Virus record (IMG/VR): IMGVR_UViG_3300023174_000102
Coordinates: 34,311-98,310 of that record
Direction: 5' to 3' (one strand)
DNA: 64,000 nucleotides
Source: a virus
In this document: piece by piece, positions 1 to 64,000 of the stretch
How the letters are laid out: each line of letters begins with the position of its first letter
How positions within the stretch are numbered: position 1 is the stretch's first letter
Notes under the pieces: model-generated
The model's database searches: none
What the model was told of the DNA's origin: nothing
What the model saw: the letters and a program-made list of their open reading frames with translations, nothing else
Program-made: the position numbers and the translations under genes

Positions 1-2
1 CA

Positions 3-2489
3 ACTGCAGTTCAAAGACCAGTCACATTTGAACTCAAGGGAACTGTAGATTTAGTTCAGGATAAAGAAATTAAAAACAAAAGTACTAATACTAAACTTGC
101 AAATGTTATTTCTGTTTCTACCCAGCCTAATAATGTTTATAACGACGGTGTTATTAACTACACAACAAGGCACATACAAAGATCTATAGGTTCTTTAAGG
201 CAGGCTAGTCTTTTAGATGATGAAAGATTTTACACCTATAAGCCTGCCTTGCTGTGGGAAGTATCTGGCACAGAAAATACAAAGTCCATAAACAATGAAG
301 TCAATACACAGTCTTCTTATGTCCTTAGTGCTATACCTTTAAACTCCTATCTTTCAGCAGATGTTCCAGTTGTAAAAAATAATATTGTAATAAATAATAC
401 ATTTAGTCTTGGCGAGGCTGCATATTGGATTACAAGATATAATGGATACTTTTATTCTCAAGGAGAAATTATTAAATATGATGCAGTTCAGTATAATGTC
501 ACTGGCTTTGGAAATGTTTGGATAACATCAGTAGAAGACTATCAAAATTATTTTTCTAAACTTCCATTTAATGGAAAGATATATCCAACTGGTCTAGTAA
601 GAATTTACTCTGAGCCAAAATACTTTGAACAGTCTGGAGTTACTAAATTACAAAATGGGGATGTTCAAAAACATGGTCGTGGACAATTTGGAACAACAAT
701 TGTTGCTCATACTGCTGGCATATCTGATTACTGGAAATCTGATGATAATGTAAAAGGTTGTTACATGTCTTCTGAATATCTTTTTGACAAAAAGCAAGTG
801 CCTGCTGTAACACTTGTAGATTCTGCTGGAAAACTAACAGACACTAACATTTCTTCTGATGCCCTAGCAAGATCATCAACACGAACAGGAATTATTAAAA
901 ACTTTATGTCCACTGCAAATGTTGGAGAGATAACAACAAAAACTCAGCAGATTCCTGGGTCAATTCAATCATCAGCACTTTCATTAACTGGTCCTAACTT
1001 TACAACAAAAGAAAAGCCAAGAGATTTCATTTCTTATGTTCATAAGTCATTACAGGATAAAAAGTATAAGCACTTTGGAACAAGAGTAAGAATCATTGGA
1101 AAAATAGAAAGCAATCAGGATCGTGGACAAACCTCAAATGGCTCTTCAACTTATTATGTTGTAACTGGGTCAACACCAGATAAAAACATTAATATTGCAG
1201 GCGGGTCTGCAGGCATTGGAGTAATGGTAAATCCAACAACAAATGTGGGATACTATTTTGAAATAGCAGCCCTGGGTCTTGGTGATTTATCAAAAAAACA
1301 AAGACAAACTGTTAGCAATGTTTTCTTTTATAAAATAAAATCTGATGATGGAAAAGCAGTGCCAGTTGGCTTATGGGAGGGTCTGGCTAAGATTACTGTT
1401 GATGATGGTAATTTTACTGGTCAGTCAAGAGTGTTTTCTGAGGAAAATCCAACGGTATATGATCTAGCAGTAGAGTATGAAGATATAGGACAAACAAGAA
1501 GATTTTATCTATACATTAATGGCAAACTAATAAAAACAGTAGACGACAATGAACCACTACCAGTATACTCTGAGGTAGCATTATTTACAAGAGGATCTTC
1601 AAGAGCAATGTTTGAAAATGTTTATGCTTTATGCAACAACTATTCTCAAAACACTTCTTTCTCTTTGGGTGCCCCAGTTAACTCAGTATTTGGAGATTCT
1701 GAAATTGATGCAAATGAGTCTTTCCGTAAGTATGCAATGAGTGGTTTGATACAAAATACATACCTTGCTGGCATTGGTTCTTCAGAACCACCAAAGTACA
1801 ACATCTATTTTGAAGAGTTTGGAAGCATTATGAGAGAAGCAGCAGTTTTTAACTTTAAGTATGATAAAGCATACCCAGCACTAACTGCAAAGATATCTCC
1901 AACATTTAATAAGATAAAAGGCTATGTTGTTTCTGGATTTAGAGCAGGATCGTATGGAGCAGAGTTTATTATTTTCAATGCAACAGACACGGCTCTTAGC
2001 CTAGATGAGACAAGCGGAAACTATTTAAGAGTTCAAGGAATTACATTTACTCAACAATCAAATAATAATTTAACGGTAGATGATTATTTTAATAAAAATA
2101 CTCTTGAGTCAAATCCTCAGTTTGTAGCAGATAAGTTAATTTCAAACCCATACAAGTTTAAACAAGATTATCAAGACATAAAGTTGAGCAGAATGACTTA
2201 CGGCAAAAAAGATTTTTCTTTAAATACACCATACATACAGTCACAAGATGAAGCATCAGGCCTAATGAAATGGATGATTGAAAAAACAATGAAGCCAAGA
2301 AAATCTATTGGGGTTAAAATATTTTCAATACCTACAATTCAATTAGGAGATATTGTTAGCCTAGACTACAAAGAAAATGATATAAGCATGGCATCAAGTG
2401 CTTCTACCAGATTTGTTGTTTATAATATTGAATTTTCAAGAAGTTCAGATGGACCAGAAATGACATTATTTTTAAGTGAGGTGGCATAG
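3..2489 (+). CDS. Tail tip/hub-like structural protein, 5' end missing
   Basis: The reading frame is open from base 3 to the stop at 2487-2489 with no convincing start, so the N-terminus lies outside the window. The middle part (around bases 1250-1640) has alternating beta-strand sequence like a concanavalin-type lectin fold (FYLYINGKLI, VALFTRGSSRAMFENVYAL). The C-terminal 80 residues (IPTIQLGDIVSLDYKEN, then RFVVYNIEF) resemble the end of siphophage tail hub proteins. Followed by a 1-base overlap with the next gene. Placement upstream of fibre-like genes supports a tail role; the exact part is inferred. Confidence 0.6.
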   Translation, partial: TAVQRPVTFELKGTVDLVQDKEIKNKSTNTKLANVISVSTQPNNVYNDGVINYTTRHIQRSIGSLRQASLLDDERFYTYKPALLWEVSGTENTKSINNEVNTQSSYVLSAIPLNSYLSADVPVVKNNIVINNTFSLGEAAYWITRYNGYFYSQGEIIKYDAVQYNVTGFGNVWITSVEDYQNYFSKLPFNGKIYPTGLVRIYSEPKYFEQSGVTKLQNGDVQKHGRGQFGTTIVAHTAGISDYWKSDDNVKGCYMSSEYLFDKKQVPAVTLVDSAGKLTDTNISSDALARSSTRTGIIKNFMSTANVGEITTKTQQIPGSIQSSALSLTGPNFTTKEKPRDFISYVHKSLQDKKYKHFGTRVRIIGKIESNQDRGQTSNGSSTYYVVTGSTPDKNINIAGGSAGIGVMVNPTTNVGYYFEIAALGLGDLSKKQRQTVSNVFFYKIKSDDGKAVPVGLWEGLAKITVDDGNFTGQSRVFSEENPTVYDLAVEYEDIGQTRRFYLYINGKLIKTVDDNEPLPVYSEVALFTRGSSRAMFENVYALCNNYSQNTSFSLGAPVNSVFGDSEIDANESFRKYAMSGLIQNTYLAGIGSSEPPKYNIYFEEFGSIMREAAVFNFKYDKAYPALTAKISPTFNKIKGYVVSGFRAGSYGAEFIIFNATDTALSLDETSGNYLRVQGITFTQQSNNNLTVDDYFNKNTLESNPQFVADKLISNPYKFKQDYQDIKLSRMTYGKKDFSLNTPYIQSQDEASGLMKWMIEKTMKPRKSIGVKIFSIPTIQLGDIVSLDYKENDISMASSASTRFVVYNIEFSRSSDGPEMTLFLSEVA

Positions 2490-3058
2490 TGACAAGTCTT
2501 ATTGATGGTGGCGGTGAGCCATTAAACCCAACTGCAGCCCTTCCAGAAGCAATAGCAAAAGAAGACACTAAGTCTATCAAGGTTGCAACGCCAGACCTTA
2601 TTCTTTTTAATGATGATGTTATGTCTATTGAGATAATGACAGACCTTATCTTTGAAGATATTGGTGGGTATGAACTTGCTACTATATCTAGGCATGACTT
2701 GGTAAATGGTCAAAAGGTTATTTATACCCCAATCAAAAATTTAACAGACCTATATTTACAATATAATCCAAACAATGTTTTAAGGCTTCAGGCCTCTGAC
2801 TCATACCTTAAGTCTTTATCTTTATCAATTTTTGATCATCTTCCAATTTGTGGAACTGGATACGATATATTTCCACCAGACAGCAATCCAGATGAAAAAG
2901 ATAAGACAAAGTGGAAAAAAGTTCCTAACTGTAAATCAGTGTACATTGACCCATTAACTGGCGATTTGGTTATTAATTTAGTTAATGTTAAAGAAAATGA
3001 GCAGGCAGAGGTTCAGGTACTAACTAGTGGAGAAATTTTTGATGATACAATATATTAA
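2489..3058 (+). CDS. Putative tail-associated protein
   Basis: 189 residues, GTG start overlapping the stop of the preceding tail gene (TAGTG), preceded by a GTGAGGTGG purine stretch. No family recognised. Acidic, beta-rich, no signal peptide or membrane segment. Tight coupling to tail genes on both sides suggests a virion component. Confidence 0.6.
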   Translation: MTSLIDGGGEPLNPTAALPEAIAKEDTKSIKVATPDLILFNDDVMSIEIMTDLIFEDIGGYELATISRHDLVNGQKVIYTPIKNLTDLYLQYNPNNVLRLQASDSYLKSLSLSIFDHLPICGTGYDIFPPDSNPDEKDKTKWKKVPNCKSVYIDPLTGDLVINLVNVKENEQAEVQVLTSGEIFDDTIY

Positions 3059-3070
3059 TGGGAGTGATTA

Positions 3071-4228
3071 ATGATAACTAATACAGGTAAAAATCTTTTA
3101 GCCAAATATCTTGTTGGGCAGATACAATCATATGCCTCTCATATTGCTGTGGGCTGTGGACCCACTCCAGTGGCTTCTGACGGCATCGCTGACTTTGGAG
3201 ACTACTCAGAGAAAAGTTCGCTAGATTTTGAAATGTTTCGTGTTCCAATCATATCCAGAGGGTTTGTAAATGAAGATGGTTTAGATAAGATAGTCTTAAC
3301 AGCCGAACTACCAACAGAAGAAAGATACGAAATTACCGAGGTTGGAGTTTTTTCTGCAGCATCAAATCCAGTTGCTGGATCTTTTGATAGTAGGAATATT
3401 TATTCCTTTGCAGACACAGATAACTGGCTCTATCAACCATATGGTTCTTCTGCTATAGAGATAAAATCTGTATATACACCACTAGATGGTGATTCTGAAA
3501 ATGGTATTATAAATCAGACAGATAGTGTTTTTCAAACAAATGCCGATAATAGAATATTTACTCAGTCACCTAGAGTGACAAGAAATGAAAGATGCAGGTT
3601 TTTAAATAACATAATTGCTATTGTTGGAAACAATTCAACACTTACGTTAAATAATCAAAACAAAATAGAAATAGGTACTGGCTCAAAGTTTATTCGTCTT
3701 AATGAAACAACTGTAGATTTTACAAAAAATAGTCCACTAGATGAATTGAGATTGGCATTTTCTGTTGTTAACAAAGTCTCCAACTCTAATACTGTTCCAG
3801 ACAACGTTAAGATTTTGTTAGAGTTTTCTTATGCAGGCGTAGACTCTGTTCAAGAATATGCAAGGTTTGAAGTAGATATAGACGATATGTCTTATTCGCA
3901 AGGCACAGCAACAGAAAAAAGAAATCTTGCGACTAATAGATATATAGTTGCATCAAAAGCACTTAAAGATTTAAACAAAACAGATAATTTTGATTGGAGA
4001 AATGTTGCTGTTGCAAAAATTTATGCCTGTGTTACTGAGGCTGGTTCGCCCTCTGATCTTTTCTATGTTTGCTTAGATGGATTAAGACTTGAAAACATTA
4101 CATCCACAAACTCTTTGTATGGACTAACTGGATACTCTGTGATTAAAAATGTTGGATCAAGGCCAATTATAAAGTCAGCAAATACAACAAACTATATTGA
4201 ATTTAGATTTGCTTTGGGTGTTGCATAA
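3071..4228 (+). CDS. Tail fibre/baseplate-like protein
   Basis: 385 residues. The N-terminus (MITNTGKNLLAKYLVGQ, then the AVGCG region and YEITEVGVF) resembles the attachment domain of phage tail fibres, where a conserved EVGVF-type strand follows a Gly-rich loop. The rest looks like a beta-sandwich. RBS GGGAGTG lies before the ATG. Overlaps the next gene by one base (TAATG). Confidence 0.6.
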   Translation: MITNTGKNLLAKYLVGQIQSYASHIAVGCGPTPVASDGIADFGDYSEKSSLDFEMFRVPIISRGFVNEDGLDKIVLTAELPTEERYEITEVGVFSAASNPVAGSFDSRNIYSFADTDNWLYQPYGSSAIEIKSVYTPLDGDSENGIINQTDSVFQTNADNRIFTQSPRVTRNERCRFLNNIIAIVGNNSTLTLNNQNKIEIGTGSKFIRLNETTVDFTKNSPLDELRLAFSVVNKVSNSNTVPDNVKILLEFSYAGVDSVQEYARFEVDIDDMSYSQGTATEKRNLATNRYIVASKALKDLNKTDNFDWRNVAVAKIYACVTEAGSPSDLFYVCLDGLRLENITSTNSLYGLTGYSVIKNVGSRPIIKSANTTNYIEFRFALGVA

Positions 4229-4656
4229 TGGCAGACAAGGGTATTAAAAATGTTGTTATTAAAAAAGATTTATTGGGAAATGTAACATCATCAAACTCAA
4301 GAGTTGTTAGATTTAGACTTATTGCAGAAGATAGAAATAGAAAGTCGGCATATTCAAAAATTTTTGTAACAAATTCAGATGCTGTTATAATAGGAGAAGG
4401 AGATCTTAATTTTGTTGGAAATCTAATATTGGCTAACTGGACTACTGGGGAGGTATCAGTTCAAATAGTTTATGATGTTTTTGTTGGTTTTGATGGACAG
4501 ACTCCAAAGTATATAGCCAGCACTGGATCTAATAACTATTCTTTTTTAAAAACTGGAACTCAGTCAGTAAGGGTTATAGTTCAAATATCTTCTATAGATC
4601 CAACACTTTCTCAAGATTTAGAAATATACGATTCTCAAATTGTGAGTCTGGTATAA
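4228..4656 (+). CDS. Hypothetical tail-module protein
   Basis: 142 residues, ATG overlapping the upstream stop (TAATG). Predominantly beta-strand sequence; no recognised domain. Same operon as the fibre-like gene, so probably structural. Confidence 0.55.
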   Translation: MADKGIKNVVIKKDLLGNVTSSNSRVVRFRLIAEDRNRKSAYSKIFVTNSDAVIIGEGDLNFVGNLILANWTTGEVSVQIVYDVFVGFDGQTPKYIASTGSNNYSFLKTGTQSVRVIVQISSIDPTLSQDLEIYDSQIVSLV

Positions 4657-4657
4657 T
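4652..4657 (+). promoter_or_regulatory. -10 box of leaderless promoter
   Basis: TATAAT, then six bases, then ATG at 4664. A second TATAAT (4658-4663) directly abuts the ATG. No clear -35. The first box overlaps the stop of the upstream gene. Confidence 0.5.
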
Positions 4658-4663
4658 TATAAT

Positions 4664-5107
4664 ATGGCAATATTACCTGTACCAGAGCGAGGGCAACCTT
4701 TAGACGTAACTTATATATATCAGATTGTTAAGGCTATTAATGATCTTTCTGTTCAGGTATCACCATCAACATATAAGTATGTAACAGTTGATACACCAAA
4801 TGCTGGAAAGCAAAGCGTTAAAGCATCTGAGGCAAGAATTATTGGAGGGTATGTTCAGGTAACTACTAGTACAACACAAACCGCTGGATCTTCACAATCA
4901 TTCTCTTATGATTTTCCAAGTGAGTTTAAGTTTGCTCCAGTAGTAACGGCAACCCCCGTAAACGTTGGAAACACAGATGCTGGAAAAGATGTAACGGTTA
5001 CGCTAAAAAGTGTTTCAACTTCAAAAGTTGAGGGCACTGTTAAGTTCAATGCTGGAGGAGACACAAGTATTGGAATTAACCTAGTGATTATTGGAATACC
5101 AAATTAA
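4664..5107 (+). CDS. Putative receptor-binding or fibre-tip protein
   Basis: 147 residues. A short helical N-terminus is followed by a Ser/Thr-rich beta domain (residues 70-147: SFSYDFPSEFKFAPVV, then IGINLVIIGIP) that resembles H-type-lectin-like domains at the ends of phage fibres. No ribosome binding site is seen; a TATAAT box six bases upstream suggests a leaderless mRNA. The lectin assignment is inference. Confidence 0.5.
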   Translation: MAILPVPERGQPLDVTYIYQIVKAINDLSVQVSPSTYKYVTVDTPNAGKQSVKASEARIIGGYVQVTTSTTQTAGSSQSFSYDFPSEFKFAPVVTATPVNVGNTDAGKDVTVTLKSVSTSKVEGTVKFNAGGDTSIGINLVIIGIPN

Positions 5108-5298
5108 TGATTAGATGTCAAAAATGCAATGGAAGAATGTTTATAGATAGACAATATACTGAAATAAATAATTTAGAAATATATTGCATAACTTGTGGAC
5201 TAAGAAAGTTTTTTCATCCACCTAGCAATTCTCAGGAGGGCCAATGGTTATTAAAAAGGGAACAATTGAGAGCGAAAAATACAATGAGTCACCTGTAA
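5107..5298 (+). CDS. Small zinc-ribbon protein
   Basis: 63 residues with Cys-x2-Cys near the N-terminus (CQKC) and again at CITC, the usual layout of a zinc ribbon. Start overlaps the upstream stop (TAATG). Its last 55 bases overlap the next gene in another frame, so expression of both is plausible but not certain. Confidence 0.6.
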   Translation: MIRCQKCNGRMFIDRQYTEINNLEIYCITCGLRKFFHPPSNSQEGQWLLKREQLRAKNTMSHL

Positions 5299-5786
5299 TA
5301 CCAGGTAACAAAAAGGTCTGGTTTCTTAACGGAGACCTGGTTAGAATTCATCACTATAATCATTCCAACGGAATTATGTCTGTTTATAATATAAACAAAG
5401 ATCAGATTGAAAGTTGTTTAATTAGTGAGTTTAAAAATAAAAGAGAACGAGCATACACAGTAGGTCAGACTGCTGAGTTGGTTAACCGTCATAAAAAATA
5501 TATGCCATCTCTGATGAAGCGTGGAGTGATACCGTTTCCGACGGGCTCACAAAAAGGTGGTGCAAGAGGTTTTCAGGTTAGGTCATACTACTCAGAATCA
5601 CAGGTAAGGGCTATTCGTGATATACTTGCTTCATACCATATTGGTAGGCCAAGAAAAGACAAATTAATAACTAATGATATTACGCCTAGTAAGCAAGAGT
5701 TGACACGAAGAATGGGCGATGGTATACTTACATATACGAGAACTGAAGATGGACGGTTTGTTCCAATTTGGAATGAATCTATTTAA
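5244..5786 (+). CDS. MerR-like helix-turn-helix DNA-binding protein
   Basis: 180 residues, strong RBS (AGGAGGG) before ATG 5244. Residues 70-105 (AYTVGQTAELVNRH, then LMKRGVIPFP) match the winged HTH of MerR/excisionase-like proteins, in which the HTH is followed by a hydrophobic wing. A second basic segment follows (HIGRPRKDK). Placed at the junction of tail and replication genes, it could be a module regulator. Confidence 0.6.
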   Translation: MVIKKGTIESEKYNESPVIPGNKKVWFLNGDLVRIHHYNHSNGIMSVYNINKDQIESCLISEFKNKRERAYTVGQTAELVNRHKKYMPSLMKRGVIPFPTGSQKGGARGFQVRSYYSESQVRAIRDILASYHIGRPRKDKLITNDITPSKQELTRRMGDGILTYTRTEDGRFVPIWNESI

Positions 5787-5799
5787 CGAAGGGTATAAA

Positions 5800-6009
5800 A
5801 TGGAAAACGAAGACACAAAGGTATCAGTTACACTTGGATACACACTTAATCTAGGAAACTTTCAATCGCTGAGACTTGATTTGGGTATTGTTGACTCAAG
5901 ACGTAACGGAGAAACTCCAGACCAAGCCTTTGAGCGTGTTTATAAGTTTGTTGAAGATAAACTAACAGCAAAGATTTTAGAAGCCCAGTCGGAGGCTGCT
6001 GAGGGATAA
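5800..6009 (+). CDS. Conserved small phage protein
   Basis: 69 residues. ATG 5800 was chosen over upstream in-frame starts because those lie inside the previous gene and an AAGGG motif precedes 5800. The pattern VTLGYTLNLGNFQSLRLDLGI, then GETPDQAFERVYKFVEDKL, is of a kind often seen beside phage replication genes; function unknown. Confidence 0.6.
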   Translation: MENEDTKVSVTLGYTLNLGNFQSLRLDLGIVDSRRNGETPDQAFERVYKFVEDKLTAKILEAQSEAAEG

Positions 6010-6317
6010 TGGCAGAACGCAAAGACCGTATGGCTTTGCTTTCAAGATACAGCAAGTATCATACCGCAAGGTACGAATCAAAGCCATCCCTTAACCTTAA
6101 TGTAGAGCAGTGGGCTTCAGATGCTCTTGTTGAATCATATACGTTGCCAGGATGCTACGATATACTTGAGTATTATTTTTCAGTTGCAGAAAATCCATCT
6201 TGGAACTACTTTGCATATAATGCAGAAAAAATATTGCAGGCACAAAAAGAAAAAAATAAAGATGATCAAGAAAGAGCAGAGCGCAGAAAAATGGCAAAGG
6301 AGTGGTTAAGTGAATAA
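6009..6317 (+). CDS. Hypothetical protein preceding the helicase
   Basis: 102 residues, start overlaps the previous stop (TAATG) and its end overlaps the helicase gene by 8 bases. N-terminal half mixed, C-terminus a charged helix (KEKNKDDQERAERRK). A helicase-loader role would fit the position but nothing in the sequence proves it. Confidence 0.6.
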   Translation: MAERKDRMALLSRYSKYHTARYESKPSLNLNVEQWASDALVESYTLPGCYDILEYYFSVAENPSWNYFAYNAEKILQAQKEKNKDDQERAERRKMAKEWLSE

Positions 6318-7530
6318 TACAGAGGCAAAACTTCTTACGGCTGTTTTAAATGATAAGCAGATTCACGTGCTATTGCAGGCCAATGTTGATAATCTTTTAA
6401 GAACGCATGGCGATATCTGGAACTTTGTTAGACTATATTTTGAAAATAACTCAGTTCTTCCTCCAGCAGAACTAGTTACTGAAAAATTTAGAGACTTTGA
6501 GCCAGTAGCAGGAGTTGGTGCAACAAAGCATCATCTTGAAGAACTTCAAGGAGAATACCTTACAGATAGCCTAAAGGATATTATTAGGTCTGCAGCAAGC
6601 GAGATTCAAAACAATAATGGAACTGGTGCACTTAACGAGTTAATTACAAAAACATCAGAACTCAAAAAAAATACAGCAGCAATTCGTGACATTGATGTTA
6701 CAGACCTTGAGTCTGCTATTGCATATTTTGAGAATGTAAAGAAACAGCAGGCACTAGGTTTATCTGGAATTAAAACTGGACTCCCAGGTTTTGATAATTA
6801 TCTTCCTTCAGGCATTATGCCAGGACAACTTGGAGTGTTTCTTGCTTACCCAGGAATTGGTAAGTCATGGTTAGCGCTATACTTTGCAGTTCAAGCATGG
6901 AAGCAAGGTAAGAGTCCAATGGTCATCTCTCTTGAAATGAGTGAGACAGAAGTTCGCAATCGTGTGTTTACTATTATGGGAGAGGGCCGATGGTCGCATC
7001 GCAAAATTAGTAATGGTGAGATTGAAATAGATATGCTTAAAGACTGGCATGCTAAGAATCTTAAGGGCAAGCCAGAGTTCCACATCATATCAAACGATCA
7101 AGGTGGTGAAATTAATCCCTCAGTTCTTCGTGGAAAGATTGATCAGTATAAGCCAGACTTTGTAATTGTTGATTACCTTCAGTTAATGGCTCCTAATCAG
7201 AAGTCAGATAATGAAACAGTACGAATGAAGAACCTTTCTCGTGAACTTAAACTTATGGCTATTGGTGAAGAAGTTCCAATCATCGCTATCTCATCTGCCA
7301 CACCAGATGATGTAAATGACCTATCCACAGTCCCAACACTGGGTCAAACTGCATGGTCAAGACAGATTGCATATGATGCTGATTGGGTTCTTGCTTTGGG
7401 CCGTGGTACAAATAGCGATATCATTGAGTGTGCATTTAGAAAGAATCGTAACGGATTTATGGGTGATTTTTTAGTCCAGTGTGATTTTGATAAGGGATAT
7501 TACAGATATAAAGACTTTGAAGATAAGTAG
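6310..7530 (+). CDS. DnaB-like replicative helicase
   Basis: 406 residues, GTG start 8 bases inside the previous gene, RBS AAGGAG. Residues 1-130 form a helical N-terminal domain. From about 155 there is a RecA-fold ATPase: Walker A (PGIGKSW, near 181-188), an EMSETEVRNR helix, Walker B with the DnaB-type DYLQLM (near 284-293), and a C-terminal arginine-rich segment (FRKNRNG). DnaB proteins form hexamers that unwind the fork 5' to 3'. It is next to primase, SSB and polymerase genes, as expected for a phage replisome operon. Confidence 0.92.
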   Translation: MNNTEAKLLTAVLNDKQIHVLLQANVDNLLRTHGDIWNFVRLYFENNSVLPPAELVTEKFRDFEPVAGVGATKHHLEELQGEYLTDSLKDIIRSAASEIQNNNGTGALNELITKTSELKKNTAAIRDIDVTDLESAIAYFENVKKQQALGLSGIKTGLPGFDNYLPSGIMPGQLGVFLAYPGIGKSWLALYFAVQAWKQGKSPMVISLEMSETEVRNRVFTIMGEGRWSHRKISNGEIEIDMLKDWHAKNLKGKPEFHIISNDQGGEINPSVLRGKIDQYKPDFVIVDYLQLMAPNQKSDNETVRMKNLSRELKLMAIGEEVPIIAISSATPDDVNDLSTVPTLGQTAWSRQIAYDADWVLALGRGTNSDIIECAFRKNRNGFMGDFLVQCDFDKGYYRYKDFEDK

Positions 7531-7531
7531 T

Positions 7532-7537
7532 TATAAT
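7532..7537 (+). promoter_or_regulatory. -10 box of leaderless promoter
   Basis: TATAAT five bases before ATG 7543; no -35 or RBS visible. Confidence 0.45.
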
Positions 7538-7542
7538 ATGGT

Positions 7543-7899
7543 ATGTCAAAAAAGAGTGCCAACACTTATGATTCATACCATCATAAAACTATCAAAAGGT
7601 TTTACCTTGATGGAATAATTTATGATGACTCAATGATTGGCAGACTTAAAGATGAGTATATAAGATTATTGGTATCGGAAATGAAATTAAGTGGTTATGT
7701 GCCAAGAATTGATCTTGACCCAGATTTTACTATAGGGTATAATGAGATAAAGAACTTTTTTGAATTTGAATTATCAATACAGGCAGTCTACGCAGGGAAG
7801 AGGAAAAGCGAATGGATAGCAGGAATAGACGGAACAACTCCAATCTTTATTCCGCAGAACAAGTCAAGCGAGTCCTTACAGGATCGGGTATTACCGTAG
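7543..7899 (+). CDS. Hypothetical protein upstream of primase
   Basis: 118 residues, overlaps the primase gene by 88 bases in another frame. Start is set by a TATAAT box five bases upstream and the absence of an RBS. No domain recognised; mixed alpha/beta, slightly basic. Confidence 0.6.
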   Translation: MSKKSANTYDSYHHKTIKRFYLDGIIYDDSMIGRLKDEYIRLLVSEMKLSGYVPRIDLDPDFTIGYNEIKNFFEFELSIQAVYAGKRKSEWIAGIDGTTPIFIPQNKSSESLQDRVLP

Positions 7900-8756
7900 A
7901 GTCTGAACTTGATGCAGACTTCATGATCTTTTGTCCATTTCACAATAATCACAGAACACCAGCAGGAGAAGTTCAAAAAGATAGCGGAATGTTTTTCTGT
8001 TTCTCTTGTCAGAAATCTGCAGACCTTATAGAGTTGGTTATGTATACCTCTGGTAGGACATATTTTGAGGCTGCTAGATTTATTAAAACTAAAGAAAAAT
8101 TAACTAATCTTACTACAGAGATTGATAAGGTTCTTGTAAAAGAAGAGCAGTATAAAACATTTGATGAATTAATTATTAAAAGATTACACAACAACCTAGT
8201 TGCTTCCGAAAGAGCAAAGAATTATTTTACATATAGAAAAATTCAAAAACCTTCATGCATAAAGTTTTCATTAGGATATTCCGAAAAGCAAGACATGGTT
8301 ACTGTTCCAGTTCATAGCCCAGATGGGATACCTTTAGGGTTTGTTGGTAGATCTATTGAGGGAAAAGATTTTAAAAATACGCCAGGACTACCAAAAAGTA
8401 AAACCCTTTTTAACTTGCACAGAGTTAAGAAGTCTGATAGAGTATATGTAGTGGAATCTTCATTTGATGCTATTAGGCTTGATCAGGTAGGTCTTCCAGC
8501 AGTAGCAACGCTTGGTGCAAATGTATCAAGTACACAGATAGAATTGCTTCAGAAGTATTTTAATAACATTATTGTTATTGCTGATAATGATGAGGCGGGA
8601 GGAAATATGAAAGATAGAATCGTTGAGAAACTATCTACTCGTGTTTCCGTTATTAAACTAAACACTCAGTATAAAGATATTGGCGATATGCCAGACGAAG
8701 AACTTAGAAATTTAGAGTTTCAGTTTGACAAATCAATATCACTTATGCTAAACTAA
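7812..8756 (+). CDS. DnaG-like DNA primase (zinc finger plus TOPRIM)
   Basis: 314 residues. Residues 37-65 form a CHC2-type zinc finger (CPFHNNH, then CFSC). A Toprim core follows (VVESSFDAIRL with the conserved Glu; later IVIADNDEAGG with the DxD-like acidic pair). The protein stops soon after Toprim, so it lacks the C-terminal helicase-interaction domain of bacterial DnaG. It synthesises RNA primers at the fork. The start lies within the preceding gene; upstream AGGGAAGAGGAAAAG supplies a purine-rich RBS. Confidence 0.9.
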   Translation: MDSRNRRNNSNLYSAEQVKRVLTGSGITVESELDADFMIFCPFHNNHRTPAGEVQKDSGMFFCFSCQKSADLIELVMYTSGRTYFEAARFIKTKEKLTNLTTEIDKVLVKEEQYKTFDELIIKRLHNNLVASERAKNYFTYRKIQKPSCIKFSLGYSEKQDMVTVPVHSPDGIPLGFVGRSIEGKDFKNTPGLPKSKTLFNLHRVKKSDRVYVVESSFDAIRLDQVGLPAVATLGANVSSTQIELLQKYFNNIIVIADNDEAGGNMKDRIVEKLSTRVSVIKLNTQYKDIGDMPDEELRNLEFQFDKSISLMLN

Positions 8757-8762
8757 TATAAT
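8757..8762 (+). promoter_or_regulatory. Possible -10 box before the SSB gene
   Basis: TATAAT 17 bases before ATG 8780, with RBS AAAGGAG between. TTGACA at 8725-8730 is too far (26 bases) for a standard pair. Confidence 0.35.
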
Positions 8763-8779
8763 AAACAAAGGAGAATAAT

Positions 8780-9436
8780 ATGAGCGTAGTAAAGGGACTC
8801 AAGAATATCAATGCCCTGCTCGACAAGCCAAAGTATGAAAACGACGGGCCAAAGGTAAAGTGGCTAAAACTTGCAGACGGTCAATCTGTAAAGATTCGAT
8901 TCATTGAAGAACTTGATGAAGATTCTGCAAACTATAATGAAAAGCGTGGACTAGCACTTGTTGTTAAGGAGCACGTAAACCCAAAGGACTACAAGCGCAA
9001 GGCTGTAGACACAATGGAGTCAGAGGGTCGTGACTGGGCAGAAGAAATGCACCGCAAGGATCCAAAGGCAGGATGGCGTGGCCGTCTTCGTTTCTACTGC
9101 AACGTACTAGTTGATGACGGAATTGAAGCACCTTATGTTGCAATTTGGTCAATGGGTATCAGCAAGCAATCATCATTTAATACAATTCGTGAGTATGCTC
9201 TTGAAACAGGAAGCATCTCAAATGTACTGTGGAAGTTAAAGCGTAATGGTCAGGGGACTGAAACTAATTACACACTTATTCCATCAGCACCAGACAAGGA
9301 ACCATTTGATTGGAAGGACATTGAGCCTTATCCTCTTGAGTCAGCACTTAAGAAGATTCCTTATGCCGAGCAAGAAGCATACTATTTGGGCTTTGATGGT
9401 CCATCTGTAACTTCATCTACCAACGCAGATTGGTAA
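8780..9436 (+). CDS. Single-stranded DNA-binding protein (phage type)
   Basis: 218 residues, RBS AAAGGAG. The N-terminus (KVKWLKLADGQSVKIRFIEEL), then CNVLVDDGIEAPYVAIWSMGISKQ, matches phage OB-fold SSBs found beside primase and DnaE genes in actinophages. It lacks a long acidic tail. It would coat single-stranded DNA at the fork. Codon use is less AT-biased than the neighbours, suggesting high expression. Confidence 0.75.
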   Translation: MSVVKGLKNINALLDKPKYENDGPKVKWLKLADGQSVKIRFIEELDEDSANYNEKRGLALVVKEHVNPKDYKRKAVDTMESEGRDWAEEMHRKDPKAGWRGRLRFYCNVLVDDGIEAPYVAIWSMGISKQSSFNTIREYALETGSISNVLWKLKRNGQGTETNYTLIPSAPDKEPFDWKDIEPYPLESALKKIPYAEQEAYYLGFDGPSVTSSTNADW

Positions 9437-9437
9437 T

Positions 9438-12400
9438 ATGAACTACGTCGGCTTACATGTCCATACCCATTTTAGTTTATTTGATGGGATTGCTACTCCA
9501 GAAGAATACGTGAACCGTGCAGTTGAGTTAGGGATGCCAGCAATAGCCATCACTGACCACGGTACTTTATCTGGGCATAGGGAACTGCACCGTATTGCAA
9601 AAGCAAAGGGCATTAAGCCAATTCTAGGTCTAGAAGGATACATGTGTGCAGACATATCTGATACACGAGATAAGTCTGAAAGAGAAGGTCAGCAAGATCT
9701 TGTCTACAACCACATTATCCTTCTAGCCAAGAATCAAATTGGTTTGGAAAACCTTAACAAGATTAGCGAATTATCTTGGACAGATGGTTTCTTTAAGAAG
9801 CCACGATTTGACTTTGAGATATTAGAAAAATATAAAGAGGGAATCATTGTTTCTTCTGCATGTCCAAGTAGCGTTCTAGTTAAAGCATTAGAAGAGGAAG
9901 AGTTTGCACTTGCCAAGAAGTATCTATCTTGGTTTAAGGAGCGATTTGGTGATGACTATTATGTTGAGGTTATGCCTCATAACGAAGCACATATAAACAA
10001 GTATTTAATTGAACTTGCAGATGAGTTTTCCATTAAGGTTATTGTTACACCAGATTGCCACCATGTTGATCCATCACAAAAAGAAGTTCAAGAGTTTAAG
10101 TTACTTATGAATACACACGGTAAGTTTGTAAAAGATGCAACATATGAAAAGTCAAAGAAAAAAGGCAACATCATGGAACGCCTTGATTATCTTTATGGCG
10201 AAGACCGTCAGATTACATTTAATAAGTTTGATATCCATCTGCTTTCATATGAAGAAATTAAAGCAGCCATGGAAGAGCAGGGTATTGATCGACCAGACAT
10301 CTACTCAAATACAATCCTATTAGCAGAGACAGTAGGAGACTACGGTATTCAAGAAGGATTAAACCTTCTACCAGTACAGTACAAAAGTCCTGACAAGGAA
10401 CTTGCAAAGGTTGCTTTGGAAGGTTTGGCAGAGCGAGGACTATCAGAGAACAAAGAGTATCTTGATAGACTTGAAGAAGAATTACAGATTATTAAAGATA
10501 AGAAATTTGCTCCATACTTCCTTGTTGTGAGTAACATGATTAACTGGGCCAAGAAAGAAGAAATCATGGTTGGTCCTGGTCGTGGTTCATCTGCTGGATC
10601 TCTTGTTTGTTATGCGCTAAAGATTACAGATATTGATCCTATTGAACACAACCTTTTGTTCTTCCGCTTTATTAATCCAGAGCGCAATGACTTTCCAGAT
10701 ATTGATACAGATATTCAAGATACTCGTCGTGAAGAAGTAAAAGACTATCTTGTTAGACAGTACCGACATGTTGCATCTATTGCCACCTTCCTTGAATTTA
10801 CAGGTAAGGGAATTGTTAGAGACGTTGCACGAGTATTAAACATTCCCCTATCAGATGTAAATAAAGTATTAAAAACTGTGGACTCTTGGGATGATTTCTG
10901 CAATTCAAAATCAACCAGAGAATTTCGTGAAAAGTATCCAGAAGTAGAAGTTTACGGAGAGCAACTTCGTGGTCGCATCCGTGGTACAGGTATTCACGCT
11001 GCTGGTGTGGTAACTGCAAAAGAACCAATCTTTAGATATGCACCACTTGAAACAAGATCATCTACTGGTTCTGATGAAAGAATTCCTGTTGTTGGCGTTG
11101 ACATGGAAGAGGCCGAGAGAATTGGTTTAATTAAGATCGATGCCTTGGGACTTAAAACATTATCTGTTCTTAAGAATACAATTGATATCATCAAAGAGCG
11201 TGATGGCAAAAAGATTGATCTTCTTAAAATTAAAATGGACGATGCCAATGTTTATCAGATGCTTTCAGATGGATACACAAAGGGTGTCTTCCAGTGTGAA
11301 GCAGCACCTTATACCAACCTTTTAGTTAAGATGGGTGTCAAGAATCTAAACGAACTTGCAGCATCTAATGCTCTGGTTCGACCAGGTGCGATGAACACAA
11401 TTGGTAAGGACTATGTTGATCGTAAGCATGGTCGTCAAAATATATCTTATACTCATCAAGTACTAAAACAATTTACGGAGGACACCTATGGCTGTATTCT
11501 TTACCAGGAACAAGTTATGCAAGCATGCGTACACCTTGGCGGTATGTCCATGTCGGAAGCAGATAAAGTTAGAAAGATCATTGGTAAGAAAAAAGATGCT
11601 AAAGAATTTGATCAGTTTAAAGAGAAATTTGTAGAGGGTGCATCAAAGTTTATCTCTCCAAACCTTGCTCTTGACTTATGGCATGACTTTGAGGCTCACG
11701 CAGGGTACTCATTTAATAAGTCACACGCAGTAGCATACTCAACCCTATCTTATTGGACAGCATGGTTGAAGTATTACTATCCACTTGAGTTTATGTACTC
11801 AGTGCTAAAAAATGAAAAGGATAAAGATGCGAGAACTGAATACCTTATTGAAGCAAAAAGAATGGGTATTAGCATTAAGTTACCTCATATTAACGATTCG
11901 GATATCGATTTTAAAATTGAGGGTAAAGGTATTCGGTTTGGACTCAGTGCTATCAAGTTCATATCTGATAAAATTGGTGAACGATACATATCTGCACGAC
12001 CATTTAGTTCTTACAAAGAACTTGAAGAATTTACATTTACCAAGGGTAACGGAGTAAACAGTCGTGCACTACAGGCACTCAGAGTAATTGGTGCTGCAAC
12101 CTTTAATGATAATCCTAGAAATGATCAGGAGATTAAAGAGAATCTGTACGAATATTTAAATCTTCCAGAGTTTAATATCACAATTCCTTCTCATTACTAT
12201 GCCTTCATTCAGGATATTGTTGACTTTGAAGAAAAGGGATCATATATATTCATGGGTATGGTAAAATCAATTAAGCGAGGAACAGGATGGTCACGAGTTG
12301 AAATTTTGGACAAAACTGGCAGTGTCGGTATATTTGATGATGAAAATACAACTATTGAGACAGGTCGCTCTTATCTTGTCTTGTGTAATGATAATAGGAT

Positions 12401-12713
12401 TGTTTCTTTCATACCTTCAGATGAGATAAAAGAATCATCTCATGCTCTTGTAAAGTTTTTAAGTTACAAGCAGTTGCCATACAAGGATGATGAGATGTTT
12501 GTAGTTTCTTTTAAACCAAGAATTACAAAGACTGGAAAGAAAATGGCATCTCTTACTCTTGCAGACACAAGAAGAGACTTACATTCAATTACAGTTTTCC
12601 CTACATCATTTGCAAAAGCGTATATGAGTATTGAAGAAGGAAAAGCATACAAGTTTGATTTTGGAAAGACAAAAGACGGAACAGTAACATTGGAGGATGT
12701 ACATGTCGGTTAG
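9438..12713 (+). CDS. dnaE: DNA polymerase III alpha subunit (DnaE type)
   Basis: 1091 residues. An N-terminal PHP domain (HVHTHFSLFDG, then AITDHGTLSG) keeps its metal-binding histidines, so proofreading activity is possible. The C-family catalytic aspartates are present at PDIDTD (D421, D423, D425), with the third acidic region at LIKIDALG. The glycine-rich palm motif GPGRGSSAGS precedes them. A C-terminal OB-like region follows from about residue 930. It replicates the genome; starts 2 bases after the SSB stop and overlaps the RecA-like gene by 11 bases. Confidence 0.95.
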   Translation: MNYVGLHVHTHFSLFDGIATPEEYVNRAVELGMPAIAITDHGTLSGHRELHRIAKAKGIKPILGLEGYMCADISDTRDKSEREGQQDLVYNHIILLAKNQIGLENLNKISELSWTDGFFKKPRFDFEILEKYKEGIIVSSACPSSVLVKALEEEEFALAKKYLSWFKERFGDDYYVEVMPHNEAHINKYLIELADEFSIKVIVTPDCHHVDPSQKEVQEFKLLMNTHGKFVKDATYEKSKKKGNIMERLDYLYGEDRQITFNKFDIHLLSYEEIKAAMEEQGIDRPDIYSNTILLAETVGDYGIQEGLNLLPVQYKSPDKELAKVALEGLAERGLSENKEYLDRLEEELQIIKDKKFAPYFLVVSNMINWAKKEEIMVGPGRGSSAGSLVCYALKITDIDPIEHNLLFFRFINPERNDFPDIDTDIQDTRREEVKDYLVRQYRHVASIATFLEFTGKGIVRDVARVLNIPLSDVNKVLKTVDSWDDFCNSKSTREFREKYPEVEVYGEQLRGRIRGTGIHAAGVVTAKEPIFRYAPLETRSSTGSDERIPVVGVDMEEAERIGLIKIDALGLKTLSVLKNTIDIIKERDGKKIDLLKIKMDDANVYQMLSDGYTKGVFQCEAAPYTNLLVKMGVKNLNELAASNALVRPGAMNTIGKDYVDRKHGRQNISYTHQVLKQFTEDTYGCILYQEQVMQACVHLGGMSMSEADKVRKIIGKKKDAKEFDQFKEKFVEGASKFISPNLALDLWHDFEAHAGYSFNKSHAVAYSTLSYWTAWLKYYYPLEFMYSVLKNEKDKDARTEYLIEAKRMGISIKLPHINDSDIDFKIEGKGIRFGLSAIKFISDKIGERYISARPFSSYKELEEFTFTKGNGVNSRALQALRVIGAATFNDNPRNDQEIKENLYEYLNLPEFNITIPSHYYAFIQDIVDFEEKGSYIFMGMVKSIKRGTGWSRVEILDKTGSVGIFDDENTTIETGRSYLVLCNDNRIVSFIPSDEIKESSHALVKFLSYKQLPYKDDEMFVVSFKPRITKTGKKMASLTLADTRRDLHSITVFPTSFAKAYMSIEEGKAYKFDFGKTKDGTVTLEDVHVG

Positions 12714-13713
12714 TATAGAAGAAGCATTAGCACAACTTGATCCTAAGTTAAGAAAAAGATTGGGAAGCGGAGTTGGAGTTAACTATGAGTATCAGCCAAC
12801 ACCTAGTTATGGTTTAAACCGTGCACTAGGTGGAGGATTACCATATGGCAGACAGGTTCTTATTTGGGGATCAAAGTCTTCTGCAAAGTCTTCTATGTGC
12901 CTTCAGATGATTGCTCTAGCACAAGCAGAGGGAAAACTGTGTGCATGGATTGACTCTGAGATGTCATATTCAGAAGATTGGGCAAGATCTTTGGGTGTAG
13001 ACCCAACAAAACTAATCTACTCACAAGCAAGAACTATCAGTGATATGGTAGATGTTGGAGTTGGTTTAATGAATGCTGGAGTTGATCTAATTGTAGTAGA
13101 CTCTATCACATCAATGCTTCCAGCAATCTATTTTGAAAAAGATACAGATGAAATGAAGGCTTTGGAAAACACAAAGCAGATTGGAGCAGAATCTCGTGAC
13201 TTTAGTAATGCGTGGAAAATGCTTAACTATGCAAATAATAAAGTTAAGCCAACTCTTCTTGTGCTTATTTCTCAGTCCCGCAATAATATTAACGCTATGT
13301 ATACTAGCCAGCAGCCGTCAGGTGGTCAGGCTACTAAGTTTTACTCTTCATGCATCATCAAACTATTTAGTTCAGAATCAGACAATCAAGCAATTAAAGG
13401 CAAAATCAAGGTAGGAGATAAATTAATTGAAGAAAAAATTGGTAGAACTATTAAATGGGAACTACAGTTCTCAAAAACCTCCCCAGGGTTTCAATCTGGC
13501 GAGTATGATTTTTATTTTAGAGGTGACGATATTGGTCTTGACACCATCGGCGATCTTGTTACTACTGCTGAGTTAAACGGTATAGTTGAGCGCACTGGAG
13601 CCTGGTATATTCTTCCTGATGGATCAAAGGTGCAAGGCAAGGAAGCGTTTGTAAATCGTGTACGAGAAGATCTTGACTTGCAAGAATCAATCAAGGCAAA
13701 ATTAAATGGCTAG
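12703..13713 (+). CDS. RecA-like recombinase with atypical P-loop
   Basis: 336 residues. ATG 12703 was chosen because GGAGG (12692-12696) is six bases upstream; the earlier ATG 12697 touches the RBS. The RecA core is clear: Walker A at residues 56-63, Walker B DLIVVDSIT, L2-like QPSGGQATKFYSS. The Walker A reads GSKSSAKS, with Ala in place of the usual Gly before Lys. RecA proteins pair homologous DNA; the phage could use it for recombination-dependent replication. Confidence 0.9.
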   Translation: MSVSIEEALAQLDPKLRKRLGSGVGVNYEYQPTPSYGLNRALGGGLPYGRQVLIWGSKSSAKSSMCLQMIALAQAEGKLCAWIDSEMSYSEDWARSLGVDPTKLIYSQARTISDMVDVGVGLMNAGVDLIVVDSITSMLPAIYFEKDTDEMKALENTKQIGAESRDFSNAWKMLNYANNKVKPTLLVLISQSRNNINAMYTSQQPSGGQATKFYSSCIIKLFSSESDNQAIKGKIKVGDKLIEEKIGRTIKWELQFSKTSPGFQSGEYDFYFRGDDIGLDTIGDLVTTAELNGIVERTGAWYILPDGSKVQGKEAFVNRVREDLDLQESIKAKLNG

Positions 13714-13882
13714 TTTTACAGTATATTATGGAAAGTTTACTTGTCACGAATGTAAAACTGAGGTCAAGTCTTTAAGGCTTTATGCAGAAACAAAGACAGC
13801 AACTTGGATGTGTGCTAATAAGCATCTAAGTAGTGTTAAGTTTGGAAAGCAGAAATGGAAGGGTAATGACAGAGAAGAGTGA
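13706..13882 (+). CDS. Small zinc-finger protein
   Basis: 58 residues, ATG overlapping the RecA-like gene's end. CHEC near residue 13 and a later Cys/His pair (MCANKH) could bind one zinc. Basic C-terminus (KFGKQKWKGNDR). Its end overlaps the next gene by 17 bases. Confidence 0.6.
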   Translation: MASFTVYYGKFTCHECKTEVKSLRLYAETKTATWMCANKHLSSVKFGKQKWKGNDREE

Positions 13883-14153
13883 GTCTAAGAGAATAGGTGC
13901 AAAACAGCACAAAAACTCTGGGCGAAATACACAAAAAGGAGATGCTTCCTGGAAAAACTTTGTTGTAGACTTTAAAGAGGTCGGAAAGTCTTTTACTTTA
14001 AACAAAGAGGTATGGGCTAAGGCTACAACAGATGCCATGAAAAATGGCAAAGACCCAGCCATTATTGTAGTAATAGGAGAGGGCAACACAAAAGTTAGAC
14101 TTGCTATAATTGAGATGAGTATTTTAGAACAACTTTCAGAGGATGGTGTATAA
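13866..14153 (+). CDS. Putative Holliday-junction resolvase-like nuclease
   Basis: 95 residues from ATG 13866 (AAGGG upstream). The order GRNTQKGDASWKNFVVDFKE, then AIIVVIGEG, resembles Hjc/VRR-type PD-(D/E)xK nucleases: a basic loop, a GD, then D-F-K in place of E-x-K. This is inference from pattern; position between RecA-like and oxygenase genes fits recombination. Confidence 0.5.
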   Translation: MTEKSESKRIGAKQHKNSGRNTQKGDASWKNFVVDFKEVGKSFTLNKEVWAKATTDAMKNGKDPAIIVVIGEGNTKVRLAIIEMSILEQLSEDGV

Positions 14154-14154
14154 T
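14149..14154 (+). promoter_or_regulatory. -10 box of leaderless promoter
   Basis: TATAAT, six bases, then ATG 14161. The box lies over the stop codon of the upstream gene. Confidence 0.5.
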
Positions 14155-14160
14155 ATTAAT

Positions 14161-14847
14161 ATGAATACAGGACATGAACCAAAAAATAAAATAGTTCCAC
14201 ATGTGATTAGAGATTTTTTTACTGAAGCAGAAGTAGAAGTTTTACAAGCAATTGTAAAGTATCAAAAAAATGCTAAGGATTTAGATGAGTTCTATGCACC
14301 TATGCTGCTGCCTGACCTATCAAGAATGCAGATAGAAGTAATGTATCCAGAACACATACGAAGAAAACTTGAAAGGTTTGCTTCAAATTTAGTTGGAGAG
14401 GAAGTATTTATGTACCATAATAGTTATCTAAGTTACAACAAAGAACATAATTCTACCTCAAATCCAAAGTTACCAGTACACTACGATTCAGATAATTATT
14501 TTTCTAAATTAACAATGGATTACCAGTTGGGTGCTAACATAGATTGGCCTATAGTGATTGAAGGTGAAAGTTTTAATCTTCAGTACGGAGATCTTCTTAT
14601 ATTTTGGGGTGCTGGTCAGGTACACTGGAGAGAGCCTGTATTGTTTAAAGAAGGAGACAACACTGAGGTTTTGACAATGCATTTCTCAACAAAAGAAGAC
14701 TTTGAAAAGTTAAACCTTGTTTCTCGTGATCCAGAAAAAAGAAAAGAAAGATTGGCAACTTGGCAGGCAGATCCACAGTTTGCACAATACAATAAAGACT
14801 TTTTTGCAAAAGAAGATGCACTATTAAACTTTAAAATTATTGGATAA
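14161..14847 (+). CDS. Fe(II)/2-oxoglutarate oxygenase-like protein
   Basis: 228 residues. H-x-D (VHYDSD) followed by a distal His (GQVHWRE) in a beta-rich core matches the double-stranded beta-helix oxygenases; the 2OG-binding Arg is not certain. Start at 14161 is set by the TATAAT box six bases upstream. Substrate unknown. The first of about ten such proteins in the window, here inside the replication operon. Confidence 0.6.
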   Translation: MNTGHEPKNKIVPHVIRDFFTEAEVEVLQAIVKYQKNAKDLDEFYAPMLLPDLSRMQIEVMYPEHIRRKLERFASNLVGEEVFMYHNSYLSYNKEHNSTSNPKLPVHYDSDNYFSKLTMDYQLGANIDWPIVIEGESFNLQYGDLLIFWGAGQVHWREPVLFKEGDNTEVLTMHFSTKEDFEKLNLVSRDPEKRKERLATWQADPQFAQYNKDFFAKEDALLNFKIIG

Positions 14848-14856
14848 GGAAATTAA

Positions 14857-15162
14857 ATGCAAAACGAAGTTACGACAATAGATATGGTAAATGGTCTTGC
14901 AGAAATTGCAGACTACATGAAAGATGAAGAACTAACTACTGCATTAACCTTTATAGCAAAAATCATTGTTAAGCCAGACATTCCTTTGAATGTGGCTACC
15001 GTTGAAATTGTAAGACTTCAGGCTATTGCTGCAAAGATGGCTTTTAAGGCTACTTGGATGGCTAATGTAGACAAGTCAGATCGTGGAAAGAAAAACCTTT
15101 ATTATACGGCAGCAGAATCTATTAATAATTTAGTATCTGCATTAAAATATATAACTCGATAG
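14857..15162 (+). CDS. Hypothetical helical protein
   Basis: 101 residues, RBS AAGGA before ATG. Nearly all helix (residues 5-45 and 50-98), no cysteines, no signal. Lies between an oxygenase and a nuclease gene; no function assigned. Confidence 0.6.
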   Translation: MQNEVTTIDMVNGLAEIADYMKDEELTTALTFIAKIIVKPDIPLNVATVEIVRLQAIAAKMAFKATWMANVDKSDRGKKNLYYTAAESINNLVSALKYITR

Positions 15163-15197
15163 TCTGCTATACTTATACTAATAGAAACGAGAAATTA

Positions 15198-16013
15198 ATG
15201 ACAAAAAATTTACTACATACGGTTATGATTAAGCCAGAAGAAAAACCAGTTCATCGTATGGATATAGCAGGGCTTGAAGCAAAAATTAAAGAAGGATACA
15301 CTATTACTCGTGTAGACAAACACACAACAAAGAAAACCTTTGCTCCATCTACTATTGCGTATGGTCACGGAGAGTGTGCAAGATATTGGTACCTTGCTTT
15401 TGACGGACAGGTATTTGAGGATAATGCCGATGCATATGCAGCAGCAAATATGACTGCTGGAACTTTATCCCATGCAAGAATTCAAAATGCAATGATGAAT
15501 GCTGGCATAGTAAAGATTTATCGTGATGAAGATAATCAGGCTACAACAGAGTTTAAGATAAAAAATGAAGATCCACCTATCTTTGGATATGGTGATGTCA
15601 TGTTTGATTGGCAGGGAGAAGAACTCATTGGTGAAATTAAAACAATGATGAACGAAGGGTTTGAATATAGAAAGGCATCAGGCAAGGCCAAGAATGGTCA
15701 CTTAATGCAATTACTTATTTATATGAAGATTTTAAAGAGACCAACTGGAATAATGATTTATGAAAATAAAAATAATCATGAACTTCTATTGATCCCTGTA
15801 GATGTAAACGATCATTACCGTCGGTGGGTAGACCAGGCATTTGATTGGATGAGACTAGTTCGCAAGACATGGGAAAACAGAACCCTGCCAAACAAAAACT
15901 ATAGATCAAACTCCAAGATATGCAAGTCATGCCCAATTAAAAAAGCATGCGAGTCTGCAGGTCCAGGCGTATTAAAAATAGCGCCCTTGGAGATTCTCGG
16001 TGAAGAATTGTAA
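15198..16013 (+). CDS. Cas4/RecB-like PD-(D/E)xK nuclease with Fe-S cysteines
   Basis: 271 residues. Nuclease motifs in order: GYGDVMFDW (Asp), GEIKTM (E-x-K), HLMQLLIYMK (Q-x3-Y). A cysteine early in the domain (GHGECARYWY) and C-terminal CKSCPIKKAC (C-x2-C-x5-C) form the four-cysteine iron-sulfur site of Cas4 and AddB nucleases. Likely a 5'-3' end-processing exonuclease for recombination. No cas1/cas2 or repeats nearby, so a CRISPR role is not indicated. Confidence 0.8.
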   Translation: MTKNLLHTVMIKPEEKPVHRMDIAGLEAKIKEGYTITRVDKHTTKKTFAPSTIAYGHGECARYWYLAFDGQVFEDNADAYAAANMTAGTLSHARIQNAMMNAGIVKIYRDEDNQATTEFKIKNEDPPIFGYGDVMFDWQGEELIGEIKTMMNEGFEYRKASGKAKNGHLMQLLIYMKILKRPTGIMIYENKNNHELLLIPVDVNDHYRRWVDQAFDWMRLVRKTWENRTLPNKNYRSNSKICKSCPIKKACESAGPGVLKIAPLEILGEEL

Positions 16014-16284
16014 GTTTTGTGATAAAAATTTTAGTCAGTCAGTATCTTATCAAATATACTGTTCTGCAGAATGTAGAGATTTAGCAACAAAAGAAAAAAT
16101 TGCTGAAAGATACTTACATTCAAAAAGACAAAAGAGAAGGGGGAAGACAAGGCTTTGCAAATCTTGCTCTTCTCCGCTCTCTATATATAATGACGATACA
16201 ATTTGTTCTTCTTGTGTAATAAATCCAGATGCAGTTACAAAAGCAATTAAACAAATAAAGGGTAAAACAAATGGTAAAGAATAA
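16000..16284 (+). CDS. Double zinc-ribbon protein
   Basis: 94 residues, GTG start, GGAG seven bases upstream, overlaps the nuclease end by 14 bases. Two four-cysteine clusters: CKFC with CSAEC, and CKSC with CSSC, joined by a basic segment (KRQKRRGK). Looks like a nucleic-acid-binding protein. Confidence 0.65.
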   Translation: MKNCKFCDKNFSQSVSYQIYCSAECRDLATKEKIAERYLHSKRQKRRGKTRLCKSCSSPLSIYNDDTICSSCVINPDAVTKAIKQIKGKTNGKE

Positions 16285-16861
16285 ATGGGGCTTAGAAATA
16301 AAACCACAAAAAATTTGCGCTATCGATGCAAGTACTAATAGTCTTGCATTTGCTCTGTTTAATGGAGAGGACTTGGAGTCTGTTGGAAAAATAAACTTTG
16401 ATGGAAATGATGTTTATGAAAAAGTCATGGATGCTGGTAAAAAAGTAAAAGCATTTTTTGATATCTACGGTGGCTTTGAAGCAATTATTATTGAGCATAC
16501 TGTATTTATGAATAGCCCAAAGACAGCAGCAGATCTTGCACTAGTTCAAGGAGCAATCCTGGGATCAGCAGGACAAACTGGAACCAAAGTAATAGGCAAA
16601 GTTTCTCCAATAACATGGCAAAACTATATCGGCAATAAAAAAATATCAAAAGATGAGCAACTGTTTATTCGTTCACAAAACCCTGGAAAATCAGAATCTT
16701 GGTATAAATCTTATGAAAGAAATCTTCGTAAAGAAAGAACAATTAGATTTATTAATACAATATATGATAGAACTATTATTGATAATGATGTTGCAGATGC
16801 TTGTGGTATTGGGCATTGGGCTTTAAAAAATTGGGGGAAAGCAATAGGAGTTGACAAGTAA
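16271..16861 (+). CDS. RuvC-like Holliday-junction resolvase
   Basis: 196 residues. RNase H-fold acidic residues: Asp in CAIDAST, Glu in IIIEHT, and paired Asp in NDVADACG, in the order and spacing of RuvC. RuvC cuts four-way junctions; in phages this resolves branched replication products before packaging, in keeping with the terminase genes just downstream. Confidence 0.85.
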   Translation: MVKNKWGLEIKPQKICAIDASTNSLAFALFNGEDLESVGKINFDGNDVYEKVMDAGKKVKAFFDIYGGFEAIIIEHTVFMNSPKTAADLALVQGAILGSAGQTGTKVIGKVSPITWQNYIGNKKISKDEQLFIRSQNPGKSESWYKSYERNLRKERTIRFINTIYDRTIIDNDVADACGIGHWALKNWGKAIGVDK

Positions 16862-16865
16862 TACC

Positions 16866-17021
16866 ATGGCTGCTAAACTATATACAAGTGAAACCTTTAT
16901 GCGTAAGAGATATCTTGTGGATAAAAAAACACCTGAAGAGATTGCAAAAGAGTGTGGATGTTCTTTAGAAACCATCTATGTTTATCTTGCTAAATTTGGA
17001 TTAAGGAAATCAAAAAGATGA
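16866..17021 (+). CDS. Small helix-turn-helix protein
   Basis: 51 residues. TPEEIAKECGCSLETIYVYL is a standard HTH of the homeodomain-like class. Starts five bases after the resolvase stop and overlaps the next gene by four bases (ATGA). Possible regulator. Confidence 0.6.
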   Translation: MAAKLYTSETFMRKRYLVDKKTPEEIAKECGCSLETIYVYLAKFGLRKSKR

Positions 17022-17140
17022 AAAAGATTAAATATCTTATATTTGTTATATCATTAGTTGCAGCAGTTGGAATTTCATATGCGACAGCAACCTTGAAAAA
17101 TATGCCAGAATCATTTGACTGGGAGGAAGATGATGAGTGA
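17018..17140 (+). CDS. Small membrane or exported protein
   Basis: 40 residues: basic start (MKKIK), one hydrophobic helix (residues 6-25), acidic tail. ATGA overlap with the upstream gene and overlap with the next gene support translation. Confidence 0.5.
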   Translation: MKKIKYLIFVISLVAAVGISYATATLKNMPESFDWEEDDE

Positions 17141-17375
17141 AAATTTAAACATAACTGTTGATCAGGTCAATCATCCAACACACTATACTACAGATCCTTC
17201 TGGAGTTGAATGTATTCAAATTACACGTCATCGCAATTTTAACATTGGGAATGCCTTTAAGTATTTGTGGAGAGCAGGTATTAAAGATGAGTCTAAGACT
17301 ATTCAAGATTTAGAAAAAGCAATTTTTTATATTAAAGATGAAATTAATAGACTAGAGGGAAAGTATGTCAACTGA
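17133..17375 (+). CDS. DUF3310 (SaV-like) phage protein
   Basis: 80 residues. ATG 17133 has GGAGG six bases upstream. The family signature is clear: NHPTHY near the start, then GNAFKYLWRAG, then DLEKAIFYIKDEI. DUF3310 proteins are common in phages and have been annotated as nucleotide-kinase-like, without firm function. Confidence 0.85.
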   Translation: MSENLNITVDQVNHPTHYTTDPSGVECIQITRHRNFNIGNAFKYLWRAGIKDESKTIQDLEKAIFYIKDEINRLEGKYVN

Positions 17376-17901
17376 AGATGATCTAGTTAAGCATCTTGAT
17401 CAGGTAAATCAGGTTGTAGAAGAATATTTAAAAGGCAATGACCCAACAGTAATTTCAAAACAATTGTCTATACCAAGACAAAAGGTAGTAACACTTATTA
17501 ATGAGTGGAAGGTCATGGCATCTGCTAATGATGCTATTCGTGCTCGTGCTAAAGAAGCACTTGCTGCTGCAGATACACATTACAGCAAGTTAGTCTCAAG
17601 AACATATGAAGTTATTGATGAAGCATCAATGACAAACAATCTTAGTGCAAAAACTGCTGCAATTAAACTTGTCATGGATATTGAATCTAAAAGAATTGAT
17701 ATGCTGCAAAAGGCTGGGCTGCTCGAAAACAAAGAACTTGCAGAAGAAATGATTGAGATTGAACGTCGTCAAGAAGTTCTTGTCGGCATTCTAAAAGACA
17801 TTGCGTCTGAGTATCCACAAGTGCGTGATGAAATCATGCGTAGATTATCTTCATTTGCAAAAGACAATGAGGTGATTACAGTTGTCCACGATGTTCAATG
17901 A
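17365..17901 (+). CDS. Terminase small subunit-like protein
   Basis: 178 residues. An N-terminal HTH (DPTVISKQLSIPRQKVVTLI) is followed by long helices, the layout of small terminases that recognise packaging DNA. It directly precedes and overlaps the large subunit gene. Identity is mainly from position and HTH. Confidence 0.65.
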   Translation: MSTEDDLVKHLDQVNQVVEEYLKGNDPTVISKQLSIPRQKVVTLINEWKVMASANDAIRARAKEALAAADTHYSKLVSRTYEVIDEASMTNNLSAKTAAIKLVMDIESKRIDMLQKAGLLENKELAEEMIEIERRQEVLVGILKDIASEYPQVRDEIMRRLSSFAKDNEVITVVHDVQ

Positions 17902-19666
17902 GTTTCTTGAGGCACTTCAAGACGATCATTTTGAAGAAACCCCAGTAGATGCAAGAACATTTGTTGAGGGTGAAGAATACCTTGGACAGCCACCATTATC
18001 AGACATTCAGTACGATATTGTTGAGGCAATGAGTCAAATTTATCGTAAAGAGGATTTGATTAATATAATGGGGGAAGAAAAAGGCACTCAGTACTACAAC
18101 AAATATACAAAAAATGAAATCATTCTGCAACTTGGCAAGGGATCTGGAAAAGACTTTACATCAACTGTAGCATGCTCATACATCGTATATAAACTTCTAT
18201 GCTTAAAAGACCCAGCAAAGTATTTTGGTAAGCCCTCTGGAGATGCTATTGACCTCATTAACGTTGCTATTAATGCTCAGCAGGCCAAGAATGTTTTCTT
18301 TAAAGGTTTTAAAACAAAGATTGAAAAGTCACCTTGGTTTATTGGAAAGTATAATGCAAAAGCAGATTCTGTTGAGTTTAATAAATCAATCACTGTTTAT
18401 TCTGGTCACTCAGAACGTGAATCACATGAGGGCTTAAACCTCTTGCTTGCAGTTCTTGATGAGATTTCTGGTTTTGCATCTGAGGTTGGAACAGGAAACG
18501 AACAGGGAAAAACTGCTGACAACATATATAAGGCTTTTCGTGGTTCGGTAGACTCTCGTTTTCCAGACCTAGGAAAGGTTGTTTTGCTTTCTTTCCCAAG
18601 ATATCCAGGTGACTTTATTTCAGAAAGATACGATGCTGTTATTGCAGACAAAGATGTAATAGAAAGAACTCATGAGTTTGTAATTAACCCACTACTTCCA
18701 GATTCAGATCCAGACAATAAATTTCAAATATCTTGGGATGAAGACCAAATCCTTTCATATAAATATCCAGGGGTATTTGCATTAAAGCGTCCGACATGGG
18801 AAGTAAACCCAACAAGAAAGATTGACGATTTTAAAATTGCTTTTATGACAGATCTTGGTGATGCAATGATGCGATTTGCTTGTGTCCCAACATTTGCATC
18901 GGATGCTTTTTTTAAGCAGGTAGACAAAGTTAGATCTTGTATGACCTTAAGAAATCCAGTAGATAATTTTAAAAGATTTGAAGAGTCTTTTAAGCCAGAC
19001 CCAAATAAAAAATATTATGTACACGCAGACCTTGCACAAAAGCATGACAAGTGTGCAGTAGCAATTGCTCATGTAGAAAAATGGGTAAATATTCAAGTAA
19101 TAAATAATTATGAGCAGGTAGCCCCAATAGTAGTAGTAGATGCTGTTGCTTGGTGGGAGCCTAAGATTGAGGGGCCAGTAAACTTATCAGAAGTAAAGCA
19201 GTGGATTCAAAATCTTAGAAGAATTGGTTTTGATATTGGAATGGTTTCATTTGACCGTTGGCAGTCATTTGACATTCAAAACGAATTAAAACAAGTTGGA
19301 ATGAAAACTGATACTGTTTCTGTTGGCAAGAAGCATTATGAAGATATGGCAATGCTTGTGTATGAAGAAAGATTGGCAATGCCAGCAATTGATCTACTAT
19401 TTGATGAATTGACACAACTAAAGATCATGCCAAATAATAGAGTTGATCACCCAAGAAAGAAGTCAAAGGACTTGGCTGATGCCGTGTGTGGTGCCATTTT
19501 TGGTGCAATATCTCATACTCCTAAAAATATAGACACTGAAGTAGAGATTCATACATTTAAAGATAGGCCAAAGCAGTTTGACTCCGATCATGGCAACGTG
19601 ATACAATATAATCCTAGCCAAATAGAAGAAATTAAAGACTATCTGGATAGGCTAAAAACACTATAA
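17882..19666 (+). CDS. Terminase large subunit
   Basis: 594 residues from TTG 17882 (AGGTG seven bases upstream); ATG 17891 is an alternative. ATPase: Walker A GKGSGKD (residues 85-91), Walker B LLLAVLDEIS. Nuclease half: Asp in YVHADLAQKHD, Asp in VSFDRWQS, and a late Asp in KDLADAVCG. Powers DNA packaging and cuts the concatemer. Confidence 0.93.
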   Translation: MSTMFNEFLEALQDDHFEETPVDARTFVEGEEYLGQPPLSDIQYDIVEAMSQIYRKEDLINIMGEEKGTQYYNKYTKNEIILQLGKGSGKDFTSTVACSYIVYKLLCLKDPAKYFGKPSGDAIDLINVAINAQQAKNVFFKGFKTKIEKSPWFIGKYNAKADSVEFNKSITVYSGHSERESHEGLNLLLAVLDEISGFASEVGTGNEQGKTADNIYKAFRGSVDSRFPDLGKVVLLSFPRYPGDFISERYDAVIADKDVIERTHEFVINPLLPDSDPDNKFQISWDEDQILSYKYPGVFALKRPTWEVNPTRKIDDFKIAFMTDLGDAMMRFACVPTFASDAFFKQVDKVRSCMTLRNPVDNFKRFEESFKPDPNKKYYVHADLAQKHDKCAVAIAHVEKWVNIQVINNYEQVAPIVVVDAVAWWEPKIEGPVNLSEVKQWIQNLRRIGFDIGMVSFDRWQSFDIQNELKQVGMKTDTVSVGKKHYEDMAMLVYEERLAMPAIDLLFDELTQLKIMPNNRVDHPRKKSKDLADAVCGAIFGAISHTPKNIDTEVEIHTFKDRPKQFDSDHGNVIQYNPSQIEEIKDYLDRLKTL

Positions 19667-19685
19667 AAGAAAAGGAATAAATTAA

Positions 19686-20813
19686 ATGAACTCATTTAAG
19701 AAAATCGCTCTAGCCATGGTTGCAGCCATGACTACCGCAACAATCATAGCAACACCTGCAAGTGCTGCTGTAATGACAGTCGCTGTATCATTGGACGGAA
19801 CTGCTAATACAACAGCATCCGCAATTGCTACACCTGCTGCATTGCCAGTCCCTGCAGACAACTCAGTTGACGCTGCTGATGCACTTAAGTTTGTAGCAAC
19901 AGTAGATGCTGGAACATCAGTTACAGCAGTAGCAACAAACGCAACAATCGTGTCTGCACTACACACATCTGCTGCACCAGTAGGAGCAACATCAGGATCA
20001 TCATCTTTGACAGTTGCAACTGGTACAGGAACAACAGCAACATTTTATGTCTATACAAAGACAACAGCAATTGGTACAGTTGCTATTACAAATGGTGGAA
20101 CAACACTTACATACTACGTACAGGGAACTGCTGGAAAGATTAATAATCTAACAGTATCTGCTCCTGCTGCTGGTGCTGCTGGTACAAAGCAAGACATCAC
20201 AGTAACAGCAACTGACGTATTTGGAAATAAGGTTTCAGGTAAGTCAATTACTGCAACAGTGTTTGCTGCAACAGCAACAGTTGATTCAGCAACAGCAACA
20301 ACTGGCGCAACACTTTCAGACTTTGGAGTTGCAAAGTTTGCTGCAACACTTCCAACAACTGGAACACGAGCACTAATTATGTTTGCTCCAACAACTTCAA
20401 CAGATGGAACATCTGCAGATGTAGTTGGTCTAACAGCACGTACACTTGCTCCATTTGCAGAGATTGCAGTTCGTGATCTAGTATCAGAACTTGCTGCTGC
20501 TAATGCTGCTAAGGATGCAGCAATTGCTGCTAAGGCTACATCAGATGCTGCAGTTGTAAAGTCTGCTGCAGATGCTGCTGCTGCTAAGGTTGCTTCAGAT
20601 GCTGCTCTTGCAGCAGAAAAGGCTGCTTCAGCAAAGGCACTAGTAGATGCTAAGGTTGCATCAGATAAGGCACTTGCTGATAAGGATGCACAGATTGCTA
20701 AGTTGACTGCAGATAATGCTGCAGTGCTTGCAACTCTAAAGGCATCATTCAATGCACTTGCTAAGCAATGGAATGCAAAGAATCCAAAGGCTAAGGTTAC
20801 TTTGGTTAAGTAA
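19686..20813 (+). CDS. Exported Ala/Thr-rich protein with Ig-like domain and coiled coil
   Basis: 375 residues, RBS AAAAGGAA. Signal peptide at residues 1-27 (ends ATPASA). Ser/Thr/Ala-rich beta region, an Ig-like strand set (NNLTVSAPAA, then DITVTATDVFGNKVSG), then a long Ala/Lys/Asp coiled coil (about 265-350). No lipobox. Looks like a surface or envelope protein of actinobacterial type. A terminator follows directly, so it ends the packaging operon. A large antisense frame over it is a by-product of GC-rich Ala codons. Confidence 0.7.
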   Translation: MNSFKKIALAMVAAMTTATIIATPASAAVMTVAVSLDGTANTTASAIATPAALPVPADNSVDAADALKFVATVDAGTSVTAVATNATIVSALHTSAAPVGATSGSSSLTVATGTGTTATFYVYTKTTAIGTVAITNGGTTLTYYVQGTAGKINNLTVSAPAAGAAGTKQDITVTATDVFGNKVSGKSITATVFAATATVDSATATTGATLSDFGVAKFAATLPTTGTRALIMFAPTTSTDGTSADVVGLTARTLAPFAEIAVRDLVSELAAANAAKDAAIAAKATSDAAVVKSAADAAAAKVASDAALAAEKAASAKALVDAKVASDKALADKDAQIAKLTADNAAVLATLKASFNALAKQWNAKNPKAKVTLVK

Positions 20814-20829
20814 TTAATCCAACACTAAA

Positions 20830-20859
20830 GGGGTTGCCAATTAAGGTAGCCCCTTTTTT
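20830..20859 (+). terminator. Rho-independent terminator
   Basis: Nine-base-pair stem (GGGGTTGCC with GGTAGCCCC, two wobble pairs), six-base loop, then six T. Lies 17 bases after the stop of the exported-protein gene. Confidence 0.9.
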
Positions 20860-20870
20860 GTGCAATAAAA

Positions 20871-20879
20871 TGGTATAAT
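20871..20879 (+). promoter_or_regulatory. Extended -10 promoter
   Basis: TGG-TATAAT just downstream of the terminator and about 40 bases before the next gene; RBS AAGGGGGAAGG follows. Confidence 0.6.
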
Positions 20880-20917
20880 CATCCTAACAGACATCTTGTC
20901 TGCAAGGGGGAAGGCAA

Positions 20918-23074
20918 ATAAAACGAATAATACGCATAGTAACAGCAACAGTTTTAGCCTTTGGCTGGCTTTTTATAGCACCCCAAGATGCTCATTCTGA
21001 TGACCCTCTAACTGTTTCAGCCAAGGAAATTGAAAACCTCAATAGCGCAGTAGATAAATTAGACTATAAAGATGGTCTAATAAATATGATTGATATAGCA
21101 GAGAACAAGTTTATGTACGCTAAAAATCTGCGGGATATCAGAGATGTCTCAATTAAAAACTACGAAGATGCAGTAGAAGCAGAAGCCTTGGCATTAGAAG
21201 CAAAAGATATTGCTCAGTCAAATGTAGATGGTCAGACAGTATTGATTGGTTTAGCCCTTGAAAATAAAAATGATGCCAAAGATGCACTTGATCTAGCCAA
21301 TATAAATTTACAAACTGCACAATCAAATTTGCAAAGTGCAAGTGGTCAAGGACTTAGATATGATGTTTATAGTTTAATTAGACAAAATGGCCAGGCCGTA
21401 CCCTATCAATACCTATGTTCTGGTGTTTTAAATGGAAATGCTATGTCTCCTGGATCTGCTACATGTGGATATTATCAGAATTTTATTGTTAAATTTACTG
21501 GAAAAATAACAGTTCCTTCATGGTTTACATCAACAAAATTTGCAGGATACACAGATGATGGCTTTAAAATGTATGTCAATGGAAACCTTGCTATAAATAA
21601 TTGGCGAGAGCAGGGAACAACTTGGAGTGCATATTCTCCAATATACGATGTAAGTGAAGAGAAAGAATTAAATGTAGAGATTTGGTGGTATAACGGTGGT
21701 GGTCCAGGATATTATCATCTAGGTTGGGGAATCCCTTATGACTCATCTGGTAGTTTAGGTTGGACTGGTGCAGGATGTGATTATGCTGGAAATCCAAGAG
21801 TATGGGGACAAAACTTTAGTTGTAATCTCAATACATTTTCATCTGGTTCTGAACCAACACAGCAACAACTTGATGCGTATAATCAAGCGTTATCTGATAA
21901 AAATGCAGCACAACAAAATTATAATGATAAATTAACTATTTATAATGCAGAAGTTGCTACATTAAACTCATACAATCAAGAATTAACTAACAAAACATCT
22001 GAGTATGACAATGCAGTAAATGATACAGAAGATGCTTTATCTGAAAAAAATAATTCTATATCTAATTTTAATAATGCCGTACTTGATGTTAATAGTGCAA
22101 TTGATGACGCATGGCGTTACTATGATGAGCAATCACAAAGAGAAATTCAAAGAGCAATTGCTCAGGCAGCAGCCAACGCTGCAGCAAACCAGCCAAAGCC
22201 AGAGCCATCTCCAAAGCCAACAGAAGAGGCACCAAAGCCAAAGCCTTCTCCAGTACCAACAGATAAGCCTGAGCCTCAGCCAAGCAATGTTACTGGAACA
22301 GAAGAACCAGGTCCAAAGCCAACACAACCAGGTCCAAAGCCTACAGAGCCTGGACCTAAGCCAGATCCAACAGATAACCCAAAGCCTGAGCCTACAAAGC
22401 CAGAGCACCCTAAGCCAACACCTACAGAAGAGCCTAAGCCAAAGCCAGAGCCTGCTCCAGAGCCTTCTGTCGAGCCTTTACCAGAGCCTAAACCACTTCC
22501 AAGGCCAGACTTCAAGCCAGCAGAAAATCTTGATCCAGCAATCAAAGATGCAGCGTTAGCAGCACTTATCCCAGAAAAGGGTACAGGAAATGCAGAAGAC
22601 TTGTCTGGTGTTATTGCAAACCTTACAAGCAAGGATAATAAATTAGTTAAACTTTCTGTAGAGCAAACAGCAGCAGTTAGCCAAACCCTCAAGTCTTTAA
22701 CACAAGAAGCAAAAACACAAGTTGCTGAGAAACTTGGTATTTCTGCATCAGAAGTTGCAAAAGTTGCAGATCAAATAAAATCTAACCCAGCACTTGCTGC
22801 TGCATTTGTTGCATTTAATGATAAAGCAGTAGAAGCAGGAGATACTCCAATGCCATTTACATTAGCAGATGCAGTAACAGAAGTACAAACAGATGAATTT
22901 TTAGCAGACCCACTTGGAGCAGTATTTGCAGTGGATCCATTAGAACTTTTATCCAATTTTTCTGAGTTGGGTATGGACATGACAGATGATCAGAGAGAAA
23001 AAGCACAAGAAGTAATTGTCCCAGTGGTCATTGCATCACAAATTGCAGGGGCAATGATAAGGAGGAACAAATGA
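20918..23074 (+). CDS. Exported PA14-domain adhesin-like protein, possible ATA start
   Basis: About 718 residues if translation begins at ATA 20918, seven bases after GGGGG. The frame is open from 20888 and the first ATG is only at 21086, yet bases 20918-21000 encode a perfect signal peptide (KRIIRIV, hydrophobic core, cut after AHS). Then coiled coil, a PA14-like carbohydrate-binding domain (about bases 21355-21840, YTDDGFKMYVNG), another coiled coil, a Pro/Lys/Glu stalk, and a helical C-terminal domain. Possibly a surface-displayed or virion adhesin. Confidence 0.65.
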   Translation: MKRIIRIVTATVLAFGWLFIAPQDAHSDDPLTVSAKEIENLNSAVDKLDYKDGLINMIDIAENKFMYAKNLRDIRDVSIKNYEDAVEAEALALEAKDIAQSNVDGQTVLIGLALENKNDAKDALDLANINLQTAQSNLQSASGQGLRYDVYSLIRQNGQAVPYQYLCSGVLNGNAMSPGSATCGYYQNFIVKFTGKITVPSWFTSTKFAGYTDDGFKMYVNGNLAINNWREQGTTWSAYSPIYDVSEEKELNVEIWWYNGGGPGYYHLGWGIPYDSSGSLGWTGAGCDYAGNPRVWGQNFSCNLNTFSSGSEPTQQQLDAYNQALSDKNAAQQNYNDKLTIYNAEVATLNSYNQELTNKTSEYDNAVNDTEDALSEKNNSISNFNNAVLDVNSAIDDAWRYYDEQSQREIQRAIAQAAANAAANQPKPEPSPKPTEEAPKPKPSPVPTDKPEPQPSNVTGTEEPGPKPTQPGPKPTEPGPKPDPTDNPKPEPTKPEHPKPTPTEEPKPKPEPAPEPSVEPLPEPKPLPRPDFKPAENLDPAIKDAALAALIPEKGTGNAEDLSGVIANLTSKDNKLVKLSVEQTAAVSQTLKSLTQEAKTQVAEKLGISASEVAKVADQIKSNPALAAAFVAFNDKAVEAGDTPMPFTLADAVTEVQTDEFLADPLGAVFAVDPLELLSNFSELGMDMTDDQREKAQEVIVPVVIASQIAGAMIRRNK
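22190..22510 (+). repeat. Pro/Lys/Glu-rich coding repeats
   Basis: Imperfect repeats of PKPTE/PEPKP-type units within the adhesin-like gene, encoding an extended stalk. Antisense frames here are repeat artefacts. Confidence 0.85.
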
Positions 23075-23298
23075 AAATAATCAATAAAGCCATCAACCTA
23101 GTAGGCAAAATGCTAAAGGGATTAATTAAATGGTTTAAAGATGCAGGAATGGAATTAATTGCACAGGCATTTACCCTCCTTGGCTTCTTTATCGCATGGC
23201 TAACTTTGACGGGATCAGCAAGAGATATTGTTGGTATTGCAGTACTTGCAACAACAGTTATTTGGCTAATCACAATTCCACTAAGAAAGGAGGACTAA
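23071..23298 (+). CDS. Small membrane protein, holin candidate
   Basis: 75 residues, ATGA overlap with the upstream gene. An amphipathic basic N-terminus is followed by two hydrophobic helices (about residues 30-47 and 51-68). Size and topology fit a holin but there is no specific motif. Confidence 0.5.
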   Translation: MKIINKAINLVGKMLKGLIKWFKDAGMELIAQAFTLLGFFIAWLTLTGSARDIVGIAVLATTVIWLITIPLRKED

Positions 23299-23299
23299 A

Positions 23300-23587
23300 A
23301 TGGCAACAAGAAAAAAGGTAGTAGAGACTCCTAAGAAAGAGCACCCACAAAAGGCTTTGACAAATGTTTTGATGCGTATTGTAGCAGTGTTTGCTGCTTC
23401 TGGTCTGTCAGTACTTGGTGCTGGAGCAGTAGTAGGAATTGACACAGTTCAGGCAGTAATGCTTGCAGGTTTATTAGGCGTAGCAACAGTCATTGAAAGA
23501 CTAGCAAGGGCTTTTTTGGACGATGGAAAACTTACAATCGCAGAAATAAATGATGCATTTAAGACTGTAGACAAAAAGGCTAATTAG
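23300..23587 (+). CDS. Holin-like membrane protein
   Basis: 95 residues, RBS AGGAGG. Basic N-terminus, two Gly/Ala-rich hydrophobic helices (about 22-45 and 48-68), charged C-terminus. Similar in layout to the protein at 39724-40023. Probable holin or relative. Confidence 0.5.
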   Translation: MATRKKVVETPKKEHPQKALTNVLMRIVAVFAASGLSVLGAGAVVGIDTVQAVMLAGLLGVATVIERLARAFLDDGKLTIAEINDAFKTVDKKAN

Positions 23588-23603
23588 TCATTGTAGGTTA
23601 TAG

Positions 23604-23633
23604 TTGACAGCCCTCTCTGGGTGATGGTATACT
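23604..23633 (+). promoter_or_regulatory. Sigma70-type promoter
   Basis: TTGACA, 18 bases, TATACT with TGG extension, upstream of the Ntn-hydrolase gene. CCCTCTCT (23611-23618) in the spacer can pair with AGAGAGGG (23651-23658) in the leader, forming a stem over the start region. Confidence 0.75.
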
Positions 23634-23664
23634 TAAGTGTTAACTATCTAGAGAGGGTTTTGTC

Positions 23665-24189
23665 ATGACCTGTATTGTTGCTTTACGCCATGAAGATAAA
23701 ATTTATATGGCAGGAGATCGTGGAGCATCAGATGATGGGGTCATTCTTTCTCTTGAATCACCTAAAGTTTGGAAAACTGGACCATACCTAATTGGATATG
23801 CTGGATCAATGGATGGTGAAAGAATGAGACATAACTTTAAACCAACTGCTCCAAATATTAAAGATACAGACAAGTTTATGCAAACAAAGTTTGTAAAAGA
23901 ACTTCGTGAATTTTATAACGAGTTCTGGATTGACACATCAAAAGATGGAGAGTTTAGTTTAATAATTGGTATTCGTGGTGAAATATATGAACATAGTTCT
24001 GGAGATATGTCTTTATCTAAATATTCATTACCATATGTTTCTATAGGCTCTGGATCAGAATATGCATATGGAGTTATGTATGCAACAGATAAGCAAAAAA
24101 ATGCAAGGAACAGAGTACAGCAAGCAGTATCTGCAGCAATTAAATTTAACCCATCATGCATGGGACCAGTTGACATCATAAGTGCTTAG
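23665..24189 (+). CDS. Ntn-hydrolase, proteasome beta/HslV-like
   Basis: 174 residues. Begins MTCIVAL, so removal of Met leaves a catalytic Thr (or Cys3). AGDRGASDD and the SIGSGSEYAYG strand match the proteasome/HslV fold. The family hydrolyses peptide or amide bonds from the N-terminal nucleophile. As a lone small subunit it may self-assemble; target unknown. It has its own strong promoter and a purine RBS (AGAGAGGG). Confidence 0.75.
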   Translation: MTCIVALRHEDKIYMAGDRGASDDGVILSLESPKVWKTGPYLIGYAGSMDGERMRHNFKPTAPNIKDTDKFMQTKFVKELREFYNEFWIDTSKDGEFSLIIGIRGEIYEHSSGDMSLSKYSLPYVSIGSGSEYAYGVMYATDKQKNARNRVQQAVSAAIKFNPSCMGPVDIISA

Positions 24190-24198
24190 GAGTATACT
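24170..24198 (+). promoter_or_regulatory. Consensus promoter, leaderless
   Basis: TTGACA (24170-24175), 17-base spacer, TATACT (24193-24198), six bases, ATG 24205. The -35 lies inside the end of the upstream gene. Confidence 0.8.
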
Positions 24199-24204
24199 TA
24201 GTAT

Positions 24205-24423
24205 ATGAGCGAAGAATTTGAAGAGATCCTGAAGGACATTCAAAACATAGAGTCAGATTTTGATGAGTTTGAGATTTGGCTTAACAATGGAATTGAGCGG
24301 GGATGGGTAACAGAACCATTCTGTAATACTCATGAAGGAGATCCTTACATGACAGATGAAGAGCAGCAAGAGTGGGAAGAAGGCGGAGACCCATGCCAAG
24401 TAGTTTTAAAAATCAAACAATAA
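24205..24423 (+). CDS. Small acidic protein
   Basis: 72 residues, strongly acidic (Asp/Glu-rich throughout), with two isolated cysteines. No RBS; start fixed by the consensus promoter six bases upstream. Function unknown. Confidence 0.6.
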   Translation: MSEEFEEILKDIQNIESDFDEFEIWLNNGIERGWVTEPFCNTHEGDPYMTDEEQQEWEEGGDPCQVVLKIKQ

Positions 24424-24443
24424 ACAATAATAAGGAGAAAACA

Positions 24444-25319
24444 ATGAAGAAAGTACTACTAGCACTACTATCAGTTACCATTGCATTTACAGCAATGCAG
24501 CCATCACAAGCAGAAGATCAAAAGGTTTTAGCAATCATTGACTCTGCTATTGATTCTACAAAGTTTAACTCAATCATATATGAGGCTTGCTTTACAACAG
24601 TAAAGAGCATGTCTTGCCCTAATGGTCAGTTATTTATGGAAGGACCAAAGTCAGCATCAGCACCTTGGCCAATGCAGACAAATGGAGTCAACTTTGATGT
24701 CAATAACGCAACTTTTCATGGGGATGCTATGGTTAAGTCCGCTTTGACAGTAAATCCAAACCTAAAGATTGTCTTTATTCGATTTAATGATGTTACAACC
24801 ACTGGAAATTCAAGAGGAGATGTAGCAGCACTTCGTATGGCTTTTGATTGGGTAACAAAGAATGCATCAAAGTATAGCATTGATGCTGTTTCCATTAGCC
24901 AGTCTTCAGTTAGTGCAGGAAATCTAGCACTATGTTCAACAGATACAACTATTATTAAGTCTGTTGCATCTTTAAACTTGCAAAATATTCCAGTTTTTGT
25001 TGCAACTGGTAACGACAGTCGAAAAGATATTATCGGATTTCCATCATGTGTTAAGGGTGTAGTTCCAGTCGGAGCACTTGCAAATGAAACTCAACTTGAG
25101 AAAGCAACTAACAGTGGTCCTGGACTTTCAATGGTTTCACCTGGCAAGGTAAGCATCACAAAGTACAATGGATCTTCAACAGATACTGCTGGAAGTTCTG
25201 TAGCAACTGTAGTATCTGCAGCATCATATGTAAATCGCAATACCTTTAAAACTTTTGGAGAATATCTATCATCTCTTCCAAAGATTTTAATTGGGACAGC
25301 ATCATATATCCGTAATTAA
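24444..25319 (+). CDS. Exported subtilisin-like serine protease (S8)
   Basis: 291 residues from ATG 24444 (RBS AAGGAG). Signal peptide 1-23 (ends SQA). Triad in subtilase order: D33 (AIIDSAID), H92 (FHGDAM), S252 (AGSSVAT), with the oxyanion Asn in VATGND. No propeptide domain is obvious. Secreted proteases are rare in phages; it may act on the host surface or on exported phage proteins encoded just upstream. Confidence 0.85.
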   Translation: MKKVLLALLSVTIAFTAMQPSQAEDQKVLAIIDSAIDSTKFNSIIYEACFTTVKSMSCPNGQLFMEGPKSASAPWPMQTNGVNFDVNNATFHGDAMVKSALTVNPNLKIVFIRFNDVTTTGNSRGDVAALRMAFDWVTKNASKYSIDAVSISQSSVSAGNLALCSTDTTIIKSVASLNLQNIPVFVATGNDSRKDIIGFPSCVKGVVPVGALANETQLEKATNSGPGLSMVSPGKVSITKYNGSSTDTAGSSVATVVSAASYVNRNTFKTFGEYLSSLPKILIGTASYIRN

Positions 25320-25354
25320 ATAATAGTCCTAGGCATGACTTTAAACTGCCCCAT

Positions 25355-25427
25355 TGCCCTATAACTCAGTTGGTAGAGTGCCGAACTGTTAATTCGGATG
25401 TCCCTGGATCGAGGCCAGGTGGGGCAG
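25355..25427 (+). tRNA. tRNA-Asn (GTT)
   Basis: Seven-pair acceptor (TGCCCTA with TGGGGCA), D arm CTC/GAG, anticodon stem CCGAA/TTCGG with loop CTGTTAA, T stem CCTGG/CCAGG. The T loop starts with A rather than T. No encoded CCA. Confidence 0.9.
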
Positions 25428-25487
25428 CAACAGTAGTGTATAATTGTTATATCAATATGCAACAACATAGAATAAAGGAGATAGGCA

Positions 25488-26153
25488 ATGCTAAATACCA
25501 ATGGGACTGCTATACAAAGTAACAGACCACATAAGTTTTTTGAAAGATATCTAGATAATGATCTAGATGAACTTGCTAAATTTTTAGAAGTAAAGTATCA
25601 ACTAATTAAGGATGCACAACTTCGTGGTGTTAGCACAATGGAAAATGATGAAGGAGTATGGCTAGAGTCTGGAAGTTTATCAACTGTAAAGTGGAGAGAG
25701 TACAATGTGTTTCAACTTTATCATCCATCTCTACATAAGTTATACTCAGAATTATCAAGTACAGTCAAAGAAGCATGTCTTTACTATGGTGTAGACTTTG
25801 AAAAACAGCAATACTATGTTCAGGGTTGGTTTAACATTAATGAATCAGGCAATGGAAAACTTAACTGGCACGATCATGGGGCTCCAGGTGCTCCTAATTT
25901 TCATGGATATTACTGTGTAAAGGCCGAACCATCAACCACATACTATAGACTTTTTGGTGATCCAAACAGGGAAGTTGCAAATCATAATATTGATAATAGA
26001 ATGATTGTTTCAGAAATGGGTCATCCACACGCTCAGGGTGATTGGGACTGGCCTGGATCAAGAATTACAGTTGCTTATGATATTCAGCCTCTTAAGTCTC
26101 TCTTGAACGCTGGTCGTCACACAATAGAACAGCATTGGATACCATTACTTTAA
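25488..26153 (+). CDS. Putative Fe(II)-dependent oxygenase-like protein
   Basis: 221 residues, RBS AAAGGAG. NWHDHGAPG with a distal His (MGHPHAQGDW) and Arg (GSRITVAYDI) arranged like a 2OG-oxygenase beta-helix, though the metal site is less canonical than in the others here. A TATAAT at 25439-25444 upstream may be its promoter. Confidence 0.5.
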   Translation: MLNTNGTAIQSNRPHKFFERYLDNDLDELAKFLEVKYQLIKDAQLRGVSTMENDEGVWLESGSLSTVKWREYNVFQLYHPSLHKLYSELSSTVKEACLYYGVDFEKQQYYVQGWFNINESGNGKLNWHDHGAPGAPNFHGYYCVKAEPSTTYYRLFGDPNREVANHNIDNRMIVSEMGHPHAQGDWDWPGSRITVAYDIQPLKSLLNAGRHTIEQHWIPLL

Positions 26154-26154
26154 A

Positions 26155-26241
26155 ATGAAAAAAATAATTAAAATTATAAGGTACTACATTATTAAAAGAA
26201 AAATTAAAAAAAACCCTATAGATAATGACTTTATATATTAA
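26155..26241 (+). CDS. Possible 28-residue basic peptide
   Basis: ATG just after the previous stop; lysine/isoleucine-rich (MKKIIKIIRYYII). Fills the gap before the carbamoyltransferase, but no RBS is clear and composition bias could produce it. Confidence 0.25.
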   Translation: MKKIIKIIRYYIIKRKIKKNPIDNDFIY

Positions 26242-26252
26242 TTTGGAGAGAC

Positions 26253-27695
26253 ATGATAATTCTTGGTATTAATGAAACTACACATGACGCTTCAGTATCT
26301 TTGATTAAAGATGGAGAAATACTTTTTGCTGGTCATTCCGAAAGATATAGCAAACAAAAAAATGACTGGTTCACAAACAAAGAACTTATCAAAAATGCGA
26401 TTCAGTATGGCTACCCAGATCAGATTGCCTATTACGAGAAGCCTTTACTTAAGAAACTTAGAGTAAAGACTAGGGGTGGATTTGGTGGAGACAAGCCATG
26501 GTTTGAGTCTACAGAACTTGGGGACCTGCCAAGAAAAAATTTTGGTCACCACTACTCTCATGCCTCAGCGGGATACTATACAAGTTCTTTTCATGATGCC
26601 GTTATTGTTGTACTTGATGCCATAGGAGAGTTTAATACATCTACAATTTGGGTTGGTGAAGGAGAAAAGATTAAACTAAAATATAAACAAAACTATCCAG
26701 TTAGTTTTGGTCTTTTCTACTCAGCATTTACACAACTTATCGGACTTATGCCAAACCAAGAAGAATACATTATGATGGGTATGGCAGCATACGGTGACTG
26801 GCGCAGATACTATAAAGAAGTTGACGAATATTTCCCTAAATATAATAAGCAAAAATACAACTTCCATAAAGGCATCCATGACTGGGGCATGCCAATAACA
26901 GAGCAAGATAAATTTGATATTGCTGCTGCAGTCCAGGTTGTTTACGAACAAAGACTAAATGATTTTATGCATATGGCCTATTCAATTACTGGGAAAAAGA
27001 ATTTAGTCTTCATGGGTGGTTGTGCGCTCAACTCATCAGCAAACACTTTGCTATGGAATATATTTGACATGGTTTGGATCATGCCAAACCCAGGTGATGC
27101 TGGATCATCATTAGGTGCAGCAGCAGCCCTGTACGGAAAGCATATCAACTGGAAGACCCCATACCTTGGCTATGATCTTGGCGGAGAATACCCAGTCCAG
27201 CAAATTGTGGACGGTATATTGAAAGATGGAATCGTAGCAGTAGCATCAGGCAGAGCAGAGTATGGACCAAGAGCGCTAGGCAATAGAAGTATCCTTGCGG
27301 ACCCAAGAGATCCAAATATTAAGGACAAGGTTAATTTAATTAAACAGAGAGAGTTGTTTAGACCTTTTGCTCCAGTAGTTTTGGAAGAATGTGCATCTAC
27401 GTGGTTTGACATGGACTTTGCAAGTCCCTATATGCAGTATACAGTTAAGTGTCTTAAGCCAGAAAAAATTCCATCCGTTGTTCACGCTGATGGGACATCT
27501 AGAGTTCAAACAGTAAATAGAGATCAACATAGGGGTTTGTATAGAGTTTTAAATAAGTTTTATGTTGAAACTGGTGTTCCAGTACTGCTCAATACTAGTC
27601 TTAACATAAAAGGTCAGCCACTACTTAATGATGAAACAGACATCATTAAATGGGAAAAAGAATACCTTACAAAAATTATTGGACCAAATTTATGA
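26253..27695 (+). CDS. NodU/CmcH-family carbamoyltransferase
   Basis: 480 residues, RBS TTGGAGAG. N-terminal ASKHA fold: GINETTHDASVSL, HHYSHASAGY (metal/carbamoyl-adenylate site), VVVLDAIGE. C-terminal YrdC-like part: GRAEYGPRALGNRSILADPR and VLLNTSLNIKGQP. The family transfers carbamoyl groups from carbamoyl phosphate to hydroxyls of sugars or antibiotics. Somewhat short at the C-terminus. Coupled by ATGA overlap to the SGNH pair downstream. Confidence 0.9.
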   Translation: MIILGINETTHDASVSLIKDGEILFAGHSERYSKQKNDWFTNKELIKNAIQYGYPDQIAYYEKPLLKKLRVKTRGGFGGDKPWFESTELGDLPRKNFGHHYSHASAGYYTSSFHDAVIVVLDAIGEFNTSTIWVGEGEKIKLKYKQNYPVSFGLFYSAFTQLIGLMPNQEEYIMMGMAAYGDWRRYYKEVDEYFPKYNKQKYNFHKGIHDWGMPITEQDKFDIAAAVQVVYEQRLNDFMHMAYSITGKKNLVFMGGCALNSSANTLLWNIFDMVWIMPNPGDAGSSLGAAAALYGKHINWKTPYLGYDLGGEYPVQQIVDGILKDGIVAVASGRAEYGPRALGNRSILADPRDPNIKDKVNLIKQRELFRPFAPVVLEECASTWFDMDFASPYMQYTVKCLKPEKIPSVVHADGTSRVQTVNRDQHRGLYRVLNKFYVETGVPVLLNTSLNIKGQPLLNDETDIIKWEKEYLTKIIGPNL

Positions 27696-28600
27696 AAGAA
27701 CACAAAGAACTAACACAGTACCTAATGAGGAAGATTGTAAAGAAAAAGAACACTCATGCACTTTTTTTTAATGAAATAGACAGTGTTGTAAGACAAAAAG
27801 AAGAAGAGTTTTTAATTTATGGTGAATTGCTCAGAGAAGATTATGACCAGGATGATAGCGTAAGATATTATTTTAACTCTTTAGGTTATCGCTCAGATGA
27901 GTTTACAAATTATCATGATGGACAACATATATTATTTGCTGGTTGTTCAGAAACAGAGGGTCAGGGTGGTAACTTGGAATCTTTGTGGGCCCACATGGTG
28001 TATAAAAAACTTTCTGAGACAAAAAAAATATCTGGATTCTTTAACTTGTCAAGAGGAGGCTGGGGACACGACATAATTATCTCAAATATAATCGAGTATA
28101 TTAAAAGATATGGAAAGCCAGATAAGATTTATATATTGTTCCCAAATCTTTCAAGAGACTTTGATTGGCAAGGTCTTGAACATAACGAAGAGTTGTACTA
28201 TTATTCAATAAAGACTACATTTTTTAGTAAAAAACAATTTATTTTATCAGATGGTACAGTAAGACAAAAACAAAAGTTAAAGGAGCAAAGAGATTTAGTA
28301 ACCAAGTTTATAAACTTGATAAAACTATTTGAAGAATATTGTGCTTCAAACAACATAGAACTAATTTGGTCAACATACTCTATACCTGATGGCAAAAACT
28401 ATAAAAACCTAAATGTTTTTAACAATTTTATTGAGATGTTGGATGCTGATGAAATTATTTCTAAAAGCAAAAAATTGTTTAAAGAAGAACTGTACAATAA
28501 AAAAAATATAATAAACAAAAGAGATGGTCATCAAGGATATATTTTTCACTACCACTGGGCACAAAAATTTTTAGGTTTATCAACAGAACAAAGACTATAG
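27692..28600 (+). CDS. SGNH-hydrolase-like protein, copy 1
   Basis: 302 residues, ATGA overlap with the carbamoyltransferase. FAGCSETEG is the block I position, with Ser as nucleophile; FFNLSRGGWG block II; KRDGHQGY gives the late Asp/His pair. Such proteins are esterases or acyltransferases on glycans. Paralogue of the next gene. Confidence 0.65.
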   Translation: MKEHKELTQYLMRKIVKKKNTHALFFNEIDSVVRQKEEEFLIYGELLREDYDQDDSVRYYFNSLGYRSDEFTNYHDGQHILFAGCSETEGQGGNLESLWAHMVYKKLSETKKISGFFNLSRGGWGHDIIISNIIEYIKRYGKPDKIYILFPNLSRDFDWQGLEHNEELYYYSIKTTFFSKKQFILSDGTVRQKQKLKEQRDLVTKFINLIKLFEEYCASNNIELIWSTYSIPDGKNYKNLNVFNNFIEMLDADEIISKSKKLFKEELYNKKNIINKRDGHQGYIFHYHWAQKFLGLSTEQRL

Positions 28601-28608
28601 GATAAATA

Positions 28609-29493
28609 ATGCAAGAATATATAATGAAAAAAATTTCAGAATCTAATAATATGAACGCATTGTTTTTTAATAAAATAGATAGCATTGTGAGATCAAAAGA
28701 AGAAGAGTTTTTAATAAATAGTGAAAAAATATTGCCAGAATTTATGGGAGACGATAACGTAAGATATTACTTTAATTCTTTAGGTTTTCGTTCAGATGAG
28801 TTTTTAGAAACTCATATAGGTAAGCATATACTCTTTGCTGGCTGTTCAGAAACAGAAGGATTTGGTGGCAGTTTAGAAGACTGTTGGTCTCATATGGTGT
28901 ATACAGAAATCTGCAAAACAGAAAAAATATCTGGATTCTTTAATCTATCAAGGGCTGGTTGGGGAAATGAAATAATAATAGCAAATATAATTCAGTATAT
29001 TAGCAGGTACGGTAAACCAGATAAAATTTACATGCTTCTACCAAATCTTTCAAGAATGTTTGAATACGTTGGACAAGAAGAAGGCCTAGAAATATATCGG
29101 CACACACAACTAACCCCCTATTGGTCAAAAAAGGAGGTAGAAGGAAATAATGGAGAAAAAAGAAAAAGGCAGACCATAGAGCATCAAAGAAACATAATTC
29201 CATCATTTGTAATTTTAATGAAACTCTTTGAAGAATATTGCATTTCTAATAATATAAAATTGGTATGGGCAACTTGGGCACAAGAAGATGGAGAAAACTA
29301 TAAAGGTTTAAATGTTTTTAATAGTTTTATCAAACTTCCAGACCATGCAGATGTAATTTTGGAAAGTAAAAATTTTCTTACCAAAGATAAAGAAAAAAGA
29401 AAGCACTTACTAAAAAAAAGAGACGGACACCACGGTTACCTATATCACTACATGTGGGCACAAACATTTTTGGGTCTGCTTGAAACAAAGTAA
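28609..29493 (+). CDS. SGNH-hydrolase-like protein, copy 2
   Basis: 294 residues, tandem paralogue of the preceding gene with the same motifs: FAGCSETEGFGG, FFNLSRAGWG, KRDGHHGY. The two are alike along the whole length, a local duplication. Probably acts with the carbamoyltransferase on the same substrate. Confidence 0.65.
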   Translation: MQEYIMKKISESNNMNALFFNKIDSIVRSKEEEFLINSEKILPEFMGDDNVRYYFNSLGFRSDEFLETHIGKHILFAGCSETEGFGGSLEDCWSHMVYTEICKTEKISGFFNLSRAGWGNEIIIANIIQYISRYGKPDKIYMLLPNLSRMFEYVGQEEGLEIYRHTQLTPYWSKKEVEGNNGEKRKRQTIEHQRNIIPSFVILMKLFEEYCISNNIKLVWATWAQEDGENYKGLNVFNSFIKLPDHADVILESKNFLTKDKEKRKHLLKKRDGHHGYLYHYMWAQTFLGLLETK

Positions 29494-29502
29494 TACTAAT
29501 GA

Positions 29503-29508
29503 TATAAT
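29503..29508 (+). promoter_or_regulatory. Probable -10 box for the lysin operon
   Basis: TATAAT 29 bases before ATG 29537, with RBS AGGAGG between; no clear -35. Confidence 0.5.
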
Positions 29509-29536
29509 ATATATAAGCCTATAGGAGGAAATAAAC

Positions 29537-30181
29537 ATGGCAGCAAAAGGATCACTAGAAGCAATCATTGAGGTTGCAAAGAAGGAAGTGGGCACAATTG
29601 AAGGCCCAAAGGATAATGAAACAAAGTACGGCGCTTGGATTAAGGTAAACTTCCAACCATGGTGCCAGTCATTCGTTTCTTGGTCAGCATTTACTGCTGG
29701 AGTAAAGTCATTCCCAAAGACTGCATCAACAGTTGCAGCAGCAGACTGGTTTAAGAAGGCTGAGCGTTGGTCAGATGCTCGTAATGATGATCCACAACCA
29801 GGAGACTGGATCTATTTTGATTTCCCAGAAGATGGTGTAAATCGTATTTCACATGTTGGACTTTGCATTAAGAACAATGGCGATGGAACAATCCAAGTTA
29901 TTGAAGGAAACACTTCAGGAACTGCTAAGGGAGATCAGCGCAACGGCGGAATGTGCGTAGAAAAGACTCGTGGTTATGTAAAGAACAACAAGAAGAAGTT
30001 GGTTAATGCTGTAGTCGGTTGGGGTCGTCCAGTCTACACTGGTGAAGAGAGTGCTCCACTACTAAACAAGTTAGCAGCAACACCTGCAAAGGCCACATCT
30101 GCAGATGCAGGGAAAAAGGCTGCTGCAAAGCCTGCTACAAAGAAGTCATCTGGTGGAGGAAAAGGTCAGGTAGCACTGTAA
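29537..30181 (+). CDS. CHAP-domain endolysin
   Basis: 214 residues, RBS AGGAGG. CHAP amidase/peptidase domain with Cys43 (PWCQSFVSW) and His106 (RISHVGLC), then a Lys/Ala-rich linker and a tail ending KKSSGGGKG. No signal peptide, so a holin is needed. Cleaves peptidoglycan at lysis. The tail KKSSGGG is shared with the holin-like protein at 39724. Confidence 0.85.
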   Translation: MAAKGSLEAIIEVAKKEVGTIEGPKDNETKYGAWIKVNFQPWCQSFVSWSAFTAGVKSFPKTASTVAAADWFKKAERWSDARNDDPQPGDWIYFDFPEDGVNRISHVGLCIKNNGDGTIQVIEGNTSGTAKGDQRNGGMCVEKTRGYVKNNKKKLVNAVVGWGRPVYTGEESAPLLNKLAATPAKATSADAGKKAAAKPATKKSSGGGKGQVAL

Positions 30182-30381
30182 TGGAATCAACAAAAAGGTC
30201 ATCTATCAAAACATTTAGTTGGGAAACATTTCACCTTGTAGTTCTTGCTGGAATCATTTATCTTTTTACTGGTGAATGGGAGTATGCAAGTCTTGGAGCA
30301 ATTCTTTACATTGCTGTTGAGGCACTTGGATACTTTATTCACGAAAGACTTTGGGCAAAATTTGGGAAAAAGGTAAAGTAA
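30181..30381 (+). CDS. DUF2061-like membrane protein
   Basis: 66 residues, TAATG overlap with the lysin. Two hydrophobic helices and the family ending (ALGYFIHERLW). Related to 34295-34498. Its place after the lysin makes it another holin candidate. Confidence 0.65.
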   Translation: MESTKRSSIKTFSWETFHLVVLAGIIYLFTGEWEYASLGAILYIAVEALGYFIHERLWAKFGKKVK

Positions 30382-30488
30382 TGAGAATCAAGATCATTAG
30401 GTTTGTAGTAAAGGCTTTAGGCTATGAATGGTCTGGAGATGAACTAAAACTACCAATTTGGTATGTAAAAGAAAAGAAAAAGAAGTAA
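30381..30488 (+). CDS. Small basic protein
   Basis: 35 residues between two coupled genes (TAATG at both ends). MRIKIIRFVVKALGYEW, Lys-rich end. No family recognised. Confidence 0.45.
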   Translation: MRIKIIRFVVKALGYEWSGDELKLPIWYVKEKKKK

Positions 30489-30673
30489 TGCCAGCCTACG
30501 AATATATATGTGAGTCATGTAAAAAAGACTACACTAAAGTTCGTAGCATAAAAGAAGACGACCCAGGGTATGATTGTGAAAATTGCAATCTACCACTGGT
30601 TCGTATATACTCTAATGTTGGAGCAGTTTTTAACGGAAGTGGATTTTATTCTACAGATAATAGGAAAAGATAG
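30488..30673 (+). CDS. FmdB-like zinc-ribbon protein
   Basis: 61 residues from ATG 30488. MPAYEYICESC with a second Cys pair (CENC) is the FmdB-type putative regulatory zinc ribbon; a Gly/Phe-rich end (FNGSGFYSTD) is also typical. Confidence 0.75.
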   Translation: MPAYEYICESCKKDYTKVRSIKEDDPGYDCENCNLPLVRIYSNVGAVFNGSGFYSTDNRKR

Positions 30674-31272
30674 TGATAACAAAAATTCCAGAAAACCAAA
30701 CATGTCAATCGTTTGATCCAAAAATGATTTTGCCACAATCAACAATTGATAGAGAAAATGCACAACAACCAGGCGTATCTTGTGTCGCTCCTGCATATGT
30801 TTATATAGAAGGAACACATGGTAAAAAATTTTTATGTGACTATCATTACCACTATGAAGTTTTTATGACTAATAGCGGATATGAAAAAATTGGAGAAAAC
30901 ATTGATGAATTCATTATTGATGAAAGAGAAAGAGTTAAAGATACTTTTGCAAAAAATGTAACAACAACAGAAACACTAGGACATAAGTGCTCAGTTTTTG
31001 GTTCTTCTAACAAAAATTTTAAGTGTATTTCTGATGCCTTTGTAAAGGTCAACCCAACTGGAAGAGCCCCCAATAAAGTAAATTTTACTGTAATAGAAGA
31101 TTGGAATAATCTTTCAAAAGATATTTTTTATTGTAATTTTCATTTTAGAAAAATTTATTATAGAAGTTATAACACTGGAATTATTTATGAAGATTTTCAT
31201 AACATAGTAGATGAGAGGTCTAGAATGACTCAAACAATTGCCGAACAAGCGTTTAGGATAATGTGTGTTTAA
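30673..31272 (+). CDS. Tandem Cys/His-module protein, copy 1
   Basis: 199 residues, GTG start. Two modules, each Cys-x2-(A)-AYV, Gly, FLC-x2-H or FYC-x2-H, ending in a DERxR helix (IDERERV; VDERSRM). The modules resemble the actinobacterial DUF7455 zinc protein seen at 32553. First of three tandem paralogues. Confidence 0.6.
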   Translation: MITKIPENQTCQSFDPKMILPQSTIDRENAQQPGVSCVAPAYVYIEGTHGKKFLCDYHYHYEVFMTNSGYEKIGENIDEFIIDERERVKDTFAKNVTTTETLGHKCSVFGSSNKNFKCISDAFVKVNPTGRAPNKVNFTVIEDWNNLSKDIFYCNFHFRKIYYRSYNTGIIYEDFHNIVDERSRMTQTIAEQAFRIMCV

Positions 31273-31274
31273 TT

Positions 31275-31889
31275 ATGATAACAAAAATTCCAGAAAATCA
31301 AATATGTCAATCATTCGATGCAAGAATGATACAAACACAAGAAACACTACAAAGACATAATGCTAAGGAGCAACCAAACTCTTCTTGTGTTGCCCCTGCG
31401 TACGTTTATGTAGAAGGAAAGCACGGTAAAAAATTTTTATGTGATACTCACTACTACTATGAGATATACATGAACAGAATAACTTATGCAGCACCAAATG
31501 GATCTTGGAAAGAGATTCAACAGCACATGGTTGACGAAAGAGAAAGAGTTAAAGAAACCTTTGCAAAAAATGTAACAACAACAGAAACATTGGGACACAA
31601 GTGTTCTTTAATTAATCTATATAACCCAGGAGGTATTGGTTGTACTGCCGATGCTTTGGTAAAAGTTAACCCTACTGCAAAGGTTATTGGAAAAGTAAAC
31701 TTTAACCCAAGAGTAAGTACAGATAATCCTGAAGCAGATATTTTTTATTGTAACTTTCATTACAGAAGAATTTACTATAGATTTCTTAGCAACGGACTTG
31801 TCTATGAAGACTTTCACAAAGTGGTAGATGAGAGATATAGAATGACAATGACCATTGCTGAAGAAGCAGACAGACTTACTTATATTTAA
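31275..31889 (+). CDS. Tandem Cys/His-module protein, copy 2
   Basis: 204 residues from ATG 31275, two bases after the previous stop. Nearly the same first 12 residues as copy 1 (MITKIPENQ) and the same two modules (FLCDTHY; FYCNFHY) with DERERV and DERYRM helices. Confidence 0.6.
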   Translation: MITKIPENQICQSFDARMIQTQETLQRHNAKEQPNSSCVAPAYVYVEGKHGKKFLCDTHYYYEIYMNRITYAAPNGSWKEIQQHMVDERERVKETFAKNVTTTETLGHKCSLINLYNPGGIGCTADALVKVNPTAKVIGKVNFNPRVSTDNPEADIFYCNFHYRRIYYRFLSNGLVYEDFHKVVDERYRMTMTIAEEADRLTYI

Positions 31890-31898
31890 AGAGGAAAA

Positions 31899-32471
31899 AT
31901 GATAACAAACATACCAGTAAATCAGACATGCCAAGCATTTGATGCAATGATGATAATGCCAGAAAAAACAGCACATATTACAGGATCTTTAAAAAAACCT
32001 AGCACTTCTTGTGTTGCACCAGCCTATGTTTACATTGAGGGCACACACGGAAATAAGTTTTTATGTGATTATCATTATCATTATGAAAAGTTTAATGGAA
32101 ACTATATTGACTATGATGAAAATGGTTTAATCGACAAAAGAGAAATTTTTCTTATTGACGAAAGAGAAAGAGTTAAAGAAACCTTTGCAAAAAATGTAAC
32201 AACAAAAGAGACATTGGGAAAATATTGTTTTGTAACAAGTAATAAGGGCCGTACGACTAACACAGCAAATGATTGTGTTGCAGAAGCATTTGTTAGGGTT
32301 ACAGATAAAAGTGGCAACTCTATGTTTTTTTGTAACTTTCATTTTAGAAAAATCTATTATAGATATGCTAGTAACGGCTCAAATTATGAAGATTTTTATG
32401 ATATTTTAGATGAAAGATATAGGATGACAGAAACAATCATTGAAGAATCACTAAACCTACAATCCATATAG
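31899..32471 (+). CDS. Tandem Cys/His-module protein, copy 3
   Basis: 190 residues, RBS AGAGGA. Same two-module layout (FLCDYHY; FFCNFHF; IDERERV; LDERYRM). More diverged in the central loop. Confidence 0.6.
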   Translation: MITNIPVNQTCQAFDAMMIMPEKTAHITGSLKKPSTSCVAPAYVYIEGTHGNKFLCDYHYHYEKFNGNYIDYDENGLIDKREIFLIDERERVKETFAKNVTTKETLGKYCFVTSNKGRTTNTANDCVAEAFVRVTDKSGNSMFFCNFHFRKIYYRYASNGSNYEDFYDILDERYRMTETIIEESLNLQSI

Positions 32472-32474
32472 GTT

Positions 32475-32503
32475 TTGACAAAACTGCTTACCTGATGTAC
32501 AAT
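32475..32503 (+). promoter_or_regulatory. Sigma70-type promoter
   Basis: TTGACA, 17 bases, TACAAT, about 50 bases before ATG 32553. A second TATAAT lies at 32510-32515. Confidence 0.7.
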
Positions 32504-32552
32504 TAGTACTATAATAAATTTTATTCAAGCAACAGCAAAATAGGAGTACAAT

Positions 32553-32795
32553 ATGTTTACAATGGTTAAAGATGAAGTGAAACAAGAATGGTTACTATCA
32601 CCACTAGATCGATGTGATAAATGTAGTGCTGAGGCCTTAGTCAAGGTTACAGGAATAACTGGTGACCTTATGTTTTGCGGTCATCACTACAATAAGATTA
32701 TGTCTATTCCAAATGGCTACAACAGTATGATGTCTTTTGCTATTAGTGTTCTTGACGAACGAGATAAATTAAAGCAAGATAGATTAAAAGACTAA
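32553..32795 (+). CDS. DUF7455-like actinobacterial zinc protein
   Basis: 80 residues, RBS AGGAG. PLDRCDKCSAEALVKV then MFCGHHY is the signature of small actinobacterial zinc-ribbon proteins (DUF7455). A single-module relative of the three preceding genes and probably their ancestor type. Supports an actinobacterial host. Confidence 0.75.
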   Translation: MFTMVKDEVKQEWLLSPLDRCDKCSAEALVKVTGITGDLMFCGHHYNKIMSIPNGYNSMMSFAISVLDERDKLKQDRLKD

Positions 32796-32797
32796 AA

Positions 32798-33358
32798 ATG
32801 ATTAGCAAAATAGGTGAGCCTTTTAACTATAGGCTTCAAGGCAATTTTGATATATCTGCAATAGCAGACCTTCTTTCTACTTACTCCGATGAGTGGTTTG
32901 CTAACAAAGATAGACAGGTTATGTATCAAGTCCATAAAGAGACTAACTCTATATTTATTTATGATCATTCAAATGCCTGGTCTCTTGGAGATAAATATGA
33001 CTTAAAGATAAATGATAGTCAGTCTGATATGATCAGCCTTGTTTCTCCCATAGTTAAAAGTCTTGAAGCAATTCACGATGGCAAAGTTGGTAAGTGTGTT
33101 TTTATTAAAATGCCTGCACAAAAAAGTGTTGGAGAGCATAGAGATGGTATGGATTATCTAGGGGCAGTTAGGCGCCACCATATTGCAATAACAACTAATG
33201 ATAATGTTATTTTTTTTGTTAATAAAGAAAGTAAGAATATGAAGGTTGGAGAATGTTGGGAAATAAACAACAACCTTCTTCATAGCGTAGAAAATAATGG
33301 GGACAGTGAACGCATACATTTAATGGTTGATATCCTGCCTAACAAGTTTATTAACTAA
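32798..33358 (+). CDS. Aspartyl/asparaginyl beta-hydroxylase-like oxygenase
   Basis: 186 residues. EHRDGMDYLG (His, Asp), RRHHIAITTND, GECWEINNNLLHSVEN (distal His), ERIHLMVDIL (2OG-binding Arg): the pattern of the Asp/Asn hydroxylase family of Fe(II)/2OG oxygenases. Hydroxylates protein or amino-acid side chains; target unknown. Confidence 0.75.
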   Translation: MISKIGEPFNYRLQGNFDISAIADLLSTYSDEWFANKDRQVMYQVHKETNSIFIYDHSNAWSLGDKYDLKINDSQSDMISLVSPIVKSLEAIHDGKVGKCVFIKMPAQKSVGEHRDGMDYLGAVRRHHIAITTNDNVIFFVNKESKNMKVGECWEINNNLLHSVENNGDSERIHLMVDILPNKFIN

Positions 33359-33374
33359 TATATGATAGATCAGT

Positions 33375-33404
33375 TTGACTATAAGACCACCAGTATGGTA
33401 TTAT
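33375..33404 (+). promoter_or_regulatory. Probable promoter
   Basis: TTGACT, 18 bases, TATTAT with TGG extension; RBS AAAGG then ATG 33426. Confidence 0.6.
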
Positions 33405-33425
33405 AGTATAGTCGAAAGGTACATA

Positions 33426-34187
33426 ATGATAATTCAAATTATAGGATTGCCAGGGTCTGGGAAAACAGAACTCGCCAGGGCACTCAAAGAGCGAATCAAT
33501 GCTATTCATCTTAATGCAGATGAGGTCCGTGCAACAGTAAATTCAGATTTGGGGTTTGCCCCAGAAGATAGAATTGAACAGGCTCGAAGAATGGGTGAGA
33601 TGGCAAGATTAATTGCTAAGCAAGGAGTTGCCCCAGTCATTGTGGATTTTGTTTGTCCTACAGATATTACTCGTGCAGCATTTGGTAAGCCAGATATTCT
33701 AGTTTTTATGGATACAATTGCTGAGGGTAGGTTTGAAGATACTAATAAAATGTTTGAACGTCCTGATAATGCTGATGTATCTTTCATTAGTCATAATTTA
33801 GATGCAGAAGCAAAAGCATCTCATATCATTCAAAAGTTTAACTTACATGACTGGTCTGCACCCACAACACTGATGCTTGGCAGATACCAACCTTGGCATG
33901 AGGGTCACCATGCTCTTTATGTAGAGGCTGGCAAGCGTACGGATCAGGTGCTTCTTGGGGTTCGAAATACATACAATACAAGTGAGAAAGATCCACTTAA
34001 GTTTGATCAGGTAAAAGACTATATTGCTAAAGATGAATTTATGGATGGTGCATTAGTACTAAGACTACCTAACATTACCAATATTGTTTATGGTCGTGAT
34101 GTAGGATATAAGATTGAGCAGGTAGATTTAGGTGCAGATATTCATGCTATTTCTGCTACACAAAAACGCAAGGAAATGGGTATTTGA
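33426..34187 (+). CDS. APS-kinase-like / nucleotidyltransferase fusion
   Basis: 253 residues. N-terminal half is CysC-like: P-loop GLPGSGKT (7-14), LNADEVR, DLGFAPEDR, IVDFVCP. C-terminal half is a cytidylyltransferase fold: HEGH (158-161) and ISATQKR. CysC makes PAPS from APS and ATP; the second domain could be an ATP-sulfurylase-like or NMN/FAD-type transferase, but its HxGH/ISxTxKR motifs fit the latter better. Could feed the two sulfotransferases at 53.6 and 56.7 kb. Confidence 0.75.
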   Translation: MIIQIIGLPGSGKTELARALKERINAIHLNADEVRATVNSDLGFAPEDRIEQARRMGEMARLIAKQGVAPVIVDFVCPTDITRAAFGKPDILVFMDTIAEGRFEDTNKMFERPDNADVSFISHNLDAEAKASHIIQKFNLHDWSAPTTLMLGRYQPWHEGHHALYVEAGKRTDQVLLGVRNTYNTSEKDPLKFDQVKDYIAKDEFMDGALVLRLPNITNIVYGRDVGYKIEQVDLGADIHAISATQKRKEMGI

Positions 34188-34298
34188 ATGTTAGAGAATG
34201 CTATTGCAGTTGTTATATCCCTTATAATTGCTGGAGTTATGGTTTATGTTATAGACAAGCATTTTGGCGGAACAGACGATAGTGAGACCATGCAATGA
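34188..34298 (+). CDS. Small membrane protein
   Basis: 36 residues, starts at the base after the previous stop, ATGA overlap with the next gene. One hydrophobic helix (residues 5-23), charged tail. Confidence 0.5.
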   Translation: MLENAIAVVISLIIAGVMVYVIDKHFGGTDDSETMQ

Positions 34299-34498
34299 CA
34301 GTAACCAAGGCTAGATCATTTACTAAGGCACTAAGTTATCGCATATGGGGAACACTGTCTTCATTTGTTGTTGCATATGTACTTACTGGAGACGCAACGC
34401 TTTCAGGTGCTATTGCCTTTTGGGAAACGGTAGTTAAAGTATTTATCTACTACGCACATGAGCGTGGTTGGAACAAAATCCAATGGGGGAGAAAATAA
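34295..34498 (+). CDS. DUF2061 membrane protein
   Basis: 67 residues. RSFTKALSYRIWGTLSS, two helices, and YYAHERGWNKIQWGRK are the full DUF2061 signature. Found in bacteria and phages, function unknown. Confidence 0.85.
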   Translation: MTVTKARSFTKALSYRIWGTLSSFVVAYVLTGDATLSGAIAFWETVVKVFIYYAHERGWNKIQWGRK

Positions 34499-34905
34499 TG
34501 TATGAATACTATGTAAGAAAAGTAGAGAACGTAGTAGATGGAGATACCATCGATGTTCTTATTGATTTAGGGTTTGATATCCTATTCGCATCTCGTGTAA
34601 GACTGGCTGGTATTGATACCCCTGAGTCTCGCACAAAGGATCTTGCTGAGAAGGCTCTTGGTCTTGAGGCTAAGGAGTACCTAAAGAAGGCTCTTAAGGA
34701 TGCAAAGTCTGTTGTTATTAAGACTGAAAAAATGGACTCATCTGAAAAGTATGGTCGTATTTTGGGCTGGGTATATATTAATGGAGAAACTATATCTCTT
34801 AATGACATGATGATTAATGATGGCTATGCTTGGGGATATTTAGGGGATACCAAGATTAAGGATTTTGATGCCCTTGCAAAGGCAAGAAAGAAGTCTGGAA
34901 AGTAA
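34498..34905 (+). CDS. Staphylococcal nuclease-like thermonuclease
   Basis: 135 residues from ATG 34498 (TAATG overlap). VVDGDTIDV, RLAGIDTPES (catalytic Arg, Asp), Glu in the AEKALGLEAKEYL helix, KYGRILGWV (second Arg), DMMINDGYAWGY. A complete SNase fold, Ca-dependent DNA/RNA hydrolysis. No signal peptide, so it acts inside the cell, perhaps on host DNA. Confidence 0.85.
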   Translation: MYEYYVRKVENVVDGDTIDVLIDLGFDILFASRVRLAGIDTPESRTKDLAEKALGLEAKEYLKKALKDAKSVVIKTEKMDSSEKYGRILGWVYINGETISLNDMMINDGYAWGYLGDTKIKDFDALAKARKKSGK

Positions 34906-35498
34906 TGAATGCTGAATATCTTGAAAATAAAAGTTTTAAAATTAAAATAATAGAAAATTTTATAACTTTAGAAGATGCTGATGCTCTTGTAGGCTACATA
35001 AAAAATAACTGTTCAAACAAGACAAAATTTTATACGCCTATGAAGCATCTCGTTGAGAATAAAATAAGATATGAATCACATATACCAGAGCGTCATGCAT
35101 TTTCAAATCATTCAGAAATTTTACATTTATTAAAAAAATATTCTGATAAATTTTTGTTAGAGTCTAATCTTTTTTTTAAAGATGATGAAGAAATATACTT
35201 AACTGCACAATGGATGACAATGCTAGGGCCACAAAATAGACTTGGACCACACAGAGATAACCATAAAGGTGCAGAACATTTGTTTAGAAGTGGTGTTATT
35301 TATTTAAATGACGATTTTGATGGAGGATATTTAAATTTCCCACATAGAAATTTTACAATTAAACCACAAAAGTTAAGTCTTGTTCTTTTTGATTCCGAAG
35401 AAATGCACACAATAACAGAAGTCTTATCTGGAATAAGAATAGCAATGCCTATCTGGGCAACAAATATAAAAGAAAAGGAAATATCCTGTGAACTTTGA
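34905..35498 (+). CDS. Fe(II)/2OG oxygenase (prolyl-4-hydroxylase-like)
   Basis: 197 residues, TAATG overlap with the nuclease. GPHRDNH (H-x-D), YLNDDFDGGYLNFP, IKPQKLSLVLFD, distal His in EMHTITE, Arg in SGIRIAMPIW. All metal and 2OG ligands present. Confidence 0.75.
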   Translation: MNAEYLENKSFKIKIIENFITLEDADALVGYIKNNCSNKTKFYTPMKHLVENKIRYESHIPERHAFSNHSEILHLLKKYSDKFLLESNLFFKDDEEIYLTAQWMTMLGPQNRLGPHRDNHKGAEHLFRSGVIYLNDDFDGGYLNFPHRNFTIKPQKLSLVLFDSEEMHTITEVLSGIRIAMPIWATNIKEKEISCEL

Positions 35499-35820
35499 AG
35501 ATAGCGAAATACAAAGACTTATAGATATTGGTGGTCTTGAGTTTGCTGGATTAGATACAGAAACTGGAGAACCATTGTATAGACCAACAAGCATCTTACA
35601 GAGCATTGATCCAAAACTAAGCAAAGAGATGTCATCTTACTTTTCAGCAACTACAATGAATTTATGGGAAAAAGGTTTTATAGACATGGATATAACCATT
35701 GAAGATCCACTTGTAAAACTTGCTGAAAAGGCTTTTGATTTAGAATTAATTAATTCACTAGCAAAAGATGAGAGAGTAGTGCTTAAAGAGATAATAAGAG
35801 TTCTTTCAAAAAAAAAGTGA
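35488..35820 (+). CDS. Hypothetical protein
   Basis: 110 residues, GTG start 11 bases inside the preceding gene (AAAGGAA upstream). Acidic N-terminus, helical C-terminus. No family recognised. Confidence 0.55.
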   Translation: MNFEDSEIQRLIDIGGLEFAGLDTETGEPLYRPTSILQSIDPKLSKEMSSYFSATTMNLWEKGFIDMDITIEDPLVKLAEKAFDLELINSLAKDERVVLKEIIRVLSKKK

Positions 35821-35843
35821 TAGAATGAATAGTGGAGGGGTTT

Positions 35844-36257
35844 ATGAATAATTGGTATGGTGCTGCTGGGTTAACCTTAACTATTTTATTATTCTTGTTT
35901 TTTTACGTAATTGCTTCAAAGTCTAAAGATAAACCTCAGATAGTAAGTCAGTCAATGCTCCTTCATAGATTTAATAGTGGAAAGAAATATTCAAGGAAAA
36001 TAATTAATAAAACACAATCAAAAATGCACCATAACAAAACAAATGTAAAAGTTATAATATTGGATAACGATGCTTATTGGATTAAAGATAATATTTTTTA
36101 TAAAGCACCTTTAGATGGTCAATCAATCGACAAAGAGTCTGCAGAACAAGTTGACACGATACATATGGATAAGGTACAATTAGATAAGATGCTGTTTATA
36201 ATGGATAAACTAAGAGAAGGGATTAACGATGATAGTAGGGATTCAGGGGACAGGTAG
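35844..36257 (+). CDS. Membrane-anchored hypothetical protein
   Basis: 137 residues from ATG 35844 (GGAGGGG upstream). One N-terminal transmembrane helix (about 5-23), then a basic soluble domain with Lys/Asp-rich end. Overlaps the next gene by 29 bases. Confidence 0.55.
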   Translation: MNNWYGAAGLTLTILLFLFFYVIASKSKDKPQIVSQSMLLHRFNSGKKYSRKIINKTQSKMHHNKTNVKVIILDNDAYWIKDNIFYKAPLDGQSIDKESAEQVDTIHMDKVQLDKMLFIMDKLREGINDDSRDSGDR

Positions 36258-36579
36258 TTTTGACAACTATAATATATTCCTCAGATCAATGGCCGTTGCC
36301 CTTTCTGAGTTAGAAGAACAAGATAAAGATTTTATAATATATTCTGCAGGGCCAAACAACATAAGCATGATGGCTATGGAGTTTGTAAATTTATCTGAAA
36401 GAGGAATGAAGTCAAGAAAGAAGAATATTAAGTTCTTCAAGGTTACTTCTGAATGGTTAGAAGAAAATATAAAGGATATAGATCATTTTGCTTTTCTTTC
36501 TAATCCAAAAGAACCTGTTTCAAAGATTGTTCATTTATCAAAATTAAATAATAAAAATACAAACGTATATAACTTTTAA
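36229..36579 (+). CDS. SLOG-like nucleotide-binding protein (tentative)
   Basis: 116 residues. IVGIQGTGSFDNYNIF, then FIIYSAGPNNISMMAMEF, recalls the Rossmann-type SLOG/DUF2493 proteins that bind nucleotide ligands. Truncated relative to full families and lacking a clear second Gly motif, so tentative. Confidence 0.4.
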   Translation: MIVGIQGTGSFDNYNIFLRSMAVALSELEEQDKDFIIYSAGPNNISMMAMEFVNLSERGMKSRKKNIKFFKVTSEWLEENIKDIDHFAFLSNPKEPVSKIVHLSKLNNKNTNVYNF

Positions 36580-36626
36580 GGTTGTATGCATAAACTGTGC
36601 AAAGCACACAACAGAATGGAAACAAC

Positions 36627-36839
36627 ATGAAAATAATTAATTCTTTAAGTGTTATGGAATCAATCGTAACTAAAAACAAACAACTGTCTTGGGATGGCTG
36701 GACTGTTGTAGAAACATTTCCATCAGAAAAGGCATACTTTTCAAAGTTTGGTGTTTACAAGAATGGTAAGTGGCAAATGAAAAAAGAGTTTACTCCTTCC
36801 AGCCAAGGATGGGAAATCCCTGATAAGTATGTGATGTAA
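36627..36839 (+). CDS. Hypothetical protein
   Basis: 70 residues from ATG 36627. Aromatic-rich (SWDGWTVVETFP, GWEIPDKYVM). A small hairpin (TGTGC/GCACA, 36596-36608) lies just upstream. No family recognised. Confidence 0.55.
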   Translation: MKIINSLSVMESIVTKNKQLSWDGWTVVETFPSEKAYFSKFGVYKNGKWQMKKEFTPSSQGWEIPDKYVM

Positions 36840-37121
36840 ATGAATAAGTATAAATGGAAAGACAATGCTATTTGTTTAGATTACGATACAAACTTATTCT
36901 TTGAAAAATATGAAGATGATGAACTACTCCGTCCTGCAATCGATGCTTTATGTTCTTCATGTCCAGTAAGAAAAGAATGCTTTTCTGTTGGAATTTCAGG
37001 CAAAGAATGGGGTGTCTGGGGTGGTGTATACTTAGAGAATGGAGAAGTCTCTAAAGAGTTTTCTAGCCACAAGAGTAAGACTGACTGGGGTAAAACTTGG
37101 CAGTCTTTGACAATGGAGTGA
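36840..37121 (+). CDS. WhiB-family iron-sulfur regulator
   Basis: 93 residues. Cys12, Cys38, Cys41 and Cys47 (C-x2-C-x5-C) for a [4Fe-4S] cluster, followed by GVWGG (58-62), the diagnostic WhiB turn. WhiB proteins are restricted to Actinobacteria and their phages and act with the housekeeping sigma factor. This is the best host indicator in the window. It may redirect host transcription or sense redox state. Confidence 0.9.
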   Translation: MNKYKWKDNAICLDYDTNLFFEKYEDDELLRPAIDALCSSCPVRKECFSVGISGKEWGVWGGVYLENGEVSKEFSSHKSKTDWGKTWQSLTME

Positions 37122-37122
37122 T

Positions 37123-37359
37123 ATGTATACTGACGCAATGCAAAGGGCTTTTAGATCTGTAAACTGTCCTAAAAATTTTTCTTTACAGATAATAGATAAT
37201 GATCATTTCTTAACTGTAAAGGCTAAAGAAAAAGATTTTATGTCCTTAGAGACAGTAGAACTGAAAAGAGAAGCAATAGAATACATGATCCGTGTCAAAA
37301 AGGCTTTAGAGGATAATGGAGCGATTGTCTTATTGGTTAGAGAGGGAGGAAAAGAGTAG
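37123..37359 (+). CDS. Hypothetical protein
   Basis: 78 residues, one base after the WhiB stop. Alpha/beta, ends ALEDNGAIVLLVREGG. Overlaps the following GTG by one base. Function unknown. Confidence 0.55.
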   Translation: MYTDAMQRAFRSVNCPKNFSLQIIDNDHFLTVKAKEKDFMSLETVELKREAIEYMIRVKKALEDNGAIVLLVREGGKE

Positions 37360-38000
37360 TGCACAACGAAGAGTTTAGAAAGCAACTTGATTTAGAAAAA
37401 GATGAAATTTATTTAAAAAATGTTGCCAAATTAGGAAGTTCTGCAAAAAATGTACATACTGTAGATAATTTTTTATCTAGTGAAGAGCATAAATTATTAT
37501 CTAGTTTTGTAAACAATCCCGATGAGGTTTCTTGGGTTGAGGAGCCATGGACCACAGAAAGAACTCGTGAGGGATCAATTCCAGAAGACACTATTCAACT
37601 TTTAAAAAAAATATTTGAAACTGCTAGATTAAAGTGTATGGATTATTACGATGTAGATTTGGGTCAAGAATTTCTAAGTCAATATCTTTTAACTAAGTGG
37701 AGGAGGGGCAGCAAAATGCAACCTCATGTAGACACAGACGCTCAGAAACATCAACACATTGTATGCATGTATTATATTAATGATGACTATGAGGGAGGAG
37801 AAATATTTTTTCCAGATCATAATTTAAAAATTAAACCCAAAGCAAATAGTTTACTTATGTTCCCTGGTAATGAAAATTATCTGCATGGAGTGCTTGAAGT
37901 CATAGAGGGATTCAGATATACTTTTGCTATGAGGTTTATTTTTGCTGGATCTAAATTTTTAGGACCAACAACCCTTCGTCAAAGGTTAAAATATGATTGA
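37359..38000 (+). CDS. Fe(II)/2OG oxygenase, tandem copy A
   Basis: 213 residues, GTG start. QPHVDTDAQ (H-x-D), YYINDDYEGGEIFFP, IKPKANSLLMFPGN, distal His in YLHGV, Arg in GFRYTF. Prolyl-4-hydroxylase-like. First of three paralogues within 2.2 kb. Confidence 0.8.
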   Translation: MHNEEFRKQLDLEKDEIYLKNVAKLGSSAKNVHTVDNFLSSEEHKLLSSFVNNPDEVSWVEEPWTTERTREGSIPEDTIQLLKKIFETARLKCMDYYDVDLGQEFLSQYLLTKWRRGSKMQPHVDTDAQKHQHIVCMYYINDDYEGGEIFFPDHNLKIKPKANSLLMFPGNENYLHGVLEVIEGFRYTFAMRFIFAGSKFLGPTTLRQRLKYD

Positions 38001-38400
38001 GTCAGTATTCTTAGGCATCTTTGCTTTTTTGACATGTCTTTTTATTTATTTATATGTAGCACAAATAAAGAAAAATAGGACAATTCTTGCAAATACATTG
38101 CAACTTTTAGTGATGCAGCAAACTATTAATGAAGAAAACAAGACAGATAAAGAACACGCTAATGAGGCTTTTTTAAAATTTATTTCAGATTCTCGTGATT
38201 GGGCATATACCTACATAGATGAAGTTCAAGAAGGACTAAATAGTTTTATTAATGAAATTGAGCCAGAGATTGCATACTTTGATGAGTACGGTATAGTTGG
38301 AACTTCTTACCCCCACTATCATTCTATGAAGAAAATATCTGGGGCATACAAAGAACTAAAGAAACTGCTACCAGAAGACTATGGTAAAATAGACACATGA
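37993..38400 (+). CDS. Membrane-anchored hypothetical protein
   Basis: 135 residues between two oxygenase paralogues, overlapping both. N-terminal transmembrane helix (about 4-24), then a soluble helical domain rich in acidic residues. Confidence 0.55.
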   Translation: MIESVFLGIFAFLTCLFIYLYVAQIKKNRTILANTLQLLVMQQTINEENKTDKEHANEAFLKFISDSRDWAYTYIDEVQEGLNSFINEIEPEIAYFDEYGIVGTSYPHYHSMKKISGAYKELKKLLPEDYGKIDT

Positions 38401-38999
38401 TTGAAAATCCTTCTGAAAAAGATGAAATATACTTAGCCAATGTTGAAAAGATAGGAGCATCTGTAGATAACATTAGATGCTTAGAAAATGTTCTGTCTGC
38501 AAAAGAGCATGCAGTTTTGCTTGATTATGTAAAAAAAACTGATTCTTGGGTTAAACAGCCATGGCTTGTTTGGACAATTACGCCAGGATTCTTTCCTAAA
38601 AACATTTCTGAAATATTAAAAAAAATATTTAACGAGGTTTGGAAAAAGTCCACAAATTTTTATGATGTAAAGATTGATTCATTTTCAGATTCTGGACTAT
38701 CTATCCTTAAATTTGAAGAAGGTTTTCATTTAACTGTGCATGTAGACACTGCGTCAGCAGAATTAAACCATATTGCATCAATTTACTATATTAATGATGA
38801 CTATGAAGGTGGAGAGATCAACTTTCCAGACTATAACTTAAAAATTAAACCAAAGGCCAACAGTTTACTTTTTTTCCCTGGTAATGAAAATTATGAGCAT
38901 GAGGTTACAAAAATTTTATCTGGTGACAGATATAGTTCTTCTGTATGGTTTCAGTTCACTGGGTCCACTTTTAACAAAAAATCAGAATGGTATGGTTAA
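38397..38999 (+). CDS. Fe(II)/2OG oxygenase, tandem copy B
   Basis: 200 residues, ATGA overlap. TVHVDTASA, YYINDDYEGGEINFP, IKPKANSLLFFPGN, YEHEV, DRYSSS. Very close to copy A in the core; N-termini begin alike (KDEIYLANVEKIG). Confidence 0.8.
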   Translation: MIENPSEKDEIYLANVEKIGASVDNIRCLENVLSAKEHAVLLDYVKKTDSWVKQPWLVWTITPGFFPKNISEILKKIFNEVWKKSTNFYDVKIDSFSDSGLSILKFEEGFHLTVHVDTASAELNHIASIYYINDDYEGGEINFPDYNLKIKPKANSLLFFPGNENYEHEVTKILSGDRYSSSVWFQFTGSTFNKKSEWYG

Positions 39000-39002
39000 T
39001 AA

Positions 39003-39557
39003 ATGACAAATTCAGAGGTCGGGAATTCTGTAGATAATATACATGTAACGGAAAATATTTTGTCTAAAGAAGACCACAAGCAACTGCTTGACTATGTAAT
39101 AAGTGTAGAATCCTGGATAGTTCAGCCCTGGGGAGTTAAAGTTCTTCCACCACAGGAAATGCCAAAAGAAATTGTTAAAATTTTAGATAAAGTTTTTTCC
39201 CTTGCCTATCAAAAATGTGTAGAACTTTATAATGTGAAACTTTATCCTTTTGAAAATGCCAAAACACCTTTAGTTAGGTTTGAAAAGAATTACAAGATGA
39301 ACGAGCATGCAGACACAACAGGAGATTTTGCAGCAATATATTATATAAATGATGATTATGATGGGGGAGAAATAAATTTTATGGATCATAATTTAAAAAT
39401 TAAGCCAAAGTATAATAGTTTTGTTACATTCCCTAGCAATGCAGACTACTGGCATGAAGTACTTGAAAATACTGGAAAAGAAAGATATTCTGCTACTCAA
39501 TGGTTTAAGTATCATGGATCTAGTATAGAAAGGCCATTAAAAGGTCTAATCAGATGA
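39003..39557 (+). CDS. Fe(II)/2OG oxygenase, tandem copy C
   Basis: 184 residues. NEHADTTGD (H-x-D), YYINDDYDGGEINF, IKPKYNSFVTFPSN, YWHEV, ERYSAT. Third paralogue, with a shorter N-terminus. Confidence 0.8.
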   Translation: MTNSEVGNSVDNIHVTENILSKEDHKQLLDYVISVESWIVQPWGVKVLPPQEMPKEIVKILDKVFSLAYQKCVELYNVKLYPFENAKTPLVRFEKNYKMNEHADTTGDFAAIYYINDDYDGGEINFMDHNLKIKPKYNSFVTFPSNADYWHEVLENTGKERYSATQWFKYHGSSIERPLKGLIR

Positions 39558-39706
39558 TAAAGTTTAAATCATATGAAGAACTTGCATATAATGCATTTTA
39601 CTCTTGCCATATAATTGGTTGTGAACTTGAAGCAGAAAAATTATATAGCAATGAAACACAAACCAGAGATGTCTGTATAAATCATTATACAGAATTAACA
39701 AAGTAA
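39554..39706 (+). CDS. Small hypothetical protein
   Basis: 50 residues, ATGA overlap with copy C. Three cysteines and several histidines (CHIIGCELEAEK). No family recognised. Confidence 0.5.
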   Translation: MIKFKSYEELAYNAFYSCHIIGCELEAEKLYSNETQTRDVCINHYTELTK

Positions 39707-39723
39707 TATCCTAGGAGGAAAAA

Positions 39724-40023
39724 ATGAACGAACAAATTAAAGCAGTTCTAGCGTCATACGGAAGATCAGTTCTTGGTGCAGCAACAGCGCTATATGCATC
39801 TGGTGTAACAGATCCGCAGACACTAGCATACTCACTACTTGGTGCACTTGTACCAGTTGTATTGAGAGCAGCAAACCCTAACGACACAGCATTCGGAAGA
39901 ATGCCTTCAGTTGAAGAGGTTGATAAGGCAGTTAAATCTGCAAAGGTTGTTAAGAAGACCGCAAAGAAGGCTCCTGCAAAGAAGTCATCAGGTGGCGGAA
40001 GAACAAACAGCCAAGTAAAGTAA
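39724..40023 (+). CDS. Holin-like protein with Lys-rich tail
   Basis: 99 residues, RBS AGGAGG. Hydrophobic segments around 8-25 and 32-48, then a basic tail ending KKSSGGGRTN, nearly the same as the endolysin's end. Structure resembles 23300-23587. Followed by a terminator. Confidence 0.5.
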   Translation: MNEQIKAVLASYGRSVLGAATALYASGVTDPQTLAYSLLGALVPVVLRAANPNDTAFGRMPSVEEVDKAVKSAKVVKKTAKKAPAKKSSGGGRTNSQVK

Positions 40024-40038
40024 TTTTACTATAGATTG

Positions 40039-40068
40039 ACAGGCTTGTTATTTGACAGGCCTGTTTTT
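40039..40068 (+). terminator. Probable terminator
   Basis: ACAGGC and GCCTGT (40039-40044, 40059-40064) can pair and are followed by a T run. Lies between convergent genes. Confidence 0.65.
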
Positions 40069-40086
40069 CTATGCCAAGATATTTTA

Positions 40087-40776
40087 TTATGAATTTCTTT
40101 TTATATATATCTCATGGAACCCAAGATCATTTAGCACTACCCCATCAACAGACCAGTTATTGTTAAAATGTAAAAACTCATTTACGCTTTGATATATTCC
40201 TACAGGCATGTTGTAGTTGATGGAATCATAATTGATGTAAGAAGTAAATCCAATAACACCACCAATATTAACTATTTTAGAGCAATATTTTAGAGCATTC
40301 CTTACTATAAGTCTATTTGATATTGAGTCAAAAAGAATAAGATCATAATTATCTTTTAAAGTAAAAATAATATTCCTTGCATCTCCTTTTATTGTCTTTA
40401 TATTGGGATGGTAAGAAAACTTATCCTTTATGTATTCTTCATGCGTTATTGAGGTATCTTTTGGACCAATTCCACCTGGATGTCTAACTCCCTGAGCATT
40501 ATCATATAGATCTATTAGGTCTGCACTTTTAGCATTTGTTGTGTCTATAAACATTTTAGCAGACTCACCATAGCCAACACCTACTTCTAGATATGATATA
40601 TTCTTATTTAATGTTTTTGCATATTCATATTTTGAATTAAATAGCCTTGCACCATTTAATTGATTTTGAGATATAGGTATTGCTATTTCGATTTGATCCC
40701 AATCATGCACTTTTTCTTCATTGTAGGCGATAGGACTCATTACTTCTTTTCCTTGAGACCATTTTTTATTTATCAT
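40087..40776 (-). CDS. Class I SAM-dependent methyltransferase
   Basis: 229 residues. YLEVGVGYGESAKMF is motif I; SADLIDLYD motif II; YDLILFDS motif IV; IVNIGGVIGF later strand. Resembles the Methyltransf_24 type that methylates sugars or small molecules. The only minus-strand gene among plus-strand genes up to 44 kb; starts from its own leaderless promoter. Confidence 0.75.
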   Translation of the reverse strand: MINKKWSQGKEVMSPIAYNEEKVHDWDQIEIAIPISQNQLNGARLFNSKYEYAKTLNKNISYLEVGVGYGESAKMFIDTTNAKSADLIDLYDNAQGVRHPGGIGPKDTSITHEEYIKDKFSYHPNIKTIKGDARNIIFTLKDNYDLILFDSISNRLIVRNALKYCSKIVNIGGVIGFTSYINYDSINYNMPVGIYQSVNEFLHFNNNWSVDGVVLNDLGFHEIYIKRNS

Positions 40777-40783
40777 ATATATA

Positions 40784-40789
40784 AGTATA
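40784..40789 (-). promoter_or_regulatory. -10 box of leaderless promoter
   Basis: TATACT on the minus strand, seven bases before the methyltransferase ATG. Confidence 0.5.
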
Positions 40790-40913
40790 TCATCTAAAGT
40801 ATAGGTAGGTAGACACTATTCCAATTGAGACTTTGGCAGGTTTTATAAAGCATGCTTAATATTGGAGATTTATCAGGGTATTTACAGTGACAAGCAGGGT
40901 TGGATAGTGGTCC

Positions 40914-40941
40914 ATAAACTGCTCATTTTCTATGCTATAAT
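40914..40941 (+). promoter_or_regulatory. Repeated promoter element, copy 1 (TGC-TATAAT)
   Basis: 28 bases containing AAACTGCTCA and ending TATGCTATAAT; 26 of 28 bases recur at 42136-42163. The -10 box (40936-40941) is six bases before ATG 40948. The rest of the 171-base divergent gap (40777-40947) shows no gene. Confidence 0.65.
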
Positions 40942-40947
40942 TTAAGT

Positions 40948-41562
40948 ATGAACAAAATAACAAAAAATGATATAGTTTTAGCAACACAACAAAAAAAGAT
41001 TCACATATCAAGAAATTTTATGCCAGACACTCTTTCTTGGTCAGACATAAGTGAGGTATATGACTTAGACAAAAATGTTGTATATATCTCTTTTGGATCA
41101 TTTCAAGCACAAGAAAGAGACATAATATTTCGTTATTATAAAAATGTACTAGATAGTATTGGTCAAATTTATAAAGGATACCCGCTTTTTGGTATGATCA
41201 TAGTACACTTTATAAATAGAAATAATAATATTATTAGTGATCCAGACTGTTTAAATTTGTTTAATAAGTTTCTTGAAGACAATCCTAAAAAAATTCCAGA
41301 GCACATTACTATTAGAGATCATGGAATGGACGGAGACCCTTGGGAATCTAAAGTTCATTTTGACAAAGAAAATAGAGTTTTTGTTCAAGGCGGAGGTCAA
41401 AGCCTATGGAGGCTTTTTGATGATTCAAACAATTTGACTGATGCAATTATATTAAACCCAGGAGATTTAGCATTTATACCAAAAGGGTTGCTACATAGTG
41501 TTGAGTCTGTAGGACCAAGACATTCAATAAGTATAGCCTTTTCTGATGAACCTGTGATATAA
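40948..41562 (+). CDS. JmjC/cupin-like Fe(II) oxygenase
   Basis: 204 residues. HFDKENRVFVQGGGQ (H-x-D) and IPKGLLHSVES (distal His) within a cupin fold (NPGDLAFIPKG), as in JmjC-type hydroxylases. Leaderless start. Substrate unknown. Confidence 0.6.
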   Translation: MNKITKNDIVLATQQKKIHISRNFMPDTLSWSDISEVYDLDKNVVYISFGSFQAQERDIIFRYYKNVLDSIGQIYKGYPLFGMIIVHFINRNNNIISDPDCLNLFNKFLEDNPKKIPEHITIRDHGMDGDPWESKVHFDKENRVFVQGGGQSLWRLFDDSNNLTDAIILNPGDLAFIPKGLLHSVESVGPRHSISIAFSDEPVI

Positions 41563-41563
41563 T
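41555..41563 (+). promoter_or_regulatory. Extended -10 promoter of Hsp20 gene
   Basis: TGA-TATAAT overlapping the upstream stop. Transcript would start near 41570 and carry a leader with RBS GAAAGGGG before ATG 41621. Confidence 0.6.
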
Positions 41564-41620
41564 ATTAATGCCTGCCCAAAAGGGGGGTAAATTAACTTAT
41601 TCGCTTGAAAGGGGAATAAT

Positions 41621-42025
41621 ATGGTAACAACAGCACTGGATCTTTTTAATGATCCATTTTTTAATACCTTCTCAAACCTACAGAAGGTAACAACAACAAC
41701 AAACTATCCACCTTATAACCAGATCAAACTAAATGATACAGAGTATATTCTTTCATTTGCTTTGGCTGGGTTTTCTAAGGATGATGTCTCAGTATCGCTA
41801 GACAATCGCAAACTTACAATTAAGGGCGAGAAGCAGGATCCTGAGTTGCCAGAGGGTGCGGAGTATCTACATAAGGGCATTGCTGCTCGTAAGTTCACTG
41901 ATATCTTTACCCTTCCTGAGTTTGTCGAAGTTGTCGGGGCTGAATTTAAAGATGGTATCCTAGATATCAAACTTGAAAAGCAGATCCCAGAAGATAAACT
42001 ACCAAAAACTATTGAAATTCAATAG
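41621..42025 (+). CDS. Hsp20 (alpha-crystallin-type) small heat-shock protein
   Basis: 134 residues. The crystallin core runs from about residue 35: YILSFALAGFSKDDVSVSLDNRKLTIKG and the GILDIKLEK strand, with a C-terminal I-x-I-like TIEIQ. Holds unfolding proteins in a refoldable state. First of a stress set with Dps and KatG. Confidence 0.9.
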   Translation: MVTTALDLFNDPFFNTFSNLQKVTTTTNYPPYNQIKLNDTEYILSFALAGFSKDDVSVSLDNRKLTIKGEKQDPELPEGAEYLHKGIAARKFTDIFTLPEFVEVVGAEFKDGILDIKLEKQIPEDKLPKTIEIQ

Positions 42026-42031
42026 TATAAT
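42026..42031 (+). promoter_or_regulatory. TATAAT box just after Hsp20
   Basis: TATAAT directly after the Hsp20 stop. It could start a non-coding transcript through 42040-42150, where no reading frame of note is seen. Confidence 0.35.
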
Positions 42032-42120
42032 ATAACAAATTCCGATATAAGACTTAATAGGTTTTACAACGGATACTCGATTAAAAGAGAGTCAGCAGGC
42101 TGATGGTCGTGGCTGATAGA

Positions 42121-42147
42121 CCTGAGCAGTCGTCTATAAACTGCTCA
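42121..42147 (+). repeat. CCTGAGCA/TGCTCA hairpin element
   Basis: TGAGCAGT (42123-42130) pairs perfectly with ACTGCTCA (42140-42147). Related hairpins occur on the minus strand at 61986, 63206 and 63791, always after a gene's stop. Confidence 0.65.
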
Positions 42148-42163
42148 TTTCCTATGCTACAAT
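42136..42163 (+). promoter_or_regulatory. Repeated promoter element, copy 2 (TGC-TACAAT)
   Basis: 26 of 28 bases match 40914-40941. The -10 box is TACAAT (42158-42163). It would start RNA near 42170, where a structured non-coding stretch begins and no gene does. Confidence 0.65.
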
Positions 42164-42169
42164 AGAATT

Positions 42170-42252
42170 GTCCCACACAGGACCTTAGAGATGGCATAGT
42201 TACCCATTGGATAGAGACCGTGGCGCAAGTCAGGTGAATTGCCTGTGTGGGG
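42170..42252 (+). ncRNA. Candidate small structured RNA
   Basis: A ten-base-pair perfect stem (42172-42181 with 42242-42251) encloses 60 bases, starting about seven bases after a promoter-like box. It has the size of a tRNA but no T loop or anticodon arm. No reading frame. Probably a phage small RNA of unknown role. Confidence 0.5.
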
Positions 42253-42267
42253 CCTAATATTTGACGG

Positions 42268-42273
42268 TATAAT
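42268..42273 (+). promoter_or_regulatory. -10 box of leaderless promoter
   Basis: TATAAT seven bases before ATG 42281 of the HNH gene. Confidence 0.45.
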
Positions 42274-42280
42274 GGTATCA

Positions 42281-42547
42281 ATGACTGACAAAGAGTTAGA
42301 CCATTATAATAAGCAGCAGTATAAAAAGATGCTTGCTAAGATAAAAGAGGATTCTGGCTGTGTAGACTGTGGTGTTGGTAATCATATAATCCTAGACTTT
42401 GATCACATAAGAGATAAGAAATACAACATATCAAGGATGATCCATGACGGGTTTTCTTGGAAGGCTATTAAGAAAGAGATAGAAAAATGTGAGGTGGTTT
42501 GCGCTAACTGCCATAGGATAAGGACTCATAATCGTCTTGCTGGATAA
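42281..42547 (+). CDS. HNH endonuclease
   Basis: 88 residues. CVDCG, then LDFDHIRDKK (His of the HNH core), then CANCHRIRTHN (final Cys pair and His). Small stand-alone HNH protein; could be a homing-type or packaging-related nuclease. Start at 42281 set by the TATAAT box. Confidence 0.8.
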   Translation: MTDKELDHYNKQQYKKMLAKIKEDSGCVDCGVGNHIILDFDHIRDKKYNISRMIHDGFSWKAIKKEIEKCEVVCANCHRIRTHNRLAG

Positions 42548-42552
42548 CACCA

Positions 42553-42561
42553 TGATATAAT
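42553..42561 (+). promoter_or_regulatory. Extended -10, leaderless
   Basis: TGA-TATAAT, six bases, ATG 42568 (Dps). Confidence 0.6.
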
Positions 42562-42567
42562 GGTTAG

Positions 42568-43017
42568 ATGGAAGAATTGATCAACCTACTAAAGGTCCTA
42601 CTTGCAGATAACATTACCCTTAAACTTAAGGCTCATGGCTACCACTGGAATGTAGAAGGCGATGACTTCCCACAGTTCCACGATTTTTTTGGGGACATTT
42701 ATGCAGACTATGAGTCAGCAACAGATACATATGCAGAATGGCTTCGTAAATTAGATGCTTATGCACCATTTAAATTGTCTAGATTTATAGAACTCAATGA
42801 GGTTGGTGAGCCAGATGTAACATCTGATCCAATGATGATGTCTGCCGACCTGCTTATGGCAAATGATATGGTACTTGCAAAACTAACTGATGCAGTTGAG
42901 ATGGCTACAGCAAATAGACAACATGCACTTGCAAACTTCTTTGCAGAACGCATGGACCAGCATCAAAGATGGCATTGGATGCTATCTGCATCAATCAAAC
43001 CAATTGGAGAAGAATAA
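42568..43017 (+). CDS. dps: Dps-type ferritin
   Basis: 149 residues. LKLKAHGYHWNVEGDDFPQFHDFFGDIY carries the His and Asp ferroxidase residues shared between subunits; a four-helix bundle follows. Dps stores iron, uses up peroxide and can shield DNA. Expressed from a leaderless promoter beside Hsp20 and near KatG. Confidence 0.9.
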   Translation: MEELINLLKVLLADNITLKLKAHGYHWNVEGDDFPQFHDFFGDIYADYESATDTYAEWLRKLDAYAPFKLSRFIELNEVGEPDVTSDPMMMSADLLMANDMVLAKLTDAVEMATANRQHALANFFAERMDQHQRWHWMLSASIKPIGEE

Positions 43018-44162
43018 TGACAAGTTTATACAAGAGTGAAGCATCAATAGCAACATCACCAAACCCAGAAAACCCTTCTGACTCTATTAACCCAACAGTT
43101 GGAATGGCTAAGCCTGCAGTAATGCCAGCAGGAAAGAAAAAGAAAAAGAAGTATCGTGCTGCTAAGTCAATCGAATCAACAACTATTTTAAAAGACATGG
43201 TTGCTGAAGGTGACTTTGTTATTGTTGTATGTGAAGATGAAACTCATGTAGGAATTGTGCAGTATGTAATGACTGAAGGAATGCTTGGAATTGCTACATC
43301 CGATTATGCAATTGAGGCATCAGCAGAAAATCCAGCAGTACTTGTTCGTACACTTGAACTTGAAGAAGATGAGGGTATCTGGCAAGAATCAGAATATCTA
43401 GTTGGTGCAGAATCAAAGATGGTTACTAAGATTGAGCCACTTGCACTGGAAATAGAAGTAGTGTCAAATGGATATAAAGATTGTGGATGTCCTACATGCG
43501 AAGCATTAAATGTTGATTGTGAAAACTGTCCTGTATGTTCTCCAATGCCTGGAACTGATTCTGAAGTTGAGATGGCAATGTATGATTCATCTGTTGGTAA
43601 GTCAGAGTGTTGCTCAGGAAATATTTTAAAGCAAGCACCTTGCTGGGATGGTTATGTTCAGCGTGGCATGAAGCCAGGAGATAATGGAAAGATGGTTCCT
43701 AATTGTGTTCCTGCTGCAAAAGCAGATGATTTATTTGAAGATGACGACACAGTTGAATACGATACAGACACAGTATCAAAGGCTGATGGATACTCACCAC
43801 CAGCAGGAGCAAGATCTGCTGCTCGTAGAGCAATTAAGTTTAAGGAAGATGGAAAGGCTAATGGTGCAGGAACTGCAGTTGGCTGGACTCGTGCAGGGCA
43901 GTTAGCAAGAGGAGAGTCACTATCTCTTAGCACTGTTAAGAGAATGTACTCATACTTCTCACGCCATGAAGTAGACAAGAAGGGTAAGGACTGGGGTAAT
44001 ACAGCAAATCCTTCTAACGGATACATCATGTGGTTAGCATGGGGTGGAGATGCAGGTTTCTCATGGTCAAGAGGAATTGTAAATCGTGAAAAGGATAAGG
44101 CTTTGTTTGCTGACTTTGGAAAAGATTATACAAGAAACAAAACAGAAAGACATTCACTATAA
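43017..44162 (+). CDS. Phage protein with Cys-rich centre and RHE/WGGD C-terminal domain
   Basis: 381 residues, TAATG overlap with Dps. A Lys-rich N-terminus, an acidic beta region, a Cys-rich stretch (CGCPTCEALNVDCENCPVC), then a C-terminal domain (YSPPAGARSAARRAIKF; TVKRMYSYFSRHE; WLAWGGDAGFSW) seen in phage head-maturation proteins and other phage proteins. The function here is unclear. Confidence 0.6.
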   Translation: MTSLYKSEASIATSPNPENPSDSINPTVGMAKPAVMPAGKKKKKKYRAAKSIESTTILKDMVAEGDFVIVVCEDETHVGIVQYVMTEGMLGIATSDYAIEASAENPAVLVRTLELEEDEGIWQESEYLVGAESKMVTKIEPLALEIEVVSNGYKDCGCPTCEALNVDCENCPVCSPMPGTDSEVEMAMYDSSVGKSECCSGNILKQAPCWDGYVQRGMKPGDNGKMVPNCVPAAKADDLFEDDDTVEYDTDTVSKADGYSPPAGARSAARRAIKFKEDGKANGAGTAVGWTRAGQLARGESLSLSTVKRMYSYFSRHEVDKKGKDWGNTANPSNGYIMWLAWGGDAGFSWSRGIVNREKDKALFADFGKDYTRNKTERHSL

Positions 44163-44290
44163 TGCCAAAGAAAAAAGCATCAGCATTTAACCCTATTCAG
44201 ATTAAAGATGGATGGATTGTTAGACTATATAAAGATGGTCGAGTCAAGTCTAAGATCGCACCATATGAAGTAAAGCATCCTAAAAAATAA
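44162..44290 (+). CDS. Small basic protein
   Basis: 42 residues, overlaps the previous stop (TAATG). Lys-rich, one strand-turn-strand (GWIVRLYKDGRVKSKI), as in small phage DNA-binding proteins. Last plus-strand gene before the strand switch. Confidence 0.5.
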   Translation: MPKKKASAFNPIQIKDGWIVRLYKDGRVKSKIAPYEVKHPKK

Positions 44291-44326
44291 TGTTGGGTAG
44301 TTTTAAGTCATACCCAGGACTATTAA

Positions 44327-44461
44327 TTACTTTCGCTTTGTAAAACCAAACATCTTTTCTTTTGCATTGCTTGCTGCTTGCTTAAACCCATAAACATATG
44401 AGCCAATCATTAAGCCAACAATTGCTGTTGAGTGTAATAAATAAAATATTGCGCTTCTCAT
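44327..44461 (-). CDS. Small membrane protein after katG
   Basis: 44 residues, strong RBS GGAGAAAAG overlapping the end of katG. One hydrophobic helix (residues 3-24), basic tail. Co-transcribed with katG. Confidence 0.55.
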   Translation of the reverse strand: MRSAIFYLLHSTAIVGLMIGSYVYGFKQAASNAKEKMFGFTKRK

Positions 44462-44474
44462 TTACTTTTCTCCT

Positions 44475-46526
44475 TTAAAATAGATCAGCATTCATTACCT
44501 TTGTCCATGCAGAAACAAAATCATGAACAAACTTTTCCTTAGCATCGTCTGATGCATATACTTCAGCAATTGCTCTGAGTTCTGAGTTAGATGCAAGTAC
44601 GAGATCTACACGAGGGATACCCACTGCCTGATATGCATTTGTATATGAAAGTAATTTAACTAAATAACTATTGTCTAACTTTCCATTATCCAGCATTCTT
44701 ATTCCAGACAATAGCAGAACCATTTCTACTGGAGTTAATCCTAATAAATTAGACTTTTCTACCAAAAGAACCTCTTCTGGAGCAGTGATACTTGGATGAA
44801 TATAGTTGCGGAAAGCGTCAAACTTTGGTTCAAGAACTGCAAATGATTCAGAATCTGTTTGCTCTTGAGTTGCATCTCCACGACTAAACTTTGCATTAAT
44901 AACTACACCAATGTCAGAATTATGTGCAGCAAGTTGAACTCCAACCAAACCAGCAAAAACAATTAGGTCTGCAAGAGATACATCAAATTCAGATTTTATT
45001 TCATTTAAAACAGACACAACTCTGTTAATTGCTTCATGGTCATTTACTTCCCATGTATTCTGTGGAGCAAGAACAATTCTTGCACCGTTAGCACCACCAC
45101 GCTTGTCTGTCTTACGGAATGTTGATGCAGAAGCCCATGCAGTAGTTGTCAAATCAGAAACAGATAAACCAGATGACATAATTTTTTCTTTAATTGCATC
45201 TACATCTTCTTGTGTAAGACTATCTCTTGTAGGCTTACCGACTGGATCTTGCCAGATAAGTTCTTCTGATGGAACTTCCTTACCAAGATATCTTGCAATA
45301 GGGCCCATATCTCTATGTGTTAACTTAAACCAAGCACGAGCAAACTGGTCTGAGAAGTAGTCAAAGTCCTCAAGGAATCTGCGTGAAATCTTCTCATACT
45401 CAGGGTCAAATCTCAATGCAAGGTCTGCTGTTGTCATAACTGGAGCATGAAACTTGCCCTCAACGTGTGCATCTGGAACTAAGTTAGCAGCAGACTCATC
45501 TGTTGGAATCCATTGAGTTGCACCAGCAGGAGACTTTGTTTGTGACCAATCATACTTAAACAATAACTTAAGGTATGAGTTATCCCATTTAGTTGGAGTT
45601 GCAGTCCAGGCACCTTCAATACCACTTGTGATTGTATGTTCTGCATTACCCTTGCCAAATGAATTCTTCCATCCAAGACCAAGTTCTTCAAGTTGAGCAG
45701 CCTCTGGATTAGGACCAACGTGTGAAGGATCTCCAGCCCCATGCGCCTTACCAAATGCGTGTCCACCAGCAATAAGTGCAACGGTTTCTTCATCATTCAT
45801 CGCCATGCGAGCAAAGGTTTCACGAATATCTCGTGCAGAAAGAACTGGATCAGGATTTCCATTAGGTCCTTCAGGGTTTACATAGATCAATCCCATCTGC
45901 ACTGCAGCAAGCGGGTTTTCTAACTCACGGTCTCCGCTATAACGGTTATCTGCAAGCCATTCTTTTTCTGTACCCCAGTAGGAATCATCTGATTCCCAAA
46001 CATCTGCACGACCACCAGCAAAACCAAATGTCTTAAAGCCCATGTTCTCAAGAGCAACGTTACCTGCAAGAATCATTAGGTCTGCCCATGAAATCTTCTT
46101 GCCGTACTTTTGCTTAATTGGCCAAAGAAGTCTACGAGCCTTATCTAAGTTACCATTATCTGGCCAAGAATTTTGTGGAGCAAATCTGTGTAGTCCTTCA
46201 CCTGCACCACCACGACCATCAGTTACTCTGTATGTACCAGCACTGTGCCATGCCATACGAATAAAGAATGGACCATAGTTACCATAGTCTGCAGGCCACC
46301 AATCTTGCGAGGTAGTTAGAAGTGTGTTAATATCATTCTTAACAGCATCAAGATCTAAACTATTAAACTCATTAGCATAGTCAAATCCATCTGGCATAGG
46401 GTCAGACTTCTCTGAATGCTTTCTCAACCCCGATAGGTCTAACTGATTAGTCCACCAGTCCTTGTTTGTTGTTGCATCCTTGCTAGATGATTTGCCAGTT
46501 ACTGGACATTTTTCTTCGCTCATCAT
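44475..46526 (-). CDS. katG: Catalase-peroxidase KatG
   Basis: 683 residues from ATG 46526 (AAAGAGA upstream); a longer in-frame reading to 46721 runs through tRNA genes and is rejected. N-terminal haem domain complete: distal Arg90-Trp93-His94, adduct residues Trp93-Tyr215-Met241, proximal His256. The C-terminal domain is the usual inactive duplicate. Slightly shorter than the common 720-740. Breaks down H2O2. Phage-borne KatG is unusual; an extended -10 promoter sits between it and tRNA-Arg. Confidence 0.95.
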
Positions 46527-46551
46527 GTATCTCTTTCTCTCGTTTACTTCA

Positions 46552-46560
46552 ATTATACCA
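46552..46560 (-). promoter_or_regulatory. Extended -10 promoter of katG
   Basis: TGG-TATAAT on the minus strand, three bases after the tRNA-Arg end. Confidence 0.6.
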
Positions 46561-46562
46561 CG

Positions 46563-46634
46563 CACCCCTGGCAGGAATCGAACCTGCGACAAACGGATTA
46601 GAAGTCCGCTACTCTTCCGCTGAGTTACAGAGGT
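46563..46634 (-). tRNA. tRNA-Arg (TCT)
   Basis: Acceptor ACCTCTG/CAGGGGT, anticodon stem CGGA/TCCG with loop CTTCTAA, T loop TTCGATT. Reads AGA. Confidence 0.92.
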
Positions 46635-46638
46635 CCAG

Positions 46639-46712
46639 TACATCTGGAAGGACTTGAACCTTCGGCTCTCTGCATATAAGGCAGGTACTCTAACCAACTG
46701 AGTTACAGATGT
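46639..46712 (-). tRNA. tRNA-Ile (TAT)
   Basis: Acceptor ACATCTG/CAGATGT, D stem ACTC/GAGT, T stem GAAGG/CCTTC. Loop CTTATAT gives anticodon TAT, reading ATA. Position 27-43 of the anticodon stem is a C-A mismatch. Confidence 0.85.
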
Positions 46713-46716
46713 GTAG

Positions 46717-46791
46717 TACACCAGGTAGGACTTGAACCTACGAATAGCCGAATTATGAGTTCGGTGCCTTAACCAACTTGGCTACTGGTGC
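46717..46791 (-). tRNA. tRNA-Met (CAT)
   Basis: Acceptor GCACCAG/CTGGTGT (first pair G-T), anticodon stem CCGAA/TTCGG with loop CTCATAA. Lacks the three G-C pairs of initiator tRNA; elongator Met or a lysidine-type Ile tRNA. Confidence 0.9.
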
Positions 46792-46797
46792 TAGACC

Positions 46798-46941
46798 TTA
46801 TTTAATTAATAAACCAAAGAATGTTCCTATTAAGAAACAAAGAATTCCAACCGTCCAATGATAGTAGGTTTTCATATGCTCTTTAATGATCGCATGCTTT
46901 ATTTCATCTGGTATCTTTTTTAGTTTATCGTAATCAATCAC
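46798..46941 (-). CDS. Small membrane protein
   Basis: 47 residues, GTG start with GGAGA upstream. N-terminal charged helix, C-terminal transmembrane helix (about 27-46). Confidence 0.5.
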   Translation of the reverse strand: MIDYDKLKKIPDEIKHAIIKEHMKTYYHWTVGILCFLIGTFFGLLIK

Positions 46942-46955
46942 GACTATCTCCAGTT

Positions 46956-47117
46956 CTAGTTAGGCACTGACCGCAATGACCCAAGAACAATTTCTTCTCT
47001 GATCCTTTGCTGTCTGCGCTCAAACCTTGAAAGATGTGGCTTTGCTTGTGTTCTTTTCTTGTTCTTTGCTGCTCTCTTGATCTTATGTTGAGAGACTTTA
47101 TTGTTTGTCTTTTTCAT
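46956..47117 (-). CDS. Small very basic protein
   Basis: 53 residues, about a third Lys/Arg (KRAAKNKKRTQ; RFERRQQRIRE). TGG-TATGAT six bases upstream of the ATG. Likely nucleic-acid binding. Confidence 0.55.
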   Translation of the reverse strand: MKKTNNKVSQHKIKRAAKNKKRTQAKPHLSRFERRQQRIREEIVLGSLRSVPN

Positions 47118-47123
47118 GTACTA

Positions 47124-47132
47124 ATCATACCA
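47124..47132 (-). promoter_or_regulatory. Extended -10, leaderless
   Basis: TGG-TATGAT, six bases, ATG 47117. Confidence 0.5.
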
Positions 47133-47148
47133 TTCTCCATACTGTGTG

Positions 47149-47598
47149 TCAACTCTTATCCCCATCCCATGTTCCTATTTTTGTTGTGAGAATCTCGTGA
47201 TCTTTCCATAATTTTATTACATTAGGATTATCATCAACAGCATAAGTTACGTCCCATAAACTACTTATCTTATCAAGAATATCTTTTTTTACTTCATAGT
47301 CTGGTCTATTATCATTGTCTGCCCTCATAAATAATGCATGAGATCTTATATTGTTTTTGGCAAGCCACATAGAAGTTAGCCCACGATATTTTTCTTTGCG
47401 AGATGTTACAACTAAAATACAGTGTCCATCACTGACAGAATTATTAAGCATTTCAACAACATCTATATTTGGCAGGGCATCAATAGAGGCCTCATGGAAG
47501 GCGTTGTAATCCCTATTAGAGCCACGAACATAATGAAGGTATGCATCTACATTGGCTAGAGTGCCATCTATATCATATATATGTGCTGTTGGTTTCAT
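47149..47598 (-). CDS. HAD phosphatase, polynucleotide-kinase 3'-phosphatase-like
   Basis: 149 residues. DIDGTLANVD (HAD motif I), VVTSRKEKYR (motif II Thr/Ser), late Asp pair (AVDDNPNVI). Resembles the phosphatase half of T4 Pnkp, which trims 3'-phosphates in RNA or DNA repair. No kinase domain attached. Leaderless start. Confidence 0.75.
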   Translation of the reverse strand: MKPTAHIYDIDGTLANVDAYLHYVRGSNRDYNAFHEASIDALPNIDVVEMLNNSVSDGHCILVVTSRKEKYRGLTSMWLAKNNIRSHALFMRADNDNRPDYEVKKDILDKISSLWDVTYAVDDNPNVIKLWKDHEILTTKIGTWDGDKS

Positions 47599-47604
47599 AT
47601 CTTA

Positions 47605-47610
47605 AGTATA
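47605..47610 (-). promoter_or_regulatory. -10 box of leaderless promoter
   Basis: TATACT, six bases, ATG 47598. Confidence 0.55.
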
Positions 47611-47614
47611 CTCT

Positions 47615-48625
47615 TTATACTTGTTTTTCATTATATAGATTGTAAAAAAAATCTGCAAAGTGTTCTTGAACATGTATTCCTGGATGAGAATATTCAGTAC
47701 TTTTTTTACCATCAATAAAATAGTAGTCAGAACCTTGGTTCCAAGATGGATGATCTCTGAACTCGTGTTCATGAGCACCTGAATTGCACATATTGCTTAT
47801 AAATGATCCAGGACCATCAAAACTGTCACCAGCAGTATAAAATGTTGTAAAATTTTTTAATTTAAAATTTTCTATTTTGCCTAATTCTTCTAAAATATAA
47901 GAACTTGGAGCGTTCCAGGTTGTCCAATATAGTTTTATGTTGTTTGCTAAACAAAATGCTTCTAAAATATAAATAAAATTAACAGAGTCTAATATTAGTT
48001 GGTGTGGAGAGACTGAATCCTCTATGTATTTTTGATTTTCTATTTCCATAAAGATTGACTTTTTGTCTTTAATTATTACTGGGTTACAAAAAATATATTC
48101 TAGTTTATCTTTTGTTCCAATATCTCCTCTGACAACTCTTGATTTATAAAATTCTTTATCTACCACAACCATACTTCTAAAAAAATCTGGAAATAAACAA
48201 AAAATTTCTTTTGGCATTTTAGTATTTAAACAGTATTGAATTATGTTAGTGCAAATACTTTTTACTGATCCTCCAGGATTTCCTAAGTTAGTAACACTTT
48301 TATTAATTTTTTTGCTTAAAAGGTTTGTCCACCTACCTAATTCTGGAACACCAATACCAAATGTTATAGAGCAACCAGATGCAATTATGTCTGAATTTTC
48401 GTCAATCTCTCCTCTGCAACCAATAGAGTTTATTTCGTATGTATTTTCCTCATCAATTGTTTCTAAAGAATTTCCTTTACTAATACGCTCTGAATGAACA
48501 GGATTTTTTCGAAATGGCCCATAGAATCCAACATGTGTTGTATCTGAAAAAAATTTGTTTAAGTACCAATCATTTTCTTTTTCTAATTTATAAAAAGAAA
48601 GAATATCTCTTGTTAAAAATTTCAT
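47615..48625 (-). CDS. SGNH-hydrolase-like protein, copy 3
   Basis: 336 residues. IIASGCSITFGIGV (block I Ser), VTNLGNPGGS (block II), and HPGIHVQEHFADFF (late His). A distant relative of the pair at 27.7-29.5 kb. Probable glycan esterase or transferase; leaderless start. Confidence 0.6.
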   Translation of the reverse strand: MKFLTRDILSFYKLEKENDWYLNKFFSDTTHVGFYGPFRKNPVHSERISKGNSLETIDEENTYEINSIGCRGEIDENSDIIASGCSITFGIGVPELGRWTNLLSKKINKSVTNLGNPGGSVKSICTNIIQYCLNTKMPKEIFCLFPDFFRSMVVVDKEFYKSRVVRGDIGTKDKLEYIFCNPVIIKDKKSIFMEIENQKYIEDSVSPHQLILDSVNFIYILEAFCLANNIKLYWTTWNAPSSYILEELGKIENFKLKNFTTFYTAGDSFDGPGSFISNMCNSGAHEHEFRDHPSWNQGSDYYFIDGKKSTEYSHPGIHVQEHFADFFYNLYNEKQV

Positions 48626-48630
48626 AATTA

Positions 48631-48639
48631 ATTATATCA
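48631..48639 (-). promoter_or_regulatory. Extended -10, leaderless
   Basis: TGA-TATAAT, five bases, ATG 48625. Confidence 0.5.
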
Positions 48640-48669
48640 CAAGGCCATAGAAGTTATTATGAGTCTTTA

Positions 48670-48759
48670 TTAGTCTTGATTTACTTTGTATGTCATAATA
48701 AAATAACATGTTACGTAGCCCGCAATAAATGCTGGCAATAAAAAAAATAAACTAATCAT
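48670..48759 (-). CDS. Small membrane peptide
   Basis: 29 residues, one hydrophobic helix, ATGA overlap with the upstream gene. Small but well coupled. Confidence 0.4.
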   Translation of the reverse strand: MISLFFLLPAFIAGYVTCYFIMTYKVNQD

Positions 48760-48923
48760 TCAAAATCTACCTGTCTCTCAAACATACTCTCTTCTCCTCT
48801 TGCAACCTTTGCTGCAAGCATACGCATTCCCAATCCGTTTAGTTGTGCGTTGTCTTCTCCAAGATCAATGGCTTCAATAGCCCTTGCAATCTCTTCTCTT
48901 AACATTATTTCATCTAAACTCAT
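48756..48923 (-). CDS. Small helical protein
   Basis: 55 residues, ATGA overlaps on both sides. Acidic amphipathic helices (LREEIARAIEAID). Confidence 0.5.
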   Translation of the reverse strand: MSLDEIMLREEIARAIEAIDLGEDNAQLNGLGMRMLAAKVARGEESMFERQVDFE

Positions 48924-49048
48924 TTAGTTTGTTCCTTCTCATCTTTTTCCCATACTTTCTTTCCATCTTTGTAGACAGGCCAGTAGCCCAAGGCTCTCCA
49001 ATCCATCTTAGTAATCTTAGGCTCTCTTGGCACACCACACCTGCCCAT
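48920..49048 (-). CDS. Small hypothetical protein
   Basis: 42 residues, basic, Trp-rich (DWRALGYWPVYKDGKKVW). ATGA overlap downstream, 32-base overlap with the gene upstream in another frame. Confidence 0.4.
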   Translation of the reverse strand: MGRCGVPREPKITKMDWRALGYWPVYKDGKKVWEKDEKEQTK

Positions 49049-49124
49049 CACTCATAGTCTGATGAGTTTCCCAAAATAAAGGATCTTTTTTTGACATCTC
49101 ACACTTCAAGCATTCGTTCTTCAT
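49017..49124 (-). CDS. Small zinc-binding-like peptide
   Basis: 35 residues with Cys-x2-Cys (CLKC) and a later Cys. ATGA overlap with the upstream gene. Confidence 0.4.
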   Translation of the reverse strand: MKNECLKCEMSKKDPLFWETHQTMSDGQVWCAKRA

Positions 49125-49240
49125 TGTCTATGCCGTTTCTTATTGCCAAACTTAGATTTAACATCAGCCTTAGCCTGATTAACTATTGCATTCGTAATGT
49201 CTTCAACATCAAACTCTTGGTCAAACTCTGCTTCATTCAT
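49121..49240 (-). CDS. Small hypothetical protein
   Basis: 39 residues, acidic start and basic end (KSKFGNKKRHRQ). ATGA overlaps at both ends. Confidence 0.45.
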   Translation of the reverse strand: MNEAEFDQEFDVEDITNAIVNQAKADVKSKFGNKKRHRQ

Positions 49241-49536
49241 TCTGATTCCTTAATATGATTTAGTTTAGTATTGTAATAATTAGTAGAGGAACCGTGTTTC
49301 ATTTTTCTTAACTTCTTCCACACTGCAAATTTAAGACCAAGTTTTGTATAGGCAAGCCCACCCCTACCCATCCTGCTATAGTAAACTTCATTGTAGCGAT
49401 TAGATAGTTCTTGATTAAACTGTTGAACTTCCCAAAACATAGCATGCTTGCCATATCTCCAGTCCTTCTCAATTTTTACCCTGATTAATTCAGCAGGTGG
49501 TTCAATTTGTGAATATGTTTCTTTACGCTGTTTCAT
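49237..49536 (-). CDS. Hypothetical protein
   Basis: 99 residues, basic, aromatic-rich (HAMFWEVQQFNQELSNRYNEVYYSRMG). ATGA overlaps at both ends. No family recognised. Confidence 0.55.
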   Translation of the reverse strand: MKQRKETYSQIEPPAELIRVKIEKDWRYGKHAMFWEVQQFNQELSNRYNEVYYSRMGRGGLAYTKLGLKFAVWKKLRKMKHGSSTNYYNTKLNHIKESE

Positions 49537-49706
49537 AGTTCTATCTCAAAACTTGGTGCTGATCTTTGTGCTCTTTTCATATACCGTTTTGCAGACCAAA
49601 TTGCACCCCATTTGGTAAGTGCATACCATCCTACAGTTCCACTCTTGTCATTAATTCTCCAAAACCAACCCATGTATTCATTTGATTTGTAAACTGTTGC
49701 TTTCAT
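49533..49706 (-). CDS. Small Trp-rich protein
   Basis: 57 residues, ATGA overlap with the next gene. Six Trp or Tyr clusters (MGWFWRIND; GWYALTKWGAIW). Possibly a compact beta protein. Confidence 0.5.
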   Translation of the reverse strand: MKATVYKSNEYMGWFWRINDKSGTVGWYALTKWGAIWSAKRYMKRAQRSAPSFEIEL

Positions 49707-49707
49707 T

Positions 49708-50076
49708 TTAAGCCTTTCTCAATTCTGCTTTTAGTTCTCGTCTAATAGTCTTCCAGTCATGCTCAGTGTAGTACCAACGATTAGCATTATTATTAGTAAT
49801 ATAATCTCTTACTTCTTCTGCAGTTCCCCAAAAAATTCCTTTAATGACATCTTCTTTTAATTCATTAAACTCTTCATCATTTTCACAGCCTTGCAGGACA
49901 TCACAGCCAGAACATGATCCATATCCAATAACAGTAAAGCCAAACTTTTCACCATTTTTTAGCAGGTATACATAATCACCCTGCCATTCTCCAATAATAT
50001 ATTCTTTAATAATTTCTCCCTGAGTAGCAACAATCCCATCATATCCCATAGGTGGTGAATAATATTCGTATTTCAT
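49708..50076 (-). CDS. Hypothetical protein with Cys cluster
   Basis: 122 residues from ATG 50076 (GGAG upstream; TAATG overlap). CSGCDVLQGC could bind a metal. Acidic. Confidence 0.5.
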   Translation of the reverse strand: MKYEYYSPPMGYDGIVATQGEIIKEYIIGEWQGDYVYLLKNGEKFGFTVIGYGSCSGCDVLQGCENDEEFNELKEDVIKGIFWGTAEEVRDYITNNNANRWYYTEHDWKTIRRELKAELRKA

Positions 50077-50228
50077 TACAAACTCCAACCTGATGATGGT
50101 GGTGGTAAATCTACTGGGGTTTCATAGTTGAACTGATACTGAGGTGGGTAACACCCAGCACAATTTGAACGCTTAAAAATGTGAAGGCATTGAAATACAG
50201 TAGGAAATGGTAATTCATTGTGTGTCAT
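50076..50228 (-). CDS. Small Cys-containing protein
   Basis: 50 residues. Two Cys spaced CAGC plus one earlier Cys-His; proline-rich end. Overlaps neighbours at both ends. Confidence 0.45.
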   Translation of the reverse strand: MTHNELPFPTVFQCLHIFKRSNCAGCYPPQYQFNYETPVDLPPPSSGWSL

Positions 50229-50385
50229 TATCTACTCTTTCTAAGTTATAAATACCTTGAAAAATTGCCCAGGTAATGGGAAATGCTAATAAAACTATAA
50301 AACTAATACCAAATACTGGCGAGATCAAAGCAGTAACTGCCACCCCCTTAAGCATTCCTTTTGTTAAATCTTTATCATGTATCAT
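50215..50385 (-). CDS. Small membrane protein
   Basis: 56 residues, GGAG upstream. Hydrophobic helix of about 30 residues (15-45). Overlaps the next gene by 14 bases. Confidence 0.5.
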   Translation of the reverse strand: MIHDKDLTKGMLKGVAVTALISPVFGISFIVLLAFPITWAIFQGIYNLERVDNDTQ

Positions 50386-50522
50386 TTAAATAACTCCACT
50401 CCTATATACCACTTAAACAAGTATAGCCCAACTTCCCATTCATTGTCAATAGGGTAAGCCCAGTTATGTGCATAGAATCCAATAGAGTAACTTGCAACTT
50501 GTTTGCCACGATTAATTTTCAT
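50382..50522 (-). CDS. Small hypothetical protein, paralogue of 52245-52385
   Basis: 46 residues, ATGA overlap downstream. Shares length and a pattern of aromatic strand ending in a W/Y-L/I helix with the protein at 52245. Confidence 0.45.
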   Translation of the reverse strand: MKINRGKQVASYSIGFYAHNWAYPIDNEWEVGLYLFKWYIGVELFK

Positions 50523-50531
50523 ACAACTTCC

Positions 50532-50900
50532 TTAGTTGTCCAAGATGTCAAGAATTTTTTTAGCAATATAATGCTCTACTGGAGGATTTCCACGGTAGTC
50601 AGTATCTGCTAAACTCTTGGCAAGTTCTCTAATCTTTTCTAACTTCTGCTCTTCAGCAATACGCTTACGCCAATAAGCCTCAGTTGAATGTCCTTGTGGA
50701 CTCCAATCTTGAACCATAGCAATGTTACTTTGTGCTATTACAGTTCCATCTTCACACCAGTGATCTCTACCATATGGATATACCTTTAAACACTTATGGC
50801 ATGTATTAACATCTCCAGCAACTACGTTTAGTTTGTTATCTGCATTAAAGACTCCTGAATTAATTAAACCGTTAAATGTGTTTTCATCTTTATTTATCAT
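50532..50900 (-). CDS. Hypothetical protein with Cys motif
   Basis: 122 residues, RBS AAAGGAG. CHKC, later His-Trp-Cys (DHWC), then a C-terminal helical region. Possible zinc site. Confidence 0.5.
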   Translation of the reverse strand: MINKDENTFNGLINSGVFNADNKLNVVAGDVNTCHKCLKVYPYGRDHWCEDGTVIAQSNIAMVQDWSPQGHSTEAYWRKRIAEEQKLEKIRELAKSLADTDYRGNPPVEHYIAKKILDILDN

Positions 50901-51195
50901 TATGCTAACTCCTTTTCAATAGATCTGATAGTTGGGCAGGGATATTCTTGTGTAAAACCATTGCCTGAACAATCACTGCACTGCTCTGCATATAATGGAT
51001 TGTCTTCTCCGTCATAGCCTCCACTCCATTGCATAACAGGCTTATGTAATTCCACTACTGCAAGAAGTGCATTGCTTTGAAACCAATGTTGTCTTGCTGT
51101 ATTGATTGTTATATCACCGTTAATTACACCATGATTTAAATACTTAGTTATTTCGTGATCTGTTTGTACTTTTTTTAGTAGTTCATCATGTGTCA

Positions 51196-51196
<1 letters not shown>
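50900..51196 (-). CDS. MTHDELL-family protein A
   Basis: 98 residues. Begins MTHDELL, has LLAVVELHKP, CSDC, then YPCPTIRSIEKEL at the end. Paralogue of 51671-51943. One-base stop/start overlaps with both neighbours. Confidence 0.55.
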
Positions 51197-51942
<746 letters not shown>

Positions 51943-51943
<1 letters not shown>

Positions 51944-52248
51944 TATAAATGCCCCTTAAAGTAATCGCATTCTTCACAATATTCATCACAGTCTCCGCAT
52001 TGATCACACCATAAAAATTCAACATTATGGTTATCGCATGTCTCCCAGTGGTAATCATGTCCATACTCTGAATACTTATGGATACATGCATTCATTGCAT
52101 CTTCCTTGGTATCAAAGCGGGGATCGTCAAGAGTAGCCTCTGGAATAATCTCTTCACCATCATCATCTACATCTGAAGCAAACCCCATAACATATGTAAA
52201 TCCACCTGCTGGATGTTTTCTAACTAAATAATAGTTGTCTGCACTCAT
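51943..52248 (-). CDS. Cys-rich acidic protein
   Basis: 101 residues. C-terminal cluster CDQCGDCDEYCEEC could hold one or two zinc ions. Strongly acidic. Confidence 0.55.
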
Positions 52249-52385
52249 CTATAATTCCTTTCAATAATTAAATACCAATGTATAAAAGTAATGCTAAGAA
52301 ATCTTTCTCTTGGATAGAACTCAATTGCAAAACCCCAGCCATCACAGACACCATACTTTATCCAGCCCTTTGTAAAATATCTCAT
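52245..52385 (-). CDS. Small hypothetical protein, paralogue of 50382-50522
   Basis: 46 residues, ATGA overlaps on both sides. KGWIKYGVCDGWGFAIEFYP, then a hydrophobic end. Confidence 0.45.
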   Translation of the reverse strand: MRYFTKGWIKYGVCDGWGFAIEFYPRERFLSITFIHWYLIIERNYR

Positions 52386-52576
52386 GCTCTTGCCGTTTTT
52401 TCAAGGTAGTGAATCACATCACAATCTATATCACAAAGATCTAAAGAGATAATATCTGCTACAATATCTGATCTAATTGAATTCATTATTGCTCGTGTTA
52501 GTTGCTCATCAATATCTAATTCAAGGTTAACATACTTAACCCATGGTTTGCGTAATGTATATGGACCTATTTTCAT
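52382..52576 (-). CDS. Hypothetical protein
   Basis: 64 residues, acidic helical. No RBS; TGC-TATGAT six bases upstream. Confidence 0.5.
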   Translation of the reverse strand: MKIGPYTLRKPWVKYVNLELDIDEQLTRAIMNSIRSDIVADIISLDLCDIDCDVIHYLEKTARA

Positions 52577-52788
52577 GTATTAATCATAGCACTAAGACCC
52601 TTAGTTACGCAAGTCTCAATGCTGTCTCCATACCTATGATTAAACATTTGACCAGTCTCCCAAGGAAAGTCATCTTCTGTAATTAAATAAGTATTGATAG
52701 AGTCAGGGTTTGTATCCCCTGAGACTCTTCCAATGGTGTAAGTTTTAATTAAAGTTTGGTTAACATAGATAGGAACATGGATAGGCAT
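52573..52788 (-). CDS. Hypothetical protein
   Basis: 71 residues, TAATG overlap with the upstream gene. Beta-rich; no family recognised. Confidence 0.5.
   Translation of the reverse strand: MPIHVPIYVNQTLIKTYTIGRVSGDTNPDSINTYLITEDDFPWETGQMFNHRYGDSIETCVTKGLSAMINT
52583..52591 (-). promoter_or_regulatory. Extended -10, leaderless
   Basis: TGC-TATGAT, six bases, ATG 52576; lies inside the end of the upstream gene. Confidence 0.5.
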
Positions 52789-53189
52789 TACTTGATGCTC
52801 TCAATGCATGTCATTACAGCCTTAGACCAATTCTTAGCCCCTGGATATTTCATATTCGCAGTTATACCACGATTGGCATGCTTATACCAAGTAATAACTA
52901 AACCATTTTTCTTGTACACAAAATTTGGTGGGCATCCATCTGGATGGGGACCCTCATATTCTTCCCATCCTGAATCACACCAGCAATAAGTACGCATCTC
53001 AAATACATCATTAATAAATTCTGGATCGCCAGAGTTTGATGTTAGAAGGTTTGAGTAGCCATACTTGCCATATTTATCTCCACGGTACTCAGCAATAACT
53101 TCTGCAATTAAATTAAGACCTTCTGTAGCCCAATTAGCATCATAAGTCTGTACGGGAGTATTGCTAAGTAGCATTTGTCCTAATTCCAT
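52788..53189 (-). CDS. Hypothetical protein with Cys-Trp motif
   Basis: 133 residues. ATG 53189 has GGAGG six bases upstream and overlaps the upstream stop (TAATG); earlier ATGs touch the RBS. CWCDSGWEEYEGPHPDGCPPNF suggests a metal or disulfide loop. Confidence 0.5.
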   Translation of the reverse strand: MELGQMLLSNTPVQTYDANWATEGLNLIAEVIAEYRGDKYGKYGYSNLLTSNSGDPEFINDVFEMRTYCWCDSGWEEYEGPHPDGCPPNFVYKKNGLVITWYKHANRGITANMKYPGAKNWSKAVMTCIESIK

Positions 53190-53395
53190 TACCATCCTCC
53201 AAGACATTCGTTGCGTGTGTGAAATAATCTAATCTTTGTCATAATTTTGCGGGATGGAGCATAAAGCATCTCATTACAAGCACACTTATAAGACCATTCA
53301 CCAGTAAAGAAGTCATGAACATATCCTTTGGCATTAGAATACTTCTTGGCTACAAAGGTTTGGAAAGGATCAGGGATATCGTAATGCTTAAGCAT
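53189..53395 (-). CDS. Hypothetical protein
   Basis: 68 residues from ATG 53395 (GGAGGAG upstream). Two Cys in YKCACNEM. Basic end. Confidence 0.5.
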   Translation of the reverse strand: MLKHYDIPDPFQTFVAKKYSNAKGYVHDFFTGEWSYKCACNEMLYAPSRKIMTKIRLFHTRNECLGGW

Positions 53396-53618
53396 CTCTC
53401 CTCCAGTGAAGATAAGATCTAATGTACACAGCACCATAGGCTACTGCTGCAAAGATAAAACCATATTGGTCCGTTACTAAAGCATAGGCTATCCACAAAC
53501 ACTCATTGAACAATAAAACAAACCATCCCCAAAGAGTTTTCTTGCCTACAAAGTAAATACCAGACACACCTATGCAGGCAAGTACCCAGTGTGCGTAATC
53601 AGTAATCCATTGAATCAT
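53388..53618 (-). CDS. Small membrane protein
   Basis: 76 residues from ATG 53618, fixed by the promoter. Three short hydrophobic helices (about 8-24, 31-48, 52-68). Nicotinamide-transporter-like aromatic content but too short to say. Confidence 0.5.
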   Translation of the reverse strand: MIQWITDYAHWVLACIGVSGIYFVGKKTLWGWFVLLFNECLWIAYALVTDQYGFIFAAVAYGAVYIRSYLHWRRDA

Positions 53619-53624
53619 ATATTC

Positions 53625-53653
53625 AGTATACACCAAAGTCAGGGTTTGGTCAA
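53625..53653 (-). promoter_or_regulatory. Promoter, leaderless
   Basis: TTGACC (53648-53653), 17 bases, TATACT (53625-53630), six bases, ATG 53618. Confidence 0.7.
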
Positions 53654-54163
53654 GTCAAATGCTTTTGATAACAATTTTTTGTATGATTCATAACAATCTA
53701 AAATGTCTTCCATTTTAAAATGTTCCTTCTTGTATTCTGAAGAGGTTTTGCTTGATCTTAAGTATGTATTTTCTCTGTTGTCTGCTGTTACAGGCACATA
53801 AATGTCTAATGGATTTACTTGAAATTGAAGATCATTAGAAATTTTTAACAATACTTTTTCTGGAAACGCTATTAGGTCTTCATATTTAATAATAATACTT
53901 GCATTTTCATATAAAAAATTGTACATATCTTTGTACTCATTATTATATCTTTTGCTATATTCTTCATTTGGATGATAATGCCTTCTCATAGTAACATGAG
54001 AGTGAATTGATTCAAAAGGATCTCGTACAACAGTTATAATAAAGCGATCAGGGTTCTCAGGAATATGAAAATAGTTTATCTCTTGCCTGAAGTTATTTAG
54101 CAGTAGGTTTGATAAATAGTTTGCACCAGATCTAGGGTATGTGACAATTGCTATATCGGACAT
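53639..54163 (-). CDS. Sulfotransferase-like protein, copy 1
   Basis: 174 residues from ATG 54163 (MSDIAIVTYP). 5'-phosphosulfate loop YPRSGANYL and 3'-phosphate motif RDPFES are both present, so PAPS binding is likely. Shorter than most sulfotransferases. Acceptor unknown. Confidence 0.75.
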   Translation of the reverse strand: MSDIAIVTYPRSGANYLSNLLLNNFRQEINYFHIPENPDRFIITVVRDPFESIHSHVTMRRHYHPNEEYSKRYNNEYKDMYNFLYENASIIIKYEDLIAFPEKVLLKISNDLQFQVNPLDIYVPVTADNRENTYLRSSKTSSEYKKEHFKMEDILDCYESYKKLLSKAFDLTKP

Positions 54164-54164
54164 A

Positions 54165-54290
54165 TTACGATACAAGGCCCATGGAAAGATGATCTAAGCA
54201 AACATCTGCTACTACATAGTCGGCGTGGTTTACTACTATGTCGTAATGTGTTGCATCCTTATCACAAAAAAAACATTTAGACTTTTTCAT
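54165..54290 (-). CDS. Small zinc-binding protein
   Basis: 41 residues. CFFC then CLDH, a C2CH zinc site like the DUF7455-type modules. Leaderless start. Confidence 0.55.
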   Translation of the reverse strand: MKKSKCFFCDKDATHYDIVVNHADYVVADVCLDHLSMGLVS

Positions 54291-54296
54291 TTAATT

Positions 54297-54305
54297 ATTA
54301 TACCA
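54297..54305 (-). promoter_or_regulatory. Extended -10, leaderless
   Basis: TGG-TATAAT, six bases, ATG 54290. Confidence 0.6.
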
Positions 54306-55733
54306 TCAAACAAAATCAAACCAGATTGGCATTATATATCTTGAACCATTTGCTGGTCCTACATGATACCAATAGTGAGGATTTCCAGGGAATATAACCA
54401 AATCACCAGCCTTTGGCTTAAGTGATAATCCCTGATTAATAAATGACAAACCTCCACCATCATAATCATCATTTAAATAAACCCAACCTGCCATATGATT
54501 TGAGTCTTTGTGACCCATGTCATCTATTGGTATAGTTGGACTATTATTATGAACCCATTGAGCAAAACGAGAATTTCTTGGCTTTAGTTTTACACCAAAT
54601 TCTTTTTCTACGATAGACTGAATACCAGGTATATATTTTTCTGAATAGGTAAGTGAATCATAATACAATAAGGATAGCGTAGGATTTCCAAAACTGTCTG
54701 GTTGCAAAGGACGATTATTGCTTGTTTCTGTACTATTTATAAGTCCTATAATATGTTCACACTCTTCTTTGCTTAGATAATTCTCAAACACTTTTATGTT
54801 GTTAGGATTACTTCCAATATTATTAAAGTTTTGTACTGTTAGGTCAGAATAACCAATGACATTTCCTTCAGGCACCACAATATCATTAAAGTTTTTTACC
54901 ATATCCAACAACTTGCTAATATCTTCTTGATCAGTATGAATCATAAAATCATAAATTCCAAATTGCTGAGATAGATTTCTTATTTGTGCAACAACATCAA
55001 CCAATTTTCCCTTTATTAAATGATTCTGCTGTCTAACTGGGGCATTCTTGTCATACTTAACATGCTTTTCATCGTCTGGATGGGTCGTAATAAGTGGGTC
55101 AATAATAACTATTGGCTTTACCTTATCTAGATCAATCTTTTTAAACTGGTCTCTAAACAATAGATTATCATCAACATAAATATATTCACAATGTTTGTTT
55201 GCTATTCCAATTGTTGTATCTGACGAGCCAACAACTGCCATATGGGTTTTGTGCTGATGAGCATCCATCAAATCCATAAACTTGTCCATCCAAACTGCAG
55301 AGATAGCAACTCTTTTTGCAAGAGTATCGATAAGTGATGGGTCGTGCATGTAATGATCTATAACTATTTTCTCAGACTTATCGTTTCCTTCATCTCCCCA
55401 TCTTCCAGAAACAAGGTTTACACCAATTCTTCCAGGTGCAAACTTATTTAAGGTATCAACAATCTTAGCAGCATAGTCAGGACTTGTTCCGTATGCTGGT
55501 AGTGCAATTGTCATTATTAGTTGATTTGTTTTTTCTAATGCCTCTTTTATAACTAATGAAAAATCAATACCTCCTGGGCCGTATGGAAGCAAAACAGATT
55601 TCACATTGGCTCCATCTAATTCTTGTGCCATGCCAAGAATTCCCTGAAGGTCTAGGTTTTCAATGCTGTCGTTTATCTGCCAGTGTCTTCTCCACATCCA
55701 GTGAAATGTTATAGGCTTATTGTTATTTTCCAT
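54306..55733 (-). CDS. Luciferase-like monooxygenase / 2OG oxygenase fusion
   Basis: 475 residues, RBS GGAAG. Residues 1 to about 300 follow the flavin-dependent luciferase/SsuD barrel (FHWMWRRHW; FAPGRIGVNLVSGRWGDEG; DFMIHTDQ). Residues about 310-475 are a prolyl-hydroxylase-like oxygenase: H408-x-D410, distal H457, R465. Both halves keep their key motifs, so the protein may carry out two successive oxidations. Upstream of a sulfotransferase and next to another oxygenase. I know of no described enzyme with this pairing, but could not search. Confidence 0.75.
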   Translation of the reverse strand: MENNNKPITFHWMWRRHWQINDSIENLDLQGILGMAQELDGANVKSVLLPYGPGGIDFSLVIKEALEKTNQLIMTIALPAYGTSPDYAAKIVDTLNKFAPGRIGVNLVSGRWGDEGNDKSEKIVIDHYMHDPSLIDTLAKRVAISAVWMDKFMDLMDAHQHKTHMAVVGSSDTTIGIANKHCEYIYVDDNLLFRDQFKKIDLDKVKPIVIIDPLITTHPDDEKHVKYDKNAPVRQQNHLIKGKLVDVVAQIRNLSQQFGIYDFMIHTDQEDISKLLDMVKNFNDIVVPEGNVIGYSDLTVQNFNNIGSNPNNIKVFENYLSKEECEHIIGLINSTETSNNRPLQPDSFGNPTLSLLYYDSLTYSEKYIPGIQSIVEKEFGVKLKPRNSRFAQWVHNNSPTIPIDDMGHKDSNHMAGWVYLNDDYDGGGLSFINQGLSLKPKAGDLVIFPGNPHYWYHVGPANGSRYIMPIWFDFV

Positions 55734-55977
55734 TGTTATTTATTCTTCCTTTAGTTTTAAACCAAGAACCTATCTTTGAATAGGAAACTTTGCTTCTTAG
55801 TATTTCTGCAAAACTTTCATGTGATATTTCTGAACCAAGGTATTCTTGTCCTGTTTCAAGATCAATTAACTTCCACTTACCTGGTGCTTTTGTATGTAGT
55901 ATTAGATCAATTGGATGGTCGTAATCATTAACCTCAGAACCATCTAGCAGTTTTCTTTTTTTTATTTCATCGTTCAT
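55723..55977 (-). CDS. Hypothetical protein
   Basis: 84 residues from ATG 55977, three bases after the upstream oxygenase stop; overlaps the fusion gene by 11 bases. Beta-rich (PGKWKLIDLETGQEYLG). May be an accessory to its neighbours. Confidence 0.5.
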   Translation of the reverse strand: MNDEIKKRKLLDGSEVNDYDHPIDLILHTKAPGKWKLIDLETGQEYLGSEISHESFAEILRSKVSYSKIGSWFKTKGRINNNGK

Positions 55978-55979
55978 TT

Positions 55980-56594
55980 TTACACTACCGTAAACCAAAT
56001 AGGCAAGGTGTATCTGTCTCCAGATAAAATCTTTGTAACTTCATGAGCGTAATGCATATTTCCAGGGAATATAACTAAATCGCCAGTCTTTGGTTTAATA
56101 GAAAGATTGTGCGTTTCAAATTTAATCTCTCCACCCTCATAGTTATCATTTAAATAAATAATAATTGGCAAGTGATTCTCTGTTACATAACCAAGGTCAT
56201 CTACATGAGTATTTAAATAAGATCCAGTCTCCCAGTGAACAACACCCAAAAAGTCTTCTTTTTCTGCTATCTTGATATCCCCTAGTTTATATGCTTTTTC
56301 AATTTCATCTTTAACTCTACTTATAAGGTTATACTTATCAGGTAGACCATCATACTTATGCATATAGGTTAATGGTTCTCCATTAGGACCTTTTTGAGAA
56401 ACAAAACGATGAGAGGCTCTTTCTTCTAGTCCTTCCATCAAATAAGATATTTCCTCTTCTTTTAAGAAATTAGAAATAGTCACAATGTTTTTTGTAGAGT
56501 TGCCCAGTTTATTTAAAAATTTATGATACGACTCAGTTCTTTCAATTGCTTCAGGATTATTGCCGACGGGCTTGTTATTTATCATGTATGCCAT
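55980..56594 (-). CDS. Fe(II)/2OG oxygenase (prolyl-4-hydroxylase-like)
   Basis: 204 residues. NTHVDDLG (H-x-D), YLNDNYEGGEIKFE, IKPKTGDLVIFPGN, YAHEV (His), DRYTLPIW (Arg). The core is close to the C-terminal half of the fusion protein and to the tandem set at 37-39.5 kb. ATG 56594 is set by TATAAT six bases upstream. Confidence 0.8.
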   Translation of the reverse strand: MAYMINNKPVGNNPEAIERTESYHKFLNKLGNSTKNIVTISNFLKEEEISYLMEGLEERASHRFVSQKGPNGEPLTYMHKYDGLPDKYNLISRVKDEIEKAYKLGDIKIAEKEDFLGVVHWETGSYLNTHVDDLGYVTENHLPIIIYLNDNYEGGEIKFETHNLSIKPKTGDLVIFPGNMHYAHEVTKILSGDRYTLPIWFTVV

Positions 56595-56600
56595 ATAACC

Positions 56601-56606
56601 ATTATA
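56601..56606 (-). promoter_or_regulatory. -10 box of leaderless promoter
   Basis: TATAAT, six bases, ATG 56594. Confidence 0.55.
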
Positions 56607-56656
56607 CACTATAACCTGATCTACTAAGTTGGCATGACTATAGCCTTGGATTAATG

Positions 56657-57235
56657 CTATATTGCCTTTTCTAAGAAACTATTGTAAATTTCGTAAGTCC
56701 TTGAAAGATCTTGTTCTTTTACTATCTCCCTTATTTTTTCATATTCTTTGATATTTTTACTAGATACTACATGGTTTCTATATGGCTTATCTACCAAATT
56801 ACTTTTATATCTATCTTCAATTATATCAATTGACATTTTTTCTGCTATTTTTTTTACTGTTTCAAATGGAGAATTTATTAAAGATTCATACTTTACTATA
56901 ATGTCAAAATTATCAACGATATCCATATCATTTTGAGTAAACCAATCAGAAAAGCAGTACTTCCTGGGTTCAGATAAAAAATCTTCAATACTGCCATTTT
57001 TATAATAAATAGCATCCATAGCAACATAAGAAGACAAAAAGTCTACTGGATCTCTTACTATCGTTATCATTTTATTATTCTGTAACTCATGACTTTTTTT
57101 AACATATATCCCTGTATGCTGCTCAATCCTATTCTGAAGATAGTGAGACCCTGATCTTGGAATTGTGACAATGGAGTACTCTGAGGTTGGTTTCTTGATC
57201 TTCGTGTTTGGCTTATAGTCGTCAAGGTTATCCAT
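56657..57235 (-). CDS. Sulfotransferase-like protein, copy 2
   Basis: 192 residues. IPRSGSHYL (5'-phosphosulfate loop) and RDPVDFLSSY (3'-phosphate motif). Paralogue of 53639-54163. Leaderless start with an extended -10. Confidence 0.75.
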   Translation of the reverse strand: MDNLDDYKPNTKIKKPTSEYSIVTIPRSGSHYLQNRIEQHTGIYVKKSHELQNNKMITIVRDPVDFLSSYVAMDAIYYKNGSIEDFLSEPRKYCFSDWFTQNDMDIVDNFDIIVKYESLINSPFETVKKIAEKMSIDIIEDRYKSNLVDKPYRNHVVSSKNIKEYEKIREIVKEQDLSRTYEIYNSFLEKAI

Positions 57236-57241
57236 TATTTA

Positions 57242-57250
57242 ATTATACCA
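57242..57250 (-). promoter_or_regulatory. Extended -10, leaderless
   Basis: TGG-TATAAT, six bases, ATG 57235. The 57251-57337 gap holds a GCCCT/AGGGC inverted repeat (57313-57325) without a T run. Confidence 0.6.
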
Positions 57251-57337
57251 TTCGGCGAAAAGTTGTAAAGTCTTTAAAGTTCGGCGCAAAATAGAAGTAA
57301 TAAACCTCCCTATGCCCTAAAAGGGCAATAGTGGTTA

Positions 57338-57784
57338 CTATCCTTCATTTGCCCATTTCCTTAAATTGCACAAACCATGTGCTGGTCTAACATTTTCCAA
57401 TGTGTCTGAGCCACCCTTTGCAATAGGAACAACATGGTCAATATGCAAACCTTGCTCCCAACCATTGACCCCACATTTTCGGGGAGCCATAAAATCAATC
57501 TCTAAACCACATATATAACAATCAATCCCATAAACAGATATAACCTGGAGTTCGTTATAGTCGTTCGTAATCTTTGCTCTGCGTCTTCTGTTTTTAGATC
57601 GTTCTCTATCTCTTACCTTATCAAGGTTTGAAGCACGATATTTGGCTGTCACAGAACGGCGATTATTTTTGGCATATCGTAATCTATTATAGACACTGGA
57701 CGCTTTCAAACACTCAACACATGGTTTAGTCTTATGGTTATGGTGTTTGCGATAGCCAGCATAGGTTCCACAGTTAGGATACAT
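57338..57784 (-). CDS. HNH endonuclease with basic N-terminus
   Basis: 148 residues from ATG 57784 (TTG 57805 also possible). N-terminal Cys/His region, a strongly basic middle (DRERSKNRRRRAK), then the HNH core: CYICG, LHIDHVVPIAKGG, CNLRKW. Likely a nicking or homing-type nuclease. A GGTTTGACCAAACC palindrome lies at its start. Confidence 0.8.
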   Translation of the reverse strand: MYPNCGTYAGYRKHHNHKTKPCVECLKASSVYNRLRYAKNNRRSVTAKYRASNLDKVRDRERSKNRRRRAKITNDYNELQVISVYGIDCYICGLEIDFMAPRKCGVNGWEQGLHIDHVVPIAKGGSDTLENVRPAHGLCNLRKWANEG

Positions 57785-58013
57785 CAGGGTTTGACCAAAC
57801 CTCAAAGCACTTGCTACATTGAATGCCTACATCACGCATATACCATTTATGGTCACATTCACCAATGACTGTATGGTCTTGCCATCCCTTATTTCGTTGC
57901 TGTATCTTAAACTTTCCATTAGGGTCATGGACATGGCACAAACCATTTTTGCGAAAATCCTCAACATCTATGCTGCAAGGGGTTTTCTTTTTGGTAAGGG
58001 CTTTACATCTCAT
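57774..58013 (-). CDS. Zinc-binding hypothetical protein
   Basis: 79 residues. Cys/His sites CKALTKKKTPC, CHVH and CDHKW then CSKC. GATACT six bases before the ATG hints at leaderless transcription. Overlaps the HNH gene start. Confidence 0.5.
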   Translation of the reverse strand: MRCKALTKKKTPCSIDVEDFRKNGLCHVHDPNGKFKIQQRNKGWQDHTVIGECDHKWYMRDVGIQCSKCFEVWSNPDVS

Positions 58014-58070
58014 AAACCAAGTATCTCAGATTTTGCGGGGGATGTCAAGAAAGGATCATAATCCCTAGTA

Positions 58071-58172
58071 CTACAATACCTTATAGCACTTAGGGCAAGA
58101 CTTTGTAGGGTTCTTGGTTTGATAGGGTACTTGGAACATAACCCCACAGTCAAAGCATAGGACATCAAGCAT
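58071..58172 (-). CDS. Small zinc ribbon
   Basis: 33 residues, RBS AGGAG. CFDC and CPKC, a minimal four-cysteine ribbon. Confidence 0.5.
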   Translation of the reverse strand: MLDVLCFDCGVMFQVPYQTKNPTKSCPKCYKVL

Positions 58173-58278
58173 TGTTGCTCCTATGGTATCTGGCATAGCA
58201 GGATACACAGTATGTGCCAGAGGTAGTTACTTGGGTTGCGTTGGTATTTCCACATATGGAGCATGTAAGTCCAGTCAT
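58165..58278 (-). CDS. Small zinc ribbon
   Basis: 37 residues. CSIC and CVSC with basic end. Leaderless; overlaps the next gene by eight bases. Confidence 0.55.
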   Translation of the reverse strand: MTGLTCSICGNTNATQVTTSGTYCVSCYARYHRSNNA

Positions 58279-58284
58279 GGTTTA

Positions 58285-58290
58285 ATTATA
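58285..58290 (-). promoter_or_regulatory. -10 box of leaderless promoter
   Basis: TATAAT, six bases, ATG 58278. Confidence 0.55.
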
Positions 58291-58329
58291 CCTTATCTCA
58301 CGAAAGAGTGGATACCGTCGGTTTTATGG

Positions 58330-58518
58330 TTATCCACAGGCTATGCAGTAGAATGGAACTCTGAAGTTATCTCTATTTGTATAGATGGTTTGAGAGCATC
58401 CTGAACATTTGATATGGCCCATAGTGGGATCTTTGTCTACCATTTTAATTGTGAGACTTTTTGTATAGTATACCTTTGTGGCATACCAGGTTAGTGCTAT
58501 AGCGATTATTGTTGTCAT
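58330..58518 (-). CDS. Membrane-anchored zinc ribbon
   Basis: 62 residues: short hydrophobic N-terminal helix (TTIIAIALTWYA), then CSGC and CIAC. Its end covers the DnaA-box-like TTATCCACA at 58330. Confidence 0.5.
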   Translation of the reverse strand: MTTIIAIALTWYATKVYYTKSLTIKMVDKDPTMGHIKCSGCSQTIYTNRDNFRVPFYCIACG

Positions 58519-58524
58519 ATGTCT

Positions 58525-58533
58525 ATGATAGCA
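58525..58533 (-). promoter_or_regulatory. Extended -10, leaderless
   Basis: TGC-TATCAT, six bases, ATG 58518. Confidence 0.45.
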
Positions 58534-58731
58534 CATCAAGATGAACAGTTATCCACATGTAAGTAAGCATTAAAAATGAACTTATCCACAAGTTTATCCA
58601 CAGATTAATCTTACTGATTATTTAAATAAATAGTCTAGAAGTGGAGCAAAGTGGAGGATAGTGGGTTAGTGAGCACTTTTAAAGAGGGCGTCGTAATCCC
58701 TGGCGGGTTTTGCAGGCTATCACAAAACCTT

Positions 58732-58774
58732 CAAACCCCAAACCTTCAAACCCCAAACCTTCAAACCTCAAACC
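58732..58774 (+). repeat. Tandem CAAACC repeats
   Basis: Six CAAACC copies start at 58732, 58739, 58747, 58754, 58762 and 58769, alternating 7 and 8 bases apart (15-base period). Resembles iterons. Confidence 0.85.
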
Positions 58775-58803
58775 CCGATTTTGGATGATACCACAGATAT
58801 AAT

Positions 58804-58816
58804 GGTTTGTCAAACC
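58804..58816. repeat. GGTTTG-T-CAAACC palindrome
   Basis: Perfect 13-base palindrome; relatives at 57788-57801 and 59186-59198. Confidence 0.7.
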
Positions 58817-58926
58817 TTAAAACCATATAAAAAAATCCACAAATCTGGGGAAAAATGTGGATAATCGTAATGTTTTATTTTAAAAAGATTTAAAAATATT
58901 TAGAAACCAGGATATATGGTTTGTTA

Positions 58927-59169
58927 TTACCATAGGGTTAATTGTGTGTACTTTAACTCTTTATCCCCTGGGATTTCGCCCTCTGAGAAGTGTCCTGACT
59001 TTGCCTCTTCATCTGACCCCTGCAAAAAATCGGGGGTAAAAGAAAAGAAATGAGACAAACCTATAGCATGAGTAACAGTAACAAAAGAATTCCACATGTT
59101 ATCAGAGAAGGCTTTATATCCTTTTGGATCTCTTTTAGCATAATCTGCAAAATGGCTTTTAGGACTCAT
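58927..59169 (-). CDS. Hypothetical protein beside the origin region
   Basis: 80 residues. His/Phe-rich middle (HAIGLSHFFSF), acidic C-terminal part. Leaderless; its promoter is overlapped upstream by a palindrome that could be an operator. No family recognised. Confidence 0.55.
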   Translation of the reverse strand: MSPKSHFADYAKRDPKGYKAFSDNMWNSFVTVTHAIGLSHFFSFTPDFLQGSDEEAKSGHFSEGEIPGDKELKYTQLTLW

Positions 59170-59175
59170 AATACA

Positions 59176-59184
59176 ATTATAACA
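59176..59184 (-). promoter_or_regulatory. Extended -10, leaderless
   Basis: TGT-TATAAT, six bases, ATG 59169. The palindrome 59186-59198 occupies the spacer. Confidence 0.6.
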
Positions 59185-59185
59185 T

Positions 59186-59299
59186 GGTTTGACAAACCTG
59201 GTTTGATATGATATAAGGTTTGGGGAAAATAAAGTTTGGTTCGTAATGTCCTGGTTTGGGGAAATTATGGTTTGGTTCGTAATAAGGTTTGATGGTTTG
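59186..59299. repeat. GGTTTG repeat array
   Basis: Palindrome GGTTTG-A-CAAACC (59186-59198), then GGTTTG at 59200, 59217, 59253, 59269, 59286 and 59294. 59217-59249 and 59253-59285 are an imperfect direct repeat (GGTTTGGGGAAA, then GTTTGGTTCGTAAT). Fills most of the 177-base gap between genes. Confidence 0.8.
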
Positions 59300-59346
59300 A
59301 AATAGGCACCGCCCCGTTCCAGCCCCGCAGGGCCAGAATGGAAAGC

Positions 59347-59610
59347 CTAGTCCTCGTCGCCCATTAAGTCATCAAGTGTTTCAAACCCTGTATCCTCAAC
59401 ATCCAAACCTTCAAGCAACAAATCAAATGTTTCGTTTATGTATTGCTCTAGTGTTGGTGTGTGGTTAATGATACCCTCGGCAAATGCAAAAGCAAGTGGC
59501 AAGCCTAAGTCATTGTATTCAAAGAAGTCTGACATTTCGTCATCTCCTTTGTAGTGAATCCATAACTGTCCTAAGATTAGTGCCTTGTTCTCAAAGGTTG
59601 TTGTAAGCAT
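59347..59610 (-). CDS. Acidic hypothetical protein
   Basis: 87 residues, very acidic C-terminus (LDDLMGDED). Overlaps the next gene by 20 bases. Possible DNA mimic by charge only. Confidence 0.5.
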   Translation of the reverse strand: MLTTTFENKALILGQLWIHYKGDDEMSDFFEYNDLGLPLAFAFAEGIINHTPTLEQYINETFDLLLEGLDVEDTGFETLDDLMGDED

Positions 59611-59797
59611 AATTAGTACCTTCCTTAGTTTCTTTGGCTGACTCTGCTATTACCTGTAAACGATTATACACTACATGGGGTTGGGATTTTGCCAAGTATT
59701 CCCCGACTAATTCCAAATCTACACGCAGGTCAGATACCATGTTGCCTAACTTCATGGCAACCTTTTCTTCCTCTGTTGTTCTACGACTTACACGCAT
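59591..59797 (-). CDS. Small helical protein
   Basis: 68 residues, RBS AGGGAGA. Two helices, no cysteines. Confidence 0.55.
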   Translation of the reverse strand: MRVSRRTTEEEKVAMKLGNMVSDLRVDLELVGEYLAKSQPHVVYNRLQVIAESAKETKEGTNYAYNNL

Positions 59798-59814
59798 AGT
59801 TCTCCCTTGTATTC

Positions 59815-59843
59815 ATTGTATCAAAAAGTGGGGGAAAGAGCAA
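59815..59843 (-). promoter_or_regulatory. Probable promoter
   Basis: TTGCTC, 17 bases, TACAAT, then a short leader with RBS before ATG 59797. Confidence 0.5.
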
Positions 59844-59890
59844 GCCCCACGCCTGCCCCTTCCACCCTATTAATCTAGGTGACCCAATAC

Positions 59891-60256
59891 CTAGATCTGA
59901 TCAACTAAACTTGGTGCGTATGCTGCTACAAATGAAGCCCAGTTTACTTTAACATCTGAGCCGTGCTCGTATACAGTTTTATGTAGTAGGTCGACAATGA
60001 CTGTCATGTCTCCTAGTTCGTAGTTAGGACCGTTGACTGCATAGATACCAAACCCTGTCTCCTCTAGCACGGAATCCTGAATAAGATAACTAATCATCAT
60101 ACGTGTAGCATATGAGTCATCTGACCACCTAGGCTTTGAATGCTCCAGGGCCATTGCTAGGTCCCGTTGCCATTCTGTCTCACCCCAGTGGCTGTAGAGT
60201 ACTACTGCAGGATGTGCGTCTGAGTCTTTAAATACGTAGTTAATACGGGCTCCCAT
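59891..60256 (-). CDS. Hypothetical protein
   Basis: 121 residues, GGAG upstream. GARINYVFKDSDAHPAVVLYSHWG resembles a phage family of unknown function found in actinophages; alpha/beta. Confidence 0.55.
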   Translation of the reverse strand: MGARINYVFKDSDAHPAVVLYSHWGETEWQRDLAMALEHSKPRWSDDSYATRMMISYLIQDSVLEETGFGIYAVNGPNYELGDMTVIVDLLHKTVYEHGSDVKVNWASFVAAYAPSLVDQI

Positions 60257-60441
60257 TATGATAACTCCTCTTCCTCTTCAATGTCTGTGATTTCTAGTGG
60301 GTACCAATCGAATGCATATTCCTCAACATCCTCATTGAGTTCAATACGATTCACTTCTTCAATGGCTTCTTCTTCAGATTCGGCCTCAAAGTTAAATTCA
60401 TAGATAGTTTCTCTTTTGGCTATGATTGTGTATAGTGGCAT
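60256..60441 (-). CDS. Small acidic protein
   Basis: 61 residues from ATG 60441 (AGGAG upstream). Begins as a beta strand then very Glu-rich (EAESEEEAIEEV), the layout of a small repeat-type domain also seen at 63248. Confidence 0.5.
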   Translation of the reverse strand: MPLYTIIAKRETIYEFNFEAESEEEAIEEVNRIELNEDVEEYAFDWYPLEITDIEEEEELS

Positions 60442-60815
60442 TACTTCTCCTCGCATTGGTGGGGTTCATCTTCTTCAATTATCTCATCGCATAGTTCACA
60501 TGTCAAGTCAGGCTCTGCAACCATTATCTGAATATTTGTATCAGGTGGGCACGGCACATCTGTGATGAAGTATCCTAGTCTATTTACAAATCCCCAGCCA
60601 GACCAGATGTATAGGCCACCGTCGTCTCCGTCTCCAAACATCCAAATTTTGTCAGGGGATTGAGACTTAACAAACTCTACCTCACTACCATAGGTCTCAA
60701 ACATAAGACCGTCAAAGGAGGCATTAGTATCAAGATGATTATCGATAGGCTTGTAAGTGGCTTCCCACTCTTCCATAGTAAGTTCAATAAAATTATTTGG
60801 CATCGTATTGCTCAT
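60441..60815 (-). CDS. Hypothetical protein with C-terminal zinc motif
   Basis: 124 residues. SMI1-like aromatic core (WMFGDGDDGGLYIWSGWGF), then CELC and HQC at the end. Overlaps the upstream gene by 23 bases. Confidence 0.5.
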   Translation of the reverse strand: MSNTMPNNFIELTMEEWEATYKPIDNHLDTNASFDGLMFETYGSEVEFVKSQSPDKIWMFGDGDDGGLYIWSGWGFVNRLGYFITDVPCPPDTNIQIMVAEPDLTCELCDEIIEEDEPHQCEEK

Positions 60816-60984
60816 CAAAGATTAGGAAGTGGGCAACTGATAGTGCTTCTGCATAGCCTTCTGCAAATGAGCACTCTAGTGCTACATCATGGTTGTCAGG
60901 CTTTTCTTCCTGTTCCTGTAATGAATACTTGTACTCTTTCCAAGCATCGTCAATCATGTCTTGCAACATTTCTTGTGGGGTCAT
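60793..60984 (-). CDS. Small helical protein, paralogue pair
   Basis: 63 residues, RBS AGGAGA. ALECSFAEGYAEALSVAHFL parallels the next upstream gene's DRYLEGYMEALTNAYCM. Confidence 0.5.
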   Translation of the reverse strand: MTPQEMLQDMIDDAWKEYKYSLQEQEEKPDNHDVALECSFAEGYAEALSVAHFLIFDEQYDAK

Positions 60985-61214
60985 TGGGTCTCCTCTATGT
61001 GTTTTCTGTCTATAGATAAATTATAGGTCATGCAATAGGCATTTGTCAAGGCCTCCATATATCCTTCTAAATACCTATCAGCATTATCTTTCATTGCTTC
61101 CTCGCAGTCAAGCATTTCTACTTTAAGCCAACTGTGCATTAGATCAATCAATGGAATAGAGGTGTCTTCTAATGCTTTCGTAAGGTGCTCAGGTATAAAA
61201 GGATACTTACTCAT
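60981..61214 (-). CDS. Small helical protein, paralogue pair
   Basis: 77 residues, ATGA overlap with the preceding entry. Shares the EGY-x-EAL helix with it. Confidence 0.5.
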   Translation of the reverse strand: MSKYPFIPEHLTKALEDTSIPLIDLMHSWLKVEMLDCEEAMKDNADRYLEGYMEALTNAYCMTYNLSIDRKHIEETQ

Positions 61215-61356
61215 TGATTACCTCGATTAAATGTTTAACAGCATAGATTTGTCCCTCGATATCTACCACATGGATAGAAGCAGGGTTTTCTTCAAGGTCT
61301 TGTTCAAGACTTATAAGGTGCAGGTTTAGGTATTGCTTAAAGGTTTCTAGGTCCAT
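61207..61356 (-). CDS. Small hypothetical protein
   Basis: 49 residues, helix then strands (IHVVDIEGQIYAVKHLIEVI). Leaderless. Confidence 0.5.
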   Translation of the reverse strand: MDLETFKQYLNLHLISLEQDLEENPASIHVVDIEGQIYAVKHLIEVINE

Positions 61357-61359
61357 ATA

Positions 61360-61500
61360 TTAATTATAAGGGTTTGAGTTGATTTTTACAACTTCTGAGG
61401 GTGTGATACTAGTCACATAGTTATTAACTAGATAAGCACGCATCTCTTCCAGGGCATCAATTGATTCCTCACATACTACAATCATATCTTCTCTAGTCAT
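61360..61500 (-). CDS. Small hypothetical protein
   Basis: 46 residues, acidic helix then polar end. One-base coupling to the upstream gene (TAATG). Confidence 0.45.
   Translation of the reverse strand: MTREDMIVVCEESIDALEEMRAYLVNNYVTSITPSEVVKINSNPYN
61363..61368 (-). promoter_or_regulatory. -10 box of leaderless promoter
   Basis: TATAAT, six bases, ATG 61356; it lies within the end of the upstream gene. Confidence 0.55.
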
Positions 61501-61649
61501 TAGTCAAAATACCCTTCTGCCCATAAGCCCTGGAGAAATGCATAGGTCTTAGCCAAACCATCAGAAACAGTTTCATCTGTTGTGTAGTCATGAGCAGTAC
61601 CAACTGAGTCAATCATTTCATCTAATTCTATTTTAGTATATCCTAACAT
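61500..61649 (-). CDS. Small acidic protein
   Basis: 49 residues, RBS GAGGAGA. Helical, ends LWAEGYFD. Confidence 0.5.
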   Translation of the reverse strand: MLGYTKIELDEMIDSVGTAHDYTTDETVSDGLAKTYAFLQGLWAEGYFD

Positions 61650-61813
61650 TAGTTCTCCTCATCCCACCAGTATTTGACAATTGTATTCAAGGTAGTGTGG
61701 ATTGCACAATCACAATCTCCACCGTTCATATTTTCCATGTATTCGAGATGTTGCTCATTGTCCATGTACATCTCATTGACTAGTTCGTCAATCGTTCTCA
61801 TTGTTTGGGTCAT
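61649..61813 (-). CDS. Small acidic protein with Cys pair
   Basis: 54 residues, Met-rich helix (MYMDNEQHLEYMENMN), CDC, aromatic end. Leaderless with TAGAAT. Confidence 0.5.
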   Translation of the reverse strand: MTQTMRTIDELVNEMYMDNEQHLEYMENMNGGDCDCAIHTTLNTIVKYWWDEEN

Positions 61814-61819
61814 AGATTA

Positions 61820-61825
61820 ATTCTA
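61820..61825 (-). promoter_or_regulatory. -10 box of leaderless promoter
   Basis: TAGAAT, six bases, ATG 61813. Confidence 0.4.
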
Positions 61826-61908
61826 CCCTAGAACTGGGGAAAATACAAGTCCTTCTTAATAGAATTTTGGTTTGACATTTTTTGAAAACTGTGACCGCCC
61901 CATTTTTG

Positions 61909-61982
61909 CGATCCGTACGGGACTTGAACCCGTGACCTCTACCGTGACAGGGTAGCGAACTAACCAACTATTCTAACGGACC
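61909..61982 (-). tRNA. tRNA-Asp (GTC)
   Basis: Acceptor GGTCCGT/ACGGATC, loop CTGTCAC, T arm ACGGG-TTCAAGT-CCCGT, discriminator G. Confidence 0.93.
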
Positions 61983-61985
61983 GTG

Positions 61986-62010
61986 TGAGCAGTTTTAAAT
62001 CTTGCTCAGG
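61986..62010 (-). repeat. CCTGAGCA/TGCTCA hairpin element
   Basis: On the minus strand CCTGAGCA, loop, AACTGCTCA; between the DUF932 gene stop and tRNA-Asp. Confidence 0.65.
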
Positions 62011-62021
62011 ATTTTTTTTAA

Positions 62022-63038
62022 CTATGCAATTTGCAAAGTGCTTTGCACAACTTTCAACAAACGATTTTTCTCTGCGTTAATTGCAGGGTCAAAACCACTT
62101 GCAGATGCAAGGATAGATTCGTTAGAACCACCACGAGCAGAACGGTACCAATCTAAACGCTCTGTTAGTGCATTGAAAGCACCCCATGCGTTACCAGCAA
62201 TCATTCCGTTAAACTCGCCTGTGTAGATGTCGTTAATAACATCAACCTTGTTTTCCCACTTCTTGAAAGCACCCTTAGCATCTTTATCAGGCTTAGGGTA
62301 TGCAGCAAGAATGATGTCGTTGAATTGCTTAGCATTGACTTCTGTTTCAATCATTGCCTTAGCCATAAGGTCAAAAGAATCCATGTACTTATGAGCCATG
62401 CCAAGAGTCTCACGAGCAACTTGTACCTTACCAGCAGCAGTCTGAGTGTGGCGAATCTTGAAAGATTGCTTGACACCATTCTTTTTCTTAGTAGTGTTAA
62501 GTGCAAGATTGAGAGTATTAGCGCAAACAACACGAACAGGTGTAATTGACGCTTGAATTGCAATCGAGCCATCATGTGATGTGTTGATGAGCAAATAAGT
62601 CTTTACCTTATCTGCAACACCATTTGGGTCAAGAATAGTTTCACGCTCTAGTGCTAATGCACCGAATACAACACGTCCACCCTTGATTGAGCCAGCAGTT
62701 TCCCAACGTCCACCACCGTCTAGAATGTTATCACCAAATGAAAATAAATCTTCATTCTGCATAACATGATAACGCTCACCTACGACACCAAGAATGTCTG
62801 TCTGTGAATTATCTGTAGGGTTAGTACGCAAAACGTACTGATAGTTTTTATCGCTTGTGAGATGTGAGGGGGTTTCCAAATCTTCAAGACGAACATTCCA
62901 ATTAGAAAGGTTAGCCAAATCTAACATTTCTTTTGTTGTTTTTTCCTCTGTGAAAACGGTACCCAATCCATGCCAAGCAGGTTCACGAAATGATGCAAAA
63001 CTTGCTACGCCATTTTGTGTTTCTAGTTCATGTGCCAT
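62022..63038 (-). CDS. DUF932 phage/plasmid-like protein
   Basis: 338 residues, strong RBS AAAGGAGA. AWHGLGTVF, LGVVGERYHVMQNEDLFSF, GALALER, LLINTSHDGS, VRVVCANTLNLAL: the full signature of the DUF932 (TIGR03299-type) family in phages and plasmids. Function unknown. Codons are less AT-biased than the neighbours, suggesting high expression. Confidence 0.9.
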   Translation of the reverse strand: MAHELETQNGVASFASFREPAWHGLGTVFTEEKTTKEMLDLANLSNWNVRLEDLETPSHLTSDKNYQYVLRTNPTDNSQTDILGVVGERYHVMQNEDLFSFGDNILDGGGRWETAGSIKGGRVVFGALALERETILDPNGVADKVKTYLLINTSHDGSIAIQASITPVRVVCANTLNLALNTTKKKNGVKQSFKIRHTQTAAGKVQVARETLGMAHKYMDSFDLMAKAMIETEVNAKQFNDIILAAYPKPDKDAKGAFKKWENKVDVINDIYTGEFNGMIAGNAWGAFNALTERLDWYRSARGGSNESILASASGFDPAINAEKNRLLKVVQSTLQIA

Positions 63039-63068
63039 GAGTTTTCTCCTTTTTGTTGTTGAGATTTA

Positions 63069-63097
63069 AGTATAACAGGACAGACTGACAAATGCAA
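63069..63097 (-). promoter_or_regulatory. Promoter of the DUF932 gene
   Basis: TTGCAT, 17 bases, TATACT with TGT extension. ATTTGTCAGT (63084-63093) lies in the spacer nine bases before the -10. Confidence 0.65.
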
Positions 63098-63205
63098 ATC
63101 AGGATACGTAAACATAGGGCAAATCGGACATTTCTTAATTGTGTCGTAACTCACTTTGTGATCTTGGTCACACAGGGCGGTCCGCATTTTGCGGAAGAGG
63201 TGAAG

Positions 63206-63229
63206 GAGCAGTTTTACAACATGCTCAGG
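63206..63229 (-). repeat. CCTGAGCA/TGCTC hairpin element
   Basis: Minus-strand CCTGAGCATGTTGTAAAACTG then CTC; 19 bases after the stop of the gene at 63248. The rest of the 63039-63247 gap has no convincing gene. Confidence 0.6.
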
Positions 63230-63247
63230 TTTATTAGTAGCCCCCTA

Positions 63248-63673
63248 CTAAATATCTATACGGTCAACGTTGGATGATAAGTAAGTTACACCCTGTGGCT
63301 CAGACACTGAATCAAAATCAATCTCGTGAATTAAATTCATTGCTTCCTCTTCATCACGTGCATTGACTGTAATTGAATATTGAACTGTAACTTCTAATTC
63401 AAATTCTTTTGTTAGTTCAAATCCACAAATATCTGCAATTTCTTGTGCAGTACTTTCTGAAATGGTACCGTCACTCAATTGCTCCAAGGTCCACTCTTGC
63501 ATTTCATTCTGCATGCGTGAACGTTCTGCTGCTTCGCCGTATGATCGTTGGGTTACCGTTGAGATATGTGATTCAAGATTAGCAATACGCTCATCTTTCT
63601 TTGCAATTTCTGACTTAAGAAAATCTTCTGTTGCTTTGATGTCTACTAGTGTTGCTGCGAATGGAGTTTCCAT
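63248..63673 (-). CDS. Coiled-coil phage protein
   Basis: 141 residues. N-terminal coiled coil (about 10-60), then a beta domain (FELEVTVQYSITVNARDEEEAMNLI) resembling a small family often found near phage ends. RBS AGAAAGAAGG. Confidence 0.55.
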   Translation of the reverse strand: METPFAATLVDIKATEDFLKSEIAKKDERIANLESHISTVTQRSYGEAAERSRMQNEMQEWTLEQLSDGTISESTAQEIADICGFELTKEFELEVTVQYSITVNARDEEEAMNLIHEIDFDSVSEPQGVTYLSSNVDRIDI

Positions 63674-63707
63674 TGGGGGCCTTCTTTCTGTTAGTTTGTT
63701 TAATTCA

Positions 63708-63732
63708 ATTGTACTTTAGTGCACTGACAAAT
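63708..63732 (-). promoter_or_regulatory. Probable promoter with ATTTGTCAGT element
   Basis: TACAAT (63708-63713) with ATTTGTCAGT (63723-63732) nine bases upstream, the same spacing as at the DUF932 promoter. Confidence 0.5.
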
Positions 63733-63790
63733 AGTGCCATACCCCTAGGGGATCCTTGCTAACCATAGCGTGAAACGCAAGGGGTAAGGC

Positions 63791-63815
63791 TGAGCAGTTT
63801 AGCGACATACTCAGG
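63791..63815 (-). repeat. CCTGAGTA/TGCTCA hairpin element
   Basis: Minus-strand copy with one stem mismatch, 15 bases after the stop of the edge gene. Further inverted repeats (CCTTGC/GCAAGG, ACCCCT/AGGGGT) follow in this gap. Confidence 0.55.
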
Positions 63816-63830
63816 TCGTTTATTATCTAA

Positions 63831-64000
63831 TTAGAGATAACGAGCAACTGCGTTGTATGTTGAAGTATTAACTACTTCCTCATCTGTCATCTTGAGGATA
63901 CGGATTGCATTTTGGATTTCCTCTTTTTGTTCTGTGTATGTATGCTGATGCATAGTTACAAAATCACGGCTAGGCTCTTTAGGCAAATCCTTCTCTGCAA
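63831..64000 (-). CDS. Hypothetical protein, 5' end outside the window
   Basis: Open to the edge; the last 56 residues are visible, with a His-rich stretch (MHQHTYTEQ) and a helical end (EEIQNAIRILKMTDEEVV). No family assigned. Confidence 0.5.
   Translation of the reverse strand, partial: AEKDLPKEPSRDFVTMHQHTYTEQKEEIQNAIRILKMTDEEVVNTSTYNAVARYL

Follow-up and report, generated by a model that had tools for sequence, protein, structure and literature searches.

Alkanesulfonate monooxygenases of the SsuD/MsuD kind are the nearest named families to the first half of the protein described here, and for MsuD the roles of the residues in the O2-reactivity pocket (L46, A75, N104, and V106) have been described (PMC8234197). 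In viruses, an F420-type luciferase-like monooxygenase (LLM) has been mentioned as a putative gene (PMC11849493), and standalone phage luciferase-like proteins are already annotated (BFVD A0A6J7WN64). The second half resembles Fe(II)/2OG oxygenases, genes for which are common in phages (phrog_61). In prolyl 4-hydroxylase (P4H), a member of this class, rearranged or altered iron triads are inactive (PMC2767507). Here, we analyzed a 64-kb window (the whole stretch under study, 64,000 nucleotides) from a viral IMG/VR record of 98,310 bases, in which both domain kinds are joined in one gene (54306..55733, minus strand). We consider it reasonably probable that the product is a two-domain phage protein made of a compact LLM monooxygenase and a catalytically dead P4H-type 2OG fold.

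The gene begins with ATG and stays open for 475 codons. A scan of 2.9 million viral contigs yielded 135 relatives of the fusion, and in the best 80 of these, the protein is full length and in a single frame with no internal stop, measuring 466 to 487 aa from stop to stop and sharing 73 to 96% identity with the window copy. The fusion is therefore no frameshift artefact, the outcome that the earlier note had named as fatal to its single 475-residue frame, and the identical single frame in 80 independent contigs likewise rules out an assembly or sequencing error. Counts over 81 copies below refer to the window copy plus these best 80 relatives. Synonymous changes greatly outnumber amino acid changes in both the N-terminal (median dN/dS, 0.105) and the C-terminal (0.185) halves; both are under purifying selection, and the lower value indicates that the LLM half changes more slowly.

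The DNA polymerase and large terminase of the record share 54 to 55% identity with their counterparts in BillNye-like and Yaboi/StarPlatinum-like Streptomyces phages (BillNye belongs to Stanwilliamsviridae). The record is therefore actinophage-like, and its host is presumably of the corresponding kind. Among isolate phages, no LLM-2OG fusion was found, and the C-terminal half alone gave matches, which were weak. A peptide-pattern scan recovered no relatives from bacterial and archaeal genomes, where the DNA motif for GRWGDEGN had 10 matches, none encoding an LLM of the fusion family. The plasmid collection held distant LLMs but no fusion, and no phage LLM-2OG fusion was found in the published literature. 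The earlier remark that no described example was known thus holds across all of these searches, and the fusion is a new combination of known domain kinds. Matches of the N-terminal half to ssuD records labelled "Acinetobacter phage" were rejected, as they resemble bacterial ssuA-ssuD-ssuC operons. Two such phage-labelled INPHARED records ("Acinetobacter phage MD-2021a") carry ssuA-ssuD-ssuC and look like bacterial contigs.

The N-terminal half (residues 1 to 287; 54873..55733, minus strand) is, as judged by profile comparisons and a structure model, a compact SsuD/MsuD-like luciferase-type (βα)8 barrel. With the window copy alone, Pfam PF00296 gave an E value of 0.17, below the cutoff (the best value among the relatives was 2e-4), and the NCBIfam SsuD models matched residues 29 to 128 only, also below the cutoff (E = 3.8e-7). 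A profile built from 19 N-terminal halves and searched against the PDB matched MsuD (2.6e-5) and SsuD (3.4e-5). With hhalign, the probability of a match to the SsuD family alignment was 96.5%, rising to 98.7% once a second phage LLM family (see below) was added, with an alignment that covers residues 26 to 186 only. The AF2 model of this half forms a complete eight-strand barrel (pTM, 0.81), for which the top PDB match in Foldseek was SsuD (E = 5e-13; TMq, 0.65). The SsuD-like barrel first read from the sequence, for which structure prediction had been proposed as a check, is thus borne out by all of these approaches apart from PF00296 alone.

In the ungapped part of the alignment, L48, A77, N106, and V108 correspond to the four MsuD O2-pocket residues, and all are invariant (81/81 copies); the N106-L107-V108 motif, matching MsuD N104/V106, lies at 55410..55418 (minus strand). 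The hhalign comparison places G169-S170-S171-D172 (55218..55229, minus strand; invariant in 81/81) as the counterpart of the GGSSD FMN-phosphate loop of SsuD/MsuD. At the FMN phosphate site of MsuD (S177/S178, H123, R126, and Y127), the GSSD loop and a nearly invariant H127 align, and R126/Y127 have no clear counterpart. No partner flavin reductase of the SsuE type was found nearby, and neither PF01613 nor PF03358 was found in the 98-kb record, which may be incomplete, so that a reductase may be encoded elsewhere. The missing reductase, the loss of the MsuD lid, and the unmatched R126/Y127 would all fit a protein in which the LLM half is a pseudoenzyme too and which serves the upstream 2OG oxygenase as a scaffold or binding factor. 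We find such a doubly noncatalytic protein unlikely, since the O2-pocket residues and the GSSD loop never vary, A77, N106, and G110 recur in the second phage LLM family, which is only about 20% identical, and sequence change is slower in the LLM half than in the C-terminal half. The LLM half would most likely be the catalyst of the fusion protein.

The 287-aa domain lacks the RGGA sulfonate loop, the lid (for which it has no room), and the C-terminal tail of MsuD, which makes a simple sulfonate an improbable substrate; by eye, moreover, D188 and D212 of the fusion take the places of MsuD W195 and R225. As far as the sequences indicate, nothing but a weak family resemblance points to a sulfonate. 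An auxiliary role in sulfur metabolism, in which the LLM would release sulfite from alkanesulfonates for the host and the neighboring sulfotransferases would be sulfur-handling enzymes, draws on the SsuD/MsuD families being the nearest named ones, on the adjoining sulfotransferases, and on an APS-kinase-like gene within the window. These points are outweighed by the missing loop, lid, and tail, by the two aspartates at the W195 and R225 positions, and by the absence of an SsuE-type reductase from the record, and low-identity LLM matches track flavin chemistry rather than substrate; we regard this role as very improbable.

The C-terminal half (about residues 298 to 475; 54306..54842, minus strand) matches PF13640 at 27.3 bits, barely over the cutoff of 27, and its profile matches P4H in the PDB (3itq; E = 1.3e-6). 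The earlier note had credited it with the H-x-D, His, and Arg of a complete 2OG oxygenase. However, the standalone 2OG oxygenase encoded upstream aligns to this half without gaps between the W of one strand and the NH of the following strand, and P402-I403-D404 (54522..54530, minus strand) stands opposite its H-V-D and Y456 (54366..54368, minus strand) opposite its distal His. Among 59 distinct sequences, P, S, R, or A occupies position 402, D or N is found at position 404, and position 456 is Y in 57 and H in 2. The canonical places thus read P402-x-D404, Y456, and R465; the last, the 2OG-binding Arg past the distal His, is invariant, and the shell around it is kept. The iron motif seen earlier was probably H408-K409-D410 (54504..54512, minus strand), six residues off the canonical site, together with the equally off-register H457, and neither histidine is conserved: position 408 is H in 57, S in 16, and R in 8 of the 81 copies, and position 457 carries N, D, or S instead of His in 30 of them.

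These off-register residues could still be read as a relocated iron site (H408-x-D410, H457, and R465), in particular in the window's own subclade, which would leave the 2OG half active and the enzyme bifunctional. The window copy has all four of them, both histidines are found together in 33 of the 59 distinct relatives, and in a tree test, H457 either changed in the same way as H408 or stayed unchanged in nearly all pairings, although the test comprised three independent supported pairs, too few to decide. Against a relocated site stand the replacement of H408 by S or R in 24 and of H457 in 30 of the 81 copies, the ungapped register to an active paralogue, which gives P402/D404/Y456, and the placement of residues 407 to 410 in a low-confidence loop (pLDDT below 50). 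In addition, as the strand neighbor of Y456, H457 would be expected to point to the other side, and triad rearrangement kills P4H. Such a site seems to us quite unlikely, slightly more so than a noncatalytic LLM half.

The canonical iron triad (HxD...H) is intact in none of the relatives examined (0/65 fused and 0/10 split copies; 0/75 together), compared with every control: 66/66 upstream paralogues and 39/39 other 2OG proteins of the same contigs (105/105). The substitutions vary by clade (PxD, SxD, RxD, AxD, HxN, QxD, and LxD), and a deeper clade of relatives has HxN, QxD, or LxD at the iron motif. Six fused copies in this deep clade keep both histidines with Asn in place of the Asp ligand (HxN...H...R), possibly an intermediate state of triad loss. 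By this sequence evidence, the C-terminal half is a prolyl-hydroxylase-type 2OG fold that is incomplete as an oxygenase. Since the triad is lost in all relatives and P4H does not tolerate triad changes, we infer that it is a pseudo-oxygenase that would be conserved for some other reason, such as binding a substrate or docking an active 2OG enzyme. The earlier idea that one substrate is channelled between two complete enzymes, each with its own cofactor, fails because the C-terminal half is without iron ligands in every relative examined, in contrast to the standalone neighbors.

The two halves are not always joined. Nine distinct relatives (12 loci) encode the LLM and the pseudo-2OG in two neighboring genes: at five of these split loci, the pseudo-2OG has its own ATG one base past the LLM stop, and at another, its ATG overlaps the LLM gene by 14 bases. 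When a tree was built from the LLM half, with midpoint rooting only, split forms sat among fused ones and required at least two changes. The split pseudo-2OG partner is likewise without the triad, which indicates that the loss of the iron ligands is independent of fusion.

The fusion belongs to a conserved gene cassette. In the window, a standalone 2OG-Fe(II) oxygenase with an intact HVD...H...R (55980..56609, minus strand; PF13640, 1.1e-12) is followed by a 91-aa open reading frame (55723..55998, minus strand; phrog_4098, 1e-8) and then by the fusion. The order active 2OG, 91-aa frame, and LLM with pseudo-2OG, fused or split, was found in all 44 distinct loci with enough flanking DNA to test the cassette. 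The 91-aa frame overlaps both of its neighbors (55980 to 55998 and 55723 to 55733), and the overlaps suggest that the three genes may be translationally coupled. A sulfotransferase gene lies on each side, as the earlier note had it (downstream, 53639..54175, minus strand, PF13469, 5.7e-6; upstream, 56657..57235, minus strand, PF00685, 2.4e-7), but the upstream one is separated from the fusion by the 2OG gene and the 91-aa frame. A sulfotransferase gene is downstream in 38/44 and upstream in 16/44 loci. A homologue of an SGNH-like protein gene (47615..48625, minus strand; Pfam GDSL, E = 0.096 only) is also downstream in 38/44; it follows close behind the sulfotransferase in the relatives and about 5 kb further on in the window. 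This conservation in related phages is partly inheritance, not function.

The window contains no fewer than seven genes for oxygenases of the 2OG/JmjC/Asp-hydroxylase type (32798-33358, 34905-35498, 37359-38000, 38397-38999, 39003-39557, 40948-41562, and the cassette gene at 55980-56609), a further indication that uncultured viruses of the actinophage-like kind have large oxidative tailoring repertoires. The window also holds a P-loop kinase gene (33375-34187, plus strand) whose product matches APS-kinase in its N-terminal part (PF01583, 3.6e-15) and could supply PAPS to the sulfotransferases. A KatG-like catalase-peroxidase gene (44475-46721, minus strand; PF00141, 1.2e-65) has a mechanically called 5' end that overlaps predicted tRNA-Arg and tRNA-Ile genes (46562-46712), so its true start is further in. 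Other genes encode a NodU/TobZ-type carbamoyltransferase (26253-27695, plus strand; PF02543/PF16861) and, among structural genes, a protein with a weak proteasome/HslV-like match (23665-24189, plus strand; PF00227, 1e-5).

Some relatives carry a second, strongly diverged LLM family, about 20% identical to the fusion LLM. At eight loci, this protein (257 to 267 aa) is encoded directly behind a 2OG-2OG gene pair with an overlap of a few bases; the pair is intact and homologous to window positions 38397-39557. A homologue of the SGNH-like gene also adjoins this second family, which is absent from the window's own record, where no second LLM copy was found. That LLM and 2OG genes adjoin each other in two independent settings within one phage group argues for a linked function. 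The invariant 2OG neighbor of the fusion (44/44) and this second adjacency support a functional coupling of the LLM to 2OG chemistry, in which the standalone upstream enzyme, not the fused half, would be the active 2OG.

In the reading that we favor, the LLM half would bind reduced flavin and oxygenate a target substrate. Because the record has no PF01613 or PF03358 reductase, we propose that this flavin would be made by the host. The pseudo-2OG half would perform no iron chemistry and would instead keep a substrate-binding shell or pair with the active upstream 2OG. One and the same target could then undergo hydroxylation by the 2OG and flavin oxygenation by the LLM, perhaps with a sulfotransferase sulfating the hydroxyl so formed. 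This target may be a macromolecule or glycan and probably sits on the cell surface or the phage particle, and the products of the sulfotransferase and SGNH-like genes may act on this molecule too. We advance more tentatively, as a possibility short of an even chance, that the pseudo-2OG, whether fused to the compact LLM or acting in trans, keeps the substrate or the active 2OG partner in place for it, making a mixed iron/flavin oxidation unit that was assembled at two loci of one phage group.

This widespread phage cassette would combine a flavin-type barrel, an active 2OG, and a 2OG domain that is conserved yet dead. Should the pseudo-domain serve for docking or for substrate binding, the naturally split and fused forms offer a test of how two oxygenation chemistries are coupled. 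The case also illustrates that a "complete 2OG oxygenase" read from sequence alone can err by six residues.

Compared with the FMNH2-dependent alkanesulfonate monooxygenases SsuD (Escherichia coli; PDB 1m41) and MsuD (Pseudomonas fluorescens; PDB 7jv3), the fusion shares the (βα)8 fold, an ungapped match over residues 26 to 110, the L/A/N/V O2 pocket, and the GSSD loop. Unlike these enzymes, its barrel is about 95 residues shorter, is without the lid, C-terminal tail, and RGGA loop, is joined to a 2OG fold, and comes with no reductase gene found in the record. In size, it is closer to compact F420-dependent LLMs such as KvPepI (PDB 9gkh/9gm0; TM, 0.70 by target length), although identity is only about 13% and the likeness here is by predicted fold. 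The standalone luciferase-like protein of an uncultured Caudovirales phage (BFVD A0A6J7WN64) is similarly phage encoded and has the same fold (TM, 0.82 by target length), but it is about 250 aa long and has no 2OG domain. The fused and split pseudo-2OG copies, all without iron ligands, differ in this respect from P4H/PKHD-type 2OG enzymes (PF13640; PDB 3itq and 5hv0) and from cyanophage 2OG proteins (phrog_61 and phrog_2297), with which they share the fold and the C-terminal signature, including the Arg.
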